Positions 1 through 64,000 of a DNA stretch of 64,000 bases are shown here, in pieces. Positions within the stretch are counted from its first letter, which is position 1. Every line of letters begins with the position of its first letter. The stretch is from an uncultured Eubacteriales bacterium (GTDB lineage Bacteria; Bacillota; Clostridia; Christensenellales; Aristaeellaceae): positions 37,352 to 101,351 of the forward strand of contig CACWLP010000005.1 of the NCBI GenBank assembly GCA_902761755.1, given 5' to 3'. The position numbers were made by a program, and so were the translations under genes. A model generated the notes under the pieces. That model saw only the letters and a list, made by a program, of their open reading frames with translations, was not told the DNA's origin and made no database searches.

Positions 1-1
1 C

Positions 2-118
2 GGCAGCTATATGACGCTCAAGCGCTCCCGCAAGGGCGAAGTATGGCACATGTGCAGCAATGAAAAGTGCCGCCACCGGGTGGAGGTCAAGGGCCCGGAA
101 GGCGGGGAGGAAGCATGA
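2..118 (+). CDS. topA: DNA topoisomerase I, C-terminal end only
   Basis: Only the last 38 codons lie in the window; the gene starts upstream. The visible tail is basic and carries CSNEKC, which looks like part of a terminal zinc-ribbon repeat of bacterial type IA topoisomerase, the enzyme that relaxes negative supercoils. The name also leans on context: topA directly before trmFO is the usual order in Firmicutes. Its TGA overlaps the trmFO start codon (ATGA), so the two are probably translationally coupled. The catalytic domain is not visible, so the call is inferred from the tail and the neighbour. Confidence 0.68.
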
Positions 119-1413
119 AAATCACCGTGGTGGGCGCGGGGCTGGCGGGCTGCGAGGCCGCCTGGCAGATCGCAGAGCGCGGCGTTCCCGTCGCCCTGAT
201 CGAGCAGAAGCCCCGCGCCATGAGCCCGGCCCATCATTCCCCCCTGTTCGCGGAGCTGGTATGCTCCAATTCCCTGCGGTCCGACAGAACGGTGAACGCC
301 GTGGGGCTGCTGAAGGAAGAAATGCGGCGCCTGGATTCCCTGGTGCTCCGGGCGGCGGACGGGGCGCGGGTGCCCGCCGGGGGCGCCCTGGCAGTGGACC
401 GGGAGCGCTTCTCCGCTTTCATCACCGACGCCCTGCGCAGCCATCCCCTGGTGACGGTGGAGGAAAAAGAAGCCACGCAGATTCCCGACGGCCCCGCCGT
501 GATCGCCACCGGGCCGCTGACCTCGGACGCCATGGCGGCGGCCATTTCCGCGATGCCCGAAGTGCGCACCCTGAATTTTTACGACGCCGCCGCCCCCATC
601 GTCACCGCGGAATCCCTGGATATGAGCAAGGTCTACCGCGCTTCCCGCTACGGCCGGGGAGACGATTACCTGAACTGCCCCCTGTCCGAAGCGGAATACC
701 ACGCCTTTGTGGACGCGCTGCTTTCCGCCGAGACCGCCCCCGTTCACGGCTTTGAGGAAACGAAGGTGTTCGAGGGCTGCATGCCGGTGGAATCCATGGC
801 CAGGCGCGGGCGCATGGTGCTGGCCTTCGGGCCGCTCAAGCCCGTGGGCCTGCCCGATCCCCGCACCGGGCGCGAGCCCTTCGCCGTGGTGCAGCTGCGC
901 CAGGACGACGCCGCCGGAACGCTGTATAACCTGGTGGGGTTCCAGACCCGGCTGAAATTCCCGGAGCAGAAGCGGGTGTTCGGCCTGATCCCGGGCCTTC
1001 AGCACGCGGAATTTGCCCGCTTCGGCGTCATGCACCGCAACACCTTTCTGAACAGCCCCGGCCTGCTGGATCATCACTATCAGATGATCGCCCGGCCCGG
1101 CCTGTACTTCGCCGGGCAGATGACCGGGGTGGAGGGCTATGTGGAATCCGCCGCCAGCGGGCTGGTGGCGGGCGTCTGCGCCGCCTTGCAGCAGCTGGGC
1201 CGGGAAGCGCCCGATTTTCCCCGCGCCACCGCCCTGGGCGCCCTGGCGCATTACGTGGCCGCGGACAACCGGAATTTTCAGCCCATGAACGTCACCTTCG
1301 GCATCATGGAGGGCTGGCCGGACCGGGTGCGGGGCGGCAAGCAGGCCCGATACGAAAAAATCGCCCGGCGGGCGCTGGAAACCGTTGAAATGCTGAAGCA
1401 GCAAATTTACTGA
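115..1413 (+). CDS. trmFO: methylenetetrahydrofolate-tRNA-(uracil-5-)-methyltransferase TrmFO
   Basis: This folate- and FAD-dependent enzyme makes 5-methyluridine at position 54 of the tRNA T-loop. The 432-residue product opens with a dinucleotide-binding motif ([13 protein letters not shown], from residue 4), followed by the family's conserved LVCSNS and a later [16 protein letters not shown] segment; the length is normal for TrmFO. The ATG at 115 is preferred over an upstream in-frame ATG because GGGGAGG precedes it closely and MKITVVGAG is the expected N-terminus. It overlaps topA by 4 nt and precedes hslV by 21 nt. The usual xerC between trmFO and hslV is absent. Confidence 0.96.
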
Positions 1414-1434
1414 ACCGATACGGAGGATACGCAA

Positions 1435-1968
1435 ATGACCATGAAGGGAACCACCATCTGCGCCGTCAAAAAGGACGGCCACATCGCCATCGCCGGGGAC
1501 GGCCAGGTGACCATGGGCGAGCACACCGTTTTCAAGGCCACCGCGAAAAAGGTGCGCCGGATCTACAACGATTCGGTGGTAACGGGCTTCGCCGGGTCCG
1601 TGGCGGACGCGTTCACCCTGTGCGAACGGTTTGAGGACAAGCTGACCCAGTGCGGCGGCAACCTGGAGCGCGCCGCCGTGATGCTGGCCCAGGACTGGCG
1701 GGGCGACAAGGGGCTGCGCCAGCTGGAAGCCATGCTGATCGTGGCGGACAAAAACAGCATGCTGATCGTCAGCGGCACCGGCGAGGTCATCGACCCGGAC
1801 GACGGCGTGGCGGCCATCGGCTCCGGCGGCAATTACGCCCTGGCCGCGGCCCGGGCCCTTGTGCAGAACACCGGCCTGTCCGCCAGGGAGATCGCGGAAA
1901 AGGCGCTGCACATCGCCGCCTCCATCTGCGTTTACACCAACGACAACATCATCGTGGAGGAGGTGTGA
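1435..1968 (+). CDS. hslV: ATP-dependent protease proteolytic subunit HslV (ClpQ)
   Basis: HslV is the threonine-protease core of the two-component HslUV proteasome-like protease in the cytoplasm. The 177-residue product has a very short propeptide (MTMKG) before TTICAV, where the first Thr becomes the catalytic N-terminus. GDGQVTMG and the [14 protein letters not shown] block are family hallmarks. GGAGG lies 8 nt upstream of the ATG. It is followed after 3 nt by hslU, so the two subunits are co-translated; the hslU ribosome-binding site lies in the last hslV codons. Confidence 0.97.
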
Positions 1969-1971
1969 TCC

Positions 1972-3375
1972 ATGAGTGAAATGAAAGCCCTGCAATCGGC
2001 CAAGCACGCCGAGCTCACCCCCCGGGAAGTGGTGCGGGAGCTGGACCGCTACATCATCGGCCAGGACGAAGCCAAGCGCGCCGTGGCCATCGCCCTGCGC
2101 AACCGTTACCGCCGCAGCCAGCTGCCGGAAAAGATGCGGGAGGAGATCTATCCCAAAAATATCCTGATGATCGGCCCCACGGGCTGCGGAAAGACCGAGA
2201 TCGCCCGCCGCCTGGCCAAACTGGTGAACGCCCCCTTTATCAAGGTGGAAGCCACGAAATTCACGGAGGTCGGCTACGTGGGCCGGGACGTGGAATCCAT
2301 CATCCGGGATTTGATGGAAAACGCCGTGCGCATGGTGAAGGACGAGCACGCCGCCCGGGTGCGCACCCGCGCCCAGGTGCTGGCCGAGGACCGGCTGGTG
2401 TCGCTGCTGATCCATCCGGCCAAGAAAACCAATCCGAACGCGAACCCCCTGGATTTCATCCTGGGCAAGAAAACCGAGCCCGAACCCTCCGAGGAAGAAA
2501 AAATCGAGATCAGCCGCCGCCGCGAGGAGGTGCGGCAGCAGCTGCGCTCCGGCGCGCTGGAAAACCATGAGATCGAGGTGGAGGTGGAGGAGGCCGCGCC
2601 GCAGTTGGAGGTGGGCGGCGCGTCCATCAGCATCGGGGATATGATGGGGGGCCTCATGCCCAAGCGCAAAAAGATGCGGCATGTGAAGATCAAGGAAGCC
2701 CGGGAGATCCTGACCCAGGAGGAATCCCAAAAGCTCATCGACGAGGACGCGGTCAAGGAGGAAGCCCTCCGGCGCTGCGAGCAAAGCGGCATCGTGTTCC
2801 TGGACGAGATCGACAAGATCGCCGGCCGGGGCGGCTCGGGCCACGGCCCGGACGTGAGCCGGGAAGGCGTGCAGCGGGATATCCTGCCCATCGTGGAGGG
2901 CAGCACCGTCAATACCAAGTACGGCCCCGTCCGCACGGATTTCATGCTGTTCATCGGCGCCGGCGCCTTCCACGTGGCGAAGGTGACGGATCTGATCCCC
3001 GAACTGCAGGGCCGCTTCCCCGTGCATGTGAACCTGAAATCCCTCACCCAGGAGGATTTCGTGGCCATCCTGACGAAAACGGACAACGCCGTTACCCGCC
3101 AGTACGCCGCGCTCCTGGAGGTGGACAAGGTGCACCTGACCTTCGAGGAGGACGCCCTGAAGGAGATCGCCCGCATCGCCATGCTCTCCAACGAGGCCGG
3201 CGAGGACATCGGCGCCCGGCGGCTCCACGCGGTGTTTGAGGAGCTGCTGGAGGACGTTTCCTTCAACGCCGGCGGCGACAGCATGCCCGACGTGTACCTG
3301 GCCATCACCGCCGATTACGTGAAAGAGCATCTCAAGGCCGCGAAAGAACTGGATATGCGCCGGTACATTCTGTAA
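1972..3375 (+). CDS. hslU: ATP-dependent protease ATPase subunit HslU (ClpY)
   Basis: HslU is the AAA+ unfoldase that feeds substrates to HslV. The 467-residue product has the N-terminal IIGQDEAKRAVAIALRNR signature, Walker A GPTGCGKT near residue 65, a charged intermediate I-domain at about 130-240, Walker B IVFLDEIDKIA, and a C-terminal end in RRYIL that fits the tail that docks into HslV. Length and order are normal. GGAGG sits 8 nt before the ATG inside hslV. In many Firmicutes codY follows; here cmk follows after 16 nt. Confidence 0.97.
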   Translation: MSEMKALQSAKHAELTPREVVRELDRYIIGQDEAKRAVAIALRNRYRRSQLPEKMREEIYPKNILMIGPTGCGKTEIARRLAKLVNAPFIKVEATKFTEVGYVGRDVESIIRDLMENAVRMVKDEHAARVRTRAQVLAEDRLVSLLIHPAKKTNPNANPLDFILGKKTEPEPSEEEKIEISRRREEVRQQLRSGALENHEIEVEVEEAAPQLEVGGASISIGDMMGGLMPKRKKMRHVKIKEAREILTQEESQKLIDEDAVKEEALRRCEQSGIVFLDEIDKIAGRGGSGHGPDVSREGVQRDILPIVEGSTVNTKYGPVRTDFMLFIGAGAFHVAKVTDLIPELQGRFPVHVNLKSLTQEDFVAILTKTDNAVTRQYAALLEVDKVHLTFEEDALKEIARIAMLSNEAGEDIGARRLHAVFEELLEDVSFNAGGDSMPDVYLAITADYVKEHLKAAKELDMRRYIL

Positions 3376-3391
3376 AAGAGGGGGGTTATCC

Positions 3392-4063
3392 ATGCCATTG
3401 ACCATCGCCATCGACGGGCCCGTGGGCGCGGGCAAATCCACCATCTCCGACGTGGTGGCAAAACGCCTGGGCATCCTGCATCTGGATACCGGCGCCATGT
3501 ACCGGGCCGTAGGGCTGTACATGCTGGATCACCAGGTGGACATCCGGGATGAAAAGGCCGTTTCCGGCCTGTGCGAACAGGGCTTAGTGCAGGTGGACGC
3601 CCGGTATGAGGGCGACGCCCAGCGCACGCTGCTCAACGGAGAGGACGTAACATCCCGCCTCCGCACCCAGGAAGTGGGCGGCGCGGCGTCGGCGGTATCC
3701 CGCTATCCGGCGGTGCGCCGCATGCTGGTGCGCCGGCAGCAGGAAATGGCCCGGCAGCAGCCCATGCTGCTGGACGGCCGGGACATCGGCACCGTGGTGC
3801 TCAAAGACGCCACGGTAAAAATCTACCTCACCGCCTCCCCCGAAGCCCGGGCGAAGCGCCGCATGCTGCAGCTGCGGGAAAAAGGCGATCAGACGCCGTT
3901 TGAGGAGATCCTGGAGGAGGTCAACGCCCGGGACTGGCAGGATATGCACCGGGAAACCGATCCCCTGCGCCAGGCGGAGGACGCCGTGCTGGTGGATTCC
4001 TCCGATCTGGACTTTGACGAAACGGTGAACGCCATTCTTTCCTTGGTGGAGGCAAAGCAATGA
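3392..4063 (+). CDS. cmk: cytidylate kinase
   Basis: Cmk phosphorylates CMP and dCMP with ATP in pyrimidine nucleotide metabolism. The 223-residue product starts with the P-loop GPVGAGKST, followed by LDTGAMYRA for CMP binding, GRDIGTVV, and the LID-like RAKRRMLQL segment. Length is typical. A G-rich Shine-Dalgarno (GAGGGGGG) precedes the ATG. The stop overlaps the next gene's start by 4 nt (ATGA), a cmk-plsC pairing often seen in Clostridia. Confidence 0.96.
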   Translation: MPLTIAIDGPVGAGKSTISDVVAKRLGILHLDTGAMYRAVGLYMLDHQVDIRDEKAVSGLCEQGLVQVDARYEGDAQRTLLNGEDVTSRLRTQEVGGAASAVSRYPAVRRMLVRRQQEMARQQPMLLDGRDIGTVVLKDATVKIYLTASPEARAKRRMLQLREKGDQTPFEEILEEVNARDWQDMHRETDPLRQAEDAVLVDSSDLDFDETVNAILSLVEAKQ

Positions 4064-4722
4064 GCACAGCGGAAAACAAGAAAACGGAAAAAAAGCCCGT
4101 GGCCCCCGATAAGGAGCGCACGTTCCTCTATACCGGGGCGCGCTTACTGGCGGCGGTATTGTTCGACGTGCTGTTCCCCCTGCGGTATCACAATAAAGAG
4201 CGCTATCAGCTCGACGCGCCCTTCATCGCCATGTCCAACCATCAAACCTGGCTGGACCCCCTGATCCTGGCCAAGCCCTGCAAAAAGTACGAGCTGCGGT
4301 TCGTGGGCAAAAAGGAACTGGTGAAGAACAGATTCGCCAAATGGGTGCTGGGCAAAATGCACATGATCACCGTGGACCGGCACCATACCGATATGGCCGC
4401 CATGCGCCAGATCAGCCGGGTGCTCAAGGACGGCTACGTGCTGGGCATCTTCCCCGAGGGCACCCGCCATCTGCCGGATCTGATGAGCGAGATCGAATCC
4501 GGCACCGCCTTCATGGCCCTGCGGGCCAACGTGCCGCTGCTGCCGGTGTTCATCGACGGGAAGCCCAAATTCCTGCGCCGGCGCCACGTGTACGTGGGCG
4601 AGCCCATCGATATTTCCGATCTAAGGGAACAGGGCTACGACGCCGCGGTGGTGGAGCAGGTGAACGAGCGCATCCGCTCCACCTTCCTGGACATGCGCGC
4701 CCGGGCCCACGGTGAAAAATAA
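4060..4722 (+). CDS. plsC: 1-acyl-sn-glycerol-3-phosphate acyltransferase
   Basis: This membrane-associated enzyme acylates lysophosphatidic acid to phosphatidic acid in phospholipid synthesis. The 220-residue product has the acyltransferase motif NHQTWLDP (NHx4D, near residue 61), the substrate motif FPEGTRH near residue 138, and a hydrophobic stretch before the catalytic motif. The highly charged N-terminus (KKTEKKP) is a lineage-specific extension. It overlaps cmk by 4 nt and lies 10 nt before the acetyltransferase gene. Acyl-chain specificity cannot be read from sequence. Confidence 0.9.
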   Translation: MSTAENKKTEKKPVAPDKERTFLYTGARLLAAVLFDVLFPLRYHNKERYQLDAPFIAMSNHQTWLDPLILAKPCKKYELRFVGKKELVKNRFAKWVLGKMHMITVDRHHTDMAAMRQISRVLKDGYVLGIFPEGTRHLPDLMSEIESGTAFMALRANVPLLPVFIDGKPKFLRRRHVYVGEPIDISDLREQGYDAAVVEQVNERIRSTFLDMRARAHGEK

Positions 4723-4732
4723 AGGAGGCCCC

Positions 4733-5209
4733 ATGGCTTATTCGATCCGCCGGGCAGCTCAAACCGATATCCCCCGGCTGCTGGAGCTGCTCACCCAGGT
4801 GGACATGGTGCACCATCGGGGCCGGCCCGATCTGTTCCGCGGCCCGGCCACCAAGTATTCCGCCGCGGAGCTGGAAGGCTTGCTCCGGGACGGCGCCCGC
4901 GCGGTCTTCGTCTGCACGGAGGAGGACAGCCGAGTGCTGGGCCACGCCTTCTGCGAATTCCGTCAGATCACGGATTCCGCGGTGCTTGCCCCCGTGCGCA
5001 CCCTGTATATCGACGACATCTGCGTGGACGAAGCCTGCCGCGGCCGGGGCGTGGGCAAGGCGCTGTACGAGCGCGTCCTGGCTTTCGCCCGGGAAACGGG
5101 CTGCCATAACGTGACGCTGAACGTATGGGCCTTCAACGAAGGTGCCCTGCGCTTCTACGAATCCTGCGGCATGAAGCCCCAGAAGATCGGCATGGAGACG
5201 GTTTTATAA
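4733..5209 (+). CDS. GNAT family N-acetyltransferase
   Basis: This is a 158-residue Gcn5-related acetyltransferase. The acetyl-CoA loop is ACRGRGVGKALYE (motif A), and the C-terminal LNVWAFNEGALRFYESCGM is the typical motif B region. A strong AAAGGAGG sits just before the ATG at 4733, so this start is preferred over an in-frame ATG 21 nt upstream inside plsC. The gene closes the housekeeping operon and is followed by a strong hairpin and a terminator. The substrate is unknown; such enzymes act on protein N-termini, small amines or antibiotics. Confidence 0.88.
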   Translation: MAYSIRRAAQTDIPRLLELLTQVDMVHHRGRPDLFRGPATKYSAAELEGLLRDGARAVFVCTEEDSRVLGHAFCEFRQITDSAVLAPVRTLYIDDICVDEACRGRGVGKALYERVLAFARETGCHNVTLNVWAFNEGALRFYESCGMKPQKIGMETVL

Positions 5210-5221
5210 AATTTTTAATGT

Positions 5222-5261
5222 GGGGGGAACCGCTCTTTGGAACCAAAGAGCGGTTCCCCCC
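5222..5261. repeat. 19-bp perfect inverted repeat, 2-nt loop
   Basis: The arms GGGGGGAACCGCTCTTTGG (5222-5240) and their exact complement (5243-5261) are separated by AA. It lies 12 nt after the acetyltransferase stop and directly before a canonical terminator. A perfect 19-bp stem in which both arms read the same on either strand looks more like a palindromic repeat unit than a simple terminator. Confidence 0.8.
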
Positions 5262-5263
5262 AC

Positions 5264-5300
5264 GCCCCCTTCCGAGAAAGCATTCTGGGAGGGGCTTTTT
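5264..5300 (+). terminator. Rho-independent terminator of the topA-GNAT operon
   Basis: GCCCC, TTCC and AGAA pair with TTCT, GGGA and GGGGC around an AGCA loop (13 pairs, two single-base bulges, one G-T wobble), followed by TTTTT. The position behind the last gene of the operon fits. Confidence 0.75.
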
Positions 5301-5514
5301 ATGGGATCATACTGATTTTCGTCGAAGAGTTTCTTCGTAAAGGATGAAATGAGAGCAAAAAGTCGTTTCCGGGCGGGCCAGCTACGCTGGGCGGGCTGTG
5401 CGCAAAGCGCACAGCAAAAAGCCGGGCAGCATCTGCCGTCCGGCTTTTCTTTGCCCGGAAACTCGCTTGGCGTGTTTCAGGGCTGCGTAAAGCCCTGACG
5501 TTTCTCCCTCCGCC
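5301..5514. other. gene-free spacer with a nested hairpin array
   Basis: This convergent gap holds a multi-arm structure. An outer stem TTTCCGGGC/GCCCGGAAA (5366-5374 with 5453-5461) encloses three hairpins: CCAGC-tac-GCTGG (5378-5390), GCTGTGCGC-aaa-GCGCACAGC (5395-5415) and AAAAGCCGG/CCGGCTTTT (5417-5448). A further CAGGGCT/AGCCCTG hairpin lies just after the phosphoribosyltransferase stop, at about 5479-5500. The third internal hairpin with flanking A and T runs could terminate transcription in both directions. I see no open reading frame with a ribosome-binding site. Confidence 0.6.
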
Positions 5515-6075
5515 TCAGGCTTTTTCCGTTCCGTCGGGGTTGAACAGGGGCAGCTTCTCCAGGTAGATGATATCGTCCCGTTCGGTGGCGTCGCCCTCGG
5601 CCAGGATGGCCATTTTGCCCACGATGTTGCCCCCCGCCTGCTTCACCAACTCCTCCACGGCCCGGAGGGATTCGCCGGTGGAGATCACGTCGTCCACGAT
5701 CAGCACCCGGCGGCCGCGCATGAAGTCCGCGTCCTCCTGGTCGATGCACAGGGTTTGCTCCTTGGCGGTGGTGATGGAATTCACCTTCACGGTGAACACG
5801 TTCTTCATATACAGTTTGGGCACCTTCCGGGCGATCAGATACCGGTTGGTGCCGGCCTGGCGGGCCATTTCATACGCCAGGGGGATGCCCTTCGCCTCGG
5901 CGGTGATCAGGATATCGTATTCCGGCGCCTTTTTCAGCAGCTCCCGGGCGCAGGCTTCCGTCAGCTCCACGTCCCCGAAGATCACGAACCCGGCGATATA
6001 CAGGTTTTCATTCACCGGGCACAGAGTCAGCTCTCTCGTCAGCCCCGCCACATGCAAAGGATACGTCATGCTCAT
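5515..6075 (-). CDS. purine-type phosphoribosyltransferase family protein
   Basis: The product (186 residues from the ATG at 6075) is a type I phosphoribosyltransferase. The PRPP loop is VLIVDDVISTGES near residue 127, and TAEAKGIPLAYEMA resembles adenine/xanthine phosphoribosyltransferases and the effector domain of PurR. The likely role is purine salvage, adding PRPP to a free base; the base is not certain. The start is unclear: ATG at 6075 or 6069, both with a weak purine-rich leader (GAAAGAAG). It is the last gene of a three-gene minus-strand cluster and has a dyad directly upstream. Confidence 0.78.
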   Translation of the reverse strand: MSMTYPLHVAGLTRELTLCPVNENLYIAGFVIFGDVELTEACARELLKKAPEYDILITAEAKGIPLAYEMARQAGTNRYLIARKVPKLYMKNVFTVKVNSITTAKEQTLCIDQEDADFMRGRRVLIVDDVISTGESLRAVEELVKQAGGNIVGKMAILAEGDATERDDIIYLEKLPLFNPDGTEKA

Positions 6076-6103
6076 TGCTTCTCGCTTCTTTCCCAATTTT
6101 ATT

Positions 6104-6118
6104 GTAACAGCTTGTTAC
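6104..6118. promoter_or_regulatory. 6-bp dyad upstream of the phosphoribosyltransferase
   Basis: GTAACA and TGTTAC are separated by GCT, about 30 nt before the start codon and in the 51-nt gap after the Lgt-like gene. It could be an operator or a small RNA hairpin. No protein is suggested by the sequence. Confidence 0.35.
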
Positions 6119-6126
6119 CATTCATT

Positions 6127-7110
6127 TTAACAGGCCGGCGCCTGTTTTGTCAACTTGTTCCCCCGGGACAGCACCATCCGCCCCGCCGCGATGCCGAAGG
6201 CGACGCTGCACAGCGCCATCACCAGGTAAATGGCCCACACCGGCATCCAGGTCAGGATCTTGCCGTCCGCGGCGAATTCCAGGGCGATCACCGCCCCGGC
6301 GCACAGCAGCGCCACGGCCCAGCACACGATGATCCCCGTCCTTCCCATGCCGGGGTTATGCTGTTTCTTTGCCCATCGCACCGTGGCGGCGATCATCAGC
6401 CCGGCGATCACCAGGGCGGAGAGCAGCTGCGCCACGCGGATAAAGAAGATCAGCCGCAGGTATTCGTCCCGCCGCAGCCCTTCCAGGGTGATCTGGGCGG
6501 CGCAGTACAGGATCAGGAACAGCTTCGCCTTTTCGCCGCCGGTGCGCCGGCTGGTCAACAGGATCACCAGCATCATCAGCGCCCACAGCCCCTCCAGCAC
6601 GAAAATGGCCCAGTACCATTCCTCATACTCGTTGACCACCGCGAAGGGAAAGCGCATGAAGGTTTCGTCCAGCACGTCCAGGCCGTATCCGTCGCCGCTC
6701 AGGTATTCCGCAAAGCGGCACAGGGCGATGGTCAGCGCCGCGGGGGCGGCCATGGCGTCCAGCACCGATCCGGTTTTCTGCCGGGTGAGCCGGGCGGTGA
6801 GCCACCCCGCCAGGGCGCAGCCGGCCACGGCGCCCAGCAGCATGAATTCCCCTTCCCCGGGCCGGAGCACGTTTTCCAGCCCGATCTCCAGGTAATGCCG
6901 GATGCGCACCAGGCAATAGCCCAGCCGCGCGGCCCGGGGGCCCAGCAGCAGGCAGAACGCCGCGCACAGCGCCGCAGTGCCGCCCTTGAGGCCGTCCCGG
7001 CGGCACACCAGCGCCAGCGCCGCAATCCCCATAACCAGGGCCAGCGCCACGCTCAGGGCGTAGGGCGTCACCTGCAGGCCAAACAGTTCAAACATCGGTT
7101 CGTTGTTCAT
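6127..7110 (-). CDS. divergent prolipoprotein diacylglyceryl transferase (Lgt)-like membrane protein
   Basis: This polytopic membrane protein (327 residues, about seven hydrophobic segments) resembles Lgt, which attaches diacylglycerol to lipobox cysteines. The Lgt fold shows in LLGAVAGCALAGWLTAR (cf. HGGLLG), CRFAEYLSGD (cf. GRLGNFINGE) and LEGLRRDEYL. However, the HGG histidine and the Asn of the RxGN motif are replaced, so it may not be a working lipoprotein transferase. The start at 7110 is chosen because GGAG lies 6 nt upstream; the ATG at 7116 abuts GGAG. It follows the phosphodiester glycosidase gene by 11 nt. Confidence 0.62.
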   Translation of the reverse strand: MNNEPMFELFGLQVTPYALSVALALVMGIAALALVCRRDGLKGGTAALCAAFCLLLGPRAARLGYCLVRIRHYLEIGLENVLRPGEGEFMLLGAVAGCALAGWLTARLTRQKTGSVLDAMAAPAALTIALCRFAEYLSGDGYGLDVLDETFMRFPFAVVNEYEEWYWAIFVLEGLWALMMLVILLTSRRTGGEKAKLFLILYCAAQITLEGLRRDEYLRLIFFIRVAQLLSALVIAGLMIAATVRWAKKQHNPGMGRTGIIVCWAVALLCAGAVIALEFAADGKILTWMPVWAIYLVMALCSVAFGIAAGRMVLSRGNKLTKQAPAC

Positions 7111-7121
7111 GGGCATCTCCG

Positions 7122-8057
7122 TTATTCCACATACGCGCTGGCAAAGAACAGGATATCCCGGATAGGCCTGTTTTTATTGGTATCCTTTTCCATGGCGTTG
7201 ATTTTCACATGGCTGAAATTCTTTTTCCCGGAGGTTTCTCTCTGGAGGAACACCATCTGCGCCGAGGAGCCGCCGTCCAGGGTGTAGGCGTTCTGCACGC
7301 CCTCGAAGGAGGCCACCAGCTGGGAAAACTCATCCAGCGTCATGCCCTTGGAGCCGGGATCGTCCGGCCCTTCGCAGCAGACGCACAGGTATTCCAGCTT
7401 GCCTACCTGGGCCACGCACATGCGCTGGGTCTTTTTGTTGGGGCCATCGTCCATGTTCTGGTATTCGGTGCGGCGCACCCCGTTGATCACCAGGCCGGGG
7501 CCGAAGGTATAGGCGTTCATCACTTTGCCCTCAAAGGCGTCCACGTCCGCGGGCTTCGCGGCGGGCAGGATGGTGAAATCCCCCTGATCGTCGATGATGA
7601 GGATATCCGGCATCCGGTCGTCCACCAGGGGCTTGATGTTCCGGCGGTATTCCACGCCCTGGCGCACCACGAAGCCGATGGGCGTGTTGCTGCCCAGGCG
7701 GCGCTCGCAGAAATCCCCGTCGATGGCCAGCACGGCGTTCACGCGCCCCGCCATGATGTAGCCCGGCTTCGTCACCGTGCTGTAAAAATCGTCCAGCACG
7801 TAGGACCGGATCTGGGTGGCGTTGGCGATTTTAATATGCGCCGCGAAGTATTTGGAATCAAACATTTTCCCCGTTTCGATGCGGACGGAGATCGAAGGGT
7901 CCTCATACGTCATCTCGTCCACCAGGCCGTCCTTGCGCGGCTCCGGGCATTTGATCACGTCCGGCGCGATTTCAATGATGTCCGCCAGCGCCGCGGCGGG
8001 CAGAAGCAGGGCCGCAATCAGCGTCAGGCTCAGCATGATCCGCAGGGCATTTTTCAT
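7122..8057 (-). CDS. secreted phosphodiester glycosidase family (NAGPA-domain) protein
   Basis: This 311-residue exported protein has a signal peptide ending in ALA at residues 23-25 and a NAGPA-type domain, the family of the uncovering enzyme that removes GlcNAc from phosphodiester-linked sugars. The diagnostic C-terminal part is NAYTLDGGSSAQMVF followed by RPIRDILFF. VLAIDGDF is also typical. The bacterial relatives are thought to act on envelope or exopolysaccharide phosphodiesters; the substrate here is unknown. It heads a minus-strand cluster behind a near-perfect promoter, divergent from the phosphatase gene. Confidence 0.85.
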   Translation of the reverse strand: MKNALRIMLSLTLIAALLLPAAALADIIEIAPDVIKCPEPRKDGLVDEMTYEDPSISVRIETGKMFDSKYFAAHIKIANATQIRSYVLDDFYSTVTKPGYIMAGRVNAVLAIDGDFCERRLGSNTPIGFVVRQGVEYRRNIKPLVDDRMPDILIIDDQGDFTILPAAKPADVDAFEGKVMNAYTFGPGLVINGVRRTEYQNMDDGPNKKTQRMCVAQVGKLEYLCVCCEGPDDPGSKGMTLDEFSQLVASFEGVQNAYTLDGGSSAQMVFLQRETSGKKNFSHVKINAMEKDTNKNRPIRDILFFASAYVE

Positions 8058-8098
8058 CGGTACGCCTCCTTGTTCCAGGCGCTCGGGCGCCTTTTGAT

Positions 8099-8127
8099 AT
8101 TATATCGGTTACGGCCGAAGATGTCAA
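8099..8127 (-). promoter_or_regulatory. sigma-A promoter of the phosphodiester glycosidase cluster
   Basis: On the minus strand TTGACA (8127-8122), a 17-bp spacer and TATAAT (8104-8099) match consensus exactly. A GGCGC-tcgg-GCGCC hairpin lies in the short leader. Confidence 0.85.
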
Positions 8128-8138
8128 TTCCCCGGGGC

Positions 8139-8167
8139 TTGTCCCGCCGGGGCAAACCTGATATAAT
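8139..8167 (+). promoter_or_regulatory. sigma-A promoter of the phosphoesterase-argH operon
   Basis: TTGTCC (8139-8144), a 17-bp spacer and TATAAT (8162-8167) precede the ATG by about 30 nt. The two divergent -35 boxes are only 11 bp apart, so the two polymerases probably compete. Confidence 0.8.
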
Positions 8168-8198
8168 AGCACCGTATCAACGAAGCGGGGAGGTCCTT

Positions 8199-9326
8199 AT
8201 GCAAACCACGGTCCGGCGCCTGTCCCTCCCGGATCACCGGCGCATCCTGATGCTGTCCGATCCCCACGGCCACGCGGACGGCCTGCGGGCGATCCTGAAG
8301 GAAGCGGGCTTTTCCGGGGATGACGTGCTGATCCTGCTGGGGGATTATCTGGAAAAAGGGCCCCAGAGCCTGGAAACGCTGCGGCTGGTGATGGAATTGC
8401 AGCGCACCCGCGTCGTGTATCCCCTCATGGGGAACGTGGACCTGTGGCGGCTGGAAATGCTGGAAAGCCGGGACGAAGAGCTCCAGCGTGAAATGCAGGC
8501 CTATTCCTTAAAGGCGAAGGCGTGGTGGGGCGGCAGCCTGCTGCACGAAATGTGCGCGGAGCTGGGCTGTCCCCTTACGGAGGATACCGATATCTGCGCC
8601 CTGTTCCCGGAGATCCGGCGGCATTTTGCCCCGGAGATCGCGTTTCTGCATTCCCTGCCCACCATTCTGGAAACCCAGCGCTTCATTTTCGTCCACGGCG
8701 GCGTTCCCCACGAGGACCTTGCCGCCCTGGAGGGCACGGACGCCTTTCCCCTTTTGAAATTCGACGATTTTTACAGTGCGGGCCTGTCCTTCCGCAAAAC
8801 CGTGGTGGTAGGCCACTGGCCCACGGTGCTCTACAGCCCCATGAACCCGGTGTTCGATCCCATCGTGGACCGGGAAAGGCACATCATCTGCCTGGACGGG
8901 GCCTGCGGGGTAAAATCGGAAGGCCAGCTGAACCTGCTGATCCTGCCGGAGTGGAAGAGCGACGATTATTCCTTCCTCACCTGGGACGCCCTGCCCAGGA
9001 TCACCGCCCTGGATTTCCAGGCCGCCTCCCCGAAGGAAAAGGCGCGCTACATCCGCTGGAACGACCATGCGGTGACGCTCCTGGACCGGGGCGAGGAAAT
9101 GAGCCGGGTCCTCTACAAGGGCGCGCCCATGGACGTGCCCACCCGCTTTCTTTTCGACCACGACGGGGTGCTCAGCTGCTCCGACGTGACGGATTACCGT
9201 CTCCCCGTTGAGCCGGGGGACGAAATGCATCTGATCCTGGCCCTGAAGGGGGGCTGCTATGTAAAAAAAGACGGCGCCGCCGGCTGGTATTTCGGCCGGT
9301 GGGCAGCGGAAACGAAAGAAGGATGA
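8199..9326 (+). CDS. metallophosphoesterase (calcineurin-like)
   Basis: This 375-residue cytoplasmic phosphoesterase has the metal motifs in order: LSDPHGHADG (DxH-type, near residue 24), LLGDYLEKGP (GDxxxxG), MGNVD (GNxD/E), VHGGVP and VVGHWPT (GHT-like). The pattern matches protein phosphatase/diadenosine tetraphosphatase-like enzymes. The C-terminal ~100 residues (from about 275) form an extra region I do not recognise. The ATG at 8199 follows GGGGAGG and the promoter; the frame is open further upstream but without a start signal. argH starts 3 nt after the stop. Confidence 0.85.
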   Translation: MQTTVRRLSLPDHRRILMLSDPHGHADGLRAILKEAGFSGDDVLILLGDYLEKGPQSLETLRLVMELQRTRVVYPLMGNVDLWRLEMLESRDEELQREMQAYSLKAKAWWGGSLLHEMCAELGCPLTEDTDICALFPEIRRHFAPEIAFLHSLPTILETQRFIFVHGGVPHEDLAALEGTDAFPLLKFDDFYSAGLSFRKTVVVGHWPTVLYSPMNPVFDPIVDRERHIICLDGACGVKSEGQLNLLILPEWKSDDYSFLTWDALPRITALDFQAASPKEKARYIRWNDHAVTLLDRGEEMSRVLYKGAPMDVPTRFLFDHDGVLSCSDVTDYRLPVEPGDEMHLILALKGGCYVKKDGAAGWYFGRWAAETKEG

Positions 9327-9329
9327 GCC

Positions 9330-10709
<1,380 letters not shown>

Positions 10710-10727
10710 CCCTCCTCCCGTTCTCCC

Positions 10728-10772
10728 GCGCCGGAAGAAGCGGCCCGCCGCTCCTTCCTCCGGCGCTTTTTT
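10728..10772 (+). terminator. Rho-independent terminator after argH
   Basis: GCGCCGG/CCGGCGC arms with an inner AGCGGC/GCCGCT stem are followed by TTTTTT, 19 nt after the argH stop. Confidence 0.8.
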
Positions 10773-10796
10773 GCTGCCCGGAAAGCCCGTCCGCAG

Positions 10797-10825
10797 TTGA
10801 TTTTCCCGGCCCGGTCATTTATAAT
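10797..10825 (+). promoter_or_regulatory. sigma-A promoter of the glycosyltransferase gene
   Basis: TTGATT (10797-10802), a 17-bp spacer and TATAAT (10820-10825). Confidence 0.75.
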
Positions 10826-10878
10826 ATTTTTGAAATGTATGCCAAAACCCTGATGGAACGGCGGGGAGGGAAATGCCC

Positions 10879-12018
10879 ATGAAAATCGCCGTGGTCTGCG
10901 ACGTGCTGGGAGAAGAAAACAACGGCACCACCGTCGCCGCCATGAACCTGATCCGTTTCCTGCGCAGCCGGGGCCACGAGGTGCGCGTGGTCTGTCCGGA
11001 TGAATACCGGCGGGGACAGGAAGGCTTTTTTGTGGTGCCCCAGCTCAACGTGGGGCCGCTGAACGATTACGTGCGCCGGAACGGCGTTTCCATCGCCGTA
11101 TCCGACGACGCAGTGCTGCGCAGCGCCCTGGACGGCGTGGACATCATCCACATCATGACCCCGTTTTTCCTGGGCAAGGCAGCCCTGGAATACGGCCGCA
11201 GGCACCGGATCCCCGTCACGGCGGGCTTCCACGCCCAAGCGGAAAACATCACCAACCACCTGCACCTGATGAACAGCCATCTGGTGAACGCCCTGACCTA
11301 CAAGGCGATGTACCGCCTGGTGTTTCAGTATGTGGACGCCATTCATTACCCCACCCGGTTCATCCGGGAGGTGTTTGAAAAAGAGGTGGGCCCCACCAAC
11401 GGGTATGTGATTTCCAACGGCGTGAACAGCCGCTTCGTGAAAACCGCGGTGCAGCGCCCCCCGGAATGGGAAGGAAAATACGTGATCCTCTTTACCGGCC
11501 GCTACGGGCTGGAAAAATCCCATAAGGTGCTGATCGACGCCGTGGCCGGATCCAAATACCAATCCCGGATCCAGCTGGTTTTCGCCGGGGCGGGCCCCCT
11601 GGAAAATGAGTTGCGGGCTTACGGGGAAAAGCTGATCCATCCCCCCGTGATGCGGTTCTTTTCCCGGGAGGACATGCTCCGGGTCATCAACAGCGCGGAT
11701 CTGTACGTCCATCCCGCGGAAATCGAGATCGAGGCCATCGCCTGCCTGGAGGCCATCTCCTGCGGGCTGGTGCCGGTGATCGCCGATTCCCCCCGCAGCG
11801 CCACGCGCTTTTTCGCCCTGGAGGAAAACAACCTGTTCCGCTGCAACGACAGCTCCGACCTCGCCCGGAAAATCGAATACTGGATGGAGCACCCGGAGGA
11901 AAAGGAGCAGTGCAGCCTGAAATACCAGGGCTATACCCGCCAGTTTGAGCAGCAGCGCTGTATGGAGGCCATGGAGCAGATGCTGCTGGAAACCGCGGCG
12001 AAGCGCCGCCCCGCCTGA
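10879..12018 (+). CDS. GT4-family glycosyltransferase
   Basis: This 379-residue GT-B fold glycosyltransferase transfers a sugar from a nucleotide donor to a lipid or glycan. It shows the N-terminal KIAVVCDVLGEENNGTTVA acceptor-side motif, ISNGVNSRF in mid-protein, ILFTGRYGLEKSHKVLIDA at the start of the donor domain, and an E-rich EIEIEAIACLEAISCGLVP in place of the usual EPFGLVxLEAMA. It resembles 1,2-diacylglycerol 3-glucosyltransferase-like proteins. The ATG at 10879 is favoured because GGGAGG lies about 9 nt upstream; the ATG at 10873 is too close. It has its own promoter. The acceptor is unknown. Confidence 0.85.
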   Translation: MKIAVVCDVLGEENNGTTVAAMNLIRFLRSRGHEVRVVCPDEYRRGQEGFFVVPQLNVGPLNDYVRRNGVSIAVSDDAVLRSALDGVDIIHIMTPFFLGKAALEYGRRHRIPVTAGFHAQAENITNHLHLMNSHLVNALTYKAMYRLVFQYVDAIHYPTRFIREVFEKEVGPTNGYVISNGVNSRFVKTAVQRPPEWEGKYVILFTGRYGLEKSHKVLIDAVAGSKYQSRIQLVFAGAGPLENELRAYGEKLIHPPVMRFFSREDMLRVINSADLYVHPAEIEIEAIACLEAISCGLVPVIADSPRSATRFFALEENNLFRCNDSSDLARKIEYWMEHPEEKEQCSLKYQGYTRQFEQQRCMEAMEQMLLETAAKRRPA

Positions 12019-12038
12019 TCCCGGCGCCTCCGCCCCGG

Positions 12039-12067
12039 TTGCCAATTCCTGCCGTTTCCGCTATAAT
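12039..12067 (+). promoter_or_regulatory. sigma-A promoter of the large secreted protein
   Basis: TTGCCA (12039-12044), a 17-bp spacer and TATAAT (12062-12067), starting 21 nt after the glycosyltransferase stop. Confidence 0.78.
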
Positions 12068-12133
12068 ATGCAAGGACTAAAGTACGATTTTTCCCGCTTC
12101 CGGCAATCCCCATCTTTCAAGGAGGGATCTATC

Positions 12134-15100
12134 ATGAAAAGAGCCTTATTCATCCTGCTCTCGGCTCTGCTTCTGTGCCTGCTGGCCGTCCCCGCCCTGG
12201 CGGAAAACAGCAATTTCGTCAGTTTGGGCGGCTGGTACGCTTACAAGGACGGCTACATGTACTTCGTCGGCAAGGACTGGACCAGCCAAACCCTGAACGA
12301 CGGCCGGGAAACGGGCTACCCGAATTCCGTGGAATTCTGGCGGATCGCCGATCGCCCCGGCGCGCAGAAGGAGCTGCTGGCTTCCCTGCCCGCGGCGCAG
12401 ATCGGCGGAGTGGTTCTGGATCACGGCTATTCCCTGGTGCCGATGGACGGCGCGCTCTGGTTTGTGCGCGAGTGGCCGGGCGAGCCCCATGAATTCATAG
12501 ATCAGCTCTGCCGGCTGGATCTTGCCTCCGGAAATGCGGAGATCCTCGAAAGGATCCTCGCCTGCGTGATCGACAGCACGAATTACGTCAGCATTCCCTT
12601 CTTTCTTGACGGCGATCAAATTTACTTTCTGGCCTACTCCGGGAAAGCCATGACGCTGGATGCCCGCACGAAGGAAATCAGCTCGTGGACGCTGCAATTC
12701 GGTCTGGAAAACGGAAGAAAGTCCGATTCTTTTTCTCGTTACTTCGGTCCGGGCCATGTGCTGGAAATCAAGAACGGATATTATTACTATGTGGGCACCG
12801 ATCCGCTGGCGGACGATCCGATAGACAGCCGGTATTACTGCATTTTCCGCAGGCCGGTTTCCGGCGGGGACCGGGAGCTCGTGATCCCCCGCCTCGCCGA
12901 TTACGGCGAAGTGACCTTCGCCTTCGTTCAGGGGGATATGATTTTCCTGTTCAACGGCGAAACAATGTTCTGCGTGGATCTGGCGTCGAAACAGACGGTG
13001 GACCAGTTCGCGATGAATCAGGTTACGCATATTTCCAATCAGTACGGCGCAACGCTGAATGTGGAAGACGGAAAGGTATATTTCCTGAAAACGGACGGGC
13101 TCTACGTCAAAACCATCGGCGCGGACGACGAAACGCTGCTGATCTCCGGGGACACGGAAGGCTTTGAAGGGCTGGCGCTGGGAGAAAACTATTTTTACCT
13201 CCGCCGGAGTGACAGGGTGCTTTTCCGCGTGCCCCGTTCCGCCCGCTTCTTCCAGGAAGCCGAGATCCTTCTGAAGGAGGAGCCCGAGCCGGAGCCGCAG
13301 CAGGAAGACGGCTGGAAGTTCACCGAATATGAAAACTGCGTCGTCGTGGAAGACTATGTGGGCGGGGAAAGCACTGTCCAGGCCCCCGCGGAGATCCACG
13401 GAAAGCCCGTGATCATCGTTTCTTTGGATCCGTACAGCAAAACCAACCAGGTGGTGCAGGCGCTGACGATCCCGGAGGGCGTGATCCGGCTCGGCGTGAT
13501 CGGCGGGAATAACCTGACGGATCTGCGGCTGCCTTCCTCCCTGGAATTCATGAGCAACGACGGCTATCCGCGGGTTTTTGCCACCACGGACGGCTGCGTG
13601 ATCCGTTACGCGGGCACCCGGGCGGAATGGCAGGCCCTGGACGACCGTTCCTGGACGGACTATGCCAGCTGGGATTTCAAAGACCTCACCGGCCTGCGCG
13701 TCCTCTGCTCCGACGGCGAATGGTTCCAGCCCGGCACCACGCCGGCCCCCACCGCCGCGCCCAGCCAGACGCCCGCGCCCGAGCCCACCCAGGCGCCGGC
13801 CGACGCGCCTTCGGACGAACTGTTTTCCGGCGACAATCCCGGGGATTACACCGGGGTCTGGGCCCATACCTGGTATCGGGCGGACGAGCCGGAAACCCAG
13901 CTGATCATCACCCCCAACGAAGACGGCATGCTGCGCATGGACATGTATTTCTACCGCATGGTGGGCGGCATCGAGGTGTATTTCGATCCCTACGATTACG
14001 CGTGTATCCAGTTTGAGGATACGCTGGGCGAATTTTCCGGCATCATGTATTTCGATCCGAAGCAGGACAGCTTCCTGCACCTGCTCATCGACACCTTCGC
14101 CTGGGACGAGGACGACCCGTTCTATCAGTATTTCCAGAACGAGATCCTCTTCACCACCGACGACATGCCGGACCTGAGCCGCTACGTCTGGGATTTCGTG
14201 GACGGCTCCGATTACGAGGATGGGGACTGGTACGTTTCCGAAGAGGAATGTGCGCAGCTGTTTGAAACCCTGAGCCGCTATCCCCTGATCGCCTGTTCCG
14301 GGGCCGGGGCGTGGGCGGGAGAACTGCACGTCCTGCCCGATGGCAGTTTCACCGGCTATTACTACGATGCGGACGCGGACGTGGTCTGCGAAGTCTCCTT
14401 CTCCGGCGAATTCATCCCCTCCGGCACCGAGCGCTGGGGAGATAACGTCTACGGCCTGTGGGTGGAAAACCTCAAGACGGAGCAAACCCCCGGCACCGAG
14501 GCGGTGAGCGCATACGGCGACCGCATCGTGTACGACGACGCGCCCATCGATGACCGCAGCTATCTGCGGCTGACCCTGCCGGGCACGCCGGACGACGAGA
14601 TCCCGGAATTGGTGCAGGGCGAGATCGGCGGCACATACGACGTATGGAGCGATTATTCCCGCTTCATCACCCTCACCGGCGACGACGGCTGGGGCTTCTT
14701 CGCGGACACGGAAAACCCGGAATCCCTGAATCTGGAGCCTGTTCCCGCTGCCGGCAGCGAAAAGCCGGCGGATGACAAGGCCACGGGCTATATGCGCTGC
14801 GAATTTGATGAGATCACCTTTGAAGTCCCCGACGATTGGACGTTTATTGAATCAGACTTCGATCTGCACCGCTATTTTCCTCCGTCGCCGCTGAACGAGA
14901 CGGTTTACAATCAGATCATTCTTTGGAGCATGCCGGGAGAAACCTACGAGGAGATGCTGAGCAGCCTCAAGCAAGGCAGCAACACCAGCACCCGCGCATA
15001 TACCCTGACCATTGACGGCCACAGCGCAAGGGTGATCGAGGACATTTTTGAGTTCGAAACAGGAAGAAGCAGGATCGACACCCTCGTTTATCTGCGCCGG

Positions 15101-16528
15101 GACGACGGGACCGATCTGTACATCGAGCTGTGCACGGACTCGAAATACTTTTCTCAGATCGACCCCATCTATTCGCATTTCCTAAGCAGCATCCGCTTTA
15201 CCTCCGGCGCTGCTCCCGCCGCCCCCGCGGTCAGCTTTGACGGCTGGACGGGAAATTGGATGACCCACGACGATTCCTATGCGGAAATGATCGTCACCGA
15301 CGGCGGGGACGGCACGCTGCGCGCCCGGATGATGTTCCTGCCCGCGGGGGATAACAACGCCACGCTGACCCCCCAGGCGGACGGCAGCATGCGCTTTGAC
15401 ACCGAATACGGGAACCTGAGCGGCGTCATCGTCCGGCAAGCGGACGGCACGCTGCGCCTCACCGTCACCGGCGGCTACACCATGGAGGACGACGAGGCCA
15501 CGGAGTATCAGGGCTATTTCGCCCGGGGCTTCCTGTATTATCCCGCCGATTACAAAGACATGTGGTATCAGACCCCGGAGGATGCCGCCTGCACCGAGGC
15601 GGACTGGCTGGGCGATTGGGCGTCCATGACCGCCAGCGTCCCGTCAACGGTGCGCATCAGCCGGGAAAACGGGGGCCTGTTCATGGAAATCACCCTGGGC
15701 CAGTACCGTTTTTCCGGCCTGCTGGATCTGGCCGGCGACACCATCGCGGCGCTGTATGACGACGATTTCAACTGCATGCTGATCCTGAACCGGAAGCTGC
15801 AGCGCATCGCCGTACTGGAGATCGGCTCCAACATCGACGCGATATACGACCTCACCGGCAACGCCTATTACGGCGTGGTGATGTATGAGCGCGCGCTGGA
15901 AGCAGACAGAATCAGCATCGAAATTCCCGAAGCGCTGCTGAGAGAGCAGGACGGTATTCCCCCCGTCACCATCCTGCCCATCCTCCCCACCGAAGAACCG
16001 GAAACGGAGCGCGCCGCCCTGCTGCCCATCCCGGGCAAGCCGGGGTACATGCAGGTGCCCGTCGCCCGGGTGGACGCCACCAGCTACATCGTGGGCCAGG
16101 ATCCCGACGCCTACGCGCCCTTCCGCATGATCGACGGGGACGAAACCACCGCCTTCCAGTTTTCCACCAGAACCACGCCCCTGGGCCAGGAATACCTGTA
16201 CTTCGAGTTCGACAGCCCCGTGGCGCTGGATGAAATGTGGATGAAAAACGGCTTCTGGCGCTACACCGACGGGAAGGACCAATACACCCGCAACTGCCGG
16301 GTGAAAAAAATGACCATCGCGCTGCGCTACGCCGACGGCGGCGATTACCTGGAGCTGAAAACCGCCTCCCTCAAGGACGACGGCCGGCAGAAGGAATGGA
16401 AGGTGATCGACCTGCTGGGCAAAAACCAGGTGATCGGCGTGCGCATCCGCATCGACGCCGTTCATGCCGGCAGCAAATATCCCAACGACGTGTGCATTTC
16501 CGAAATCATGTTCGTGCAGAAGCAATAA
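12134..16528 (+). CDS. large secreted multidomain protein with C-terminal discoidin-like domain
   Basis: The 1464-residue product has a signal peptide (ALA at 21-23) and no membrane anchor. I see a beta-propeller-like N-terminal part (to about 365, DUF5050-like repeats), a short BspA/LRR-like segment (about 370-490), a Pro/Thr/Ala linker (about 534-560), two lipocalin-like beta domains opening with GVWAHTWY (about 573) and GNWMTHDD (about 1036), a segment opening FEVPDDWTF (about 895) that recalls PsbP-like domains, and a C-terminal F5/8-type or NADase-type glycan-binding domain (about 1311-1460). It probably binds extracellular glycan; no catalytic motif is evident. GGAGGG precedes the ATG. 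Confidence 0.8.
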   Translation: MKRALFILLSALLLCLLAVPALAENSNFVSLGGWYAYKDGYMYFVGKDWTSQTLNDGRETGYPNSVEFWRIADRPGAQKELLASLPAAQIGGVVLDHGYSLVPMDGALWFVREWPGEPHEFIDQLCRLDLASGNAEILERILACVIDSTNYVSIPFFLDGDQIYFLAYSGKAMTLDARTKEISSWTLQFGLENGRKSDSFSRYFGPGHVLEIKNGYYYYVGTDPLADDPIDSRYYCIFRRPVSGGDRELVIPRLADYGEVTFAFVQGDMIFLFNGETMFCVDLASKQTVDQFAMNQVTHISNQYGATLNVEDGKVYFLKTDGLYVKTIGADDETLLISGDTEGFEGLALGENYFYLRRSDRVLFRVPRSARFFQEAEILLKEEPEPEPQQEDGWKFTEYENCVVVEDYVGGESTVQAPAEIHGKPVIIVSLDPYSKTNQVVQALTIPEGVIRLGVIGGNNLTDLRLPSSLEFMSNDGYPRVFATTDGCVIRYAGTRAEWQALDDRSWTDYASWDFKDLTGLRVLCSDGEWFQPGTTPAPTAAPSQTPAPEPTQAPADAPSDELFSGDNPGDYTGVWAHTWYRADEPETQLIITPNEDGMLRMDMYFYRMVGGIEVYFDPYDYACIQFEDTLGEFSGIMYFDPKQDSFLHLLIDTFAWDEDDPFYQYFQNEILFTTDDMPDLSRYVWDFVDGSDYEDGDWYVSEEECAQLFETLSRYPLIACSGAGAWAGELHVLPDGSFTGYYYDADADVVCEVSFSGEFIPSGTERWGDNVYGLWVENLKTEQTPGTEAVSAYGDRIVYDDAPIDDRSYLRLTLPGTPDDEIPELVQGEIGGTYDVWSDYSRFITLTGDDGWGFFADTENPESLNLEPVPAAGSEKPADDKATGYMRCEFDEITFEVPDDWTFIESDFDLHRYFPPSPLNETVYNQIILWSMPGETYEEMLSSLKQGSNTSTRAYTLTIDGHSARVIEDIFEFETGRSRIDTLVYLRRDDGTDLYIELCTDSKYFSQIDPIYSHFLSSIRFTSGAAPAAPAVSFDGWTGNWMTHDDSYAEMIVTDGGDGTLRARMMFLPAGDNNATLTPQADGSMRFDTEYGNLSGVIVRQADGTLRLTVTGGYTMEDDEATEYQGYFARGFLYYPADYKDMWYQTPEDAACTEADWLGDWASMTASVPSTVRISRENGGLFMEITLGQYRFSGLLDLAGDTIAALYDDDFNCMLILNRKLQRIAVLEIGSNIDAIYDLTGNAYYGVVMYERALEADRISIEIPEALLREQDGIPPVTILPILPTEEPETERAALLPIPGKPGYMQVPVARVDATSYIVGQDPDAYAPFRMIDGDETTAFQFSTRTTPLGQEYLYFEFDSPVALDEMWMKNGFWRYTDGKDQYTRNCRVKKMTIALRYADGGDYLELKTASLKDDGRQKEWKVIDLLGKNQVIGVRIRIDAVHAGSKYPNDVCISEIMFVQKQ

Positions 16529-16540
16529 AAAGGCCACGGC

Positions 16541-16569
16541 TTGCTTTTTCCCCCGTTATCGGATATCAT
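16541..16569 (+). promoter_or_regulatory. sigma-A promoter of the glycosidase-aminopeptidase pair
   Basis: TTGCTT (16541-16546), a 17-bp spacer and TATCAT (16564-16569), starting 12 nt after the preceding stop. Confidence 0.7.
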
Positions 16570-16621
16570 ACAGGCAGATCAGCACATTTCCCCAACAGAT
16601 GAAATTCAACGAGGTGATCGC

Positions 16622-18028
16622 ATGAAGAAACTCCACATGGGCCCCGCCGGCTGCGCGCTGGATATCGGCGACGGCAGCGAGCGCGCCGAATACGTCAATC
16701 AGGATTACATCCTGCACAAGCTGGGCCGTCCCCACCGGGCGGTGAACATCATGTACACGTATTATCCCCACGATGAAGAATGGCCCGCCCGGATCTCCGT
16801 GGCCTGGAAGGACCGGAACGTCACCTTCGCCTGGGATTACCCCTACGACGATTATTTCCCCTACGGCGTGGACGGCCAGCCCTTCGGGCAGATGCAGGAT
16901 ATCCGCCGCCACGGCCAGGAGGTCATGCTGACGCTGACACTGGACTGCGCCCTTTCCGATGAGGAGCTGCGCCAGGTGGCCCGGCAGCTGCGCCCCTACG
17001 GGCGGATGTTGATCCGCATCAACCACGAATGCTGCGGCACCTGGTTCCAGCACAACAAGCGCTACACCTACCCCGAGGTGGGGGCGTTCTTCGTGCGCTT
17101 CGCCAATATCCTCAAGGAGGAAGCGCCCAACGTGCGCAGGATCTTCTGCGGCGGCTGGGGCCTGCCCGACGGCCATGTGGAGCAGGAGGAAGCGTTTAAG
17201 GACTGCTACGCCGCCTCCGATCTGTGGAGCTGCGACGGCTATCCGGCGCTGCATTTCGGCTGGCCCTACGACGTGGCCGAGATCGGCGGCGGCAAGTATT
17301 ACGCCAAGCCCGTTTCCGAGATCATCGACCAGTTCATTCGCACCCACAAGCGGGCCGCGGAGCTGGCCGGGGAAAGCAAGCCCGTGATCAGCGCCGAATT
17401 CGACACCGACGGCGACGTGACCGGCCCCTGGACCCAGGGCGACAGCGTGGTGCGCTTTGCCCACTACTGGCGGGATCACAAAATCGGCTGGTTCAAATCC
17501 TTCAGCCTCTATCAGTTCCGGGACAAGGGCCGCCTGGGCCTGGAATGCGAGGATCCCAACAACCCCGCCGTGGGCGTGGAGCAGCCCATGCTGGCTCAGT
17601 ACCGGGATCAGGTGCTTTACGATCCCTGGTTCATGCCCAAAATGACCGAAGGCGAGGAAGCCTCCTTCCCCGCCCCCATGCGCTGGGGCAGCTCCGAGGA
17701 CGCGGAGGGCGTGGCGATCCCCCTTGAATTCGAGAAAAACCCCGTGTTCTGCGAAATGACGGTGGAGCAGGAAATCGGCCTGATGGTGGAATTGAACGGC
17801 CGCTGGTTCTACAAGGCCCCGGGGGTCCGGACCATCGACATGATGAGCGCCTTCTTCCACAAGCCCCTCGCCGGCCCCGCCACGCTGACGCTGCGCGTCT
17901 TCGCGCCCCCCGCCGACGGCCTGAACGTGGACGACGGCAATCCCGACTGGCTTTTCAACTACCGCACGGTGCTGGAAAAGGCCCCGGAAATGCGCATCCG
18001 CTACGAAGCGCCGGGCCAGGTGCCGTAA
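16622..18028 (+). CDS. TIM-barrel glycoside hydrolase-like protein (clan GH-A, GH26-like)
   Basis: The 468-residue product has no signal peptide. RINHECCGTWF (near residue 135) resembles the acid/base Glu motif RxxHExxGxWF of GH26 mannanases, and PVISAEFDTDGD (near residue 258) could supply the nucleophile Glu at the end of strand 7. AWKDRNVTFAWDY and WSCDGYPALHFGWPYD are typical sugar-site aromatic patches. A C-terminal beta domain starts near 380. The family is inferred by pattern only; the intracellular location suggests oligosaccharide substrates. The ATG at 16622 follows GAGGTGATCGC. Confidence 0.6.
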   Translation: MKKLHMGPAGCALDIGDGSERAEYVNQDYILHKLGRPHRAVNIMYTYYPHDEEWPARISVAWKDRNVTFAWDYPYDDYFPYGVDGQPFGQMQDIRRHGQEVMLTLTLDCALSDEELRQVARQLRPYGRMLIRINHECCGTWFQHNKRYTYPEVGAFFVRFANILKEEAPNVRRIFCGGWGLPDGHVEQEEAFKDCYAASDLWSCDGYPALHFGWPYDVAEIGGGKYYAKPVSEIIDQFIRTHKRAAELAGESKPVISAEFDTDGDVTGPWTQGDSVVRFAHYWRDHKIGWFKSFSLYQFRDKGRLGLECEDPNNPAVGVEQPMLAQYRDQVLYDPWFMPKMTEGEEASFPAPMRWGSSEDAEGVAIPLEFEKNPVFCEMTVEQEIGLMVELNGRWFYKAPGVRTIDMMSAFFHKPLAGPATLTLRVFAPPADGLNVDDGNPDWLFNYRTVLEKAPEMRIRYEAPGQVP

Positions 18029-18077
18029 ACCGCCGCAGGGAACCCGCGACGGAAAAAAACTCAAAGGAGATTCAGAT

Positions 18078-19301
18078 ATGAAACAAACCGTTCTGCGCCA
18101 GTACGCCCGCCTGATCGCGCGGGCCGGCGTCAATATTCAAAAGGGCCAGGAAGTCATCATCGGCTGCGAGCTCGACCAGCCGAAGTTCGTGGAGCTGCTG
18201 GTGGACGAATGCTACAAGGCCGGGGCCAAGAAGGTGAAGGTGGAGTTTGAACACCAGCCCCTGGAAAAGCTGCACGTCCGTCACCAGACCGTCGCCACCC
18301 TGGCCAAAGTGGAGGAGTGGGAAAAGGCCCGGCTGCAGCACTATGTGGATACCCTGCCCTGCCGCATCTACCTGGACTCTTCGGACCCTGACGGGCTGAA
18401 GGGCATCAATCAGGCGAAGATGGCGAAGGCCGACCAGAAGTGCTACCCCATCGTCAAGCCCTACTGGGACAAGATGGAGAACAAGTATCAGTGGTGCATC
18501 GCCGCCGTGCCCGGTGTGGCCTGGGCCAAGAAGCTCTTCCCCGATCTGCCCCGGGGCAAGGCCGTCGAGAAGCTGTGGGAGGCCATCCTGTTCACCTCCC
18601 GCGCGACGGAAGACCCCGTGGCGGCCTGGGAAGCCCACAACAAGGATCTGCACGACCGGTGCGCCTATCTCAACGGCCTGGGCATCAGCGAGCTGCACTA
18701 TAAAGGCGACAACGGCACCGACCTCACCGTGGGCCTGATCCCCGAGGCGGAATTCCAGGGCGGCATCGAAACCAGCCTGCAGGGCATCAGCTTCAACCCC
18801 AACATTCCCAGCGAGGAGTGCTTCACCTCTCCCATGCGCGGCAAGGCGGAGGGCATCGTCTACGCCACCAAGCCCCTGTCCTATCAGGGCGAGCTGATCG
18901 AGAATTTCTCCATTCGCTTTGAAAACGGCAAGGCCGTGGAGGTGAAGGCGGAGAAGAACCAGGCGCTCCTGGAACAGATGATCGCCATGGACGAGGGCGC
19001 CGCCTATCTGGGCGAGTGCGCGCTGGTGCCCGTCAATTCCCCGATCTCCGAATCCGGCCTGCTGTTCTACCAAACGCTCTTCGATGAGAACGCCGCCTGC
19101 CACCTGGCCCTGGGCATGGGCTTCACCAACACCATCCGGGGTTTTGAAAACAAGACACTGGAAGAATGCCGGGCGATGGGCATCAACGACTCCATGGAGC
19201 ACAACGATTTCATGATCGGCTACGAGGGGCTGGACATCGACGCCGTCACCCGCGACGGCAGGACGGTGCCCATCTTCCGCCGGGGCAAGTGGGCTTTCTG
19301 A
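18078..19301 (+). CDS. M29 family (thermophilic) aminopeptidase
   Basis: This 407-residue cytoplasmic metallo-aminopeptidase releases N-terminal residues from peptides. The M29 metal ligands fit NIPSEECFTSP (Glu), LGECALVP (Glu), ENAACHLALG (His) and SMEHNDFMIG (His and Asp); a Tyr is expected after the ACHLALG block but GFTN is found there. The N-terminal ARLIARAGVNIQKGQEV is the usual family opening. AAAGGAG lies before the ATG, 49 nt after the glycosidase gene with no promoter between, so probably co-transcribed. A bidirectional terminator follows. Confidence 0.93.
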   Translation: MKQTVLRQYARLIARAGVNIQKGQEVIIGCELDQPKFVELLVDECYKAGAKKVKVEFEHQPLEKLHVRHQTVATLAKVEEWEKARLQHYVDTLPCRIYLDSSDPDGLKGINQAKMAKADQKCYPIVKPYWDKMENKYQWCIAAVPGVAWAKKLFPDLPRGKAVEKLWEAILFTSRATEDPVAAWEAHNKDLHDRCAYLNGLGISELHYKGDNGTDLTVGLIPEAEFQGGIETSLQGISFNPNIPSEECFTSPMRGKAEGIVYATKPLSYQGELIENFSIRFENGKAVEVKAEKNQALLEQMIAMDEGAAYLGECALVPVNSPISESGLLFYQTLFDENAACHLALGMGFTNTIRGFENKTLEECRAMGINDSMEHNDFMIGYEGLDIDAVTRDGRTVPIFRRGKWAF

Positions 19302-19340
19302 GCCCGCTTTCCCCGGATCATATTCCCGTTATATTACGGC

Positions 19341-19387
19341 AAAACGCGCTTTCCCTCCGCTGTGCGGCGGACAAAAGCGCGTTTTTT
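19341..19387 (+). terminator. terminator after the M29 gene, symmetric
   Basis: AAAACGCGCTTT pairs with AAAAGCGCGTTTT around a CCGC/GCGG inner stem, followed by T residues on both strands. Confidence 0.8.
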
Positions 19388-19404
19388 CTTGCCGGGAAAC
19401 AAGC

Positions 19405-19439
19405 AAAAAAACGCCCGCCCCGCATCGCCGGGGCAGGCG
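19405..19439 (-). terminator. terminator of the minus-strand sugar ABC operon
   Basis: On the minus strand CGCCtGCCCCG pairs with CGGGGCgGGCG (one mismatch) and runs into seven T residues, just behind the 144-residue protein gene. Confidence 0.78.
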
Positions 19440-19450
19440 AAAAGCCTGCT

Positions 19451-19885
19451 TCATTTGCTTTTTTCTTTCAGCGCCTTGCAGATCTTCTTCTGCACGGGCA
19501 GCCGCTCCCAACGCCGGTATCGGCCCGTATACTCCAGGCTCACGGCGGCGGCGGCGTCCCGGGACAGGAAAGCAATCAAAGGAAGGGCGTGCCGCTCCAT
19601 GGCCCGGAGCATCCACTGGGCGGCCTCGGGCCAGGTATTCATATCGTCCCGGAGCAGCAGCAGCCGCACCATCCGCTCCGCGGTTTCAGAGGGCGGCTGC
19701 GCGGCGCACAGGCCCTCCGCTGCCAGGCGCACCTTTTCATCCGCACGCCCGTGGCAGGGATCGTCCTGCAGCGAATGGCCGAAGCCGAACAGCCCATCCG
19801 TGGGCTTGCGTTTCTTTTCGCATTCCTCCAGCTCCCTCCGGTACTCCCGGAAGGCCTGCTCCGCCTGGGCGAAAAACGTTTCCAT
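19451..19885 (-). CDS. hypothetical protein, helical, 144 residues
   Basis: I do not recognise this protein. It is soluble, rich in Glu, Arg and Ala and predicted mostly helical, with no signal peptide or membrane segment; the C-terminus is basic (KKICKALKEKSK). AAAGGAG lies 8 nt before the ATG, which supports expression. It sits 28 nt after the small membrane protein gene and before the operon terminator, so it is probably the last gene of the sugar ABC transcript. Its role, if linked to sugar uptake, is unknown. Confidence 0.7.
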   Translation of the reverse strand: METFFAQAEQAFREYRRELEECEKKRKPTDGLFGFGHSLQDDPCHGRADEKVRLAAEGLCAAQPPSETAERMVRLLLLRDDMNTWPEAAQWMLRAMERHALPLIAFLSRDAAAAVSLEYTGRYRRWERLPVQKKICKALKEKSK

Positions 19886-19913
19886 CGAGGCTCTCCTTTA
19901 CGTCGAAGGGATA

Positions 19914-20162
19914 TTATTTGATCCCGTCCTCATCGTCCTTGTGGGGCGCCTCCCGGGTATTCCCGCTCTTCCGCCAAAGCGTGAATGCATAATACCCGAT
20001 GGCAGCCGCGGCGATCACGAACAGCGCGATGAACCCAAACCGCACGATGGGGGCCATGGTGGTATTCGGGTCTGCCCGGCCCTTGAGGAGCTCATAGGCG
20101 AGATACAATAAATACGCCGCCGCAATGCCCATCAGGCTGGCCCGGCTCTTTCCCTGATTCAA
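19914..20162 (-). CDS. small two-helix membrane protein at the end of the sugar ABC operon
   Basis: From a TTG start at 20162 the product has 82 residues with two hydrophobic segments (MGIAAAYLLYLAYELL and FGFIALFVIAAAAIGYYAF) and a charged acidic tail. The TTG is chosen because AAAGGATG lies about 8 nt upstream; the frame stays open to 20237 but that part would be read through a strong hairpin. An ATG at 20132 is a possible alternative. Genes of this kind behind permeases may be accessory, but no function is known to me. Confidence 0.6.
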   Translation of the reverse strand: MNQGKSRASLMGIAAAYLLYLAYELLKGRADPNTTMAPIVRFGFIALFVIAAAAIGYYAFTLWRKSGNTREAPHKDDEDGIK

Positions 20163-20187
20163 ACCGCCACATCCTTTCACGGACAGA

Positions 20188-20211
20188 CCCCCGCGGCCGG
20201 CGCCGCGGGGG
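20188..20211. repeat. intercistronic 10-bp hairpin after the second permease
   Basis: CCCCCGCGGC and GCCGCGGGGG arms around a 4-nt GC loop, with no T run on the minus strand. It probably blocks 3' exonucleases or lowers expression of the two trailing genes. Confidence 0.65.
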
Positions 20212-20233
20212 AGAAAAATCGCAGGCAGAAAGA

Positions 20234-21436
20234 TCACTTCTGCTTTTTCTTGGACAGGATATCGAACACCACGGCGGCCAGCAGCACGAAGCCCTTGACG
20301 ATGTACTGGAAGTGCTGGTCCAGCTTGACCGCGATCATGCCCAGGTTGATGACGCCGATGAGGGTTGCGCCGATGACCATGCCGATGATGGTGCCCGCTC
20401 CGCCGCTGGCGGATACGCCGCCCACCACGCAGGCAGCAATGGCGTCCATCTCATAGTTCAATCCGGCGTTGGACATAGCGGTCTGGAAGCGCGCCATGTT
20501 GATCATGGTAGCCAGGGTGGTCAGGATCGCCATGTTCAGATAAGCCAGGAACATGATCCGGCGGGTATTGACGCCGGAGAGGCGCGCGGCCTCCATGTTG
20601 CTGCCCACCACATAGAAATGACGGCCGATGGTGGTTTTGCTGGTGATGAAGTAGTAAATCAGAATGATGCCAACCACCCACAGCAGCGGCGCCGGGAGGC
20701 CCTTGTCCATGGCCAGCTGGCTCATCAGCAGGATGATGCCGGCGGCGCCGAGGCCGGCCTTGAGATAAGTCATGTACATGGGCTCCACGGAATAGCCCTT
20801 CTCTATCCGCTTTTTCCGGCTGAAGAACAGCAGGAAGACCACCGCGCCGGCCGCCAGCAGACCGATGACAAGGCATGGCCAGTTAAAGCCCTCAGTCGGG
20901 AAGAGAACGCCCTTGTAGAAGATCTGCAGGAAGGATTCCGGCAGGTAGGCGATGGACTTCGTATCCGAATTGGCCCAGTTCAGAAGCGCCGTTCCCAGGC
21001 CGCGGAAGGCCAGGAAGAAGGTCAGCGTCGCGATCCACGGCGGAATCCGGACATAGGCAATCAGGAAACCCAGCAGCGAACCGTAGGCAAAGCCGATGGC
21101 CAGCATCATCAGGATGGACAGGGGTACGCCCAGATCCAGAACGTGAATCGGGAGTTCCAGCGTGCCTTTGTTGGTGGACATGAAGAAGGCGCCCAGCGCA
21201 CCGAACATGCAGACCGTGGAACCGCAGCTCAGGTCAATGTTGCCGCCGGTCAGCATGCACATCAGCATGCCTGTGCCGAGGATGAAGACATAAGCGTTAT
21301 TCTGTACCAGATCGGTGAAGGTGTTCGCGCTGAAAAACCCGCCGTGGGTGAGGATCACAAACAGCACAAACACAAGAACCAGGACAATGAGCATGACGTT
21401 CTTTTTCAGAACGGCAAGGATCGATTTGCTTTCCAT
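20234..21436 (-). CDS. sugar ABC transporter permease (GguB/XylH-like), second copy
   Basis: This 400-residue inner-membrane permease of the ribose/xylose (CUT2) class has about ten hydrophobic segments. The CUT2 motifs GGNIDLSCGSTVCMFGALGA and the C-terminal EMDAIAACVVGGVSASGGAG, which carries the EMDAIAA contact for the ATPase, are present. It is a paralogue of the preceding permease (21459-22796), so the complex is probably a heterodimer, unlike most CUT2 systems with two identical subunits. AAGGAGG lies 9 nt before the ATG. Confidence 0.9.
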   Translation of the reverse strand: MESKSILAVLKKNVMLIVLVLVFVLFVILTHGGFFSANTFTDLVQNNAYVFILGTGMLMCMLTGGNIDLSCGSTVCMFGALGAFFMSTNKGTLELPIHVLDLGVPLSILMMLAIGFAYGSLLGFLIAYVRIPPWIATLTFFLAFRGLGTALLNWANSDTKSIAYLPESFLQIFYKGVLFPTEGFNWPCLVIGLLAAGAVVFLLFFSRKKRIEKGYSVEPMYMTYLKAGLGAAGIILLMSQLAMDKGLPAPLLWVVGIILIYYFITSKTTIGRHFYVVGSNMEAARLSGVNTRRIMFLAYLNMAILTTLATMINMARFQTAMSNAGLNYEMDAIAACVVGGVSASGGAGTIIGMVIGATLIGVINLGMIAVKLDQHFQYIVKGFVLLAAVVFDILSKKKQK

Positions 21437-21458
21437 TATTCTGTCCCTCCTTCCTGTG

Positions 21459-22796
21459 TCAGCGCTTGCGCCGCTTCGAAAGCACGTCGAACAGCACGGC
21501 CGCCAGCAGAACGAGGCCCTTGACCACTTTCTTGTAGGGGTCTTCCACGCCGTTCAAATCCATGCCCTTGTTGATGACGCCCATCAGGATGGCGCCGATG
21601 ATCATACCGGACACTTTGCCGGTGCCGCCGTAGGCGGACGCACCGCCGATGAAGCACGCGGCGATGGCGTCCATCTCGTAACCTTCGCCGTATTTGGGGT
21701 CAATGCCCTTGTTGAGGCCCGCCGTCAGAGCGCCCGCCAGGCCGGCCAGCAGGCCGATGTTGGCATAGGCGAACCAGTATACGTTCCGGGTCTTGATGCC
21801 GGAGAGCGCGGTGGCCTTTTCATTGCCGCCCACAGCGTACAGGTGACGGCCCATGGCGGTCCGGTTGGTGATGTAGGCGTATACGCCCAGCACCAGGAGA
21901 ATCCAAACCAGCACCATCGGGAAGCCCTTGTAGTAGCTCAGGGCAAGGCTCAGCCAGACGATAGCAAGGGTGATAATCACGGTGGTGACGATCTGCCCCG
22001 GGATGGACTGCTTGATGCCCATCTTTTTTTGCACGATGATCTTGCGGATCATCAGCGCAATGAAAATCAGCGCAGCGATCAGGCCGATCAGGAAGCTGAT
22101 GACATCGAAATTTTTTGTGTTGTTGACGCCGAACAGGAACGATTTGAACAGCGAATTTTCGCCGGTGAAGGTTTTCTCCGCATTGGCGATCCAGCCGTCT
22201 TTCGCCGACTGTTCCAGGGCCGGGAACCAGCCCTTGAGAACCGAGGACACATAGCTGTTGTTGTAGCTGCCGAAATACTTGATGAACGCGGAATCCTTGT
22301 CGATCATGCCGACGTGGGATTCGCCCCGCATGATCCAGGAAGCAATGCCGCGGTACGCGTAAAAGCCCGACAGCGTCGCGATGAACGCCGGCACCCGGAT
22401 CTTGGCGATCCAGAAGCCCTGGAACACGCCGATGGCCAGGCCGATGCCCATCATGGCCAGCACAGCCAGCCACATGTTCATTTTGGCTTCCAGCATGATG
22501 CAGCCCACCGCGCCGGCCAGACACACCACCGCGCCGACGGAAAGGTCGATGTTGCCGCCGGTCAGGATGCACATCAGCATACCGGTCGCCAGGATGAAGA
22601 CGTAGGTATTCGCCGTGATCAGGCTCGTCAGATTCTTGTTGGAAAGGATGCTGTTCTTGGGGTCCACCAGGACGCCGAAGGCGATGACCACCGCCACCAG
22701 CGCGAGGACCATGGTATATTTACGCAGAAAGTTGCCCACCTTCGGGCCAAAGCTGAACGATTCTTTCAGCGGGGACTTTTTTACTTGCTCACTCAT
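21459..22796 (-). CDS. sugar ABC transporter permease (GguB-like), first copy
   Basis: This 445-residue CUT2 permease has GGNIDLSVGAVVCLAGAVG and EMDAIAACFIGGASAYGGTG. Compared with typical members it has a large insert of about 100 residues (roughly 165-270) with a soluble loop between membrane segments, as in multiple-monosaccharide permeases of the GguB type. The ATG at 22796 is preferred over the GTG at 22802, because AAGGGGGG is then about 7 nt upstream. It starts 2 nt after the ATPase stop. Confidence 0.9.
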   Translation of the reverse strand: MSEQVKKSPLKESFSFGPKVGNFLRKYTMVLALVAVVIAFGVLVDPKNSILSNKNLTSLITANTYVFILATGMLMCILTGGNIDLSVGAVVCLAGAVGCIMLEAKMNMWLAVLAMMGIGLAIGVFQGFWIAKIRVPAFIATLSGFYAYRGIASWIMRGESHVGMIDKDSAFIKYFGSYNNSYVSSVLKGWFPALEQSAKDGWIANAEKTFTGENSLFKSFLFGVNNTKNFDVISFLIGLIAALIFIALMIRKIIVQKKMGIKQSIPGQIVTTVIITLAIVWLSLALSYYKGFPMVLVWILLVLGVYAYITNRTAMGRHLYAVGGNEKATALSGIKTRNVYWFAYANIGLLAGLAGALTAGLNKGIDPKYGEGYEMDAIAACFIGGASAYGGTGKVSGMIIGAILMGVINKGMDLNGVEDPYKKVVKGLVLLAAVLFDVLSKRRKR

Positions 22797-22798
22797 CG

Positions 22799-24343
22799 TC
22801 ACGCCCCCCTTCCGGATCGGATGATCGCTGCCATGATGCTCTCCTGGGACGCCTCCGAAGCCTTGACCTCGTCGATGATTTTGCCTTCGTTCATGACATA
22901 GACGCGGTCGCTCATGTTCAGCACCTCGGGAAGCTCGGAAGAGATCATCACGATGCTCTTGCCCGCCGCGGCCAGGTCGTTAATGATGCAGTAGATCTCA
23001 TACTTGGCGCCCACGTCGATGCCGCGGGTCGGCTCGTCCAGCAGCAGAATATCCGGCTCGGCAAACATCCATTTGGCCAGCAGCACCTTCTGCTGGTTGC
23101 CGCCGGACAGGTTGCCCACCAGCTGTTCCACGGAGGGCGTCTTGATCTGCAGCTTGCCGCGGTATTTCTCCGCAGCCGCAAACTCCTTGTCCCCGTCGAT
23201 GACGGTGTGGCTGGAGACGGCGCCGAGATTGGCCAGCGTCGTGTTGACCGTGATTGATTTACTCAGGATCAGGCCGTTGCCCTTGCGGTCCTCGGTAACG
23301 TAGGCGATCTTGTGCTTGATGGCGTCCGCAACGCTCTTGCGCATCCTGATGGGCTTCCCGTCAAGCTCCAGCTCGCCGGAGAAGCCGACGCCGTAGCTCT
23401 GACCGAAAATGCTCATGGCCAGCTCTGTCCGCCCGGCGCCCATCAGCCCGTAAATGCCGATGACCTCGCCCGCGCGGACATATACCGATACGTCATCCAC
23501 CACCTTGCGCTCCGGGTAAAGCGGGTGGCGCACCGTCCAGTGGCGGACCGCCATCTTGACGTCCCCGGGAACAACGTGGGTGCGCTTGGGGAAACGGTTG
23601 GTGATCTCGCGGCCAACCATGCCCTTGATGATCCGCTCTTCGCTGACCGGCTCCGTGCCATGGTTGTCGATGGTCTCGATGGTGGCGCCGTCGCGAATGA
23701 CCGTAATCTTATCCGCCACATAGGACACTTCGTTCAGCTTATGGGTAATGATGATCATGGTCATTCCCTGCTTCTTGAAGCTGAGCATAAGGTCCAGCAG
23801 TGCGCGGGAGTCTTCTTCGTTCAAAGACGAGGTCGGCTCGTCCAGAATCAGCAGCCTGGCCTTCTTGGCCAGCGCCTTTGCGATTTCGACCAGCTGCTGC
23901 TTGCCGGTGCCGATCGTCTTGATCTGCTCCTTGGAGCTCTCCGTGAGGCCTACCATTTTCAGGTATTTATCGGCCTCCGCGTAGGTCTTGTTCCAGTTGA
24001 TGGCGAACTTGTGCCCCTGCTCATTGCCGAGGAACATGTTTTCGCCGATGGTCATCTCCGGCACCAGGGCCAGTTCCTGGTGAATGATGACGATGCCTTT
24101 TCTCTCGGAATCCTTGATCTTTGAAAACTTGCAGACTTCTCCGTCGTAGACGATTTCTCCCTCATACGTCCCATGGGGATAGATCCCGCTCAGCACGTTC
24201 ATCAGGGTAGACTTTCCCGCGCCGTTCTCACCGACCAGCGCGTGGATCTCGCCTTCTTCCACCTGCAGATTCACGTTGTCAAGCGCTTTGACGCCCGGAA
24301 AAGTCTTGGTGATGTTTCTCATCTCAAGCAGAATCTTGCCCAT
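22799..24343 (-). CDS. sugar ABC transporter ATP-binding protein (GguA/MglA/XylG-like)
   Basis: This 514-residue cytoplasmic ATPase has two fused ABC domains. The first has Walker [10 protein letters not shown] and signature GTGKQQL in place of LSGGQ, with Walker [14 protein letters not shown]. The second has a degenerate P-loop (GLMGAGRTE) and [14 protein letters not shown] with [17 protein letters not shown]. This asymmetry is normal for CUT2 importers. It powers uptake through the two downstream permeases. GGGAGGAACGCC precedes the ATG. Confidence 0.94.
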
Positions 24344-24395
24344 GGCGTTCCTCCCGCTTTCCTTAAAGATGGGAACCGATGCCCTCTTCTGAAAC

Positions 24396-24424
24396 GATGC
24401 AGGTGAGCATGGCCCACCTGCATC
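24396..24424. repeat. intercistronic hairpin between binding protein and ATPase genes
   Basis: GATGCAGGTG and CACCTGCATC arms (10 bp) around a 9-nt loop, with a second GCCGG/CCGGC hairpin at 24436-24452. A stem behind the binding-protein gene commonly protects its message and lowers read-through, giving more binding protein than ATPase. Confidence 0.7.
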
Positions 24425-24462
24425 GCCTCAATGGTGCCGGTCAAAGGCCGGCGTTTGAATGA

Positions 24463-25506
24463 TTACTGCAGTTGATCAGCGGTGTAGTAGCCGGAATCGA
24501 TCAGCAGCTCGGAGTAGTTGTTCACGTCAGCGAACACGGGCACGCACAGGAAGGACGGAACGGTGATGACGCCGTTGTTGTAGGTCTCCAGGTCGTTCAC
24601 TTCCACTTCCTCGCCGTTGAGGAGCTGGGTAACCATCTTGACAACCTGAGCAGCCAGGGTGCGGGTGTCCTTGAACACGGACATGCTCTGCTCGCCGGCG
24701 ATCATCTTCTTGGTGTTGGCGATGTCGCAGTCCTGGCCGGTGATGATGGGCCATTCGCCGTCATAGTTGTCTTCCAAAGCATTGATGACGCCCAGGGCGG
24801 TGGAGTCGTTGGAGCACAGCCAGGCATCGATGTTGGAGCCGTCATCATAGAAAGCGATGATGCTGTTGGCGCGGTTCATGGCAGTCTCGGTCTTCCAGGC
24901 GGGAGTCGCAACTTCGGAGAAGTCGATCTGGCCGGACTTCACAACCAGCTTGCCGGAATCGATGTAGGGCTTCAGCACGTCGATAGCGCCCTGATAGAAA
25001 TAGCCCGCATTGTTGTCGCCGGGGTCGCCAGCGGTGATTTCCAGGTTGAAGGGGCCTTCCGCGTTTTCCAGATCCAGCTGGTCCTTGATGTAGGTGCCCT
25101 GGATGGTGCCGACGGCGTAGTTGTTGAAGGTGGCATAGTAGCTGACCCAGTCATGGGCCATCAGCAGACGGTCATACGCAATGACCGGAACGCCCTTTTC
25201 CTTGGCCAGATCCAGAGCGGAGCCCAGGGAGGTGCTGGTGATCGCGGCGATGATGACCACATCACAGCCGTTGTTGATCATGCTGGTCACCTGGTTCAGC
25301 TGAATCTGCTCATCGTTGGCGGCATACTGCAGGTCGACCACAAAGCCGGCATCTTCAAACATTTTCTGCATGTTTTCGCCGTCCTGGTTCCAGCGCTGCA
25401 GGTCCTTGGTGGGCATCGAAATGCCGACCTTCTGGCCTTCGGCCAGCGCGCCGAAGCTCGCGCACACCATCAGCAGGCACAGGAGCATTGCAAGGATTTT
25501 CTTCAT
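24463..25506 (-). CDS. sugar ABC transporter substrate-binding protein (ChvE-like)
   Basis: This 347-residue periplasmic-binding-protein fold (type 1) has a signal peptide and the family start KVGISMPTKDLQRWNQDGE, the hinge VIAYDRLLM and the LCSNDSTALGVINAL loop; ChvE-like proteins bind several monosaccharides including uronic acids. The signal ends in FGALA-EG, a signal peptidase I site; a Cys at residue 15 is preceded by LMV and does not form a lipobox, so the protein appears to be soluble. It leads the operon behind a consensus promoter. The exact sugar cannot be read. Confidence 0.9.
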   Translation of the reverse strand: MKKILAMLLCLLMVCASFGALAEGQKVGISMPTKDLQRWNQDGENMQKMFEDAGFVVDLQYAANDEQIQLNQVTSMINNGCDVVIIAAITSTSLGSALDLAKEKGVPVIAYDRLLMAHDWVSYYATFNNYAVGTIQGTYIKDQLDLENAEGPFNLEITAGDPGDNNAGYFYQGAIDVLKPYIDSGKLVVKSGQIDFSEVATPAWKTETAMNRANSIIAFYDDGSNIDAWLCSNDSTALGVINALEDNYDGEWPIITGQDCDIANTKKMIAGEQSMSVFKDTRTLAAQVVKMVTQLLNGEEVEVNDLETYNNGVITVPSFLCVPVFADVNNYSELLIDSGYYTADQLQ

Positions 25507-25533
25507 ACGGACACTCTCCTTTGATTATTATTC

Positions 25534-25556
25534 TGCGGACTGTTTTCCACTCCGCA
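25534..25556. promoter_or_regulatory. leader dyad of the sugar ABC operon
   Basis: TGCGGA and TCCGCA arms separated by 11 nt lie between the -10 box and the ribosome-binding site. It could be an operator near +15 to +40 or an mRNA 5' hairpin. Confidence 0.45.
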
Positions 25557-25569
25557 TTTGATTATTGTG

Positions 25570-25598
25570 ATTATAGCATTAACAAAATGGTTTGTCAA
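25570..25598 (-). promoter_or_regulatory. consensus sigma-A promoter of the sugar ABC operon
   Basis: On the minus strand TTGACA (25598-25593), 17 bp and TATAAT (25575-25570): a perfect match to consensus. Such strength implies control by a repressor rather than an activator. Confidence 0.88.
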
Positions 25599-25715
25599 GG
25601 GATAAAATGTACATTCCCTGCCCTTTCGGCAGGCCGCAAACCGCCGGGAAAAGCCGCCCCGGAACGCTTCTCCGCCCGTCCCCGCAGGCCCTCCCGGGCC
25701 GGGGAGGCGGCGCGG

Positions 25716-26609
25716 TTACCGGTTGCGATCCTTGATGGCCTTCACCAGGGAAAGAATGTCCCACACGATCAGCACCACGATGATGATGGCGAACGCGGTG
25801 GGCGACAGCTCGATGGTATGGAACAGGGTCATCACGCCCCGGCCGGAGCCGTACACCGTAGCGCCCCAGATGGCGATCAGAACGGTAAAGATGATGCCGA
25901 AAATGGCGCCGCGCAGGTTGTTCTTCTTCACCTGCTCCTGCTGCGCTTCCCGGGCGTACTCGGCCTGCTGCTCGGCGATTTCCTTCTCCCGGGCCCGCTC
26001 GTCCACCCGCTGCTGCTCCTCTTCGGTCAGTTCCTTCCCGCTTTCCACCAGGCGGGTGATCTCCTCGTCCTTCTGCTTTTCCTTCTGCTGGTATTCGTCG
26101 GCGATGGGCTTGAGGGCGGTGGTGGCGCAGGCGCAGCGATTGATCCGCTTCCTGTTTTTCAGCAGCAGGATCAGCCCCACATACGGCACCATCTGCGCCA
26201 CGACTGCTCCGTAAGCGTTGTTATGGCTGTTGAAGCGGGTCTTGGCCATCAGGATGCAGCCGGCGATCATGGCGATGATCCAGCCCACCATGCCCAGGCT
26301 CAGCCCGATGAAAATGGGGCTGTCCCCCTTCGTCTGCGATCCCAGCACGATGGGCAGCACGATAGCCAGAATCAGCATCAGATTGCCCAGCAGCGCAAAG
26401 AACCAGCATTTTGTGGGGATCTTCCCTTTCTCCGCGCCGCAGTCGTCGCAGGCGTAGAGGGTGAATTCGTTGGCGAAGGTGGTGTCGACAGCGCCGGTGT
26501 AGCTTTTGGTCTTCGCCTTATTCTCCCCTGCGGGCACAAACACCGCGGCGGAGCACTCCTTTTCCTGATTGCAGATGCTGCAATTTCTGGTGATCCGGTA
26601 CTCGTTCAT
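25716..26609 (-). CDS. membrane protein with N-terminal zinc ribbon and central coiled coil
   Basis: I do not recognise a family. The 297-residue product starts with a Cys-rich part (CSICNQEKEC, then CDDCG) that looks like a zinc ribbon. Two membrane segments follow (about 65-90 and 95-120), then a highly charged region rich in Glu, Gln and Lys (about 165-230, probably coiled coil), and two C-terminal membrane segments (about 230-290). AAAGGAGAGG lies before the ATG. It stands alone between the sugar operon and two secreted proteins. Confidence 0.75.
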   Translation of the reverse strand: MNEYRITRNCSICNQEKECSAAVFVPAGENKAKTKSYTGAVDTTFANEFTLYACDDCGAEKGKIPTKCWFFALLGNLMLILAIVLPIVLGSQTKGDSPIFIGLSLGMVGWIIAMIAGCILMAKTRFNSHNNAYGAVVAQMVPYVGLILLLKNRKRINRCACATTALKPIADEYQQKEKQKDEEITRLVESGKELTEEEQQRVDERAREKEIAEQQAEYAREAQQEQVKKNNLRGAIFGIIFTVLIAIWGATVYGSGRGVMTLFHTIELSPTAFAIIIVVLIVWDILSLVKAIKDRNR

Positions 26610-26710
26610 GGTATCCTCTCCTTTTTCTTTTGAATCTTTTATCCGCGGCCCGGCCGCCTGCCCCGACGGGCGGGCTGCCCAGCCTGCGAGGGGTTCCCCC
26701 GCCGTCCTGC

Positions 26711-27928
26711 TTACTGCTCGTTCTGGGTGAGGGGATAGGCCTGCAGCATATCCCGGAGCGTGTCTTCGTCGTAATACAGCGCTGCCAGCGTCAGCCGGTC
26801 GATCCAGCCGGTTTCCTTCAGCCCGTAATCCGCCTGCAGCTTTTTCACGGCGTTCGCCGTGTCCAGGTCATAAATCCCCGCCGCTTCGCCCTGCAGCAGG
26901 CCCCGGGCGATCAGCGCCTGACGGACCGCGCGCGCCCCGGTCCCATCGCTGCGGATCGCCGCCGTATAGCCGTACCACTGCATGATGGTTTTCACGAACC
27001 GGGAAAGCTCCTCCGTCCCCTTGAAATCAGGCGGATCTTCCCAGAATTTCCCGCTCCCGGAAACGCTCACCGACCGCGGGGGCGTCCTGAGCAGGCTGAC
27101 GGAACATTCCACCCCGGGATTGGACAGGGAATAGGCGGTCCATTCCACCTGGCAGGAGTATCCTTCGGCGGTGATGCCGGCCCCGCTGTACTTGCCGGAA
27201 TACAGATATTTCATCCGCACCGACACCAGGATATCCGCTTCATCCGGATCGTCCGTAAAGCGCAGCGTGCCCCGGGATTCGTCCACGATGTCCCCCGCCC
27301 ATTCCTTCAGGTAATCGCTCAGCGGCGCTGCGATGCCTTTTTTATTCACCGGATACATGCCGTCCCGGTTGATGCCGATCTCGCATTCGTCGTGGGTGAT
27401 CATATAGGCGGTCAGGGGCGCAGGATGCGCCGGAACGTACAGATCCCCCGGGTTTTCCAGGCCGTATCTTTCCGCAAGCTGCCAGGCAGGCATGAATCCG
27501 GCAGCGGCGGTTTCCCCGTCCTGCTCTGTGAGAAGATAGTCGGAATCCGGGTCCTGCCAGAACAGCTTCCGTTTTTCTTTCTTGCCCGGGTAATACAGGA
27601 ACACCGCGTCCGGTTTCGTGCCGTCGAATTTCTCGTTCCGGAACCAGTAGGTGCATTTCCCGTCCGCACCGGTGTCCACGCTGTCGGCGCGGTATGTTTT
27701 CCCCTTGAGGAAAACGGCAGCTTCCATCATGGGGCAGTTTTCGCCAAAGCCCGAGATCACCACGGCGATCCCGCCGGGATCCGTCTGGATGCTTTCCAGC
27801 TTCAGGCAGTATACGCCGTCGTTCGTTCTGAACGCCCAAATCCCGTCGGCCGCGTCCTGCGCCCGGGCAGGGGCGCAGCAGCTCAGCAGGACCAGCGCGG
27901 CAAGGCATGCCAGGATTTTTCTGTACAT
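26711..27928 (-). CDS. secreted protein with C-terminal peptidoglycan-binding domain
   Basis: The 405-residue product has a signal peptide (ending near ARAQ, residue 23). The C-terminal ~70 residues contain LDTANAVKKLQADYGLKETG, a peptidoglycan_binding_1 repeat found in cell-wall hydrolases and wall-attached proteins. The central part is beta-rich with no catalytic motif that I can see. It lies 21 nt after the next secreted protein gene on the same strand, so the two are probably co-transcribed; both would act outside the membrane, this one on the wall. Confidence 0.75.
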   Translation of the reverse strand: MYRKILACLAALVLLSCCAPARAQDAADGIWAFRTNDGVYCLKLESIQTDPGGIAVVISGFGENCPMMEAAVFLKGKTYRADSVDTGADGKCTYWFRNEKFDGTKPDAVFLYYPGKKEKRKLFWQDPDSDYLLTEQDGETAAAGFMPAWQLAERYGLENPGDLYVPAHPAPLTAYMITHDECEIGINRDGMYPVNKKGIAAPLSDYLKEWAGDIVDESRGTLRFTDDPDEADILVSVRMKYLYSGKYSGAGITAEGYSCQVEWTAYSLSNPGVECSVSLLRTPPRSVSVSGSGKFWEDPPDFKGTEELSRFVKTIMQWYGYTAAIRSDGTGARAVRQALIARGLLQGEAAGIYDLDTANAVKKLQADYGLKETGWIDRLTLAALYYDEDTLRDMLQAYPLTQNEQ

Positions 27929-27949
27929 TCCGTCCTCCCGATCCGTCCG

Positions 27950-29221
27950 TTACTCGATGGCCGCCGAAGCTACGATGGCCTCCGCCATGCCCACGGCCGC
28001 TTCTCCCGTGAACAGCAGCGCCATGGCCGTGCGGCCGCTGCCGATCAGGTAGAAGGCCATCGGCCCGGCGTCCAGCTGCCCGCGGATCACCGCCGTGTTC
28101 CAGTCCCCCGCCGTTTCCATCACGGCGTTGGGCTCCACCTTGGTGGATTTGGGCAGGGCCTGGGCCGCGATGGGCACGGCGAGCTCGTCGGAATAATCAA
28201 AATCCAGGCTGTAGGTCCGGGCCATGATAAGGTTGTTTTTATCCTCGGGATCAATGAACACCACGCCCACGCTCGCTTCCTGAACGGCGTACGCTTCCGG
28301 ATAATCCAGGGAATAGCCCGCGCCCTGCCAGCGGCGGAAGCCCGCGCCGCCGTCCTGCGTTTCGCTGCCCAGCAGCGTCACGGTGGAAAGCAGCGCGTCC
28401 TCCATGGGGATGGCCTCATCCCCGATAAACGTGAAGGATACCAGGTGCCTGTCCCCCGACAGCGTGGTCATCACCAGGTCCTGCCCGGTGGCCCGCCAGG
28501 TGCCCAGGGCGCGGAAGCCCCGCATATCGCCCACCTGCTTCATTTCGTAGGCGCCGTTCAGCGTCAGGTTCTTTCCCTTCGCCTCCTGCTTTTCCAGGCT
28601 GTATTCCGCGATGGTTTTTTCGATGGCCACCGCGTCGGTTTCCCGGTCGCCGGTATAGCTGACGAGATCGGAAATCATCGCGGCGACGATCACGGCGCTG
28701 TCGGTGCCCGTGATCTCCAGAATGATGCTGCCGTCGTAGGCAACGCCGCACTTCCAGGCCGCGGGATACCGGAAGCTGATGACCGCGTCGGCGTACTCGG
28801 CGGTTTCCCCCATGTCCACGGCAGCCGCTTCCTCCGTAACCCGCTCGCACCGGGCGATATAGGAATAGGTGCGGCCGTTGGGGAAGGTAGTGGTGATATC
28901 CAGCACCAGCACGCCGTCCTCCAGCGCCCAGGTGCCCGCCACGCTGCCCAGGCTGCTGGTGGCGGGGATATCCACGGAGAAGGTGCTGTCCGAGCTGGAA
29001 ACGGTGAAGGGATAGCTTTCCCGGTAGCCCGCCTGCTCGAACGTGTATTGGCCGGAGCCGTCTGCGTTGATTTCCGCCGTCAGGTCAATGGACGGGCCGC
29101 CATTTTTTGGGGTGCCGGTTCCCTGCCATTTCCCCGCCAGCTCCCGGGGGATCTCCGCCACGGCGGGAACACAGCAGAGCAGGATCGCCAGGACCGTCAG
29201 GATGGATAACGTCTTTTTCAT
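27950..29221 (-). CDS. secreted protein, lipocalin-like N-terminus and two PsbP-like repeats
   Basis: The 423-residue product has a signal peptide ending in AVA at residues 20-22. An N-terminal beta-barrel-like part opens with ELAGKWQGTGTP and recalls the lipocalin-like domains of the large protein at 12134. Two later segments (ISFRYPAAWK near 169; YSLDYPEAYAV near 308) look like related alpha-beta repeats of the PsbP/Mog1 type. No catalytic residues are evident. AAGGAAGGAG precedes the ATG. Role unknown. Confidence 0.72.
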   Translation of the reverse strand: MKKTLSILTVLAILLCCVPAVAEIPRELAGKWQGTGTPKNGGPSIDLTAEINADGSGQYTFEQAGYRESYPFTVSSSDSTFSVDIPATSSLGSVAGTWALEDGVLVLDITTTFPNGRTYSYIARCERVTEEAAAVDMGETAEYADAVISFRYPAAWKCGVAYDGSIILEITGTDSAVIVAAMISDLVSYTGDRETDAVAIEKTIAEYSLEKQEAKGKNLTLNGAYEMKQVGDMRGFRALGTWRATGQDLVMTTLSGDRHLVSFTFIGDEAIPMEDALLSTVTLLGSETQDGGAGFRRWQGAGYSLDYPEAYAVQEASVGVVFIDPEDKNNLIMARTYSLDFDYSDELAVPIAAQALPKSTKVEPNAVMETAGDWNTAVIRGQLDAGPMAFYLIGSGRTAMALLFTGEAAVGMAEAIVASAAIE

Positions 29222-29364
29222 CTATTTCTCCTTCCTTATTTGCCGCCCGATCGGGGGGGATTGTTTTGCCGCGGCGCAGCCGCATTTTTCCCAGTTTATA
29301 TAATTTTTCTCCCCGCGGTTTTTATTTCCTTCTTTTTCCATCAAATTTGTGGGCAAATTTCGGT

Positions 29365-30096
29365 TTATTCCGCCTGTATTCCTCCGCCGGCCCGGGCGCA
29401 TCCGCCCCTTTCCTGCCGCGCCGCGATCCACCGGATGCCCCGGGCCAGCCGCGCCCCGGCATCCTGGAAATGGCCGCCTGCGTTCATTTCCAGCACCGTT
29501 TCCACCCCGCGCTCCCGAAGCAGTTGCTCAAACCGCCGCGTTTCGTCCTCCACCCTCCGCAGCAGCGGATGAGCCGACCGCTTTTCCCTATCGCCCAGGG
29601 AAAGATAGACCCACCGGGGCTTTTTCACAAACGCGTGCCGGGCCGCAAACTCGGAAAACCCCGGATACCACAGGGATCCGGAGGCGCTGACCGCGCCGTC
29701 GAAAGCGTCCGTCCGGTACAGGGCGTACAGCGCGAACAGCCCCGCCAGGGAATACCCCGCCAGGTACGCGCCCGCCGGCGCCGCGCCCAGCGCTTCCCGG
29801 ACCGCAGGCAGGGCCTTGCCCGCAAGGATTTCCAGGAAAGCGTCCGCCCCGCCGGAAAACGCCTCATCCCCTCTCCGCAGCGCCGGAGCGGGCCAGGGGG
29901 ACAGATCCCTGTTCCAATCCAGCTCCTCCACGGCGGCCAGGGAAAAGCCGGCGCCGGCCAAAGACGGCCCCCTCTCCTCCCCGCCGCCGCACAGCAGCAC
30001 CAGCGGCGCGCCTTTTTCCGCCGCCGGATACAGGCCGATCCGCCTGCCCGCGATCTGCAGCGTTTCCACGTCCTTCACCTTCTTTTCCGCAGGCAA
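29365..30096 (-). CDS. alpha/beta-hydrolase, esterase family
   Basis: This 243-residue cytoplasmic hydrolase has the nucleophile elbow GYSLAG (Ser near residue 113) and a late His in AGGHFQD that completes a Ser-Asp-His triad of the IroE/Fes-type esterase family. The substrate is unknown. The start is uncertain: TTG at 30096 directly after the acylphosphatase stop, or GTG codons a few residues in. The adjacency of zero nucleotides suggests translational coupling with the acylphosphatase gene. Confidence 0.75.
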   Translation of the reverse strand: MPAEKKVKDVETLQIAGRRIGLYPAAEKGAPLVLLCGGGEERGPSLAGAGFSLAAVEELDWNRDLSPWPAPALRRGDEAFSGGADAFLEILAGKALPAVREALGAAPAGAYLAGYSLAGLFALYALYRTDAFDGAVSASGSLWYPGFSEFAARHAFVKKPRWVYLSLGDREKRSAHPLLRRVEDETRRFEQLLRERGVETVLEMNAGGHFQDAGARLARGIRWIAARQERGGCARAGGGIQAE

Positions 30097-30393
30097 TCAC
30101 GCATTTTCCCCTTCCCGCCGCACCCGGAAGCCGCTTTCCCGGCTCACCGGATCGATGGGAAGGATCTCCGTGCGTTCGATGTGGATGTGGGGCTGGCTTT
30201 TCAGCCGAATCACCAGCTGCCGCAGCGCCGCAGCCCTACCCTGGGCCTCCACCGCCACCCGGCCGTCCTGCAGGTTCCGCACCCAGCCGGTCAGTCCCAG
30301 CGCCCGCGCCAGATAAAGCGCGGTATAGCGGAAACCCACGCGCTGCACATGGCCGGAAAACAGGATGCGCCATCGCGTCTGCGCCGTTTTCAC
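30097..30393 (-). CDS. acyP: acylphosphatase
   Basis: This 98-residue enzyme hydrolyses carboxyl-phosphate bonds such as acetyl phosphate. The catalytic loop is FSGHVQRVGFRYTA (Arg near residue 22) followed by GLTGWVRNLQDGRVAVEAQG, in which the Asn is catalytic. The start is GTG at 30393 with GAGGAGG about 4 nt upstream. It directly precedes the esterase gene and is separated from ptsI by a strong hairpin. Confidence 0.93.
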   Translation of the reverse strand: MKTAQTRWRILFSGHVQRVGFRYTALYLARALGLTGWVRNLQDGRVAVEAQGRAAALRQLVIRLKSQPHIHIERTEILPIDPVSRESGFRVRREGENA

Positions 30394-30411
30394 AGTTCCT
30401 CCTCACAGCAA

Positions 30412-30447
30412 TTTCCCGCCCGGAGCACGATCGCTCCGGGCGGGAAA
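30412..30447. repeat. strong symmetric hairpin between ptsI and acyP
   Basis: TTTCCCGCCCGGAGC pairs with its exact complement around ACGATC. There is no T run after the stem on the minus strand, so it may stabilise or partly stop the pts message. Confidence 0.7.
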
Positions 30448-30463
30448 AAATGGTTTTCAGCCG

Positions 30464-32143
30464 TTACAGGTCGTTTTCGTCGCTGAGCAGCTCTGCCAGC
30501 ACCTTTTCCTTCACCTGGGAAACGTCCGTCTCCCGGATCTTCTGCCGCAGGGGCAGCACGGACCGGGGGGACACGCTCAGCTCGTCGATGCCGATGGAGA
30601 GGAAGGTCTCCGTCAGCGTAAGATCCGCCCCCAGTTCGCCGCAGATGCCCACCCATACGCCGTTCTTATGAGCGTTGTCGCACACCATTTTCAGGGCGCG
30701 GAGCACCGCCGGGTGATGGGGATTGTAGAACCTGCCCAGATCGGCGTTCTGCCGGTCGCAGGCCAGGGTGTACTGGGTCAGGTCGTTGGTGCCGCAGGAG
30801 AAGAAATCCACCACCTTGGCCAGCCGGTCGCTCATGAGCACGGCGGCGGGGGTTTCGATCATGATGCCGATCTCCACGTCCTCGCTGAAGGGGATGCCTT
30901 CCTCCGTCAGCTCCTTCTTCACCCGTTCGCACATCTTCCTTGCTTCCTTCACCTCCCACACGCTGGTGACCATGGGGAACATGATGCCCAGCTTCCCGTA
31001 GGCGCTGGCCCGGTACAGGGCGCGCAGCTGGGTGTGGAAGATCTCGGGCCGGTTCAGGCAGATGCGCAGGGCGCGGTTGCCCAGGGCGGGGTTTTCTTCC
31101 TTGGGCAGATTGAAATAGCCGATCTGCTTGTCCGCGCCGATGTCCAGGGTGCGGATCACCACTTCCCTGCCGCCCATGTCGCTGAGCACTTTCTTGTACG
31201 CCTCGAACTGATAATCCTCGGTGGGATAATCGTCGCAGTTGAGATAAAGAAATTCGCTGCGGAACAGGCCCACCCCGCCGGCGTCGTTGCCCAGCACGGC
31301 GGCCACGTCGTCCGGGGAGCCGATGTTGCAGTAGACGCGGATGCTCTGCCCGTCCAGAGTTTCGTTGGGCTGGCCTTTGAGCTTCTCCAGCAGCTCCCGC
31401 TGCCGCTTCTGCTCCTCCATTTTCTTGAGCAGACGGCCCCGGGTGTCGGCGTCGGCGTCGATGACCACGCTGCCTGTGCTGCCGTCGATGATGAGCTCCC
31501 GGCCCTCGTATTCGGGCTTCAGCTGATCCCCCACGCCAATGATCGCGGGGATGCCCATGGTGCGGGCCAGGATGGCGGTGTGGGAGGAGCCGGAGCCGCC
31601 CTCGGTGACGAAGCCCAGGATCTTGCTCTTATCCAGCTGCACCGTTTCGCTGGGGGCCAGGTCGTCCGCCGCCAGGATCACGGGCACCGGGGAGTCGATG
31701 CCCCCCTGGGCCACGCCGGTGAGCGCCGCGATGATGCGGCCGGACACGTCCTTCACGTCCGCGGCCCGGGCCTGGAAGTAAGGATCGTCCATGGCGGCAA
31801 ACATTTCGGCAAACTGGGCGGCGGTATCGGTGACGGCGGCTTCCGCGTTCAGTTTGTTTTCCTGGATGGCGGTTTGGATGGCTTCTTCGTATTCCATATC
31901 CTCCGCCATCATCTGGTGGGTTTCAAACAGCAGCGCCGCTTCGTCGCCTGCTTCGGCCCGGGCCTTTTCCGCCAGTTCGCCCAGCTGGGCGATGGCCTTT
32001 TCCTGGGCGGCCTTGAACCGCGCCCACTCCGCCTCCGCATCCTCCACTTCGTAGCGGCGGATGGTGGATTTGGCGCGCTGATAATAGTACAGCGGGCCGA
32101 TGGCCACGCCGGTGGATACGCCCTTGCCCTGAATGGAAATCAT
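30464..32143 (-). CDS. ptsI: PTS enzyme I (phosphoenolpyruvate-protein phosphotransferase)
   Basis: Enzyme I takes phosphate from PEP on a His and passes it to HPr, feeding all PTS permeases. The 559-residue product has the phospho-His signature GGSGSSHTAILAR near residue 186 and the PEP-binding C-terminal motif DFFSCGTNDLTQYTL with GICGELG. Length is slightly short of the usual 570. AGAGGAGG precedes the ATG. It lies downstream of ptsH on the minus strand, with a terminator-like hairpin in between. Confidence 0.97.
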   Translation of the reverse strand: MISIQGKGVSTGVAIGPLYYYQRAKSTIRRYEVEDAEAEWARFKAAQEKAIAQLGELAEKARAEAGDEAALLFETHQMMAEDMEYEEAIQTAIQENKLNAEAAVTDTAAQFAEMFAAMDDPYFQARAADVKDVSGRIIAALTGVAQGGIDSPVPVILAADDLAPSETVQLDKSKILGFVTEGGSGSSHTAILARTMGIPAIIGVGDQLKPEYEGRELIIDGSTGSVVIDADADTRGRLLKKMEEQKRQRELLEKLKGQPNETLDGQSIRVYCNIGSPDDVAAVLGNDAGGVGLFRSEFLYLNCDDYPTEDYQFEAYKKVLSDMGGREVVIRTLDIGADKQIGYFNLPKEENPALGNRALRICLNRPEIFHTQLRALYRASAYGKLGIMFPMVTSVWEVKEARKMCERVKKELTEEGIPFSEDVEIGIMIETPAAVLMSDRLAKVVDFFSCGTNDLTQYTLACDRQNADLGRFYNPHHPAVLRALKMVCDNAHKNGVWVGICGELGADLTLTETFLSIGIDELSVSPRSVLPLRQKIRETDVSQVKEKVLAELLSDENDL

Positions 32144-32171
32144 ATCGTTTCCTCCTCTATGCTGAAAACAA

Positions 32172-32200
32172 ACGGCTGTCCCGCAGGCAGCCGTTTTTGT
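32172..32200 (-). terminator. attenuator-like hairpin between ptsH and ptsI
   Basis: ACGGCTG and CAGCCGT arms; on the minus strand the stem runs into TTGTTTTC. It can act as a partial terminator that sets the HPr to enzyme I ratio. Confidence 0.6.
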
Positions 32201-32209
32201 GTGATCCCG

Positions 32210-32467
32210 TTACAGATTGGCCTTGAAGAATTCCTCGATGGCAGCGGCGGCGGTATCCTCGTCCGCGCCCTCCACGGTGACCTTCACGGTGTCGCCCTGC
32301 TTGATGCCCATGCCCATCAGGGCCATGAGCTTCAGGGCGTTAACGGCCTTTTCGCCTTTGATCACGGTGACGGTGGAGGCGTACTTCTTGATTTCCTTGA
32401 CCAGCACGCCGGCGGGACGGGCATGGATGCCCACGGGATCGGTGATGGTGTACTCAAAAGATTTCAT
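32210..32467 (-). CDS. ptsH: phosphocarrier protein HPr with Lys at position 46
   Basis: HPr relays phosphate from enzyme I to the EIIA domains. The 85-residue product has the active-site GIHARPA with His15. The regulatory site that HPr kinase phosphorylates in Firmicutes (Ser46) is Lys here: the block reads VNALKLMALMGMGI against the usual VNxKSIMGxMSLGI. This HPr therefore cannot make P-Ser-HPr at that position, although transport function should be intact. TAGGAGG precedes the ATG. Confidence 0.95.
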   Translation of the reverse strand: MKSFEYTITDPVGIHARPAGVLVKEIKKYASTVTVIKGEKAVNALKLMALMGMGIKQGDTVKVTVEGADEDTAAAAIEEFFKANL

Positions 32468-32527
32468 GTTTTTTCCTCCTATTTCTCTCTTCCGCTTTCA
32501 CGGAATAAATTACATTGATGCAGTCCG

Positions 32528-32581
32528 AAAAAGGGGCCGGGAGAGCCGTTCTTCCGCATTCGGATAGCGGCTCTCCCGGGC
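32528..32581 (-). terminator. terminator after the PTS EIIBCA gene
   Basis: On the minus strand a 12-14-bp stem (CCGGGAGAGCCG with CGGCTCTCCCGG) is followed by CCCCTTTTTC. It separates EIIBCA from ptsH. Confidence 0.78.
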
Positions 32582-32591
32582 GGCCCGTCCG

Positions 32592-34808
32592 TTACCGGGC
32601 GCCGCACTCCACGTTTTCCATATCCTCGGAATTGGTGAGCAGCACGGCCACGGTGTCGCTGTATCCGGCGGCCTTGATCTTTTCCCGGTCAAAGAGGATC
32701 AGGGGCTGGCCGGCCTTCACTGCGTCGCCTTCCTTCACCAGGCAGGTAAAGCCGTCGCCTTTCATATTCACGGTGTCCACGCCCACGTGGATCAGCATTT
32801 CCATGCCGTTGGCCTCAATGCCCACGGCGTGCTGGCTTTCCGCCACGGAGGAAACGGTGCCGTCGAAGGGGGCCACCACCTTGTCGTCGCTGGGCTGGAT
32901 GCCCACGCCGTCCCCCAGGACGCCGGAGGCGAAGGTATCGTCCGGAATCTCCTCCCGGGCAATCACGGTGCCCTTCACGGGCTGCAGCACGGTGCCGGCG
33001 GCGCAGCGGATCACGCTGACGGAAGGCACTTCGATTTCAGGCGCTTCCGGCGCGGGAGCGGGAGCTTCCGCGGCCGCCGCGGGCTGCTCTTCCTTCCAGA
33101 TGATCCAGGTCAGCGCAAAGGCGATGCCCGCGGCGATCAGAAGCTCCACGATGTACATGAAGGTATTGTTCACCGCCGGGATGCCGGGGATGCCGGTGAC
33201 GCCGTAGGTGGTGGCGCCGAAGGCCGCCAAGCCGTCAGAGCTGCGCAGGAACGTGGCAAACAGGGAGCCTGCCGCGCCGCCGATCATGCCGCAGATGAAG
33301 GGCTTCATGAAGCGGAAGTTGATACCGAAGATGGCGGGTTCCGTGATGCCCAGGGACGCGGAGAGCGAGGAGGGCAGCGCCACGGACTTGGTCTTCTGGT
33401 TATGCACCTTGAGCGCTACCGCAATACAGGCACCGAACTGGGCAAAGTTGGCGGCAGAGGCAATGGGCATCCAGGTGTTGACGCCGGAGGATGCGATCAT
33501 GCCGGCCTCAATCACGTTGTACATGTGGTGCAGGCCCATGACCACGGTCCAGGGATAAATCGCGCCCATGATCGCGGCGCCGATACCGCCGGTCTTGGTG
33601 ACCAGCCATTCCGCGCCGCTCAACACCCAGTTTTCAACCACCGAGAAGATGGGCCCGATGATCAGGAACGCGGCGAACGCCGTGACCAGCACGGTGCACA
33701 GCGGCGTCACGAACAGGTCGATCATTTCGGGTACGATCTTGTGCAGCTTCTTTTCGATGAAGCACATGAACAGCACGGCCAGGATTACGGGGATCACGTG
33801 GCCCTGATAGCCGCTCTGGGCAATGCCGATGTCGCCGAACAGATTCCATTTCTGGATCTCGATCCCGTTCTTGCCGATTTTGCGCTCCGGATTCGTGTCG
33901 GAATTGATGTGATCCCACACGCTGTAGGATAGACTGATGGTTTCATTTTCACGCTTGACGGTGGCCAGGTTATTCAGCAGCGCGGGCGCGATCTTGCCGT
34001 CCGGCTCGGTTCCGTCAAAGGTGTCCAGCATCAGGAGATAGGCGTCGCTTCCGCCGCCGGGCAGACTCGCTTTTTCTGCCTCCGTGAGGCCGTCCACGTA
34101 CACCTGTTTTCCGTCAACTTCGATTTTGAGCCTGTCTGCGTTCAGCGCATCCTGAACATATTCAATGGGGATCGGCTCGTTGAATTTCAGCGCAACTTCC
34201 TTGACGTTGCCGGCGTTCCAGGCGTTGAGCAGGGCGGGATGCACCAGCATCAGGCCGATGACCGCGCCCAGGAACACGTTGCCGCCGAACACCCGGGCGG
34301 CGGAAATGGCCACCAGCACGGGCAGCAGGGCAAAGGCGGTGTTGGCCACCAGGTCCAGGAAGGAGAACCAGCCGGTGCCGGCGAAGGCGGGCCAGAATTT
34401 CGGGATAGCTTCCACCAGGCCCATCATCAGGCCCGAGGCCACGATGGCGGGCAGGATGGGCACGAAGATGTCGCCGGGGGTTTTCAGGATTTTCTTCCAC
34501 CAGGGCATTTTGGAAGCCGCCGCCGCCTTCACGTCGTCCTTCGTGGCGGCGGAAGCGCCGGTGACGGAGAGGAATTCGTCGTACACCTTGTTGACGGTGC
34601 CGGTGCCGATGATGAGCTGCAATTGGCCGTTGCTCTCAAACATGCCTTTGACGCCGTCGATTTCTTCCAGGGCTTTCTTGTTGACCTTTCCGTTGTCCGC
34701 GATCACCAGGCGCAGCCGGGTGGCGCAGTGGGCCGCGCTGATGACGTTGGCGCCGCCGCCGATGTTGGCGGCGATCTGCTCAGCGCATTTCCGGTAGTCC
34801 AGAGCCAT
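32592..34808 (-). CDS. PTS transporter subunit EIIBCA, sucrose/beta-glucoside family, with loop insertion
   Basis: This 738-residue membrane permease imports and phosphorylates a sugar. EIIB (1-90) has the phospho-Cys28 in SAAHCATRL. EIIC (about 105-570) has GITEPAIFG near 487-495. A Pro/Ala linker leads to EIIA (about 600-738) with the phospho-His674 in LIHVGVDTV. Between NAWNAGN (about 201) and FGDIGIA (about 324) lies a hydrophilic insert of about 115 residues that usual members lack. Sucrose is suggested by the neighbouring fructokinase and GH13 genes; beta-glucosides are possible. GGGGGG precedes the ATG. Confidence 0.92.
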   Translation of the reverse strand: MALDYRKCAEQIAANIGGGANVISAAHCATRLRLVIADNGKVNKKALEEIDGVKGMFESNGQLQLIIGTGTVNKVYDEFLSVTGASAATKDDVKAAAASKMPWWKKILKTPGDIFVPILPAIVASGLMMGLVEAIPKFWPAFAGTGWFSFLDLVANTAFALLPVLVAISAARVFGGNVFLGAVIGLMLVHPALLNAWNAGNVKEVALKFNEPIPIEYVQDALNADRLKIEVDGKQVYVDGLTEAEKASLPGGGSDAYLLMLDTFDGTEPDGKIAPALLNNLATVKRENETISLSYSVWDHINSDTNPERKIGKNGIEIQKWNLFGDIGIAQSGYQGHVIPVILAVLFMCFIEKKLHKIVPEMIDLFVTPLCTVLVTAFAAFLIIGPIFSVVENWVLSGAEWLVTKTGGIGAAIMGAIYPWTVVMGLHHMYNVIEAGMIASSGVNTWMPIASAANFAQFGACIAVALKVHNQKTKSVALPSSLSASLGITEPAIFGINFRFMKPFICGMIGGAAGSLFATFLRSSDGLAAFGATTYGVTGIPGIPAVNNTFMYIVELLIAAGIAFALTWIIWKEEQPAAAAEAPAPAPEAPEIEVPSVSVIRCAAGTVLQPVKGTVIAREEIPDDTFASGVLGDGVGIQPSDDKVVAPFDGTVSSVAESQHAVGIEANGMEMLIHVGVDTVNMKGDGFTCLVKEGDAVKAGQPLILFDREKIKAAGYSDTVAVLLTNSEDMENVECGAR

Positions 34809-34865
34809 GCGGTAACCCCCCTTTATTTGGTTGTTTGTTCGTATTGGACCGTTTTTTCACAAATC

Positions 34866-34879
34866 CACCATTCATGGTG
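34866..34879. promoter_or_regulatory. putative operator at the PTS transcription start
   Basis: The palindrome CACCAT-tc-ATGGTG directly abuts the -10 box on the downstream side, covering the expected +1. This placement is typical of a repressor site. Confidence 0.5.
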
Positions 34880-34908
34880 ATTATACAATAGAATCCGCAA
34901 TCCGTAAA
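34880..34908 (-). promoter_or_regulatory. sigma-A promoter of the PTS EIIBCA gene
   Basis: On the minus strand TTTACG (34908-34903), 17 bp and TATAAT (34885-34880). Confidence 0.75.
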
Positions 34909-34942
34909 CAATTATTTTTTTCCTTTTTCTTCCTGACGTTTT

Positions 34943-36178
34943 TTACCGGCGCAGCAGGGCCACGGAAATGTCGTTCACGTTGGTGCCGGTGGGCCCGGTT
35001 TTGATCAGGCCGCCGGTTTTTTCCAGGGCATGGTAAGCGTCGTTGTCCCGGAGCACGTCCTCCGCGGTCATCCCGTATTCCTGAAGCGCCCGGCAGGTAT
35101 CGCCGTCGGCGTAGCCCCCCGCCGCGTCGGTGGGGCCGTCGGTGCCGTCGCTGCCCACGGAAAACACCGCCGCCCCCGTCATGCCGCAGAGCAGGGGCGC
35201 CGCAGCCAGGGCGATCTCCTGATTCCGCCCGCCCAGGTCTTTTCCCGTGACCCGCACCACCGTTTCGCCCCCGGCCAGAAAAGCCAGGCTTTTCCCGTCC
35301 TCCGCATGGGTGCGCAGGATGGAGGATAGAAAGCTGCCCGCGTCCCGGGCCTGGCAGCAGAGCCGGTCCGTCAGCAGCACGGGCTCGTATCCCAGGCCCC
35401 TGCAGGCCTCCGCCGCCGCGGCGCACAGCGCCTTTACGCTGCCCGTCACCTGGGTGTGCACGTTGAAAAGCGCCTTGGGCGTTTCTTCGTCCAGCAGCCG
35501 CCGCGCCCGATCCGTCAGGCGCAGCCCGTATTTTTCCGCCACGCGCCGGGCGTCCGCGCAGGTGCTCCCGTCCGGGCAGGCCGGGCCGGAGGCGATCATA
35601 TCCAGCGGGTCCCCCAGCACGTCCGACAGCACCACCGCTTCCACCCGGGCAGGGGCGCACAGCCGGGCGAACCGCCCGCCCTTGACGGCGCTCAGGCGCT
35701 TGCGGACGGTGTTGATCTCCACGATGTCCGCCCCGCTTCTGAGCAGCTGCTCCGTAATATCCTGTAATTCCCCGCCGGGAATCAGCGGGATTTCAAACAG
35801 GGCGCTGCCGCCGCCGGAAAGCAGGAACAGCACGGTATCCTCTTCCGTCAGCCCGGATACCGTTTCCAGCGCCGCCCGGGTAGCCCGGAAGGAGTTTTCG
35901 TCCGGCACGGGATGGCCCGCCTCATAGCAGGAAAAATTCGCGATGGGGCCCATAACGTGGCCGTACTTGGTGATCACCGCGCCGCTTTCGATGCGGCTGC
36001 CCAGGCAGTCGTACGCCGCTTTCGCCATGCGCCAGGCCGCCTTCCCGGCAGCCACCAGCACCACCCGGCCCGACAGCGCCGCGTTTTCCAGCGCCCGGCG
36101 CACCGCGGCGTCCGGCTGCACGGCGGCGACGGCTGCCCGGACGATCCTGTCCGCATCCGCGCGCATCTGACGGTCCAT
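34943..36178 (-). CDS. glycerate 2-kinase (GckA/MOFRL type)
   Basis: This 411-residue cytoplasmic kinase phosphorylates D-glycerate to 2-phosphoglycerate. It shows VLVAAGKAAWRMAKAA, FLLSGGGSALFE, NTVRKRLSAVKGGRFA, SDVLGDPLDMIASGP, and the C-terminal MOFRL block FLAGGETVVRVTGKDLGGRNQE-like region followed by SVGSDGTDGPTDAAGG. The ATG at 36178 is chosen because GGGAGG is 7 nt upstream. A terminator lies between it and the preceding HAD gene, so it may need its own weak promoter. The link to sugar or uronate breakdown through glycerate is inferred. Confidence 0.92.
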   Translation of the reverse strand: MDRQMRADADRIVRAAVAAVQPDAAVRRALENAALSGRVVLVAAGKAAWRMAKAAYDCLGSRIESGAVITKYGHVMGPIANFSCYEAGHPVPDENSFRATRAALETVSGLTEEDTVLFLLSGGGSALFEIPLIPGGELQDITEQLLRSGADIVEINTVRKRLSAVKGGRFARLCAPARVEAVVLSDVLGDPLDMIASGPACPDGSTCADARRVAEKYGLRLTDRARRLLDEETPKALFNVHTQVTGSVKALCAAAAEACRGLGYEPVLLTDRLCCQARDAGSFLSSILRTHAEDGKSLAFLAGGETVVRVTGKDLGGRNQEIALAAAPLLCGMTGAAVFSVGSDGTDGPTDAAGGYADGDTCRALQEYGMTAEDVLRDNDAYHALEKTGGLIKTGPTGTNVNDISVALLRR

Positions 36179-36191
36179 GGCCTTCCCTCCC

Positions 36192-36221
36192 AAAAAAACG
36201 CGCCGCGCCTGCCGACGCGGC
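36192..36221 (-). terminator. terminator after the HAD phosphatase gene
   Basis: On the minus strand GCCGCG and CGCGGC arms are followed by GCGTTTTTTT. Confidence 0.75.
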
Positions 36222-36236
36222 ACGCTGTGCCTTATT

Positions 36237-37061
36237 TCAGATCAGCCCCAGCTTTTCAAAGCCCCAGTACAGCCCGTCGTCTTCCACCGCGGGGCAGACA
36301 AGATCGCTGATTTCCTTGAGCTTGGGGCTGCCGTTGTCCATGCAGACGGAGCAGCCCACCGTCTGGATCATTTCCAGATCGTTCATGCTGTCGCCGAAGC
36401 CGATGGTGTCCTCCAGGGGAAGGCCGAAGTGCTCCGCCACGATGCGGACGCCCCGGCCCTTGTCGAACCGGCGGTTGATGAGCTCGCCGTTTAAACACTG
36501 ATAGGCCGCCACGTCCTGCACCACGAAGTTGAAATCCTTTTCCAGCGCCTGCCGGGCGGGCTCCAGCTGGGACGCGGTCTTGCACATGAACACGATCTTG
36601 TAGACCGGCCGCCCGTCGTATTCCCGCATGGGCAGGATGTTGAGCTGCTCCGCCAGGGCCTTGCGCCAGCGCACCAGCTCGCTGTTGCCCTCCCCCGCCT
36701 GGGCCAGGAATTCCCCCAGGTCCTCGTCGCCCCAGGTGGCATCCTTCGCCTCGATGGTGCGGAACACGCCGTTTTCCCTGAGCAAACGCATCCCCGTTTC
36801 CAGCTGCTCCGCCGTCATGGGGCAGTCGAAAAGCACTTCTTCCCCGGCGAACACGTAGCCCCCGGCCCCGGCCACCGCGCCGTCGAAGCCCAGCGCCAGC
36901 ACCGGGGAGAGCATGGCGGGGTTGCGCCCCGTGCACAGGAACACCTTATGCCCCAGGGCCTGGGCGCGCTTCACCGCCCGCATGGCGCTCTCCGGCGGCG
37001 TGTTGCTCCCGGCGGGGGTCAGCGTGCCGTCGATGTCCAGAAAAATCAGTTTTTTCTTCAT
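36237..37061 (-). CDS. HAD-superfamily hydrolase, Cof subfamily
   Basis: This 274-residue cytoplasmic sugar-phosphatase-like protein has HAD motif I FLDIDGTLTP (nucleophile Asp), motif II in FLCTGRN, motif III Lys in KGRGVRIVAEHF, and motif IV GFGDSMNDLEMI. The long cap between motifs II and III is the C2B type of the Cof/YbjI group. In this operon it may dephosphorylate a sugar phosphate that accumulates during sucrose use. AAGGAG precedes the ATG, 12 nt after the GH13 gene. Confidence 0.92.
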   Translation of the reverse strand: MKKKLIFLDIDGTLTPAGSNTPPESAMRAVKRAQALGHKVFLCTGRNPAMLSPVLALGFDGAVAGAGGYVFAGEEVLFDCPMTAEQLETGMRLLRENGVFRTIEAKDATWGDEDLGEFLAQAGEGNSELVRWRKALAEQLNILPMREYDGRPVYKIVFMCKTASQLEPARQALEKDFNFVVQDVAAYQCLNGELINRRFDKGRGVRIVAEHFGLPLEDTIGFGDSMNDLEMIQTVGCSVCMDNGSPKLKEISDLVCPAVEDDGLYWGFEKLGLI

Positions 37062-37073
37062 GGCGCATTCTCC

Positions 37074-38918
37074 TTAAAACGTATGCAGCAGCCAGCGGAA
37101 GCCGCCGGCGGGCACGCGCACCGCCCCGGCGTCCGTTTCCGTCAGGTCCATCAGGTCGGTATAGATTTCCCGGTCCTTGATCCAGGCGGTCTGCTCCCCG
37201 TCGGCGAAATTGAACAGGGCCAGCAGCTTTTCCCCCCGGTAATAGCGCCCGATGCCCAGCACGTGGTCATTCCCCGTATCCAGCAGCCAGGTATCCGCCT
37301 CGGTGTCGAAGGCGGGGTGCTCCGCCCGGATCTTTTCCATCTTCTGCAGCGCGGAAAAGAGCTTTCCTTCCACCGTGGTCTTTTTCGTGCGCTTTTCCGC
37401 CTTTTTCCAGTCCATATTCCCCCGGTGCAGGTAGCGGCTGTCCTCCCGTTTCAGGGGATCGCCGTGGTAGGCGCCGTCGTTCTCCTGGCCGATCTCGTCG
37501 CCGCTGTAAAGAACCGGCACGCCGCTTAAGGTGAACATGAAGGCGTGCAGCGTTTCGTCCAGCCGGATCGCCTGGGCCATGGCCTGCTTATCGCCGCTTT
37601 CCCGGGCTGCCTCAATGCCGCACAGAGACGCCGTGGTGCCGCAGAGCCGGGCGTCCCCCAGCCGCGGATCGTCGTTGTAGAGCTCTCCCCGGGCGGGGCT
37701 GCCAGGCCATTTGCCCGTCAGGTAATCGTTCAGGTATTTCTTGTGGGGCACCTCCTGCCAGCCGAAGCGGGAAAGGAAGCCGTAATCCAGCCCCCAGCCG
37801 ATATCGTCGTGGCAGCGCAGGTAATTGAGGAACGTATAATCCCGGGGCAGGGAAAACACCTGCGCCATCTGGTGCGCCAGCAGCCGCACGTCCCGGGTGG
37901 CCACGGTGTGCCAGACGGTGGCCATGGTGGTGACGTTGTAAAGCAGATGGCATTCGGGCTTTTCCACCGTGCCGAAATACGGCGCCACCTTGCTGGGCTC
38001 CATCACCACCTCGCCCAGCAGCAAGGTGCCGGGGCACACGATCTCGCAGGCCATGCGCATCATGCGCACCAGGGTGTGCACCTGGGGCAGGTTCCGGCAG
38101 GAGGTGCCCAGGGCCTTCCAGATGTAAGGCACCGCGTCCAGACGGATCACGTCCACCCCGTGGTTGCACAGGAAGAGCATGTTGTCCGTCATGTCGTTGA
38201 AAACGGTGGGGTTGGCGTAATTCAGGTCCCACTGGTAGGGATAGAAGGTGGTCATCACCGCCTTGCCCGCCTCCTCGCACCAGGTAAAGTTTCCCGGCGC
38301 GGTGGTGGGGAACACCTGGGGCACGGTCTGCTCGAAGGCGTTGGGCAGCGTCCAGTCGTCGTAGAAGAAATACCGGGCCTGGTATTCCTTATCCCCCGCC
38401 TTGGCGCGGCGGGCCCATTCGTGGTCCTCGCTGGTGTGGTTCATCACGAAGTCCAGGCACAGGGCGATGCCCCGCTCGTGGCAGTCGTCCGCCAGGGCCC
38501 GAAGATCCTCCATGGTGCCCAATTCCGGCTGCACCCGGCGGAAATCGCTGACCGCGTAGCCCCCGTCGCTGCGGCCGGCGGGGCTTTCCAGCAGGGGCAT
38601 GAGATGCAGGTAGCTGACGCCGCAGTCGGTGATGTAATCCAGCTTGTCCCGGACGCCCCGGAGGGTGCCCGCGAAGGCGCTGACGTACATCAGCATGCCC
38701 ACCAGGTCGTGCCCCTTGTACCAGTCCGGGTATTCCTCCCGGGCCCGGTCCATCATTTTCAGGGGCTCCGGCCGCTCCTCCCAGGCGCGGTAGAGCATGT
38801 CCGTAAAGTAATCGTATGCCCGCATGTCGCTGTGGTACAGCTCGCAGTACAGCCACTTGAGCTCGTCCTCATGCCGGCGGAAACGGGACGTAAATTCGCT
38901 TTTCCAATGGCTCTTCAT
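37074..38918 (-). CDS. amylosucrase-family glycoside hydrolase (GH13, subfamily 4-like)
   Basis: This 614-residue cytoplasmic enzyme cleaves sucrose by glucosyl transfer or hydrolysis. The amylosucrase pattern is clear: GVSYLHLMPLLESP, LDFVMNHTSEDHEWARRA, VDVIRLDAVPYIWK (nucleophile Asp), LLGEVV (acid/base Glu) and NYLRCHDDIGWG (third Asp). The ATG at 38918 is chosen because GAGGAGG lies 10 nt upstream; the ATG at 38927, which overlaps the fructokinase stop, has spacing of only 1. Products would be fructose for the adjacent fructokinase, and glucose or a short glucan. Confidence 0.9.
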   Translation of the reverse strand: MKSHWKSEFTSRFRRHEDELKWLYCELYHSDMRAYDYFTDMLYRAWEERPEPLKMMDRAREEYPDWYKGHDLVGMLMYVSAFAGTLRGVRDKLDYITDCGVSYLHLMPLLESPAGRSDGGYAVSDFRRVQPELGTMEDLRALADDCHERGIALCLDFVMNHTSEDHEWARRAKAGDKEYQARYFFYDDWTLPNAFEQTVPQVFPTTAPGNFTWCEEAGKAVMTTFYPYQWDLNYANPTVFNDMTDNMLFLCNHGVDVIRLDAVPYIWKALGTSCRNLPQVHTLVRMMRMACEIVCPGTLLLGEVVMEPSKVAPYFGTVEKPECHLLYNVTTMATVWHTVATRDVRLLAHQMAQVFSLPRDYTFLNYLRCHDDIGWGLDYGFLSRFGWQEVPHKKYLNDYLTGKWPGSPARGELYNDDPRLGDARLCGTTASLCGIEAARESGDKQAMAQAIRLDETLHAFMFTLSGVPVLYSGDEIGQENDGAYHGDPLKREDSRYLHRGNMDWKKAEKRTKKTTVEGKLFSALQKMEKIRAEHPAFDTEADTWLLDTGNDHVLGIGRYYRGEKLLALFNFADGEQTAWIKDREIYTDLMDLTETDAGAVRVPAGGFRWLLHTF

Positions 38919-38923
38919 TTTCG

Positions 38924-39859
38924 TCATCCCTCCTCGGTTTCCCGCAGCGTGGGCATGGCGGGGATAGCCCCCGGGCGGCTGGCGGTGATGGACGCCGCCT
39001 TGTTGGCGAAGCCCACGAAAGCGTTCAGCTCCTCCGCGGTCAGGCCGTCGATGCCGCCCCGGCGGGCGATGCGGCTTAAGAGGGCGCCGAAGAAGGTATC
39101 CCCCGCGCCGTTGGTGTCCGCCACCTTCACCGGGCAGCCGGGCACGGTGCCCGTCAGGGCGCCGCAGCGCCACATGGCCCCGCGGGCCCCCAGCGTCACC
39201 ACCGCCAGGCGCACCCCCAGCTCCATCAGCTTCTCAAGGGCGGCTTCCGGCTCCTTCACGCCGCACAGCAGCGCCGTTTCCTCGTCGCTGATCTTCACGA
39301 TGTCGCACAGCGGCAGCACGGCGCGCATCTGAATAACGGCCTCCGCCTCCGAATCCCACAGTACCGAGCGGTAATTGGGATCGTAGGTGATCAGAGCCCC
39401 AGCGGCCTTGGCGCTCCGCACCGCGGCCACCACCGCCTCCCGGCATTCGGGATCGGTGAGGCTGACGCTGCCGAAATGCAGGATGCCCGTGCCCCGCACG
39501 GCCTCCTTTGCCTGTTCCATGTCGATGCGGGTGTCCGCCCCGGGCTTGCGGCAGAAGGAAAAGCTGCGCTCCCCGCGGGCGTCCACCGTCACCACCGCCA
39601 AGGTGGTGCTGGCGCCTTTCGCGGTCTGCAGCCCGTCCGCGGACACGCCGAAGCGCACCAGCGTATCCCGCAGCAACGCGCCGAAGGCATCCTCCCCCAC
39701 GCACCCCACGAAGGCGGCCTCCGCCCCCAGCTTCGCCGCCGCAACGGCCACGTTGGCCGGCGCGCCGCCGGGGTTCGCCGCAAAATGGGGTATGCCGTTT
39801 TCGTCGATCCGGGTTTGAGTCATGTCCACCAGGATTTCACCGATAGCCGTGATTTTCAC
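38924..39859 (-). CDS. scrK: fructokinase (PfkB family)
   Basis: This 311-residue ribokinase-family enzyme phosphorylates fructose. ITAIGEILVDMTQ at the N-terminus, NPGGAPANVAVAAAKLGAEA (PfkB signature 1) and DTNGAGDTFFGALLSRIA (signature 2 with the catalytic Asp) are all present. Length is normal. It is the first gene of the locus behind a sigma-A promoter, and its end overlaps or abuts the sucrose-cleaving GH13 gene, which supports fructose as substrate. Confidence 0.92.
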   Translation of the reverse strand: MKITAIGEILVDMTQTRIDENGIPHFAANPGGAPANVAVAAAKLGAEAAFVGCVGEDAFGALLRDTLVRFGVSADGLQTAKGASTTLAVVTVDARGERSFSFCRKPGADTRIDMEQAKEAVRGTGILHFGSVSLTDPECREAVVAAVRSAKAAGALITYDPNYRSVLWDSEAEAVIQMRAVLPLCDIVKISDEETALLCGVKEPEAALEKLMELGVRLAVVTLGARGAMWRCGALTGTVPGCPVKVADTNGAGDTFFGALLSRIARRGGIDGLTAEELNAFVGFANKAASITASRPGAIPAMPTLRETEEG

Positions 39860-39912
39860 TTTTGCACCTCGCTGTAAGCGGCATGAAGCCGGATATCCCT
39901 GTTTCTGAATCC

Positions 39913-39941
39913 ATTATATCATCCGCGCCGGAGAAACGCAA
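39913..39941 (-). promoter_or_regulatory. sigma-A promoter of the fructokinase locus
   Basis: On the minus strand TTGCGT (39941-39936), 17 bp and TATAAT (39918-39913). Confidence 0.75.
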
Positions 39942-39985
39942 CGGAAAAAAACATCCGCCGCCCGGCTGCATTTTTTGCATCCGGA

Positions 39986-40014
39986 TTGCATGCCGCCGCA
40001 GATTATGGTATAAT
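39986..40014 (+). promoter_or_regulatory. sigma-A promoter of the nucleoside hydrolase gene
   Basis: TTGCAT (39986-39991), 17 bp and TATAAT (40009-40014). The expected start of transcription is at about 40021. Confidence 0.78.
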
Positions 40015-40022
40015 CGGAAAAA

Positions 40023-40943
40023 ATGTTCCCGGGGCGGCGTCCGGGCCGGAAAGAAGTGTTCCCTTTGCTTCAGTTTCAGGTGCCGGAGCAGAAAAGGCTT
40101 CGGGTGATCGTGGATACGGACGCCGCCTGCGAGGCGGACGATCCCTTCGCCATCGCCTACGCGTTGATGAGCCCCAAGCTCCTGGTGCGCGCGGTGACGG
40201 CGGCGCATTTCGCCCAGCCCGGATCCATGGAACAAAGCCGGGAAGCCGCCCTGCGGGTGACGCAGGCCATGGGATCGGACGTGCCGGTGCTGCGGGGCGA
40301 GGAAGGCCCCGGCGGCGGAGGCGCGCCGTCCGAGGCTGTTCAGCGGATGATCCGGGAAGCCCGGATAGACGATCCGCGCCCCCTGTTCATCCTGTGTATG
40401 GGCGCGCTGACCAATATCGCCCGGGCGCTGCGGGACGCGCCGGATATCGCAAATCGGCTCACGGTGGTTTCCATCGGCGGCCATCCCTACGGGGAAAACC
40501 GTCCGCCCTGGCGGGAATTCAATTTCGGCAACGATCCGGACGCGGCCAACGCCGTGCTGCAATCCGCCGCCCCGGTGTGGCAGATCCCCTCCGACGTGTA
40601 CGGCAGCATCCGGGTGGGGCTGGCGGAGCTGCAGGAGCAGGTGATGCCCTACGGAAAGATCGGCCGGTATCTGTTCGAGCAGATGATTGCCTACAACATG
40701 ACCCCGGAAGCCGCGTGGACCCAGGGCGAAAGCTGGTCCCTGGGGGATTCCCCCGCGGTGGCCGCGGTGCTGCACCCCGCCTGCGGGCGCACGGCGCGCC
40801 GCCCCGTCTGCCGGGTGGAAAACGATACCTCCTATTCGCCCCTGCCCGGCGGGCGGGAGATCCTGGTTTATCAGGATATGGACAGCCGGTACCTGCTGGG
40901 GGATTTCTACGCCAAGCTGCACCTGCTGTATCCCCGGACGTGA
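40023..40943 (+). CDS. nucleoside hydrolase (inosine-uridine preferring family)
   Basis: This enzyme splits ribonucleosides into base and ribose. The calcium-binding Asp cluster VDTDAACEADDPFAIAYAL is near residue 30, followed by FILCMGALTNIARAL; NFGNDPDAANAVLQ and the late ND of RVENDTSY complete the active site. The start is doubtful. The ATG at 40023 would leave a leader of about 2 nt; TTG at 40065, with GAAAGAAG about 7 nt upstream, gives a better N-terminus (LQFQVPEQKRLRVIVDTD). It precedes the GGDEF gene by 27 nt, so both probably share a transcript. Confidence 0.85.
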   Translation: MFPGRRPGRKEVFPLLQFQVPEQKRLRVIVDTDAACEADDPFAIAYALMSPKLLVRAVTAAHFAQPGSMEQSREAALRVTQAMGSDVPVLRGEEGPGGGGAPSEAVQRMIREARIDDPRPLFILCMGALTNIARALRDAPDIANRLTVVSIGGHPYGENRPPWREFNFGNDPDAANAVLQSAAPVWQIPSDVYGSIRVGLAELQEQVMPYGKIGRYLFEQMIAYNMTPEAAWTQGESWSLGDSPAVAAVLHPACGRTARRPVCRVENDTSYSPLPGGREILVYQDMDSRYLLGDFYAKLHLLYPRT

Positions 40944-40970
40944 GCAGAAAAGAAAAACAGGGAAAAGAAA

Positions 40971-42944
40971 ATGGAAGAAAAACGCACGGAACGCAAAGAA
41001 GAAGAGCTGTCTCCCCTCCCCGCCGGCCGGAAAACCGTCGCGGTCTTTATTTCCGCGCTCTATGAGGACATGGTGCGCCAGACCGTGGACGGCCTGCTGG
41101 AGGCCGCCCGGGGAGAAAACGTGAAGCTCGTCTTCTTCGCCAGCTTCGCGGACAACCACACCAGCAAGAATTACGATCTGTATCAGGATTACGACGTGGG
41201 CGACTTTGTGGTGTATCTGCTGCCGGATCTGAAAAAATACGACGCGCTGATCACCTTCGACACCTACATGACCGGCTCCTTCATCGAGCCCATCGACCGG
41301 CTGAAAAAAGCGGTAGCCTGCCCGGTATTCACCCTGGGCACGGTGAAGGAGGGCACCTACAGCATCGTCAACGATCAGGATCTGTCTTTTTCCGAGCTGA
41401 TCGAGCATCTCATCGGCCATCACGGCTGCAGGGACCTCGTCCACGTGGCCGGACCGGTGGAGCGGTCCTTCTGCCTGGAGCGCATCCGGATTTTCCAGAA
41501 CACCCTGTCCGCCCACGGCCTTCCCTGCGGGGACGACCGCATCTACTACGGCACCCTCCGCCCGGATTGCGGCCCGGAGATCGTGGAGAAGATTCTGGCG
41601 CGCTATGCGGAGGAAGGAAAGCGCAGGCTGCCGGAGGCTATCGTCTGCGTCAACGACTATACCGCCATCGGCATCATCAGCGCCTTGGAGGACCGGGGCT
41701 TCCGGGTGCCCCAGGACGTGATCGTCACCGGGTACGACGATATCCTGCGGGCGCAGTTCAACGAGCCGTCCATCACCACCTCCGCCCAGCCCTTCTTCCG
41801 CGTGGGCGAAAATGGCATGAAGCTGGTGCTCAAACGCCTGCGGGGAGAGCCGATAGAAGAAAAAACCGCCGTTCCCGGCGTGCTGTGCCTGCGCCAGTCC
41901 TGCGGATGCGAGCCCGTCTCGGTGCACAAAAAGGATACCATCCGGGAAAAATACATCCGCACGGTCACCAACCTGGAAAACCTGGCCCTGTCCAACACCA
42001 ACCTGATCCTCGGCGGCGCTATCTGCGAAACTGCGGAGGAGCTCTACAGCGAGATCGAAAAGGGCTGCCTGCGGGAAACCGGCTTCCAGGACGCCGCGCT
42101 GTGCCTCATCGACGGGTGGGATCAGAAAAAGCTGATCCAGCACCGGTACACCCTGAAGGAAGAAACCTTCAACGTGGTCTGCGGCACCTGGCACGGCAAG
42201 CCCGTCAGGCGGCAGACCCTGCCCAAGGGCAGGCTGCTCCCGGATGAAATGATGCAGGACGATGTGCCGTACTATATTTTCCCCATCCATCACCTGCAGT
42301 ATTTCCTGGGCTATTTCATTGTGAATCCGCGCCTTAAAGAAATGGAGCAGCTCCACATCAAATCCTGGCTGGTCAGCGTCAGCACGGTGCTGATCAACTG
42401 GCTCTTCCGCAATCAGCTGAAAAACTCCGTGCAGGAGCTTGATTACCTTTACCAGACGGATATGCTCACCGGCCTGTACAACCGCTGGGGCTATTACCGG
42501 TTCTTTGAGAGCTATTACGAGGAATGCCGCGCCGAAGGCGACGAGCTGGCCGTATTCCTCATCGACATGAACAACATGAAAAAAATCAACGACGTCTACG
42601 GCCACGCCGAAGGGGATTTCTGCCTGTGCGTCCTTGCGGAAGCGATGCAGAAAAGCGCCCTGACGGACGAAATCTGCGTCCGCACCGGCGGGGACGAATT
42701 CGTGGTGCTGGCCAAGCACTACGATCAGGAAAAAGAGGAAAGATACCGCCGCCGGATCCGGGAACAGATCGACGAAAGGCTGGAAGCGGCCGGGAAGCAG
42801 TACCAAATCACCGTCAGCATCGGCTGCTGCCGCAGCGTTCCCGGGCCTGTCGCCGACGGCGTTTCGCTCCAGTCCGTGGCGGAAACGTACCTCAAAAAAG
42901 CGGACAAAGCCATGTACCGGGAAAAGAAGCACAAGCCGCAATAA
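40971..42944 (+). CDS. LacI-type sugar-sensor/GGDEF diguanylate cyclase fusion
   Basis: The 657-residue product lacks a signal peptide and membrane segments. Residues 20-310 form a periplasmic-binding-protein-like sensor without the LacI DNA-binding helix-turn-helix (VNDYTAIGIISALEDRGF and VIVTGYDDILRAQF are typical). A middle region (about 325-480) recalls a GAF-like domain. The C-terminus (about 490-650) is a GGDEF domain with DMLTGLYNRWGYY and RTGGDEFVV; the RxxD inhibitory site five residues before GGDEF is absent. Probably a soluble sugar sensor that makes c-di-GMP. The SD is weak (GGGAAAAG). Confidence 0.9.
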   Translation: MEEKRTERKEEELSPLPAGRKTVAVFISALYEDMVRQTVDGLLEAARGENVKLVFFASFADNHTSKNYDLYQDYDVGDFVVYLLPDLKKYDALITFDTYMTGSFIEPIDRLKKAVACPVFTLGTVKEGTYSIVNDQDLSFSELIEHLIGHHGCRDLVHVAGPVERSFCLERIRIFQNTLSAHGLPCGDDRIYYGTLRPDCGPEIVEKILARYAEEGKRRLPEAIVCVNDYTAIGIISALEDRGFRVPQDVIVTGYDDILRAQFNEPSITTSAQPFFRVGENGMKLVLKRLRGEPIEEKTAVPGVLCLRQSCGCEPVSVHKKDTIREKYIRTVTNLENLALSNTNLILGGAICETAEELYSEIEKGCLRETGFQDAALCLIDGWDQKKLIQHRYTLKEETFNVVCGTWHGKPVRRQTLPKGRLLPDEMMQDDVPYYIFPIHHLQYFLGYFIVNPRLKEMEQLHIKSWLVSVSTVLINWLFRNQLKNSVQELDYLYQTDMLTGLYNRWGYYRFFESYYEECRAEGDELAVFLIDMNNMKKINDVYGHAEGDFCLCVLAEAMQKSALTDEICVRTGGDEFVVLAKHYDQEKEERYRRRIREQIDERLEAAGKQYQITVSIGCCRSVPGPVADGVSLQSVAETYLKKADKAMYREKKHKPQ

Positions 42945-42955
42945 ACAAAAAACAT

Positions 42956-43191
42956 GGGGATATTGCAGAAGCCAATCTACAATATCCTGTTTGTTTACAG
43001 GGATATTGGTTTTCAAAAAAAGAATGAGCAACAATGAATACCGGGAAATCGAAGAATCCCGGGGTGGTTTGGAGGGGCCGCAGCCCCTCCAAGCGGAATC
43101 CGCAGCAGCGACCTGTGCGCTGCGAGGAGCATTACGAGAGGAAAAGGCGTTTTATGTCGATCAAATGGAGGATCCATTTGATCGAAGGGGC
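42956..43191 (-). ncRNA. candidate structured RNA/repeat element, copy A
   Basis: Shown in minus orientation to match copy B (52088-52332). In order it has an 11-bp GATCAAATGGA hairpin (43159-43183), a variable hairpin (GCAGCG/CGCTGC), TTGGAGGGGC/GCCCCTCCAA, CCGGG/CCCGG, and a final stem formed by GGATATTG (minus strand 42987-42980) with CAATATCC (42965-42958). That same arm can instead pair with CAATATCC at 43008-43001. It starts about 40 nt after the AEC carrier stop. No protein is encoded. It could be a 3'-UTR RNA, an independent RNA, or a mobile palindromic repeat. Confidence 0.5.
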
Positions 43192-43211
43192 TGTGCAGCA
43201 GCCCCTTTTTT
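43187..43211 (+). terminator. Rho-independent terminator after the GGDEF gene
   Basis: GGGGCTG-tgcag-CAGCCCC followed by TTTTTT. It overlaps the outer end of repeat copy A. Confidence 0.78.
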
Positions 43212-43223
43212 CCGTCTGCCGGA

Positions 43224-44150
43224 TCATCCGACGGCTGCCAGCGCCACGAACCCCAGCAGCGTCACCATCGTGGAAACCGACAGCGCGGAGGACAGATACG
43301 CTCTCTGCTTATCGTCGTTGGAAAAGACGGGCAGCACGTAGGGCGGCGGCAGCAGGAACATGAGCAGCATGGGCTTTTCCCACGCCGCCTGGGGCCACAG
43401 CGCCCGGAACAGAAGCAGCGCGGCGCCGCCCAGCACCGCCATGACGGCCAGCCGCAGGCCCACCGCCTGCAGCGCGGCGCGCCAGGGGATATCCCGCAGC
43501 ACCAAATCGTACCCCACGCTGATCAGGATCAGCGCGCTCACCGGCGCCGCGGCGATCTGGGCGCAGGCGTCCAGGATCGCTTTTCCTTCGCCCATGGCCT
43601 GATACAGCCCCGTGACCCCCAGCAGCACCCCGGCGGCGATGGAAATGATGATGGGCGACAGCGCCATTTCTTTTACGATCCCGGCCGGCGATTTCTTTTT
43701 TCCCTCCGCCTCCCGGGCAAGCAGCGCCTTATAAAGCGTGAACACGAACAGCACCTGCCCCAGGTCGATCCGGGCGAAATCCGCCAGCTTCTCACGGCCG
43801 TAGAGCAGCTCAAACAGGGCGTAGCCCAGCATGCCCGCCTCAAAGCCCGTGGTCAGGAAGGGCAGGAACCGGCTTTGGATCCCCAGCGCTTTCCCGCCGG
43901 CTTTCCCCAGATAAAAAGCGGCGCAGCACAGCGCGAACATGATCAGCGGCACCGCCAGCATGGCCGGGGAATATTCCGCCGACGCAAACGTGCTAAGCAG
44001 CACCGCCGGCAGCCCGATCTGTACCGCCACGGTCTTGAGCGCGTCCACGCCCTGCCGGGTCAGGATCCTTTTCGCCCGGCACAGCATGCCGATCCCCAGC
44101 ATCAGGATCACCGGCAGCACCGTGGAAAGCACCTGAACGCCCCTGTCCAT
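43224..44150 (-). CDS. AEC family transporter (auxin efflux carrier-like)
   Basis: This 308-residue protein has about ten membrane segments with the two-repeat AEC fold; bacterial members export or exchange organic acids such as malate or malonate. It shows GIGMLCRAKRILTRQGVDAL at the N-terminus, MLGYALFELLYG in the first half and the C-terminal LPPPYVLPVFSNDD, in which the Pro-rich bend is a family hallmark. AAGGGGTG precedes the ATG, 3 nt after ogt. It is the last gene of the feo operon. Confidence 0.88.
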   Translation of the reverse strand: MDRGVQVLSTVLPVILMLGIGMLCRAKRILTRQGVDALKTVAVQIGLPAVLLSTFASAEYSPAMLAVPLIMFALCCAAFYLGKAGGKALGIQSRFLPFLTTGFEAGMLGYALFELLYGREKLADFARIDLGQVLFVFTLYKALLAREAEGKKKSPAGIVKEMALSPIIISIAAGVLLGVTGLYQAMGEGKAILDACAQIAAAPVSALILISVGYDLVLRDIPWRAALQAVGLRLAVMAVLGGAALLLFRALWPQAAWEKPMLLMFLLPPPYVLPVFSNDDKQRAYLSSALSVSTMVTLLGFVALAAVG

Positions 44151-44153
44151 ATG

Positions 44154-44660
44154 TCACCCCTTTTTCCGCGCCCCGTCTTTTTCCAGGGCCAACAGCCATT
44201 TTTTCCTCTCCAGGCCCCCGGCGTAGCCCGTCAGCGCCCCGTCCGCACCGATCACCCGGTGGCAGGGCACCATCAGGGAAATGGGGTTGCGCCCCACCGC
44301 GGCCCCCACTGCCCGGGAAGCGGCGCGCCCGGCGCCCAGCCGGGCGGCGATCTCCCCGTAGGTCGCTGTCTGCCCGTACGGGATCAGAAGCAGTTCTGCC
44401 CAGACCGCCCGGGAAAACGCCGTGCCCGCCAGCAGAAGCGGCGGCGGCGCGCCCGGCTCCGTCCCGGCAAAATACTTTTCCAGCCAGCGGTCCGCCGCGT
44501 CGAACGCCGGCAGGGGCATTTCTTTTTCCGTTCCGTCCAGCCCCGCGCCGAAGCGCTTCTGCCCCTGGAACCACAGCCCGGCGACGGCCTCGCCCTCGCC
44601 GGCCATGAGGATCATGCCCAGGGGCGAAAAATAGCGGTGGATCCGGCGCACGGCGCTCAC
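44154..44660 (-). CDS. ogt: methylated-DNA-[protein]-cysteine S-methyltransferase
   Basis: This suicide enzyme removes alkyl groups from O6-guanine in DNA. The 168-residue product has the acceptor Cys in MVPCHRVIGADG, the DNA-binding PYGQTATYGEIAARLG helix-turn-helix and the RAVGAAVGRNP arginine-finger loop. The proposed start is GTG at 44660, overlapping the TGA of the Cys-rich protein gene (GTGA); a GTG at 44651 is possible. The SD is weak, which fits coupling to the upstream gene. Confidence 0.92.
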   Translation of the reverse strand: MSAVRRIHRYFSPLGMILMAGEGEAVAGLWFQGQKRFGAGLDGTEKEMPLPAFDAADRWLEKYFAGTEPGAPPPLLLAGTAFSRAVWAELLLIPYGQTATYGEIAARLGAGRAASRAVGAAVGRNPISLMVPCHRVIGADGALTGYAGGLERKKWLLALEKDGARKKG

Positions 44661-44797
44661 AGCCCGCAGCCGCCCCGCCGGGAGCAGCCTTCGCAGCATC
44701 CGCCGCAGCCGTTTTTCTTTCTCTTCCGCGCGCCCAGCATCCCCAGCGCCGCGATCAGGGCGATCCCCGCCAGGATCAGGATATCCCACAGATTCAT
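44657..44797 (-). CDS. FeoB-associated Cys-rich membrane protein
   Basis: This 46-residue protein has one N-terminal membrane helix (LWDILILAGIALIAALGML), a basic KRKK stop, and a Cys cluster CGGCCEGC followed by a last Cys near the C-terminus. The pattern and the position 13 nt after feoB match the FeoB-associated Cys-rich family (FeoB_associated), which is thought to assist ferrous iron uptake. AAAGGAAC lies about 8 nt before the ATG. Confidence 0.85.
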   Translation of the reverse strand: MNLWDILILAGIALIAALGMLGARKRKKNGCGGCCEGCSRRGGCGL

Positions 44798-44810
44798 GGC
44801 CGTTCCTTTC

Positions 44811-47147
44811 TCAGCCCAAAGCCATGCCGATCAAGCGCACGATCAGCGCCCCGATCCACGCCAGCGTGCATTGCCAGAACACCACGCCCAGGGCCCATCT
44901 GCGCCCCATTTCCCGCCGGATGGCGGTCACCGCCGCCACGCAGGGAGTATACAGCAAACTGAACACCAGCATACACGCCGCGCCCAGGCCGCCCAGGGCT
45001 TCCAGCCCGTCCCGGAACAGCGTCTTCATCACGGAAACCACGCTTTCCTTGGCCATGAAGCCGCTGATCAGGGAAGTGACGATCCGCCAGTCCCCCAGGC
45101 CTACCGGCGCGAACAGCGGGGCGATCAGGCTGGCCGCCGCCGCCAGGATGCTGTCGTGGGGATCCTCCACCAGATTGAAGCGGAAATCAAAGCTCTTGAG
45201 GAACCAGACCACGATGGTGGCGATGAGGATGACGGAAAAGGCGCGGTGCAGAAAATCCTTCGCCTTCTCCCACAGCAGCAGCATCACGTTCCGGGGGCTG
45301 GGAAAGCGGTAATTGGGCAGCTCCATCACGAAGGGCACCGCCTCGCCTCTGAACAGGGTGTTCTTGAACACGTGCGCCGCCAGGATCCCTGCCAGGATGC
45401 CCAGCAGATACAGCCCCGTGATGATCAGCCAGCTCCGCTCCGGGAAAAACACGCTGACGAAGAAGCCGTAGATGGGCAGTTTGGCCGTGCAGCTCATAAA
45501 GGGCGTCAGCAGGATGGTCATTCTGCGGTCCCGGGCGCTGGGCAGCGTCCGGGTGGACATGACGGCGGGCACCGTGCACCCAAAGCCGATGAGCATGGGC
45601 ACGATGCTGCGGCCGGACAGGCCGATGCGGCGCAGCAGCTTATCCATCACGAAGGCCACCCGGGCGATATAGCCGCTGTCTTCCAGAAGGGACAGGAAGA
45701 AAAACAGGATCACGATGATGGGCAGGAAGCTCACCACCGTGCCCACGCCCTCGAAAACGCCGTCGATCACCAGGTTCTGCACCGTCTGGTTGACCCCGGC
45801 GGACCGCATGCCCGCGTCCGCCAGATCCCGGAGGGCGCCGATGCCGTCAGCCAGAAGATCCTGGAAGAAGGGGCCGATCAGGAAGAACGTGAGGAAGAAT
45901 ACCAGGGCCATGATGCCGATAAAGAAAGGAATGGCGGTGTACTTCCCCGTCAGCACCCGGTCCAGGCGCTGGCTGCGGCGGTGTTCCTTGCTCTCGTGGG
46001 GCTTGATCACGCATTCGCCGCACACCCGGCGGATGAAATCGAACCGCATGTCCGCCATGGCGGCGCTGGGATCCAGCCCCCGTTCGGTTTCCATCTGCAG
46101 GATGATATGCTGCAGCATCTCTTTTTCGTTCTGGTCCAGCGCCAGCTTTTCCTCGATCAGCCGGTCGCCCTCGATGAGCTTCCCGGCGGCGAAGCGCAGC
46201 GGCAGGTCCGCCGCCCGGGCGTGATCCTCGATCAGGTGAGCCACGGCGTGCAGCGCCCGGTGCACCGCCCCGCCGTGATCCTCCGCGCCGCAGAAATCCT
46301 GCTCCACGGGGCGTTCCTGATATTTGGCGATGTGCACCGCGTGGCGCACCAGCTCGTCCACGCCTTCGTTCTTCGCCGCGGAAATGGGCACCACCGGCAC
46401 CCCCAGCATCCGCTCCATGGCGTTCACGTCCACGGTGCCGCCGTTGCCCCGCAATTCGTCCATCATGTTCAGCGCCACCACCATGGGCACGTCCATTTCC
46501 AATAGCTGCACCGTCAGGTACAGGTTCCTTTCGATGTTGGTGGCGTCCACGATATTGATGATGGCCCGGGGATGATTTTTCAGCACGAAATCCCGGGAAA
46601 CCAGCTCCTCGCTGGAATAGGGGGACATCGAATAGATCCCCGGCAGGTCGGTGATCAGGGTATCGGCATGGCCGCGGATCACGCCGTCCTTGCGGTCCAC
46701 GGTGACGCCGGGGAAATTGCCCACGTGCTGGTTGGACCCGGTGAGCTGATTGAACAGGGTGGTCTTCCCGCTGTTCTGGTTGCCCACCAGGGCGAAGGTC
46801 AGCTTCGTGCCCTCCGGCAGCGGATCGCCCGTGCCCTTGGGATGGAATTTGCCTTCCTCGCCCAATCCGGGGTGATCGCTGTACCGGCGGCGGTCCTGCT
46901 TCTCCCGGGGCGCCGCCGCCTGCTGCAGCGGCTCCACCTCGATCTTTTCCGCATCCGCCAGCCGCAGCGTCAGCTCATACCCGTGGATCCTCAGCTCCAT
47001 CGGGTCGCCCATGGGGGCCAGCTTGATCGCCGTCACCTCCGCCCCGGGGATCACGCCCATATCCAGAAAATGCTGCCGCAGGGCCCCCTCGCCCCCCACC
47101 GTCCGCACCCGGGCGGTTTTCCCCGGCAGCAGTCCGCTCAGTTTCAT
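44811..47147 (-). CDS. feoB: ferrous iron transporter FeoB with fused FeoA domain
   Basis: This 778-residue protein imports Fe2+. An N-terminal FeoA SH3-like domain (1-75; LLPGKTARVRTVGGEG, FLDMGVIPGAEV) is fused to the FeoB G domain (G1 GNQNSGKT near residue 120, G3 DLPG, G4 NMMDE) and to the membrane core with the Gate motifs GFGCTVPAVMSTRTL and FMSCTAKLPIY. No separate feoA is found. The ATG at 47147 has AAGGAG about 10 nt upstream; a leader hairpin (GGGCGGCG/CGCCGCCC, 47168-47189) and a TAATAT -10 box (47202-47197) lie before it. Confidence 0.95.
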   Translation of the reverse strand: MKLSGLLPGKTARVRTVGGEGALRQHFLDMGVIPGAEVTAIKLAPMGDPMELRIHGYELTLRLADAEKIEVEPLQQAAAPREKQDRRRYSDHPGLGEEGKFHPKGTGDPLPEGTKLTFALVGNQNSGKTTLFNQLTGSNQHVGNFPGVTVDRKDGVIRGHADTLITDLPGIYSMSPYSSEELVSRDFVLKNHPRAIINIVDATNIERNLYLTVQLLEMDVPMVVALNMMDELRGNGGTVDVNAMERMLGVPVVPISAAKNEGVDELVRHAVHIAKYQERPVEQDFCGAEDHGGAVHRALHAVAHLIEDHARAADLPLRFAAGKLIEGDRLIEEKLALDQNEKEMLQHIILQMETERGLDPSAAMADMRFDFIRRVCGECVIKPHESKEHRRSQRLDRVLTGKYTAIPFFIGIMALVFFLTFFLIGPFFQDLLADGIGALRDLADAGMRSAGVNQTVQNLVIDGVFEGVGTVVSFLPIIVILFFFLSLLEDSGYIARVAFVMDKLLRRIGLSGRSIVPMLIGFGCTVPAVMSTRTLPSARDRRMTILLTPFMSCTAKLPIYGFFVSVFFPERSWLIITGLYLLGILAGILAAHVFKNTLFRGEAVPFVMELPNYRFPSPRNVMLLLWEKAKDFLHRAFSVILIATIVVWFLKSFDFRFNLVEDPHDSILAAAASLIAPLFAPVGLGDWRIVTSLISGFMAKESVVSVMKTLFRDGLEALGGLGAACMLVFSLLYTPCVAAVTAIRREMGRRWALGVVFWQCTLAWIGALIVRLIGMALG

Positions 47148-47250
47148 CGTCCGTCCGCTCCTTATCCGGGCGGCGTCTTTTCGCCGCCCCAGGACAATAT
47201 TAGACAAAACTTACGGATTTCCTTGTGAACGGGAAAAATAAAATCGCAAC

Positions 47251-47290
47251 CCTCTCCGCCCCTCCGGGGCACCTCCCCCGGCGGGGGAGG
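47251..47290. repeat. GC-rich palindromic repeat, copy 1
   Basis: Reads CCTCTCCGCCCCTCCGGGGC then ACCTCCCCC-gg-CGGGGGAGGT: two adjoining hairpins, CCCC/GGGG and ACCTCCCCC/CGGGGGAGGT. Confidence 0.8.
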
Positions 47291-47374
47291 TAAAATCAGC
47301 GATACCCTGCCGAACCATCTCCCGCATACTGAAAGTACATTGGTATGTGTATTCCCCTGGGGGGGGCAAGTTTA

Positions 47375-47417
47375 GCTCCCCCGCTGGGGGGGAGCTGGCG
47401 CACAGCGCCTGAGGGGG
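47375..47417. repeat. GC-rich palindromic repeat, partial inverted copy
   Basis: GCTCCCCC and GGGGGAGC form a hairpin (47375-47395), followed by GGCGCacaGCGCC-like and TGAGGGGGC, which recalls the complement of the direct copies. Confidence 0.6.
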
Positions 47418-47448
47418 CATAGATGCTATCCAGCAAACGATCTCAATG

Positions 47449-47489
47449 CCCTCTCCGCCCCTTCGGGGCACCTCCCCCAGAGGGGGAGG
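47449..47489. repeat. GC-rich palindromic repeat, copy 2
   Basis: CCCTCTCCGCCCCTTCGGGG followed by CACCTCCCCC-aga-GGGGGAGG. Nearly identical to copy 3, which begins 3 bp later. Confidence 0.85.
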
Positions 47490-47492
47490 AAA

Positions 47493-47533
47493 CCCTCTCC
47501 GCCCCTTCGGGGCACCTCCCCCAAAAGGGGAGG
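47493..47533. repeat. GC-rich palindromic repeat, copy 3
   Basis: Same unit as copy 2, with CCTCCCCC-aaaa-GGGGAGG as its second hairpin. Confidence 0.85.
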
Positions 47534-47750
47534 ATTTAGAAAGCAACTGCCAGAAGCAACTGCCAAAAGGCTAAGAAAGCAGCCGCCAAAAAGCAGAGCA
47601 AGCAGCCGTCAAATCATAGAACAGAAGCGTGCCTCCGGCTGTATCGCCGCAAGCGTCTGAAGGCAAAGCAAATCCTTTTGATCGCCGCCGAAACCCGTGC
47701 GCGGGCAAAGCGCCGGACACGGAATGAAAATATCGCCGGGGCGTGGGGGG

Positions 47751-47957
47751 TCAACGGAACAGCGTGCACCCCATCTCCCGGAACTCCCGGATCTTCCGGC
47801 GCAGGGCGTCCTCCTCCACGCAGAAGCGCGCCGCCAGGCAGGTCAGGCAGTAAAACGCTTCCGCCCCGCGGTTCACCATCTTTTTCGTCAGGGCGATCTC
47901 GTCCTTTTCCAATATTCGTCCGCAGGATACGCAGCGCCCGTCCTCCTTTTTATCCAT
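47751..47957 (-). CDS. small zinc-ribbon-like protein (two CxxC pairs)
   Basis: The 68-residue product has CVSCG near residue 9 and CLTC near residue 37, spaced as in a zinc ribbon, then a basic helix (ALRRKIREFREMGC). It is predicted cytoplasmic. The start overlaps the alpha-galactosidase stop by 8 nt (ATGGATAA), so it is translated from the same message. No specific function is recognisable; nucleic-acid binding or a structural role is possible. Confidence 0.75.
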   Translation of the reverse strand: MDKKEDGRCVSCGRILEKDEIALTKKMVNRGAEAFYCLTCLAARFCVEEDALRRKIREFREMGCTLFR

Positions 47958-49140
47958 GGGCTTTGACCAGGCGGCAGAGATACAAACGCATATCGTGGCC
48001 GGGCACCGTGGGGTTGAAATAATCGAACTTCGCGCCCAGGTTTTCCCCGGTGAACACGTCGCGGATTTCCAGCGCCCAGCCGCCGGCCACCGGCAGCCCC
48101 AGATCCACCAATTCGCAGTGGATGCAGCTTTCCGCTTCGGACATATTCACGTACGCCAGGGCAAATTCGTTATCGGACAGATGGCGGAAGAAGGTGAAGG
48201 ACGAATCCGGGATCATCCGCCAGGGCATCTCCCCTTCCTTGGCGTCTGGGTTGCCGGTAAACACCGATCCCCGGCGGATCAGGTAAGGCGGGCGGCATTC
48301 CTCGTCCTGGTCGATGCGCAGAAGGTCCTTGTTCTGCATGAGGGCCTGATATTCCGGCGCCACGGCGCGCAGGTCCGCCCCCATCATCAGCGGCACGCCC
48401 GCCAGGCACCACAGGGCAAACTGCATCCGGTATTCCTCATAGGTGCACGTTTTTCCCACGCCCACGTTGCCCTTGCCGCCCATGCCCACGGTGAGCATGT
48501 CCATATCGTTGAAGCAGCCCGCGCCGCTCATGCACAGGTTGTCGATCTGGGATTTGAAAATATCGGTGAAGGAAACGTAATTGTCCATGATGTCGCCGGT
48601 GGAGCGGTACATCTGCGCGCCTACGGAGCGCATCCACTTCCAGGGCTCCTTCTGCCCCCAGTTGCACGCGGAAAACAGGATCTCCCGCCCCGTGGCCTTC
48701 AGCGCCATGCTCATGGTCTGATACCGGGTGCGGCAGTCACCGGTCTGGGGGAAATTGCAGAAATCGTATTTCAGGAAGTCCACGCCCCAGGAAGCGAAGG
48801 TGGCGGCGTCCGTAAATTCATGGTCGTAGCTGGAGGGATAGCCCGCGCAGGTCATGACCCCGGCGCAGGAATACATGCCGAATTTGAGCCCCTTCCCGTG
48901 CACGTAATCCGCCAGAGCCTTCATCCCGTGGGGAAATTTTTCCGGGTCCGGCACCAGCAGCCCGTTTTCGTCCCGGTCCCGGAGGGACCAGCAGTCGTCG
49001 ATCACCAGGTATTCGTATCCCGCGTCCCGGTAGCCCTTGTCCACCATGTAATCCGCCATTTCCCGGATCAGGGCGTCGCTGATCTTATCGCCGAAGGTAT
49101 TCCAGGAATTCCATCCCAGGGGCGGCCGTTTTGCCAGCAT
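47950..49140 (-). CDS. GH27 family alpha-galactosidase-like glycosidase
   Basis: This 396-residue enzyme has no signal peptide. GH27 motifs: PPLGWNSWNTFGDKIS at the N-terminus, YLVIDDCWSLRD, KFGMYSCAGVMTCAGYPSS, DFLKYDFCNFP with the nucleophile Asp, and YRSTGDIMDNY with the acid/base Asp. It would release terminal alpha-galactose, or a related alpha-linked sugar, from imported oligosaccharides; GH27 also includes other specificities. The ATG at 49140 follows AAGGAG at 10 nt, which decides against an upstream in-frame ATG. Confidence 0.9.
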   Translation of the reverse strand: MLAKRPPLGWNSWNTFGDKISDALIREMADYMVDKGYRDAGYEYLVIDDCWSLRDRDENGLLVPDPEKFPHGMKALADYVHGKGLKFGMYSCAGVMTCAGYPSSYDHEFTDAATFASWGVDFLKYDFCNFPQTGDCRTRYQTMSMALKATGREILFSACNWGQKEPWKWMRSVGAQMYRSTGDIMDNYVSFTDIFKSQIDNLCMSGAGCFNDMDMLTVGMGGKGNVGVGKTCTYEEYRMQFALWCLAGVPLMMGADLRAVAPEYQALMQNKDLLRIDQDEECRPPYLIRRGSVFTGNPDAKEGEMPWRMIPDSSFTFFRHLSDNEFALAYVNMSEAESCIHCELVDLGLPVAGGWALEIRDVFTGENLGAKFDYFNPTVPGHDMRLYLCRLVKAHG

Positions 49141-49187
49141 GGGTGCATTTCTCCTTCCGCGCCGCAAACGCGGCTTTTTCTCATTAC

Positions 49188-49217
49188 ATTATACCAAACG
49201 GGCCCGCCCTCCCGCAA
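49188..49217 (-). promoter_or_regulatory. promoter of the GH27 gene
   Basis: On the minus strand TTGCGG (49217-49212), 18 bp and an extended TGGTATAAT -10. A GCCGC/GCGGC hairpin follows in the leader (49161-49174). Confidence 0.75.
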
Positions 49218-49271
49218 GGCTTTCCCGGCCGTTCAGGCGGGGAAGGCGCAAGAAAAATTTTCCACGGCGGA

Positions 49272-49301
49272 TTGACTTTGTTCCCGCGCCGGGCTTATGA
49301 T
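49272..49301 (+). promoter_or_regulatory. promoter of the isomerase-dehydrogenase-oxidoreductase operon
   Basis: TTGACT (49272-49277), 18 bp and TATGAT (49296-49301). The GH27 and trio promoters diverge about 55 bp apart. Confidence 0.72.
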
Positions 49302-49338
49302 GAAACCGGACGGAATAAAAGAACAGGAGGCGGTTTTC

Positions 49339-50181
49339 ATGCTGCTTGGCGGAACCGTTGCGGGCGCCTTCGACGCCCCGGAAGCCTGGGAGCGGCTGCT
49401 GGCCGCGTCCCGCTTCAAGGCCGTTACGGCGCCTTTTGACTGCCGCACGCCCCGGGGGGAAGCCGCGCAATACGTTTCCGCGGCAAAACGCCGGGGGGCG
49501 GTGATCGCGGAGGTGGGCGTATGGCGCAACTGCCTGGACCCGGATCCGGCAAAAGCCAAAGAAGCCCTGCGCTATGCCAAGGATCAGCTGGCCCTGGCGG
49601 AGGAATGGGGCGTGCCCTGCTGCGTCAATATCGCCGGCACCCCCGGCGCGGCGGGCTGGGACGCCGCGGACAAAAGCAATTTCACCCCCGAAACCTACCG
49701 CCGCACCGTCGCCTCCATCCGGGAGATCATCGACGACGTGCGGCCGGCGCGCGCGTTTTACTGCATCGAGCCCATGCCCTGGATGGTGCCGGACAGCCCG
49801 GAGGCGTATCTGCGGCTTCTGGAGGATGTGGACAGGCCGCAGTTCGCCGCGCATATGGATTTCGTGAATATGATCAACTGTCCCCGCCGCGCCCTGGCCC
49901 CGGAGGATTTCGTGGAGGAGTGCTTTTCCCGTCTGGCCCCGTATATCAAAAGCACCCATATAAAGGACAGCCGGCTGCACCCCACCAGGCTGACCGCGGT
50001 GCTGGAGGAATGCAGCCCCGGGGAAGGGGATCTGGACTTTGAAAAGATCCTGGGGATCCTGGACAGGTATCTGCCCCCCGACGCCCCGGTGCTGCTGGAG
50101 CACATGCGCACCTTTGAGGAATATCAGGCCGCATACGCCTATCTTTCCGGCGCCGCCGCCCGGGCGGGCGTCAGCATCTGA
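49339..50181 (+). CDS. sugar phosphate isomerase/epimerase family TIM-barrel protein
   Basis: This 280-residue xylose-isomerase-like TIM barrel has metal ligands at FYCIEPMPWM (Glu), AHMDFVNM (Asp), KSTHIKDSR (His) and VLLEHMRTF (Glu), so a divalent metal site is intact. Relatives isomerise or epimerise keto-sugars; some cleave 3-keto-glycosides. The ATG at 49339 follows AGGAGG and is preferred over an earlier in-frame ATG at 49297 that lies in the promoter. First gene of a three-gene operon with two oxidoreductases. Confidence 0.85.
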   Translation: MLLGGTVAGAFDAPEAWERLLAASRFKAVTAPFDCRTPRGEAAQYVSAAKRRGAVIAEVGVWRNCLDPDPAKAKEALRYAKDQLALAEEWGVPCCVNIAGTPGAAGWDAADKSNFTPETYRRTVASIREIIDDVRPARAFYCIEPMPWMVPDSPEAYLRLLEDVDRPQFAAHMDFVNMINCPRRALAPEDFVEECFSRLAPYIKSTHIKDSRLHPTRLTAVLEECSPGEGDLDFEKILGILDRYLPPDAPVLLEHMRTFEEYQAAYAYLSGAAARAGVSI

Positions 50182-50201
50182 AAAAAGGAGGAAACCGCTT
50201 T

Positions 50202-51092
50202 ATGGCCGACAGCCGTCCCCTGCCCGGCGATTCCATCGCCCTCAACCGCCGGTATCTGGATCATCTGCTGGTGGAGGGCCGCATCGTGGGCGCGGCGCAC
50301 CCCACCGCGGAAACGCGCCTGCTGGGCTGCGCCTTTTCCACCCCCATCGTCACCGCGGCCCTGAGCCATCTGAAGCGCGGCATGGCCGCCTTCGCCCTGG
50401 GCGCAAAGCAGGCCGGGGCCGCCTGCTGTATCGGCATGGGCAGCTGCGAGGAAATGGAATCCGCCCTGTCCACCGGCGCGAAGATCGTCAAGATCATCAA
50501 GCCCTACGCCGACCCGGATCTGATCTTTGAACGGCTGGCGTGCGCCAAGGCCCACGGGGCTGTCGCCGTGGGCATGGACGTGGAGCATGCCGTGAACGTG
50601 GCCGACGACCGGGATTCCCTGGTGGCGGGCTATCCGATGAAGCTGCCCACGCAGCAGGAGCTGAAAACGTATATCGGCGCCGCGGGGCTGCCCTTTCTCA
50701 TCAAGGGCGCGCTGAGCGTCCGCGACGCCCTGACCTGCCGGGATCTGGGCTGCGCCGGCGTGATCCTCAGCCACCACAACGGCCTGATGCGCTGGGCCGT
50801 TCCCCCCGCCATGCTGCTGCCGGAGATCCGCCAGGCCGTGGGGCGGGATTTCCTGCTGGTGGCCGACGGCGGCATCCGGGACGGCTTCGACGCTTTCAAG
50901 GCCCTGGCTCTGGGGGCGGACGCCGTGTCCGTGGGCAGGGCGCTGATGGCGCCCCTGGACGAAGGCGGCCCCGAAAAAATGGCGGACGTCCTCCGCGCCA
51001 TGACGGACGAAATCAAGGCCATGCTGGTGCGCACCGGCTCCCCGGACCCGGCTCATATCGACCCCGCGGTGATTCATCCCGTCGACTGGTAA
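50202..51092 (+). CDS. FMN-dependent alpha-hydroxy-acid dehydrogenase-like protein
   Basis: This 296-residue TIM barrel is of the lactate/glycolate oxidase family but shorter than the usual 350-400. FMN-site motifs are FSTPIVTAAL, FLIKGALSVRDAL (the Lys that contacts FMN), ILSHHNG (in place of SNHGGRQ, with the catalytic His), and DGGIRDGFDAFKALALGADA with VSVGRAL for FMN phosphate. It would oxidise a 2-hydroxy acid or a related sugar acid. AAAGGAGG precedes the ATG, 20 nt after the TIM-barrel gene. Confidence 0.85.
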   Translation: MADSRPLPGDSIALNRRYLDHLLVEGRIVGAAHPTAETRLLGCAFSTPIVTAALSHLKRGMAAFALGAKQAGAACCIGMGSCEEMESALSTGAKIVKIIKPYADPDLIFERLACAKAHGAVAVGMDVEHAVNVADDRDSLVAGYPMKLPTQQELKTYIGAAGLPFLIKGALSVRDALTCRDLGCAGVILSHHNGLMRWAVPPAMLLPEIRQAVGRDFLLVADGGIRDGFDAFKALALGADAVSVGRALMAPLDEGGPEKMADVLRAMTDEIKAMLVRTGSPDPAHIDPAVIHPVDW

Positions 51093-51110
51093 CACGAAAG
51101 GAGCATCGTT

Positions 51111-52085
51111 ATGGAAAAGATCCGTTGGGGCGTCCTGGGCACGGCGGATATCGCCCGGTGGCAGACCATCCCCGGCATGCGGGAGGCGGAGAACTGCGCG
51201 CTGTACGCCATTTCGGGCCGCAGCATCGAAAAAGCCCGGCAGTACCAGGCGGAATTCGGCTTTGAAAAGGCGTACGGCAGCTATGACGCGCTTTTGTCCG
51301 ATCCCGCGGTGCAGGCGGTGTACGTACCCCTGCCCAACGATCTGCACCGGGAATGGGTGATCCGGGCGCTGGAAGCAAAAAAGCACGTGCTGTGCGAAAA
51401 GCCCCTGGCGCTGACGGAAGCCCAGGCGCGGGACATGTTCCGCGCCGCGGAGGAAAACGGCGTGCATCTCATGGAGGCATACGCTTACCTGCACAATCCC
51501 TTCGTCCGGGCGGTGAAGGCAGAATTGGACGCCGGCGCCATCGGAAACGTGCTGTACCTGGAATCCGCCTTCGTGGGCGGGCCGCCCCGGGAGGGCAATT
51601 ACCGCGCCCGGCGGGACGCCGGCGGCGGCGCGCAGTACGATCTGGGCTGCTATCCCCTGAGCATGGCGCTGTGGATGCTGGACAGGGAGCCGCTCCGGGT
51701 CAGCGCTTCCGCCCTGTTCGCCGACAGCGGCATCGACCTGGCCGCCAACGTGCTTTTGTCCTTTGAGGGCGGGGCCGTGGCGAATCTCAGCTGCGGCATG
51801 CTGCTTCGCGCCAACCGCCTGGACCGCTTCCATCTCTGCGGCGACCGGGGCGAAATCTTCTCCGCCTTCCAGTTCAATCAGCCGGGCGAGATCGCCTACA
51901 CCCTGGTGCGGGACGGCAAAGCGGAAGAAAAGCGCGTCACCGCGCCCCAGAATTACCGCCTGGAGGTGGAGCAGCTGGGCCGCTGCATCCTCAAGGGCGA
52001 AGCCCCCGCCGTCTCCCCCGCGTTTTCATTGCGGGTGGCCCGGGTGCAGGACCGCATCCTGGACGCCATCGGCTTCTGGAAATAA
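51111..52085 (+). CDS. Gfo/Idh/MocA family NAD(P)-dependent oxidoreductase
   Basis: This 324-residue enzyme has an N-terminal Rossmann fold (WGVLGTADIARWQT, near residue 6), the family EKP motif in VLCEKPLALTE, and the catalytic His/Asp region GGGAQYDLGCYPLSMALWML (Asp and Tyr/His position). It oxidises a sugar or cyclitol hydroxyl. AAAGGAG precedes the ATG, 18 nt after the FMN dehydrogenase gene. The repeat element copy B begins 3 nt after its stop. Confidence 0.93.
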   Translation: MEKIRWGVLGTADIARWQTIPGMREAENCALYAISGRSIEKARQYQAEFGFEKAYGSYDALLSDPAVQAVYVPLPNDLHREWVIRALEAKKHVLCEKPLALTEAQARDMFRAAEENGVHLMEAYAYLHNPFVRAVKAELDAGAIGNVLYLESAFVGGPPREGNYRARRDAGGGAQYDLGCYPLSMALWMLDREPLRVSASALFADSGIDLAANVLLSFEGGAVANLSCGMLLRANRLDRFHLCGDRGEIFSAFQFNQPGEIAYTLVRDGKAEEKRVTAPQNYRLEVEQLGRCILKGEAPAVSPAFSLRVARVQDRILDAIGFWK

Positions 52086-52087
52086 CC

Positions 52088-52332
52088 GCCCCTTCGATCA
52101 AATGGATCCTCCATTTGATCGACATAAAACGCCTTTTCCTCTCGTCCCTGCGGGACTCCCGGGCGGAAAAGGCGCAAGGAAAGCATCCGCTTGGAGGGGC
52201 TTTGGGCCCCTCCAAACCACCCCGGGGTTTTCGTTTTTCCCGGTATTCACTGTTGCTCGTTCTTTTATGAAAACCAATATCCCTGTAAACAAAGAGGATG
52301 TTGCAGATTGGCTTTAAGCAACATCCTCTTTT
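52088..52332 (+). ncRNA. candidate structured RNA/repeat element, copy B
   Basis: Same element as copy A in inverse orientation. It has the GATCAAATGGA hairpin (52096-52120), a different variable hairpin (GTCCC-tgc-GGGAC), TTGGAGGGGC/GCCCCTCCAA, CCGGGG/TCCCGG, and the alternative pair: CAATATCC (52275-52282) or CAACATCC (52319-52326) for GGATGTTG (52296-52303). Compared with copy A the last stem changes G-C to A-T, keeping the pair. It ends in a terminator. It begins 3 nt behind the oxidoreductase stop. No protein is encoded. Confidence 0.5.
52294..52332 (+). terminator. terminator at the end of element copy B
   Basis: GAGGATGTTGC and GCAACATCCTC form an 11-bp stem with a 13-nt loop, followed by TTTT. 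It would close the oxidoreductase transcript after the element. Confidence 0.75.
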
Positions 52333-52344
52333 GATTCTGGTTTT

Positions 52345-53493
52345 TTACTTGGCGGGCGATATCGGATCGCCTTTGGGCTTTATGAATTTCAGCCACTCCG
52401 GCAGATGGATCTTCCCCTTGCCGCGGACGGACAGGATCACGCTCTGCAGCATGATGAACAGGCCAAGCATGGCGCCGCTGGCGATATTCTGCCAGAAGGA
52501 CTCGTTCACGTCGCTCAGGCCGATGATCTTGGTGATGGTCGCCAGGATCATGACCCCGAAGAACGTGCCGAACACATTGCCCACGCCGCCGGTAAGCAGC
52601 GTGCCGCCGATGATGGAAGCGGCGATGGCGTCCATTTCGCCCCGGGCCGCCACGGTGGTTTTGGCGGAAGGCGCGTGCATCAGGAAAATGAAGCCGGCCA
52701 GGCCGCTGAGCAGGCCGCTGATCACGTAGCTGATGAAGCGGGTGCGCTTCACGTTGATGCCCAGCATCATGGCGCTTTGCTGGTTGCCGCCGATGGCGTA
52801 GATATTTCTGCCCAGTTTGGCATAGCGCAGCAGCAGGAACACCAGCACCAGCACCAGCAGGGCCACCAGCGTGCCGATCTCAAGATCCGTGGAAACGACG
52901 GTCTGCGTGACCTTGCCCAGCTTGACCTTTTCCGTTACCTCCGTGAACCAGGGAATATTGATCCTGGCGTCCCACATGGCCGTGACCGCCCCCGAGGCGT
53001 TCACATCCACCGGCTTGCCGCCGGGGCTGACGATGGTGGTAAGCCCGCGGGCCAGGATCATGCCGGCCAGGGTCACGATGAAGGGCTGGATCTCCAGATG
53101 GCTGATCAGAAAGCCCTGGAACGCGCCGAAGGCCAGGCCGATCCCCAGGGCGATCCCCAGGGAGATCAGGATGTTGAGGAAGGGGCTGGCGACGGCGCTT
53201 TTCTGCAGGTAAAGCGCGTCCACCATGCAGGTCAGGCTCACCACGCCGGCCACGCTGATGTTGATGCCGCCGCCGATCATGACCACCGTCAGGGAACAGG
53301 CGATGATGATCAGCATGGAGTTTTCATTCAGCAGGTCGAAGAACATCTTGGGGTTGCGGAACCCTTTGGCGTTGAAAATCACCGCCGCGGCGTACATCGC
53401 AATGAAGATCCCGATGCTGACCAGCATCAGCAGCATGGTATTGGATAAGGGCTCTTTCTTTCCCGTCAGGGTTTTCGCTTTCTGCACCGTCAT
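52345..53493 (-). CDS. yjfF: sugar ABC transporter permease, YjfF-like
   Basis: This 382-residue CUT2 permease of the galactofuranose type has about ten membrane segments, VMIGGGINISVAGVVSLTC near residue 72 and GEMDAIAASIIGGTLLTGGVG near residue 285 (ATPase contact). A soluble insert (about 170-215) lies between membrane segments. The ATG follows the ytfT-like stop by 1 nt. E. coli YjfF pairs with YtfT as a heterodimer; the same arrangement is seen here. Confidence 0.9.
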   Translation of the reverse strand: MTVQKAKTLTGKKEPLSNTMLLMLVSIGIFIAMYAAAVIFNAKGFRNPKMFFDLLNENSMLIIIACSLTVVMIGGGINISVAGVVSLTCMVDALYLQKSAVASPFLNILISLGIALGIGLAFGAFQGFLISHLEIQPFIVTLAGMILARGLTTIVSPGGKPVDVNASGAVTAMWDARINIPWFTEVTEKVKLGKVTQTVVSTDLEIGTLVALLVLVLVFLLLRYAKLGRNIYAIGGNQQSAMMLGINVKRTRFISYVISGLLSGLAGFIFLMHAPSAKTTVAARGEMDAIAASIIGGTLLTGGVGNVFGTFFGVMILATITKIIGLSDVNESFWQNIASGAMLGLFIMLQSVILSVRGKGKIHLPEWLKFIKPKGDPISPAK

Positions 53494-53494
53494 G

Positions 53495-54564
53495 TCAGCC
53501 CACCCCCTTCAGGGACGCCGCATCGGCAGATGCGCTGCGTTTGTTCTTCATGGCGGTGAACCAGCTCTTGATCACCGGGGAGCCGGCGGTGACGATAATG
53601 ATGATGGCGATGGCTTTGTAGGCCCTGATATGCTCCGATCCGACCCCCATGTTCTGCAGCGTGGTGGTCAGCATCTGGATGATATACGCCCCCAGGACGC
53701 TGCCGCTCAGGCGGAATTTGCCGCCGCCCAGGCTGTTGCCGCCGATGGCCACCGCCAGTATGGCGTCCATTTCGATGTCGGCCAGCAGGGTTTTCGGCGT
53801 CAGCGTGCCCATACGCGCCACGCCGATCACCGCCGCCACCGCCACGCAGATCCCCAGGATCACGAAGCTGAGCAGCTTGATCAGCGTGGGCTGAATGCCG
53901 TTGAGCCGCGCGGCGCCCTGGTTGACGCCCACGGCCTGGGTATATAGCCGGATGTTGGTCAGCCGGAAGAACAGGAACAGCAGCAGCCCCACCAGCACCA
54001 CCAGCAGGAAGGGCGTGGACACCGGCACGCCGGGGATCCGGATGCCGATGGCCCTGATCACGGGGCTGGCCAGTTCTTCGGTAGCGGAGCCGTTGATCAT
54101 GTAGCCGATGTCGCGGCCGCAGGAATACAGCACCAGCGTGGCGATCATGGGCTGGATCTTGAATACGGCCACCAGCGTGCCGTTGAACAGCTTGAACAGG
54201 ATCGTGCCCAGGCAGCACACCAGCAGCGCGCCGATCACGGTGAGCACCGAAATGGGGCCCATCCGCACCAGCGTCTGCACGAAGATCGCGCCGGCGATGG
54301 CGCCCACCGTGCCCACGGAAATATCCTGGCCGCCGCAGGACGCCGTCACCAGCGTCATGCCCATGGCGATGATGGCCAGCTCGCTGGCGCTGTCGATAAT
54401 GCTGATCAGGTTGCCGTCCAGCCGGGGATTGCCCTCGCTCCACTCGATGGTGACCCGGAAAAATTCGGGATCACGGATCAGATTGAACAGGACCAGCACG
54501 GCCAGGGCCACCAGCGGGATCAGCAGATCCATCAGCCAGGCAAGGCTGCTTTTCTTCGTCCGCA

Positions 54565-54565
<1 letters not shown>
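53495..54565 (-). CDS. ytfT: sugar ABC transporter permease, YtfT-like
   Basis: This 356-residue CUT2 permease has TLVTASCGGQDISVGTVGAI (cf. GGIDLSVG) and the ATPase-contact EMDAILAVAIGGNSLGGGKF. It overlaps the ATPase gene stop by one nucleotide (TGATG), so the two are translationally coupled. Together with the YjfF-like permease it forms the membrane channel. Confidence 0.9.
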
Positions 54566-56070
<1,505 letters not shown>

Positions 56071-56127
56071 CTGGGGCTGCTCCTTCCATGCAGGCGGCCT
56101 GATATGCCGTCCCTTTGCTTGAAAGAA

Positions 56128-56171
56128 GGCGCGGTATGAACGCGCGCATTACCGTCCGTTCATACCGCGCC
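56128..56171. repeat. 15-bp intercistronic hairpin between binding protein and ATPase genes
   Basis: GGCGCGGTATGAACG and its exact complement around a 14-nt loop, just behind the binding-protein gene. It resembles the stem in the same place of the other sugar operon (24396-24424) in function but not in sequence. Confidence 0.75.
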
Positions 56172-56189
56172 CAATGGTCTTTCCGTGAA

Positions 56190-57164
56190 TTACAGGCCGT
56201 AAGCGTCGATGTCAGCCTGGGTGATGGTGTCGGTTTCGAAGAAGGTCTCGTCGTTGATGTACTGGTTCAGTTCGTTCAGGCCTTCGATTTCGCCGCCCTC
56301 GGCCAGGGTCTTGATCATGGCGTCGATCTTCTCAGCCTGGAAGGGAGAGCACTGACCATCGAAATTCCATTCGCCGGCCAGCACCTTTTCCAGCGCCCAC
56401 TTGTTGCAGTCAAAGCCCATGATGATGACGTCGCCGTCCTTGCCGTGGGAGATGCCCTTGGCGTCCAGAGCGGCCACAACGCCGTCGGCCATGCCGTCGT
56501 TCTCAGCATACACGATGTTGAATTCGATGCCGGCGTCCAGAGCGGCTTCGGCGATCTTGCGGGCTTCGTTGGGATCCCAGGTGTCGCCGCCGGTGCCTTC
56601 GCGGACGATGGTCCAGTTGGCTTCGGCTTCGCACTTTTCAGTCAGAGGATCGCTGCGGCCGATCTGCGCGGCGCTGCCCAGCTGGCCCTGAATGTGCAGG
56701 ATCTTGTATTCTTCCAGGCCCAGGCCCTCCAGCCAGCCCACAGCGGTTTCGCCCTCTTTGCGCATGTCGGACACGACGGCAGCCGTATACAGGCTGGGAT
56801 CGCAGTCGATCATACGGTCAAACAGGAACACCAGGATGCCGGCGTTCTTGGCTTCTTCCAGCACGCGGTCCCAGCCGGTGGTCTCAGCGGCGGAGATCAG
56901 GATGCAGTCCACATCGGCGGTGATGAAGCCGCGGACGGCGTCCAGTTGCTTGTCGGCGGTGGGGGCGGTGACGAAAGTGGCGTCATAGCCGTTTTCCTTG
57001 GTGAAGGTTTCGGTCAGGTTCCTGACGTTGGCTTCACGATAGCCGGATTCGGCGGGGTCCAGGTTGATGATGCCGACCTTGATCAGGTCTTCCTCAGCCA
57101 TGGAAACGGCGGCGAAGGACAGCACCAGCACCAGCGCCAGCAGCACAGCAATGATTTTCTTCAT
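56190..57164 (-). CDS. ytfQ: sugar ABC transporter substrate-binding protein, YtfQ-like
   Basis: This 324-residue periplasmic-binding-protein-like protein resembles YtfQ (galactofuranose/galactose). It has KVGIINLDPAESGYREANV, FLFDRMIDCDPSLYTAAVV and LGSAAQIGRSDPL. The signal peptide ends in a signal peptidase I site (VSMA-EE) and has no lipobox Cys. It is a close paralogue of the lipoprotein encoded at 58881. GGGAGG precedes the ATG. Ligand unknown; the uronate genes nearby allow a uronic acid or glycoside. Confidence 0.9.
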   Translation of the reverse strand: MKKIIAVLLALVLVLSFAAVSMAEEDLIKVGIINLDPAESGYREANVRNLTETFTKENGYDATFVTAPTADKQLDAVRGFITADVDCILISAAETTGWDRVLEEAKNAGILVFLFDRMIDCDPSLYTAAVVSDMRKEGETAVGWLEGLGLEEYKILHIQGQLGSAAQIGRSDPLTEKCEAEANWTIVREGTGGDTWDPNEARKIAEAALDAGIEFNIVYAENDGMADGVVAALDAKGISHGKDGDVIIMGFDCNKWALEKVLAGEWNFDGQCSPFQAEKIDAMIKTLAEGGEIEGLNELNQYINDETFFETDTITQADIDAYGL

Positions 57165-57216
57165 GGTTTTCCCTCCCGATTTTTTAGGCCCTTTTCCGAG
57201 CCTTTGATACTGTCAG

Positions 57217-57245
57217 TGTATATGTTCCCGGAGAAGAAAACATTC
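57217..57245 (-). promoter_or_regulatory. weak, probably activated promoter of the YtfQ-like operon
   Basis: On the minus strand a TATACA -10 box (57222-57217) has no good -35 hexamer at 17 bp; the proximal CTTTGGAAAA site starts 5 bp upstream of that position. This is the layout expected for activator-dependent initiation. Confidence 0.5.
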
Positions 57246-57248
57246 ACA

Positions 57249-57345
57249 ATCTTTGGAAAATCACCTGTAAGATTTTTCGGCGTTTTTTTCTTTCCCGCGG
57301 CGAATTGACAATTTCTTTGGAAAAATGATACTTTCTTTGGAAAAT
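57249..57345. promoter_or_regulatory. three direct CTTTGGAAAA repeats, putative response-regulator sites
   Basis: CTTTGGAAAA occurs at 57251-57260, 57315-57324 and 57335-57344, in the same orientation, with steps of 64 and 20 bp (about six and two helical turns). Sites 2 and 3 also share TTT before the core. Paired direct repeats near 20-21 bp apart are typical for AraC-type DNA-binding domains, as in the YesN-like regulator at 59858. The divergent kinase and transporter operons would both be in reach. Confidence 0.6.
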
Positions 57346-57377
57346 CCCCGCAACGCCTACACAGATATAAGAAAATA

Positions 57378-57386
57378 TGCTATATT
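57378..57386 (+). promoter_or_regulatory. extended -10 element of the kinase-sensor operon
   Basis: TGCTATATT (TGnTATATT) lies about 38 bp before the kinase ATG, with no matching -35 box. Confidence 0.55.
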
Positions 57387-57423
57387 CTCCCTGTCTGTTA
57401 TCCGGTCCCGGGAGGAAGAAAGC

Positions 57424-58884
57424 ATGCCAGAGAAAAAACCGCCCGCCCAAAGCGTCAGGCAGCAGATCCGACGGCTGCTGGTGCTGGTATCCCTCACCAT
57501 GGCGGGGATCATCACGGTGATGTCCGTGATGCTCATCGCCATCAACCGCCAATACGCGGGGGTTCTTTCCTGCGCCAATACCGCCGCGGATTTCAACCAG
57601 GAATTCAAAAGCACCCTGGACCTTGAAATGTACAACCACGTGATCCGCCCCCGCAGCGAACATTCCGCGGAGGAGCTGCCCATGGCGGAACTGGACGCCG
57701 CCGAGCAGGTGCTCACCCGGCTGCTGGCGGAAACCTCCCTGCCGGATAACCGCTGGCGGGTGCAGAGCATGCTGGATATGTGCCGCAACCTGCGCATGTA
57801 CATGACCGAGATCGCCAACACCGAATCCTACGATCTGCGGATGGAGCTACTGGAACGCAACATCCGGGGCGAAACCGGGCTCACCGCGCTGATCGAAAAA
57901 TACATGCACGATTTCCTGGGCGACGAAGTGCGGGAGCTGGGCCGGCTCCGGGGCGTGATCAACCAGCAGACCACGGTGCTCATCGTCCTCTCCGTGGCGG
58001 CCATGGGCGCCCTGTTCCTGGCCATGCTGCTCTACGGCATGCGGGTCAGCCGCCGCATTTCCGGGCCCATGGACGCCCTGTCCCGCAAGGCCGAGCGCTT
58101 CGGCGCCGATCAGTTTTCCAGCGCGCCGGTGGAAACCGACATCACCGAGCTGCGCACCCTGGATGAAAACTTCGACAAAATGGCGGACCGCATCAAAAGC
58201 CTGATGGAAAAGCAGCGGCAGGACCAGCAATCCCTCCACCGGGCGGAGCTGGAGCTTCTGCAGGCCCAGATCAACCCCCATTTCCTCTATAATACCCTGG
58301 ACTCCATCGTGATCCTGGCCGAATCCCAGCGGGAGGAGGACGTGGTGAACATGGTCACCAGCCTGTCCACCTTCTTCCGCAATTCCCTGAACCGAGGGGA
58401 GGACGTGATCTCCCTCCGGGCCGAGCTGAAGCAGGCCCAGTCCTACCTGGAGATCCAGCAGATCCGCTACAGCGATATCCTCACCTACAGCATCGCCGTC
58501 CCCGAAGAGATCCAGGACTGCCAGGTGCCCAAGCTGATCCTGCAGCCGCTGATCGAAAACGCGCTCTACCACGGCATCAAGAACCGCCGGGGCCGGGGCG
58601 CCATCGAAATCACCGGCCGGGAGGATCAGGGCGACCTGCTCCTGCAGGTGCGGGACAACGGAGCGGGCATGAACCCGGAGCAGCTCGCCCTGCTCCGGTC
58701 CGGCGTTTACGAAGAGCACCACAGCGGCCTGGGCCTCAAAAACGTGCACCAGCGCATCCGGCTCTACTGCGGCGAGCCCTACGGCCTGTCCTTTGAAAGC
58801 GAACCCGGAAAGGGCACCACCGTCACGGTGCGCCTGCCCCGCGCCGGCGTGGCCGCCATCCGAAAGGAGGAAATGTCCCGATGA
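57424..58884 (+). CDS. sensor histidine kinase, LytS/YesM type
   Basis: This 486-residue membrane kinase has two membrane segments (about 18-40 and 184-205) around an extracytoplasmic domain of about 140 residues, a HAMP-like linker, the His286 block QAQINPHFLYNTLDS, and a HATPase end with LQPLIENALYHGIKN and DNGAGM. The ATG at 57424 follows GGGAGG. The stop overlaps the next gene's start (ATGA). With the adjacent lipoprotein and the YesN-type regulator it matches sugar-sensing modules such as XylFII-LytS-YesN. Confidence 0.93.
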   Translation: MPEKKPPAQSVRQQIRRLLVLVSLTMAGIITVMSVMLIAINRQYAGVLSCANTAADFNQEFKSTLDLEMYNHVIRPRSEHSAEELPMAELDAAEQVLTRLLAETSLPDNRWRVQSMLDMCRNLRMYMTEIANTESYDLRMELLERNIRGETGLTALIEKYMHDFLGDEVRELGRLRGVINQQTTVLIVLSVAAMGALFLAMLLYGMRVSRRISGPMDALSRKAERFGADQFSSAPVETDITELRTLDENFDKMADRIKSLMEKQRQDQQSLHRAELELLQAQINPHFLYNTLDSIVILAESQREEDVVNMVTSLSTFFRNSLNRGEDVISLRAELKQAQSYLEIQQIRYSDILTYSIAVPEEIQDCQVPKLILQPLIENALYHGIKNRRGRGAIEITGREDQGDLLLQVRDNGAGMNPEQLALLRSGVYEEHHSGLGLKNVHQRIRLYCGEPYGLSFESEPGKGTTVTVRLPRAGVAAIRKEEMSR

Positions 58885-59864
58885 AAAAAACGTGCGCGCT
58901 TCTGCTGCTGGCGGTGCTCTGCCTGCCGCTCCTGCTTGCCGGCTGCGGGGATGCGGCCGTTCCCGCCTCTCCCGCTGAGAAGAAGGATCTGATCGTGGTG
59001 GGCTTTTCCCAGGTGGGCGCGGAAAGCGACTGGCGCAAGGCGAACACCCTGAGCATGCAGACCGCCCTGTCCCCCGAAAACGGCTACCGGCTGATCCTGG
59101 ACGACGCCCAGCAGAAGCAGGAGCGCCAGATCACCGCCATCCGCAATTTCATCAACCAGGGCGTGGATTATATCGTGCTCGCCCCCACCACCGAACGGGG
59201 ATGGGACACCGTGCTCACCGAGGCCAAGGCCGCGGGCATCCCCGTGATCATCGTGGACCGGATGATCGAAATCACCGATACCAGCCTGTTCACCTGCTGG
59301 ATCGGCAGCGATTTCCGCAAGGAGGGCGGCACCGCCGTTTCCTGGCTGGAAAAGCGCTTCGGGCAGGAGCCGCTGAACATCGTGCACCTGCAGGGCAACA
59401 TCGGCTCCTCCGCCCAGATCGGGCGCACCGAGGGGCTGGACGCGGGCCTGGCCGCCCATGAAAACTGGCATCTCGCATTCCGCGCCTCCGGGGATTTCAC
59501 CCAGGCGAAGGGGCAGGAGCTGATGGAGGGCGTTCTGGCGGACGGCACGGATTTCAACGTGATCTATTCCGAAAACGATAACATGGCCTACGGCGCCATC
59601 GACGCACTGAAAAAAGCGGGCCTGACGCCCGGACGGGACGTGACCCTCATCGCATTCGATTCCAGCAGCACCGCGCTGCACATGATCCTCTCCGGGGAAA
59701 TCAGCCTGGACGTGGAATGCAATCCCCTTCACGGCCCCCGGGTGCAGTCCATCATCGAGCTGCTGGAAAAGGGCGAAACGCCGCCCAAATTCACCTATGT
59801 GGAAGAAACCTATTTTGACGAAAGCAACCTGACGGAAGAAATCATTTCTTCCCGGGGCTACTGA
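58881..59864 (+). CDS. lipoprotein sugar-binding sensor protein, YtfQ-like
   Basis: This 327-residue binding protein has a lipobox (LLLAGC, Cys22), so it is membrane-anchored, unlike the transport binding proteins of this window. It has VVGFSQVGAESDWRKANTLS, VIIVDRMIEITDT, GSSAQIGRTEGLDAG and IYSENDNMAYGAIDAL, and is a paralogue of the protein at 56190. AAAGGAGG precedes the ATG inside the kinase gene. The position in the kinase operon and the lipid anchor suggest a sensor role. Its 3' end overlaps the convergent regulator gene by 7 nt. Confidence 0.92.
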   Translation: MKKTCALLLLAVLCLPLLLAGCGDAAVPASPAEKKDLIVVGFSQVGAESDWRKANTLSMQTALSPENGYRLILDDAQQKQERQITAIRNFINQGVDYIVLAPTTERGWDTVLTEAKAAGIPVIIVDRMIEITDTSLFTCWIGSDFRKEGGTAVSWLEKRFGQEPLNIVHLQGNIGSSAQIGRTEGLDAGLAAHENWHLAFRASGDFTQAKGQELMEGVLADGTDFNVIYSENDNMAYGAIDALKKAGLTPGRDVTLIAFDSSSTALHMILSGEISLDVECNPLHGPRVQSIIELLEKGETPPKFTYVEETYFDESNLTEEIISSRGY

Positions 59865-61444
59865 TCCGCCGTCCGCTGGCGGTAATCCTTGGGGGTCATG
59901 CCCACCGTTTTGCGGAACACATGGCTGAAATAATTGGGCTCGTTGTAGCCGATCTCCATGGCGATATCGGTGAGGCGCATGTTGGTTTCCCGCAGCAGCT
60001 TTTTCGCCCGCTCCATGCGCAGGTTGGTCAGGTAGCTGATGAAGGGCCGCCCGGCGGTCTGGGAAAAAACTGTGCTGAAATGGGCGGCGCTCATGCCCAC
60101 GTGGCGGGCGGTGCTGATCAGGGAGATATTGGGATCGCAGAAATTCTCCTCCACGTATTTTTCGGCCCGGCTGACCACGTGACCGTATTTCATTTCCGCC
60201 GGGGATTCCTGCCGGGCGGTGAGGGCGGATTTCAGCAGCCTTTCCGCCGTGGCCCGGAAGGTGTTTAGATCGCCGGAAGCGGAAAAAATATCGTATTCCC
60301 CGCTGAGCCGGGCCGCAATGTCCTTTTCCTCCGCCCCGGGGGTGTGCCGCGCGATGATCTGCACCGCCATTTTCATCAGGTCGATCAGCGCGTAATAGCG
60401 CATCAGCATGCTGTCAAACTGCTTCCCTTCCGGGGAGGAAAGCGCCGCGTCCAGCAGGGCGGGCACGTCCTGGGCCCCGGCGCGCAGCAGCTGCTCCTGG
60501 AACGCCTCTCCGAAGGGTCCGCTGAACTGCACGATATCGGCGGTGATCTGCGCGGTGTCGTTCACATTGATCACCTGCCCCGCCGAAATGCCGCTGATCC
60601 GCTTGAGCAGATTGGCGGCGGTTTTGTATGCGTCGCTGATGGCGCCCAGCCGCTGCACCACGCTGCCCACCACGGTGGTGATGACGGGGCAGATCTCCCT
60701 GAGCTCGTGACGCAGGATGTTCACCAGCCGGTACGCCCGCTCCGTCAGGGCTTCCGCGTCGTTGTCGCTGCACACCAGGGTCATCTGGTCCGCCGCGGTA
60801 AAATCGTAGAGCACTTCCGTTTCCGTTTCCAGGATCTTCTGCGCCGCCGCGTGGAGGCGGTTCAGATCCGGATTGTTCATATCGAAATAGCACACCGTCA
60901 CCTGGTAAAAGGCGCGGACGATGTCCATTTCCAGCGCCCGGGCCTGCTCCAGCAGCTCCCCCGTGTCCGCACCGCCGAAGAGCAGCCGGCGGATGAAATG
61001 CTGCCGCAGGGCCGCGCCCATTTCCCCCCGGTCCATCTGCACGCCGGTGAGCCGGGATGCCGCCTTGTCCTTTTCGATGCGGGCGGCCATCTCCTCCACC
61101 ACCTTCACCAGCTCCGCCGGGCGCACGGGCTTGAGCAGGTACTGGTCCACCCCCAGGTCGATGGCCTTCTGGGCGGACTCGAAATCCCCGAAGCCGCTGA
61201 TGATCACGATTTTCAGCCAGGGCATCATCGCTTTGGCGTGCCTGATCAGCCCGAACCCGTCCAGAAACGGCATGCGGATATCCGTCAGCAGGATATCCGG
61301 CATCAAATCCTGCATCATGGAAAGCGCCATTTCCCCGTCGGACGCCTCGCCGCAGAAGGCATACGGCCCCTGCATCTGCTCGATGGCGTTGCGGATGCTC
61401 TGGCGGATAAGCAGCTCATCCTCTACCACAAAGATCTGATACAT
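59858..61444 (-). CDS. response regulator with AraC-type DNA-binding domain, YesN type
   Basis: The 528-residue product has an N-terminal receiver (1-120) with phospho-acceptor Asp55 in LLTDIRMPF, a long linker, and a C-terminal AraC double helix-turn-helix (about 425-525; DIAMEIGYNEPNYFSHVFRK with KTVGMTPKDYRQ). It is the likely partner of the kinase at 57424. It is co-directional with mannonate dehydratase, 19 nt downstream. GGGAGG precedes the ATG. Its stop overlaps the sensor gene's stop, so the transcripts converge. Confidence 0.93.
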   Translation of the reverse strand: MYQIFVVEDELLIRQSIRNAIEQMQGPYAFCGEASDGEMALSMMQDLMPDILLTDIRMPFLDGFGLIRHAKAMMPWLKIVIISGFGDFESAQKAIDLGVDQYLLKPVRPAELVKVVEEMAARIEKDKAASRLTGVQMDRGEMGAALRQHFIRRLLFGGADTGELLEQARALEMDIVRAFYQVTVCYFDMNNPDLNRLHAAAQKILETETEVLYDFTAADQMTLVCSDNDAEALTERAYRLVNILRHELREICPVITTVVGSVVQRLGAISDAYKTAANLLKRISGISAGQVINVNDTAQITADIVQFSGPFGEAFQEQLLRAGAQDVPALLDAALSSPEGKQFDSMLMRYYALIDLMKMAVQIIARHTPGAEEKDIAARLSGEYDIFSASGDLNTFRATAERLLKSALTARQESPAEMKYGHVVSRAEKYVEENFCDPNISLISTARHVGMSAAHFSTVFSQTAGRPFISYLTNLRMERAKKLLRETNMRLTDIAMEIGYNEPNYFSHVFRKTVGMTPKDYRQRTADQ

Positions 61445-61463
61445 GCGCGCCTCCCGCGTGTCC

Positions 61464-62531
61464 TTATGCCTTTTCGATGGCTTCCCACAGCCCGTTGAGA
61501 TACGCCGCGCCCAGGGCCCGGTCGTACAACCCGTAGCCGGGGCGGCCCTGCTCGTCCCAGATCATGCGCCCGTGATCGGGCCGCACGTAGGTGTCCGGGC
61601 AGGTTTCGTGCACCGCTTTCATGATCTCATAAAGGTCCAGATCCCCGGCGGAGGACAGGTGCGCCGCCTCCCGGAAATGGTGATAGCCCAAATATTTCAC
61701 GTTCCGCACGTGCATGGCCCCGATGCGGTCCATTTTTCCGAAATGCCGGATGACGGCGGGGATGTCGTTGTCCGGATTGCTGCCCAGGGAACCGGTGCAC
61801 AGGCACACGGTGTTGGCCGGGCTGTCGTGGAGCTTCACCATCTGATCGAAGTCTGCCTGGCTGTGGGCGATCCGGGGCAGGCCGAAAATAGGCCAGGCCG
61901 GGTCGTCAGGATGGCAGGCCATGCGCACGCCCGCTTCCTCGCACACCGGGATCACCGCGTCCAGGAAATACTTGAAATTCTTTCTGAGGTCGTCCGGGCC
62001 GATGTTTTCGTACTGCCTGAGGGTGGTTTCCAATAGCGCCAGGCGCTCCGGCTCCCAGCCGGGCAGGGAGAAGCCCCGGCTGCCTGCCGCCGTCCTGCGC
62101 ACGATCTCCAGGGGGCCCATTTCGCCCAGATCCTTTTCGTCGAAGTACAGGCTGTTGCTTCCGTCCTCGGGAATGATCCGCGCCAGGTCCGTGCGCAGCC
62201 AGTCGAACACGGGCATGAAATTGTAAATGATCACCTTCACGCCCTGGCGCGCCAGCATGCGGACGGTGGAAATATAATTGGCGATGTATTCCTCCCGGCT
62301 GGGCAGGCCCATTTTGATGTCCTCGTGCACGTTGACGGATTCGATGACCTCGATCTCCAGCCCGGCGTCGTTCACTTCTTTTTTGAGGGCCGCAAACTCC
62401 TCCTCCGGCCAGTCCACCCCCGCGGGCTTGTCCAGCAGGCCCATCAGGCCCGTCATGCCGGGGATCTGCTTCACATATTTCAGAGGGATCGGGTCGATCT
62501 GGCTTCCGTACCAGCGAAAGGTCATTTTCAT
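61464..62531 (-). CDS. uxuA: mannonate dehydratase
   Basis: This 355-residue enzyme turns D-mannonate into 2-keto-3-deoxygluconate in the glucuronate pathway. It opens with [20 protein letters not shown] and has [48 protein letters not shown] and [14 protein letters not shown], all typical of UxuA. The ATG at 62531 has AGGAGG 9 nt upstream. It leads a two-gene unit with the response regulator and suggests that hexuronates are linked to the neighbouring transporter. uxaC and uxuB are not in the window. Confidence 0.95.
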
Positions 62532-62605
62532 AAACGGACTCCTCCTGAACGCTGTATTGTTTTGCATAAAACGCGCCGGGCCTTCCGAATGCCGCCGCTT
62601 TTTTC

Positions 62606-62634
62606 ATTATACAGCAGCCCCCCGCGGATTTCAA
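62606..62634 (-). promoter_or_regulatory. sigma-A promoter of uxuA and the response regulator
   Basis: On the minus strand TTGAAA (62634-62629), 17 bp and TATAAT (62611-62606). Confidence 0.8.
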
Positions 62635-62687
62635 CAAATTCTTCCTGTTTTTCGTGCTCCGCTCCGCCATATCAGGATTGTTTTTTC

Positions 62688-62716
62688 TTGCTTTTTCCGC
62701 CTGATTCTGGTAATAT
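62688..62716 (+). promoter_or_regulatory. sigma-A promoter of the AraC regulator gene
   Basis: TTGCTT (62688-62693), 17 bp and TAATAT (62711-62716). It diverges from the uxuA promoter 54 bp away. Confidence 0.7.
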
Positions 62717-62759
62717 TAACAAAAATACTGATTTTTCAACGGTCCGAAAGGAGAAGGCT

Positions 62760-63596
62760 GTGAACGAAAGAAGCGCGTCTGCTTCCCGGGAGCCGCTGGG
62801 CGTGCACGCGGAAACAAAGCTGCGGGACGCGGACTTCATCATGAACGGGCATCACTGCCACGCCTGCTGCGAGCTGTTTTACGTCCACAGCGGCGCCTGC
62901 CGCTTCCTGATCAACGACAATATGTACGATCTGCACGCGGGGGATTTCATCCTGGTGCCGCCCATGGGCCTGCACTACACCCGCTATCTTTTCGGCGCGT
63001 GCAGGCGCACGGTGATCCTGTTCCGGGAGGAGGACGCCGACCCCGCGGTGCGCGCCCTGCTGCCCCACGGGGACCGCTTTTTCGCGGAAACCCGCATTTT
63101 CCAGGTGCCCCCGGCCCACCGCGCCCAGGTGGAGGCCTGCCTGGAGCAGATGGCGGCGGAAGAGATCATCCGGGACGTCCGCTCGCCCCTGATGCGCAGA
63201 ACCTACCTGCAGGGCCTGCTGCTGCTGTGCAGCCGGATCTGCATTTTCCTGTGCGAGCTGCCCGCCGACATCCATACCACCGACCGGCAGGTGCTCCAGG
63301 CAGCCCGTTACATCAGCGAGCATTACATGAACCCCGTCACCACCCGGGACGTAGCCCAGGCCGTGGGCTTCAGCCCCAATTACCTGAGCCGCAAATTCCG
63401 CCAGGAGGCCGGCATCGGCCTGCACGAATACCTGGTGTTCGTCCGGCTGCACCACGCGGCGCTGGAATTGGTGTCCACCAAGGATTCCATCATCACCATC
63501 GCCCTGCGCTGCGGCTTCTCCGACAGCAATTATTTCAAGGACTCCTTCAAGAAAAAATACGGCATGACCCCCCGGAGCTACCGGAAGCTGACCTGA
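62760..63596 (+). CDS. AraC-family transcriptional regulator
   Basis: This 278-residue protein has an N-terminal cupin-like effector domain (about 15-110; HHCHACCELFYVHSG, DLHAGDFILVPP) and a C-terminal AraC domain (about 180-275; TRDVAQAVGFSPNYLSRKFR and IALRCGFSDSNYFKDSFKKK with YGMTPRSYR). The start is GTG at 62760, preceded by AAAGGAG at 7 nt. It is divergent from uxuA and may respond to a uronic acid or sugar; its sites could lie in the 228-bp gap. No signal for autoregulation is clear. Confidence 0.92.
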   Translation: MNERSASASREPLGVHAETKLRDADFIMNGHHCHACCELFYVHSGACRFLINDNMYDLHAGDFILVPPMGLHYTRYLFGACRRTVILFREEDADPAVRALLPHGDRFFAETRIFQVPPAHRAQVEACLEQMAAEEIIRDVRSPLMRRTYLQGLLLLCSRICIFLCELPADIHTTDRQVLQAARYISEHYMNPVTTRDVAQAVGFSPNYLSRKFRQEAGIGLHEYLVFVRLHHAALELVSTKDSIITIALRCGFSDSNYFKDSFKKKYGMTPRSYRKLT

Positions 63597-63625
63597 TCTT
63601 TCCCGGGCAAGCGGGGGACGCCCGC

Positions 63626-63724
63626 TTACTGGTACAGCCGGCGGCTGATCCGCATGCGCCTTTTCCGGGGCGGAAGCGAAAACAGGGGCGCGCGCCCGCC
63701 CCGGCCGATCGTATTTCCGCGCAT
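63626..63724 (-). CDS. possible small basic protein, 32 residues
   Basis: An ATG with a full AAAGGAGG about 7 nt upstream opens a 33-codon frame that ends in TAA. The product is strongly basic (Arg-rich RKRRMRISRR near the C-terminus) with no membrane segment. Apart from the excellent ribosome-binding site there is no support; a longer frame starts 23 nt upstream and runs antisense through the AraC gene, so the signal might be chance. Confidence 0.35.
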   Translation of the reverse strand: MRGNTIGRGGRAPLFSLPPRKRRMRISRRLYQ

Positions 63725-63780
63725 AAGCTCCCTCCTTTTCCTTCAGCATGCGCCCTTCGGGGGAAAACCATGCGAAAAAC

Positions 63781-63983
63781 CGCGGCGAAAAAAGCGCCGC
63801 GTCAGGTTGTCGACAAAGTCGACACCCTGCCATCGAAAACCAGCTAAAGCAGTCTTTCGATGGGTACATCAATTTTCTGTAAAATGGCATTTCTGGGCAG
63901 AGATGCCCAGAAACGCTCATTTTACGGCCGAAAATTGATAGAGGAAGCGGTATGACCGCTCCTCGGACCGGCAAAGCCGGTCC
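63781..63983. repeat. array of six hairpins
   Basis: Arms: CGCGGCG/CGCCGCG (63781-63801); GTCGAC-aaa-GTCGAC (63809-63823); CCATCGAAA/TTTCGATGG (63830-63863); a 70-nt stem of 9+8+10 bp (63869-63938: TCAATTTTC, GTAAAATG and TTTCTGGGCA with their complements); AGCGGT-atg-ACCGCT (63946-63960); GGACCGGC-aaa-GCCGGTCC (63965-63983). All six in about 200 bp point to a structured RNA or a palindromic repeat cluster rather than terminators. The window may cut it. Confidence 0.7.
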
Positions 63984-64000
63984 TGCGGATTTAAAATCGA

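Follow-up and report, generated by a model that had tools for sequence, protein, structure and literature searches.

We find that the two structured elements in the window (the whole 64,000-nucleotide stretch of DNA analysed here) belong to a repeat present at 38 places in its genome (probably a Clostridia MAG of ruminant-gut origin), some of them fragments, counted from genome-wide matches with the pieces of one place merged; the two-copy duplication described in an earlier note made from the sequence alone is therefore set aside. The repeat is likely a lineage of IS1182-type MITE that inserts into terminators and that has here turned into a dispersed terminator repeat, with window copies A and B as decayed members. 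This reading draws on the copy number, position and covariation of the repeat, together with the transposon-type ends and terminator duplications that we observe in relatives.

Copies A and B and their modules

The two copies are indeed present near the positions first reported and in inverse orientation, copy A at 42956-43205 on the minus strand and copy B at 52088-52332 on the plus strand; the start of copy A stands at 42956, and its end moves from 43191 to 43205. Each copy occupies a convergent gap, as the earlier note had it, with stop codons 18 and 11 bp away from copy A and 2 and 16 bp away from copy B, so that neither switches a downstream gene. A near-identical end hairpin had also been claimed for both, but in copy B the first hairpin, hpL, has no left arm. 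The features are as follows.

42956..43205, minus: copy A, whole element (locus L012; genome-wide match G000:C5:80320-80542, minus)
43187..43205, minus: copy A hpL, GGGGCTGCTGCACAGCCCC; an A run lies outside it, and it resembles a terminator for the gene at 43224-44150, which reads towards hpL
43157..43185, minus: copy A hairpin hp2, TCGATCAAATGGA/TCCATTTGATCGA; its slot in the array is that of the IS1182-type left-end hairpin of relatives
43099..43128, minus: copy A module 5 (GCAGCG/CGCTGC hairpin), missing in copy B
43069..43093, minus: copy A module 6, CTTGGAGGGGC/GCCCCTCCAA
42956..42989, minus: copy A right-end hairpin hpR, A-T version; terminator-like
52088..52332, plus: copy B, whole element, without the left arm of hpL; begins 2 bp past the Gfo/Idh stop
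52094..52122, plus: copy B hairpin hp2
52130..52179, plus: copy B module 3, core hairpin; stem CGCCTTTTCC/GGAAAAGGCG, loop sides TCTCG and CTCCCGGGC
52190..52215, plus: copy B module 6 hairpin
52294..52328, plus: copy B right-end hairpin hpR, G-C version, then TTTT; terminator-like for Gfo/Idh
40971..42944, plus: gene for a LacI-type sensor + GGDEF protein; stop 11 bp from copy A
43224..44150, minus: gene named AEC carrier in the earlier note, with 0 NCBIfam families; stop 18 bp from copy A
51111..52085, plus: Gfo/Idh-type oxidoreductase gene; stop 2 bp ahead of copy B
52345..53493, minus: sugar ABC transporter permease gene; stop 16 bp past copy B hpR

Copies of this genome vary by deletions of whole modules, with lengths that are not frame-keeping, and they are short and carry no transposase gene. 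In copy A, losses have removed the 3' half of module 3 and almost the whole of module 4, and in copy B most of module 4 together with module 5. Complete copies, for example L013, hold both of the hairpins that had been read as one covarying middle hairpin, different in sequence yet kept in both window copies: GCAGCG/CGCTGC is module 5 and GTCCC/GGGAC is the tip of module 3. Since these are different modules, their pairing is not covariation, and the candidate is dropped.

Position at gene ends and terminator features

Gene orientation is given for 36 of the 38 places. A called gene stands on each side of 29 copies, in 20 convergent, 5 ++, 4 -- and 0 divergent arrangements (two-sided p = 8e-7 against an assumed 25%), and at least one gene ends at every one of these copies; the stop codons lie close to the copies of this genome, at a median of 11 bp on the left and 17 bp on the right. 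If the right-hand gene ends at a copy, an A run stands to the left of that copy (p 0.003), and if the left-hand gene does so, a T run stands to its right (p 0.013; both one-sided Mann-Whitney tests), the exceptions being L049 and L020, with few or no T on the right. Because these runs lie where transcription of a gene would pass out of the outer hairpins, the ends have the look of a two-way intrinsic terminator: in the sequence, the arriving transcript encounters a GC-rich hairpin and then a T run, the criterion of a bidirectional intrinsic terminator.

Judged from these features, the repeat at gene ends probably also serves as a transcription stop signal, with hpL, hpR and the flanking A/T runs forming a putative two-way terminator for the adjoining, mostly convergent, genes. 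A terminator consensus scan with a loop limit of 8 gives two sites at copy A and none at copy B, whose hpR is not among its sites. A consensus scan for promoter-like sites finds none in copy A or copy B.

Relatives with IS1182-type ends beside duplicated terminators

A covariance-model search, of the kind that the earlier note had proposed, finds the core beyond this genome: model R1 has matches in 7 of 297 sampled genomes, this one included, in other genera and in three families of the order. Module 3 of copy B scores 79.3 bits against R1, a model whose rows include copies of its own type. BLAST gives 58 matches in genome G045 and 82 in genome G046, with several matches per copy.

The unit in relatives is ~191 bp long and has ends like CAGnnTGTCGAAAAA, resembling IS1182-family insertion sequences. 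Terminal repeats of this type are seen in G318, G306 and G021, where they were compared with the IS1182 elements L290 and L292, and plasmids of Thermocaproicibacter and Subdoligranulum carry IS1182-family insertion sequences with matching ends; no IS1182-type ends are seen in the G111 copies, and the right end is missing in two G318 copies, L270 and L272. Three G318 copies are flanked by a duplicated local terminator, with flank alignment scores of 21, 22 and 18 compared to 6-12 for mismatched pairs. These are the three with a duplicated palindrome among the four distinct both-ended copies of G318 and G214, the exception being L277 (G214, left end decayed), which has two different palindromes and no duplication. 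The IS1182 transposase locus L211 (357.8 bits) is flanked on both sides by terminator palindrome copies, and a Cetobacterium element with a homologous transposase lies between two copies of a terminator palindrome; the palindromes on the two sides of the Thermocaproicibacter IS1182 differ.

Known transposon or MITE ends with target-site duplications, which the earlier note held would speak against its reading, are thus found in relatives but not at copies A and B, which are without intact IS1182-type ends and target duplication, and no target duplication is seen around other copies of this genome that were looked at. Of the right end, the copies here retain just a relic, CCCCGGGGTTCTTCGAT (CCCCGGGGTTTTTCGACA-like in G318), so the descent of the window copies rests on shared modules. 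The second-type copies L173 and L044 of this genome have an IS1182-type right end, TTTTTCGACAAACTG / TTTGTCGACAGTCTG, immediately before the hpL palindrome. None of modules 3-6 is seen next to the IS1182 transposases that were inspected, and the MITE is therefore not a simple deletion product.

We propose that the ancestral unit, of which relatives keep nearly intact examples, was a MITE of this size, with such IS1182-family ends around a hairpin array of modules 3-6, and that its left end would fold into a hairpin of its own, hp2. An IS1182-family transposase acting in trans would insert the MITE into intrinsic-terminator palindromes, placing host terminator on both sides so that transcription would still stop. 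The window genome would then hold a derivative that captured hpL and hpR as its end hairpins and spread to its present copy number. Paired stem changes may owe less to RNA selection than to the matching of DNA palindromes, whether by template switching or through a constraint set by the transposase or by replication. Such a history suggests a way in which a lineage of transposons can do almost no damage when it inserts at gene ends, by taking a terminator as target and leaving a terminator on each side, and it makes folded-terminator recognition by IS1182-type transposases, and how palindrome arms stay matched, accessible to experiment. It is possible, if unlikely, that the hairpin array is a selected structured RNA or single-stranded DNA element of at least three families, travelling between IS1182-type ends, colonising terminators and re-supplying the one in which it lands.

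Orthologous sites, transposases and carriers

The own-type element is absent in 28 of 28 loci with orthologous flanking genes, covering 5 sites, apart from one stray match of 33 bp (L229). It is missing at the 3' end of the LacI-type sensor + GGDEF orthologues in 5 of 5 relatives examined and of the Gfo/Idh orthologues in 3 of 3. Flanks were read by eye and the comparison repeated with BLAST, which did not detect the control L273, so the absence holds for the own-type element and not for distant forms. One site is occupied both in this genome and in G046, and is either an old insertion or a repeated one.

These sites bear on an insertion like that of IS1272, in which the target stem-loop would be removed and its A/T runs left, with no duplication. 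Inverted-repeat-replacing transposition is proposed for IS1272, a member of the IS1182 family, in the available excerpt of its description (PMC5678879), and the stem-loop target, the copies here without duplication, the A/T runs outside their ends and the short distances to stops are all as expected from it. However, relatives of the repeat duplicate the palindrome rather than replace it, and no true empty site keeping both neighbours is found among the 28 orthologous loci of the 5 sites; we regard this route as doubtful.

The IS1182 transposase (PF13751) is over its cut-off in 6 of 17 genomes searched and is absent from this genome (G000), G045 and G046; G000 is 73% complete, so its absence there carries little weight. 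An IS6-like reading of the outer ends, GGGGCTGTTGCA, was also considered. Searches for exact matches only give 26 occurrences of this 12-mer in the genome, 25 at element ends and one in a second-type copy at C7:101, while in G045 all 19 of 19 exact matches of a 14-mer fall on the left ends of elements. With all exact matches so accounted for, no autonomous element with those exact ends is seen. A 23-base core pattern occurs in 0 viral contigs, copy B has no match in phages, and a G318 copy has none in plasmids.

Folding, covariation and RNA readings

Relative to dinucleotide shuffles, copy B folds with z of -7.46 and -6.05 on its two strands, and copy A with -6.75. Core stems contain 54 double-changed cells versus 11.9 after shuffling, and covariation exceeds all shuffles in the main measures, and all slides, in counts over copies that share descent and are not independent. 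The compensatory change in the last stem, A-T in copy A and G-C in copy B, is real, as the earlier note supposed, and forms part of this far larger covariation. In the module-3 main stem covariation is strictly Watson-Crick, with 0 G-T cells among 250, and in hpR A-C mismatches (5 here, 8 in G045) outnumber G-T (2 here, 0 in G045), the opposite of the pattern expected under plus-strand RNA selection.

A structured RNA, either a 3'-UTR or stand-alone, with folds kept by transcript selection and spread by its usefulness to the preceding gene, could explain covariation beyond the controls, an architecture kept across three families, a gene end at each of the 29 two-sided copies, and a folding z of about -6 to -7.5 on either strand. 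We nevertheless find it improbable, as good folding on both strands, the scarcity of G-T pairs, the free deletion of whole modules, absence at the 28 orthologous loci, transposon-type ends and target duplications in relatives, and the promoter scan of copies A and B all argue against it. A known Rfam RNA is rejected, with 0 matches at gathering score within the window. Relaxed searches (E up to 1 and 5; 5 and 7 further loci) give only sub-threshold hairpin models in the element, these being animal microRNA and similar models far under their gathering scores; the best is mir-981 (E 3.3e-4, 25.9 bits compared to a gathering score of 51). The earlier note had offered a 3'-UTR, a stand-alone RNA or an RNA-like mobile repeat, and only the last is retained, in the form of a mobile DNA repeat sited at the 3' ends of genes.

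Searches for novel structured RNAs rely on covariation. The repeat passes covariation controls yet acts like a mobile DNA palindrome, and so may be a counter-example and a calibrator; if the structured-element reading is true, its strictly Watson-Crick covariation would offer a test case, provided by nature, of a DNA process that yields textbook RNA covariation statistics.

Comparison with known repeats

The relatives of the window copies share with the IS1182 family and its MITEs a CAGnnTGTCGAAAAA-like end, a left-end hairpin, and an adjoining terminator palindrome with its duplication. They differ from the IS1182 elements examined, which are without the covarying hairpin array common to three families, and the window copies differ further in that their ends are lost or replaced. 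The ISMac2-related MITEs of Methanosarcina acetivorans are 160 and 169 bp long in the portion of the report available (PMC3852290).

Pneumococcal BOX, RUP and SPRITE are described, in the accessible parts of two accounts, as dispersed structured intergenic repeats, apparently parasitic, that insert into one another, with SPRITE being terminator-like (PMC3049150, PMC10969869). The present repeat is likewise dispersed, structured, intergenic and apparently parasitic, but occurs in another host, at gene 3' ends, and with IS1182-type ends in relatives. We know of no sequence relation between them.

REP/BIME elements fall into GTAG and CGTC superfamilies and are sited between convergent genes (PMC3733652), and REPs are targets of insertion sequences (PMC1525189), as far as the excerpts of these sources go. 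A REP/BIME-type repeat moved by a RAYT (Y1) transposase would fit palindromic units behind and between convergent genes, palindromes as landing sites, and window copies without target duplication. This origin is very unlikely, however: Y1_Tnp (PF01797) has one borderline match in the genome, at 22.9 bits (24.4 with neighbours) for a cut-off of 23, and none in six genomes, G045-G050, that also carry the repeat, and no RAYT association is found. Units are ~190 bp or more, the copies here measuring 105-371 bp end to end, and relatives have IS1182-type ends.

Alternative pairing and alignments

A two-state RNA switch, as the earlier note envisaged, in which the shared arm pairs with an upstream CAATATCC or with the terminator arm, is extremely improbable: most copies permit both pairings, but the upstream and shared arms do not covary, the shared and terminator arms of L028 changed together (CTG/CAG) with the alternative pairing mismatched there, computed folds choose hpR, and the copies are without a downstream gene to control. 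Over 31 rows from this genome, with the L009 row out of register, and 13 from G045, CAATATCC is nearly invariant and does not follow changes in the shared arm, and so provides no evidence for a switch.

Alignment A1 started from 33 core stretches found by pattern, of which 25 were aligned, without L009, L011, L016 and five rows of G047; the arms of module 4 are misaligned in A1, so this module does not enter the covariation counts, and no claims rest on the whole-core RNAalifold structure. A2 comprises 16 hand-picked module-3 stretches. A3 drew on 30 loci, of which 29 yielded a stretch and 25 entered the alignment; L022 was omitted for an indel, L274 and L278 because they are identical to rows already included, and L033 for no particular reason. 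Several copies of the repeat sit at the ends of contigs, and such repeats seem to break contigs in metagenome-assembled genomes.

Copies of the hairpin array differ by whole-module loss

Sequence search of the genome assembly holding the window (here the own genome, G000; 2.22 Mb in 46 contigs, 73% complete) locates the repeat at 38 places, counted after merging same-place rows and excluding reverse-strand self-matches and one weak row (C14:31470; C, contig); some of these places are fragments or are truncated at contig ends. The extracted loci yield a full array plan, given here in order after the two copies in the window.

Copy A, 42956-43205, minus strand: array of hairpins
Copy B, 52088-52332, plus strand: array of hairpins
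hpL, first hairpin: GGGGCTGTTGCACAGCCCC
hp2, second hairpin: TCGATCAAATGGA..TCCATTTGATCGA
Module 3, after hp2: CGCCTTTTCC..GGAAAAGGCG
Module 4, after module 3: GCATTTTTGC..GCAAAAATGC
Module 5, after module 4: GCAGCG..CGCTGC
Module 6, after module 5: TTGGAGGGGC..GCCCCTCCAA
AT-richer stretch, between module 6 and hpR
hpR, last hairpin: GAGGATGTTGC..GCAACATCC(C/T)C

We find that the main difference among copies is the loss of whole modules. Copy A retains only the first half of module 3 and almost none of module 4; in copy B, little of module 4 is left, and module 5 and the left hpL arm are missing. Since A and B are missing different modules, their "middle hairpins", which the earlier note took for one hairpin of differing sequence, are different modules, and that reading is not borne out. 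At two loci from other sampled genomes (L249, G046:C12; L248, G011:C8), other palindromic units sit inside the module-3 and module-6 loops.

Array ends have the form of terminators facing both ways

Gene calls, made with a codon model that had been trained on nine genes of the window, cover the surroundings of 36 of the 38 places. Among 29 copies with genes on both sides, 20 are convergent, 5 ++, 4 -- and none divergent, a convergent excess (two-sided p = 8e-7 for an assumed share of 25%); in the window, 5 of 48 called gene pairs are convergent. Genes that end at the element do so at a median stop-to-element distance of 11 bp on its left side (range -13 to 95) and 17 bp on its right side (10 to 305). 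If the right-hand gene ends at the element, A runs are found beyond the left end (one-sided p 0.003; three convergent copies have no left end to score); if the left-hand gene does so, T runs are found beyond the right end (one-sided p 0.013), with L049, L020 and L041 as exceptions (0 to 3 T of 8). Together with these A/T runs, the outer hairpins are shaped like intrinsic terminators for both directions, and transcription would be expected to terminate at the array ends. A simple terminator scan returns two sites at copy A and none at copy B, whose hpR loop exceeds the scan's loop limit of 8.

Covariation of the module-3 hairpin

In an alignment of module 3 from 16 hand-picked copies, 25 cells are changed on both sides versus 8.8 in shuffles, while further pair types (9) are not above the shuffles' 9.9. 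A larger alignment, with 25 copies that represent at least six genera, has 97.2% of cells paired, 54 cells changed on both sides versus 11.9 (sd 2.6) in shuffles and 0 to 11 in slid structures, and a double change in 11 of 13 pairs; the module-3 hairpin is therefore real and conserved. Module 4, whose arms resisted automatic alignment, was left out of these counts, and one predicted pair of module 5 is U-G in 9 of 25 rows.

The ten-pair main stem of module 3 has no G-T in 250 cells, and in hpR A-C mismatches outnumber G-T (5 to 2 in the own genome, 8 to 0 in genome G045). If a plus-strand RNA were under selection, G-U should be tolerated and A-C should not. Template switching has been described as matching palindrome arms at the DNA level (PMC8794818), and such matching may offer an alternative to RNA selection for the array stems.

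Most IS1182-type ends adjoin a palindrome

Relatives carry a unit of about 191 bp, probably a MITE, with IS1182-type ends. In genome G318 (family f10) the unit is 190-191 bp, starts ..GTGTCGAAAAAG and ends TTTTTCGACAGAC..; three of five copies have the local terminator palindrome on both sides (scores 21, 22 and 18; 6-12 for mismatched pairs) and two lack the right end (L260, L266 and L267 are copies fetched twice). The G214 copy has different palindromes on its two sides and a decayed left end. A Thermocaproicibacter IS1182-family element has the same ends (CAGCCTGTCGAAAAAG..TTCTTCGACAATCTG), each adjoining a palindrome, the two palindromes differing from each other; the left end of a Subdoligranulum IS1182-family element (CAGCCTGTCGAAAAAGG; transposase 66.5% identical over 73% of that of Thermocaproicibacter) also directly adjoins a palindrome, and the first bases of both elements fold into an hp2 counterpart. 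Two further elements, one with an IS1182 transposase (NF033551, 357.8 bits) and one with a homologous transposase (56.8% over 89%), are each bracketed by two copies of a 22-base palindrome with T after it.

L211 (G020:C61), 384-1967: IS1182-family insertion sequence, both flanks AGCCTTGCATTTTTGCAAGGCT
L293: Cetobacterium somerae plasmid element, flanked by AAGCCTAGTTTTAACTAGGCTT

A foldable palindrome directly adjoins most of the MITE- and IS-type ends compared, but not the left end of L171. In the own genome, second-type copies L173 (G000:C7:1-120) and L044 (G000:C8:4647) retain an IS1182-type right end (TTTTTCGACAAACTG / TTTGTCGACAGTCTG) immediately before the hpL palindrome; no IS1182 transposase is found in this 73% complete assembly.

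Most likely, an IS1182-type transposase acting in trans puts the unit into terminator palindromes; insertion would double the terminator and so be nearly neutral. A derivative with acquired end hairpins has probably multiplied in the window's species and would now supply terminators for many convergent gene pairs; inter-module deletions, with now and then another palindrome nested in a module loop (G046:C12, G011:C8), would account for the variety of copies. IS1182-related MITEs (PMC3852290) and stem-loop targeting, by IS1272 (PMC5678879), are already published; for the array and its conserved inside we found no description in the open-licence PMC literature, and REPs (PMC3733652, PMC1525189) and pneumococcal repeats (PMC3049150, PMC10969869) are the nearest functional parallels.

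Distribution among relatives

We compared orthologous loci by the 3' end of the neighbouring gene for copy A (5 relatives), copy B (3), C20:21678 (6) and C22:60105 (7), and for C20:7475 (7), where the gene's 5' side faces the element. Apart from a stray match of 33 bp, the own-type element, the form seen in the own genome, is in none of these 28 loci; as the neighbour on the other side is not conserved, they are not strict empty sites. Against this evidence for mobility counts one site, behind the same gene, that is occupied in the own genome (C4:123991) as well as in G046 (C125), reflecting either an old or a repeated insertion; its left stem reads GGGGCTG/CAGCCCC in one genome and GGGGTTG/CAACCCC in the other, which makes the change compensatory. 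By eye, four of the seven relatives (L240, L241, L244, L245) have large palindromic arrays that differ in sequence behind their orthologue of the gene preceding G000:C22:60105, which suggests that 3'-end hairpin arrays of more than one family occur in the genus.

A covariance model of module 3 (R1), run under stricter filters on 297 genomes sampled from the order, finds the module in 7: the own genome, G306 (same family, other genus), G111 (family f33) and four of family f10, with no match in two other members of the window's genus within that sample. A 23-base core pattern matches 50 stretches in a collection described as 84,980 species genomes, from which near relatives of the window may be absent, and none in viral contigs. 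All 50 are titled Clostridia, Clostridiales or Christensenellaceae MAGs and labelled goat, roe deer, red deer or RUG; its named relatives suggest that the own genome belongs to ruminant-gut Clostridia.

In G046 (L193, C7:3500-8600), the Gfo/Idh orthologue and a gene similar to 43224-44150 (67% DNA identity) face each other about 1 kb apart; their window counterparts are 7 kb apart, each beside a repeat copy, and repeat-mediated rearrangement is possible. Among the other loci, L036 (G021:C38) has a T-box leader at 847-1088 that scores 83.2 bits, short of its gathering score (93), and L275 (G298:C42) has a Ribosomal protein L10 leader at 616-743 (69.1 bits; gathering score 44), immediately after a copy of the element.
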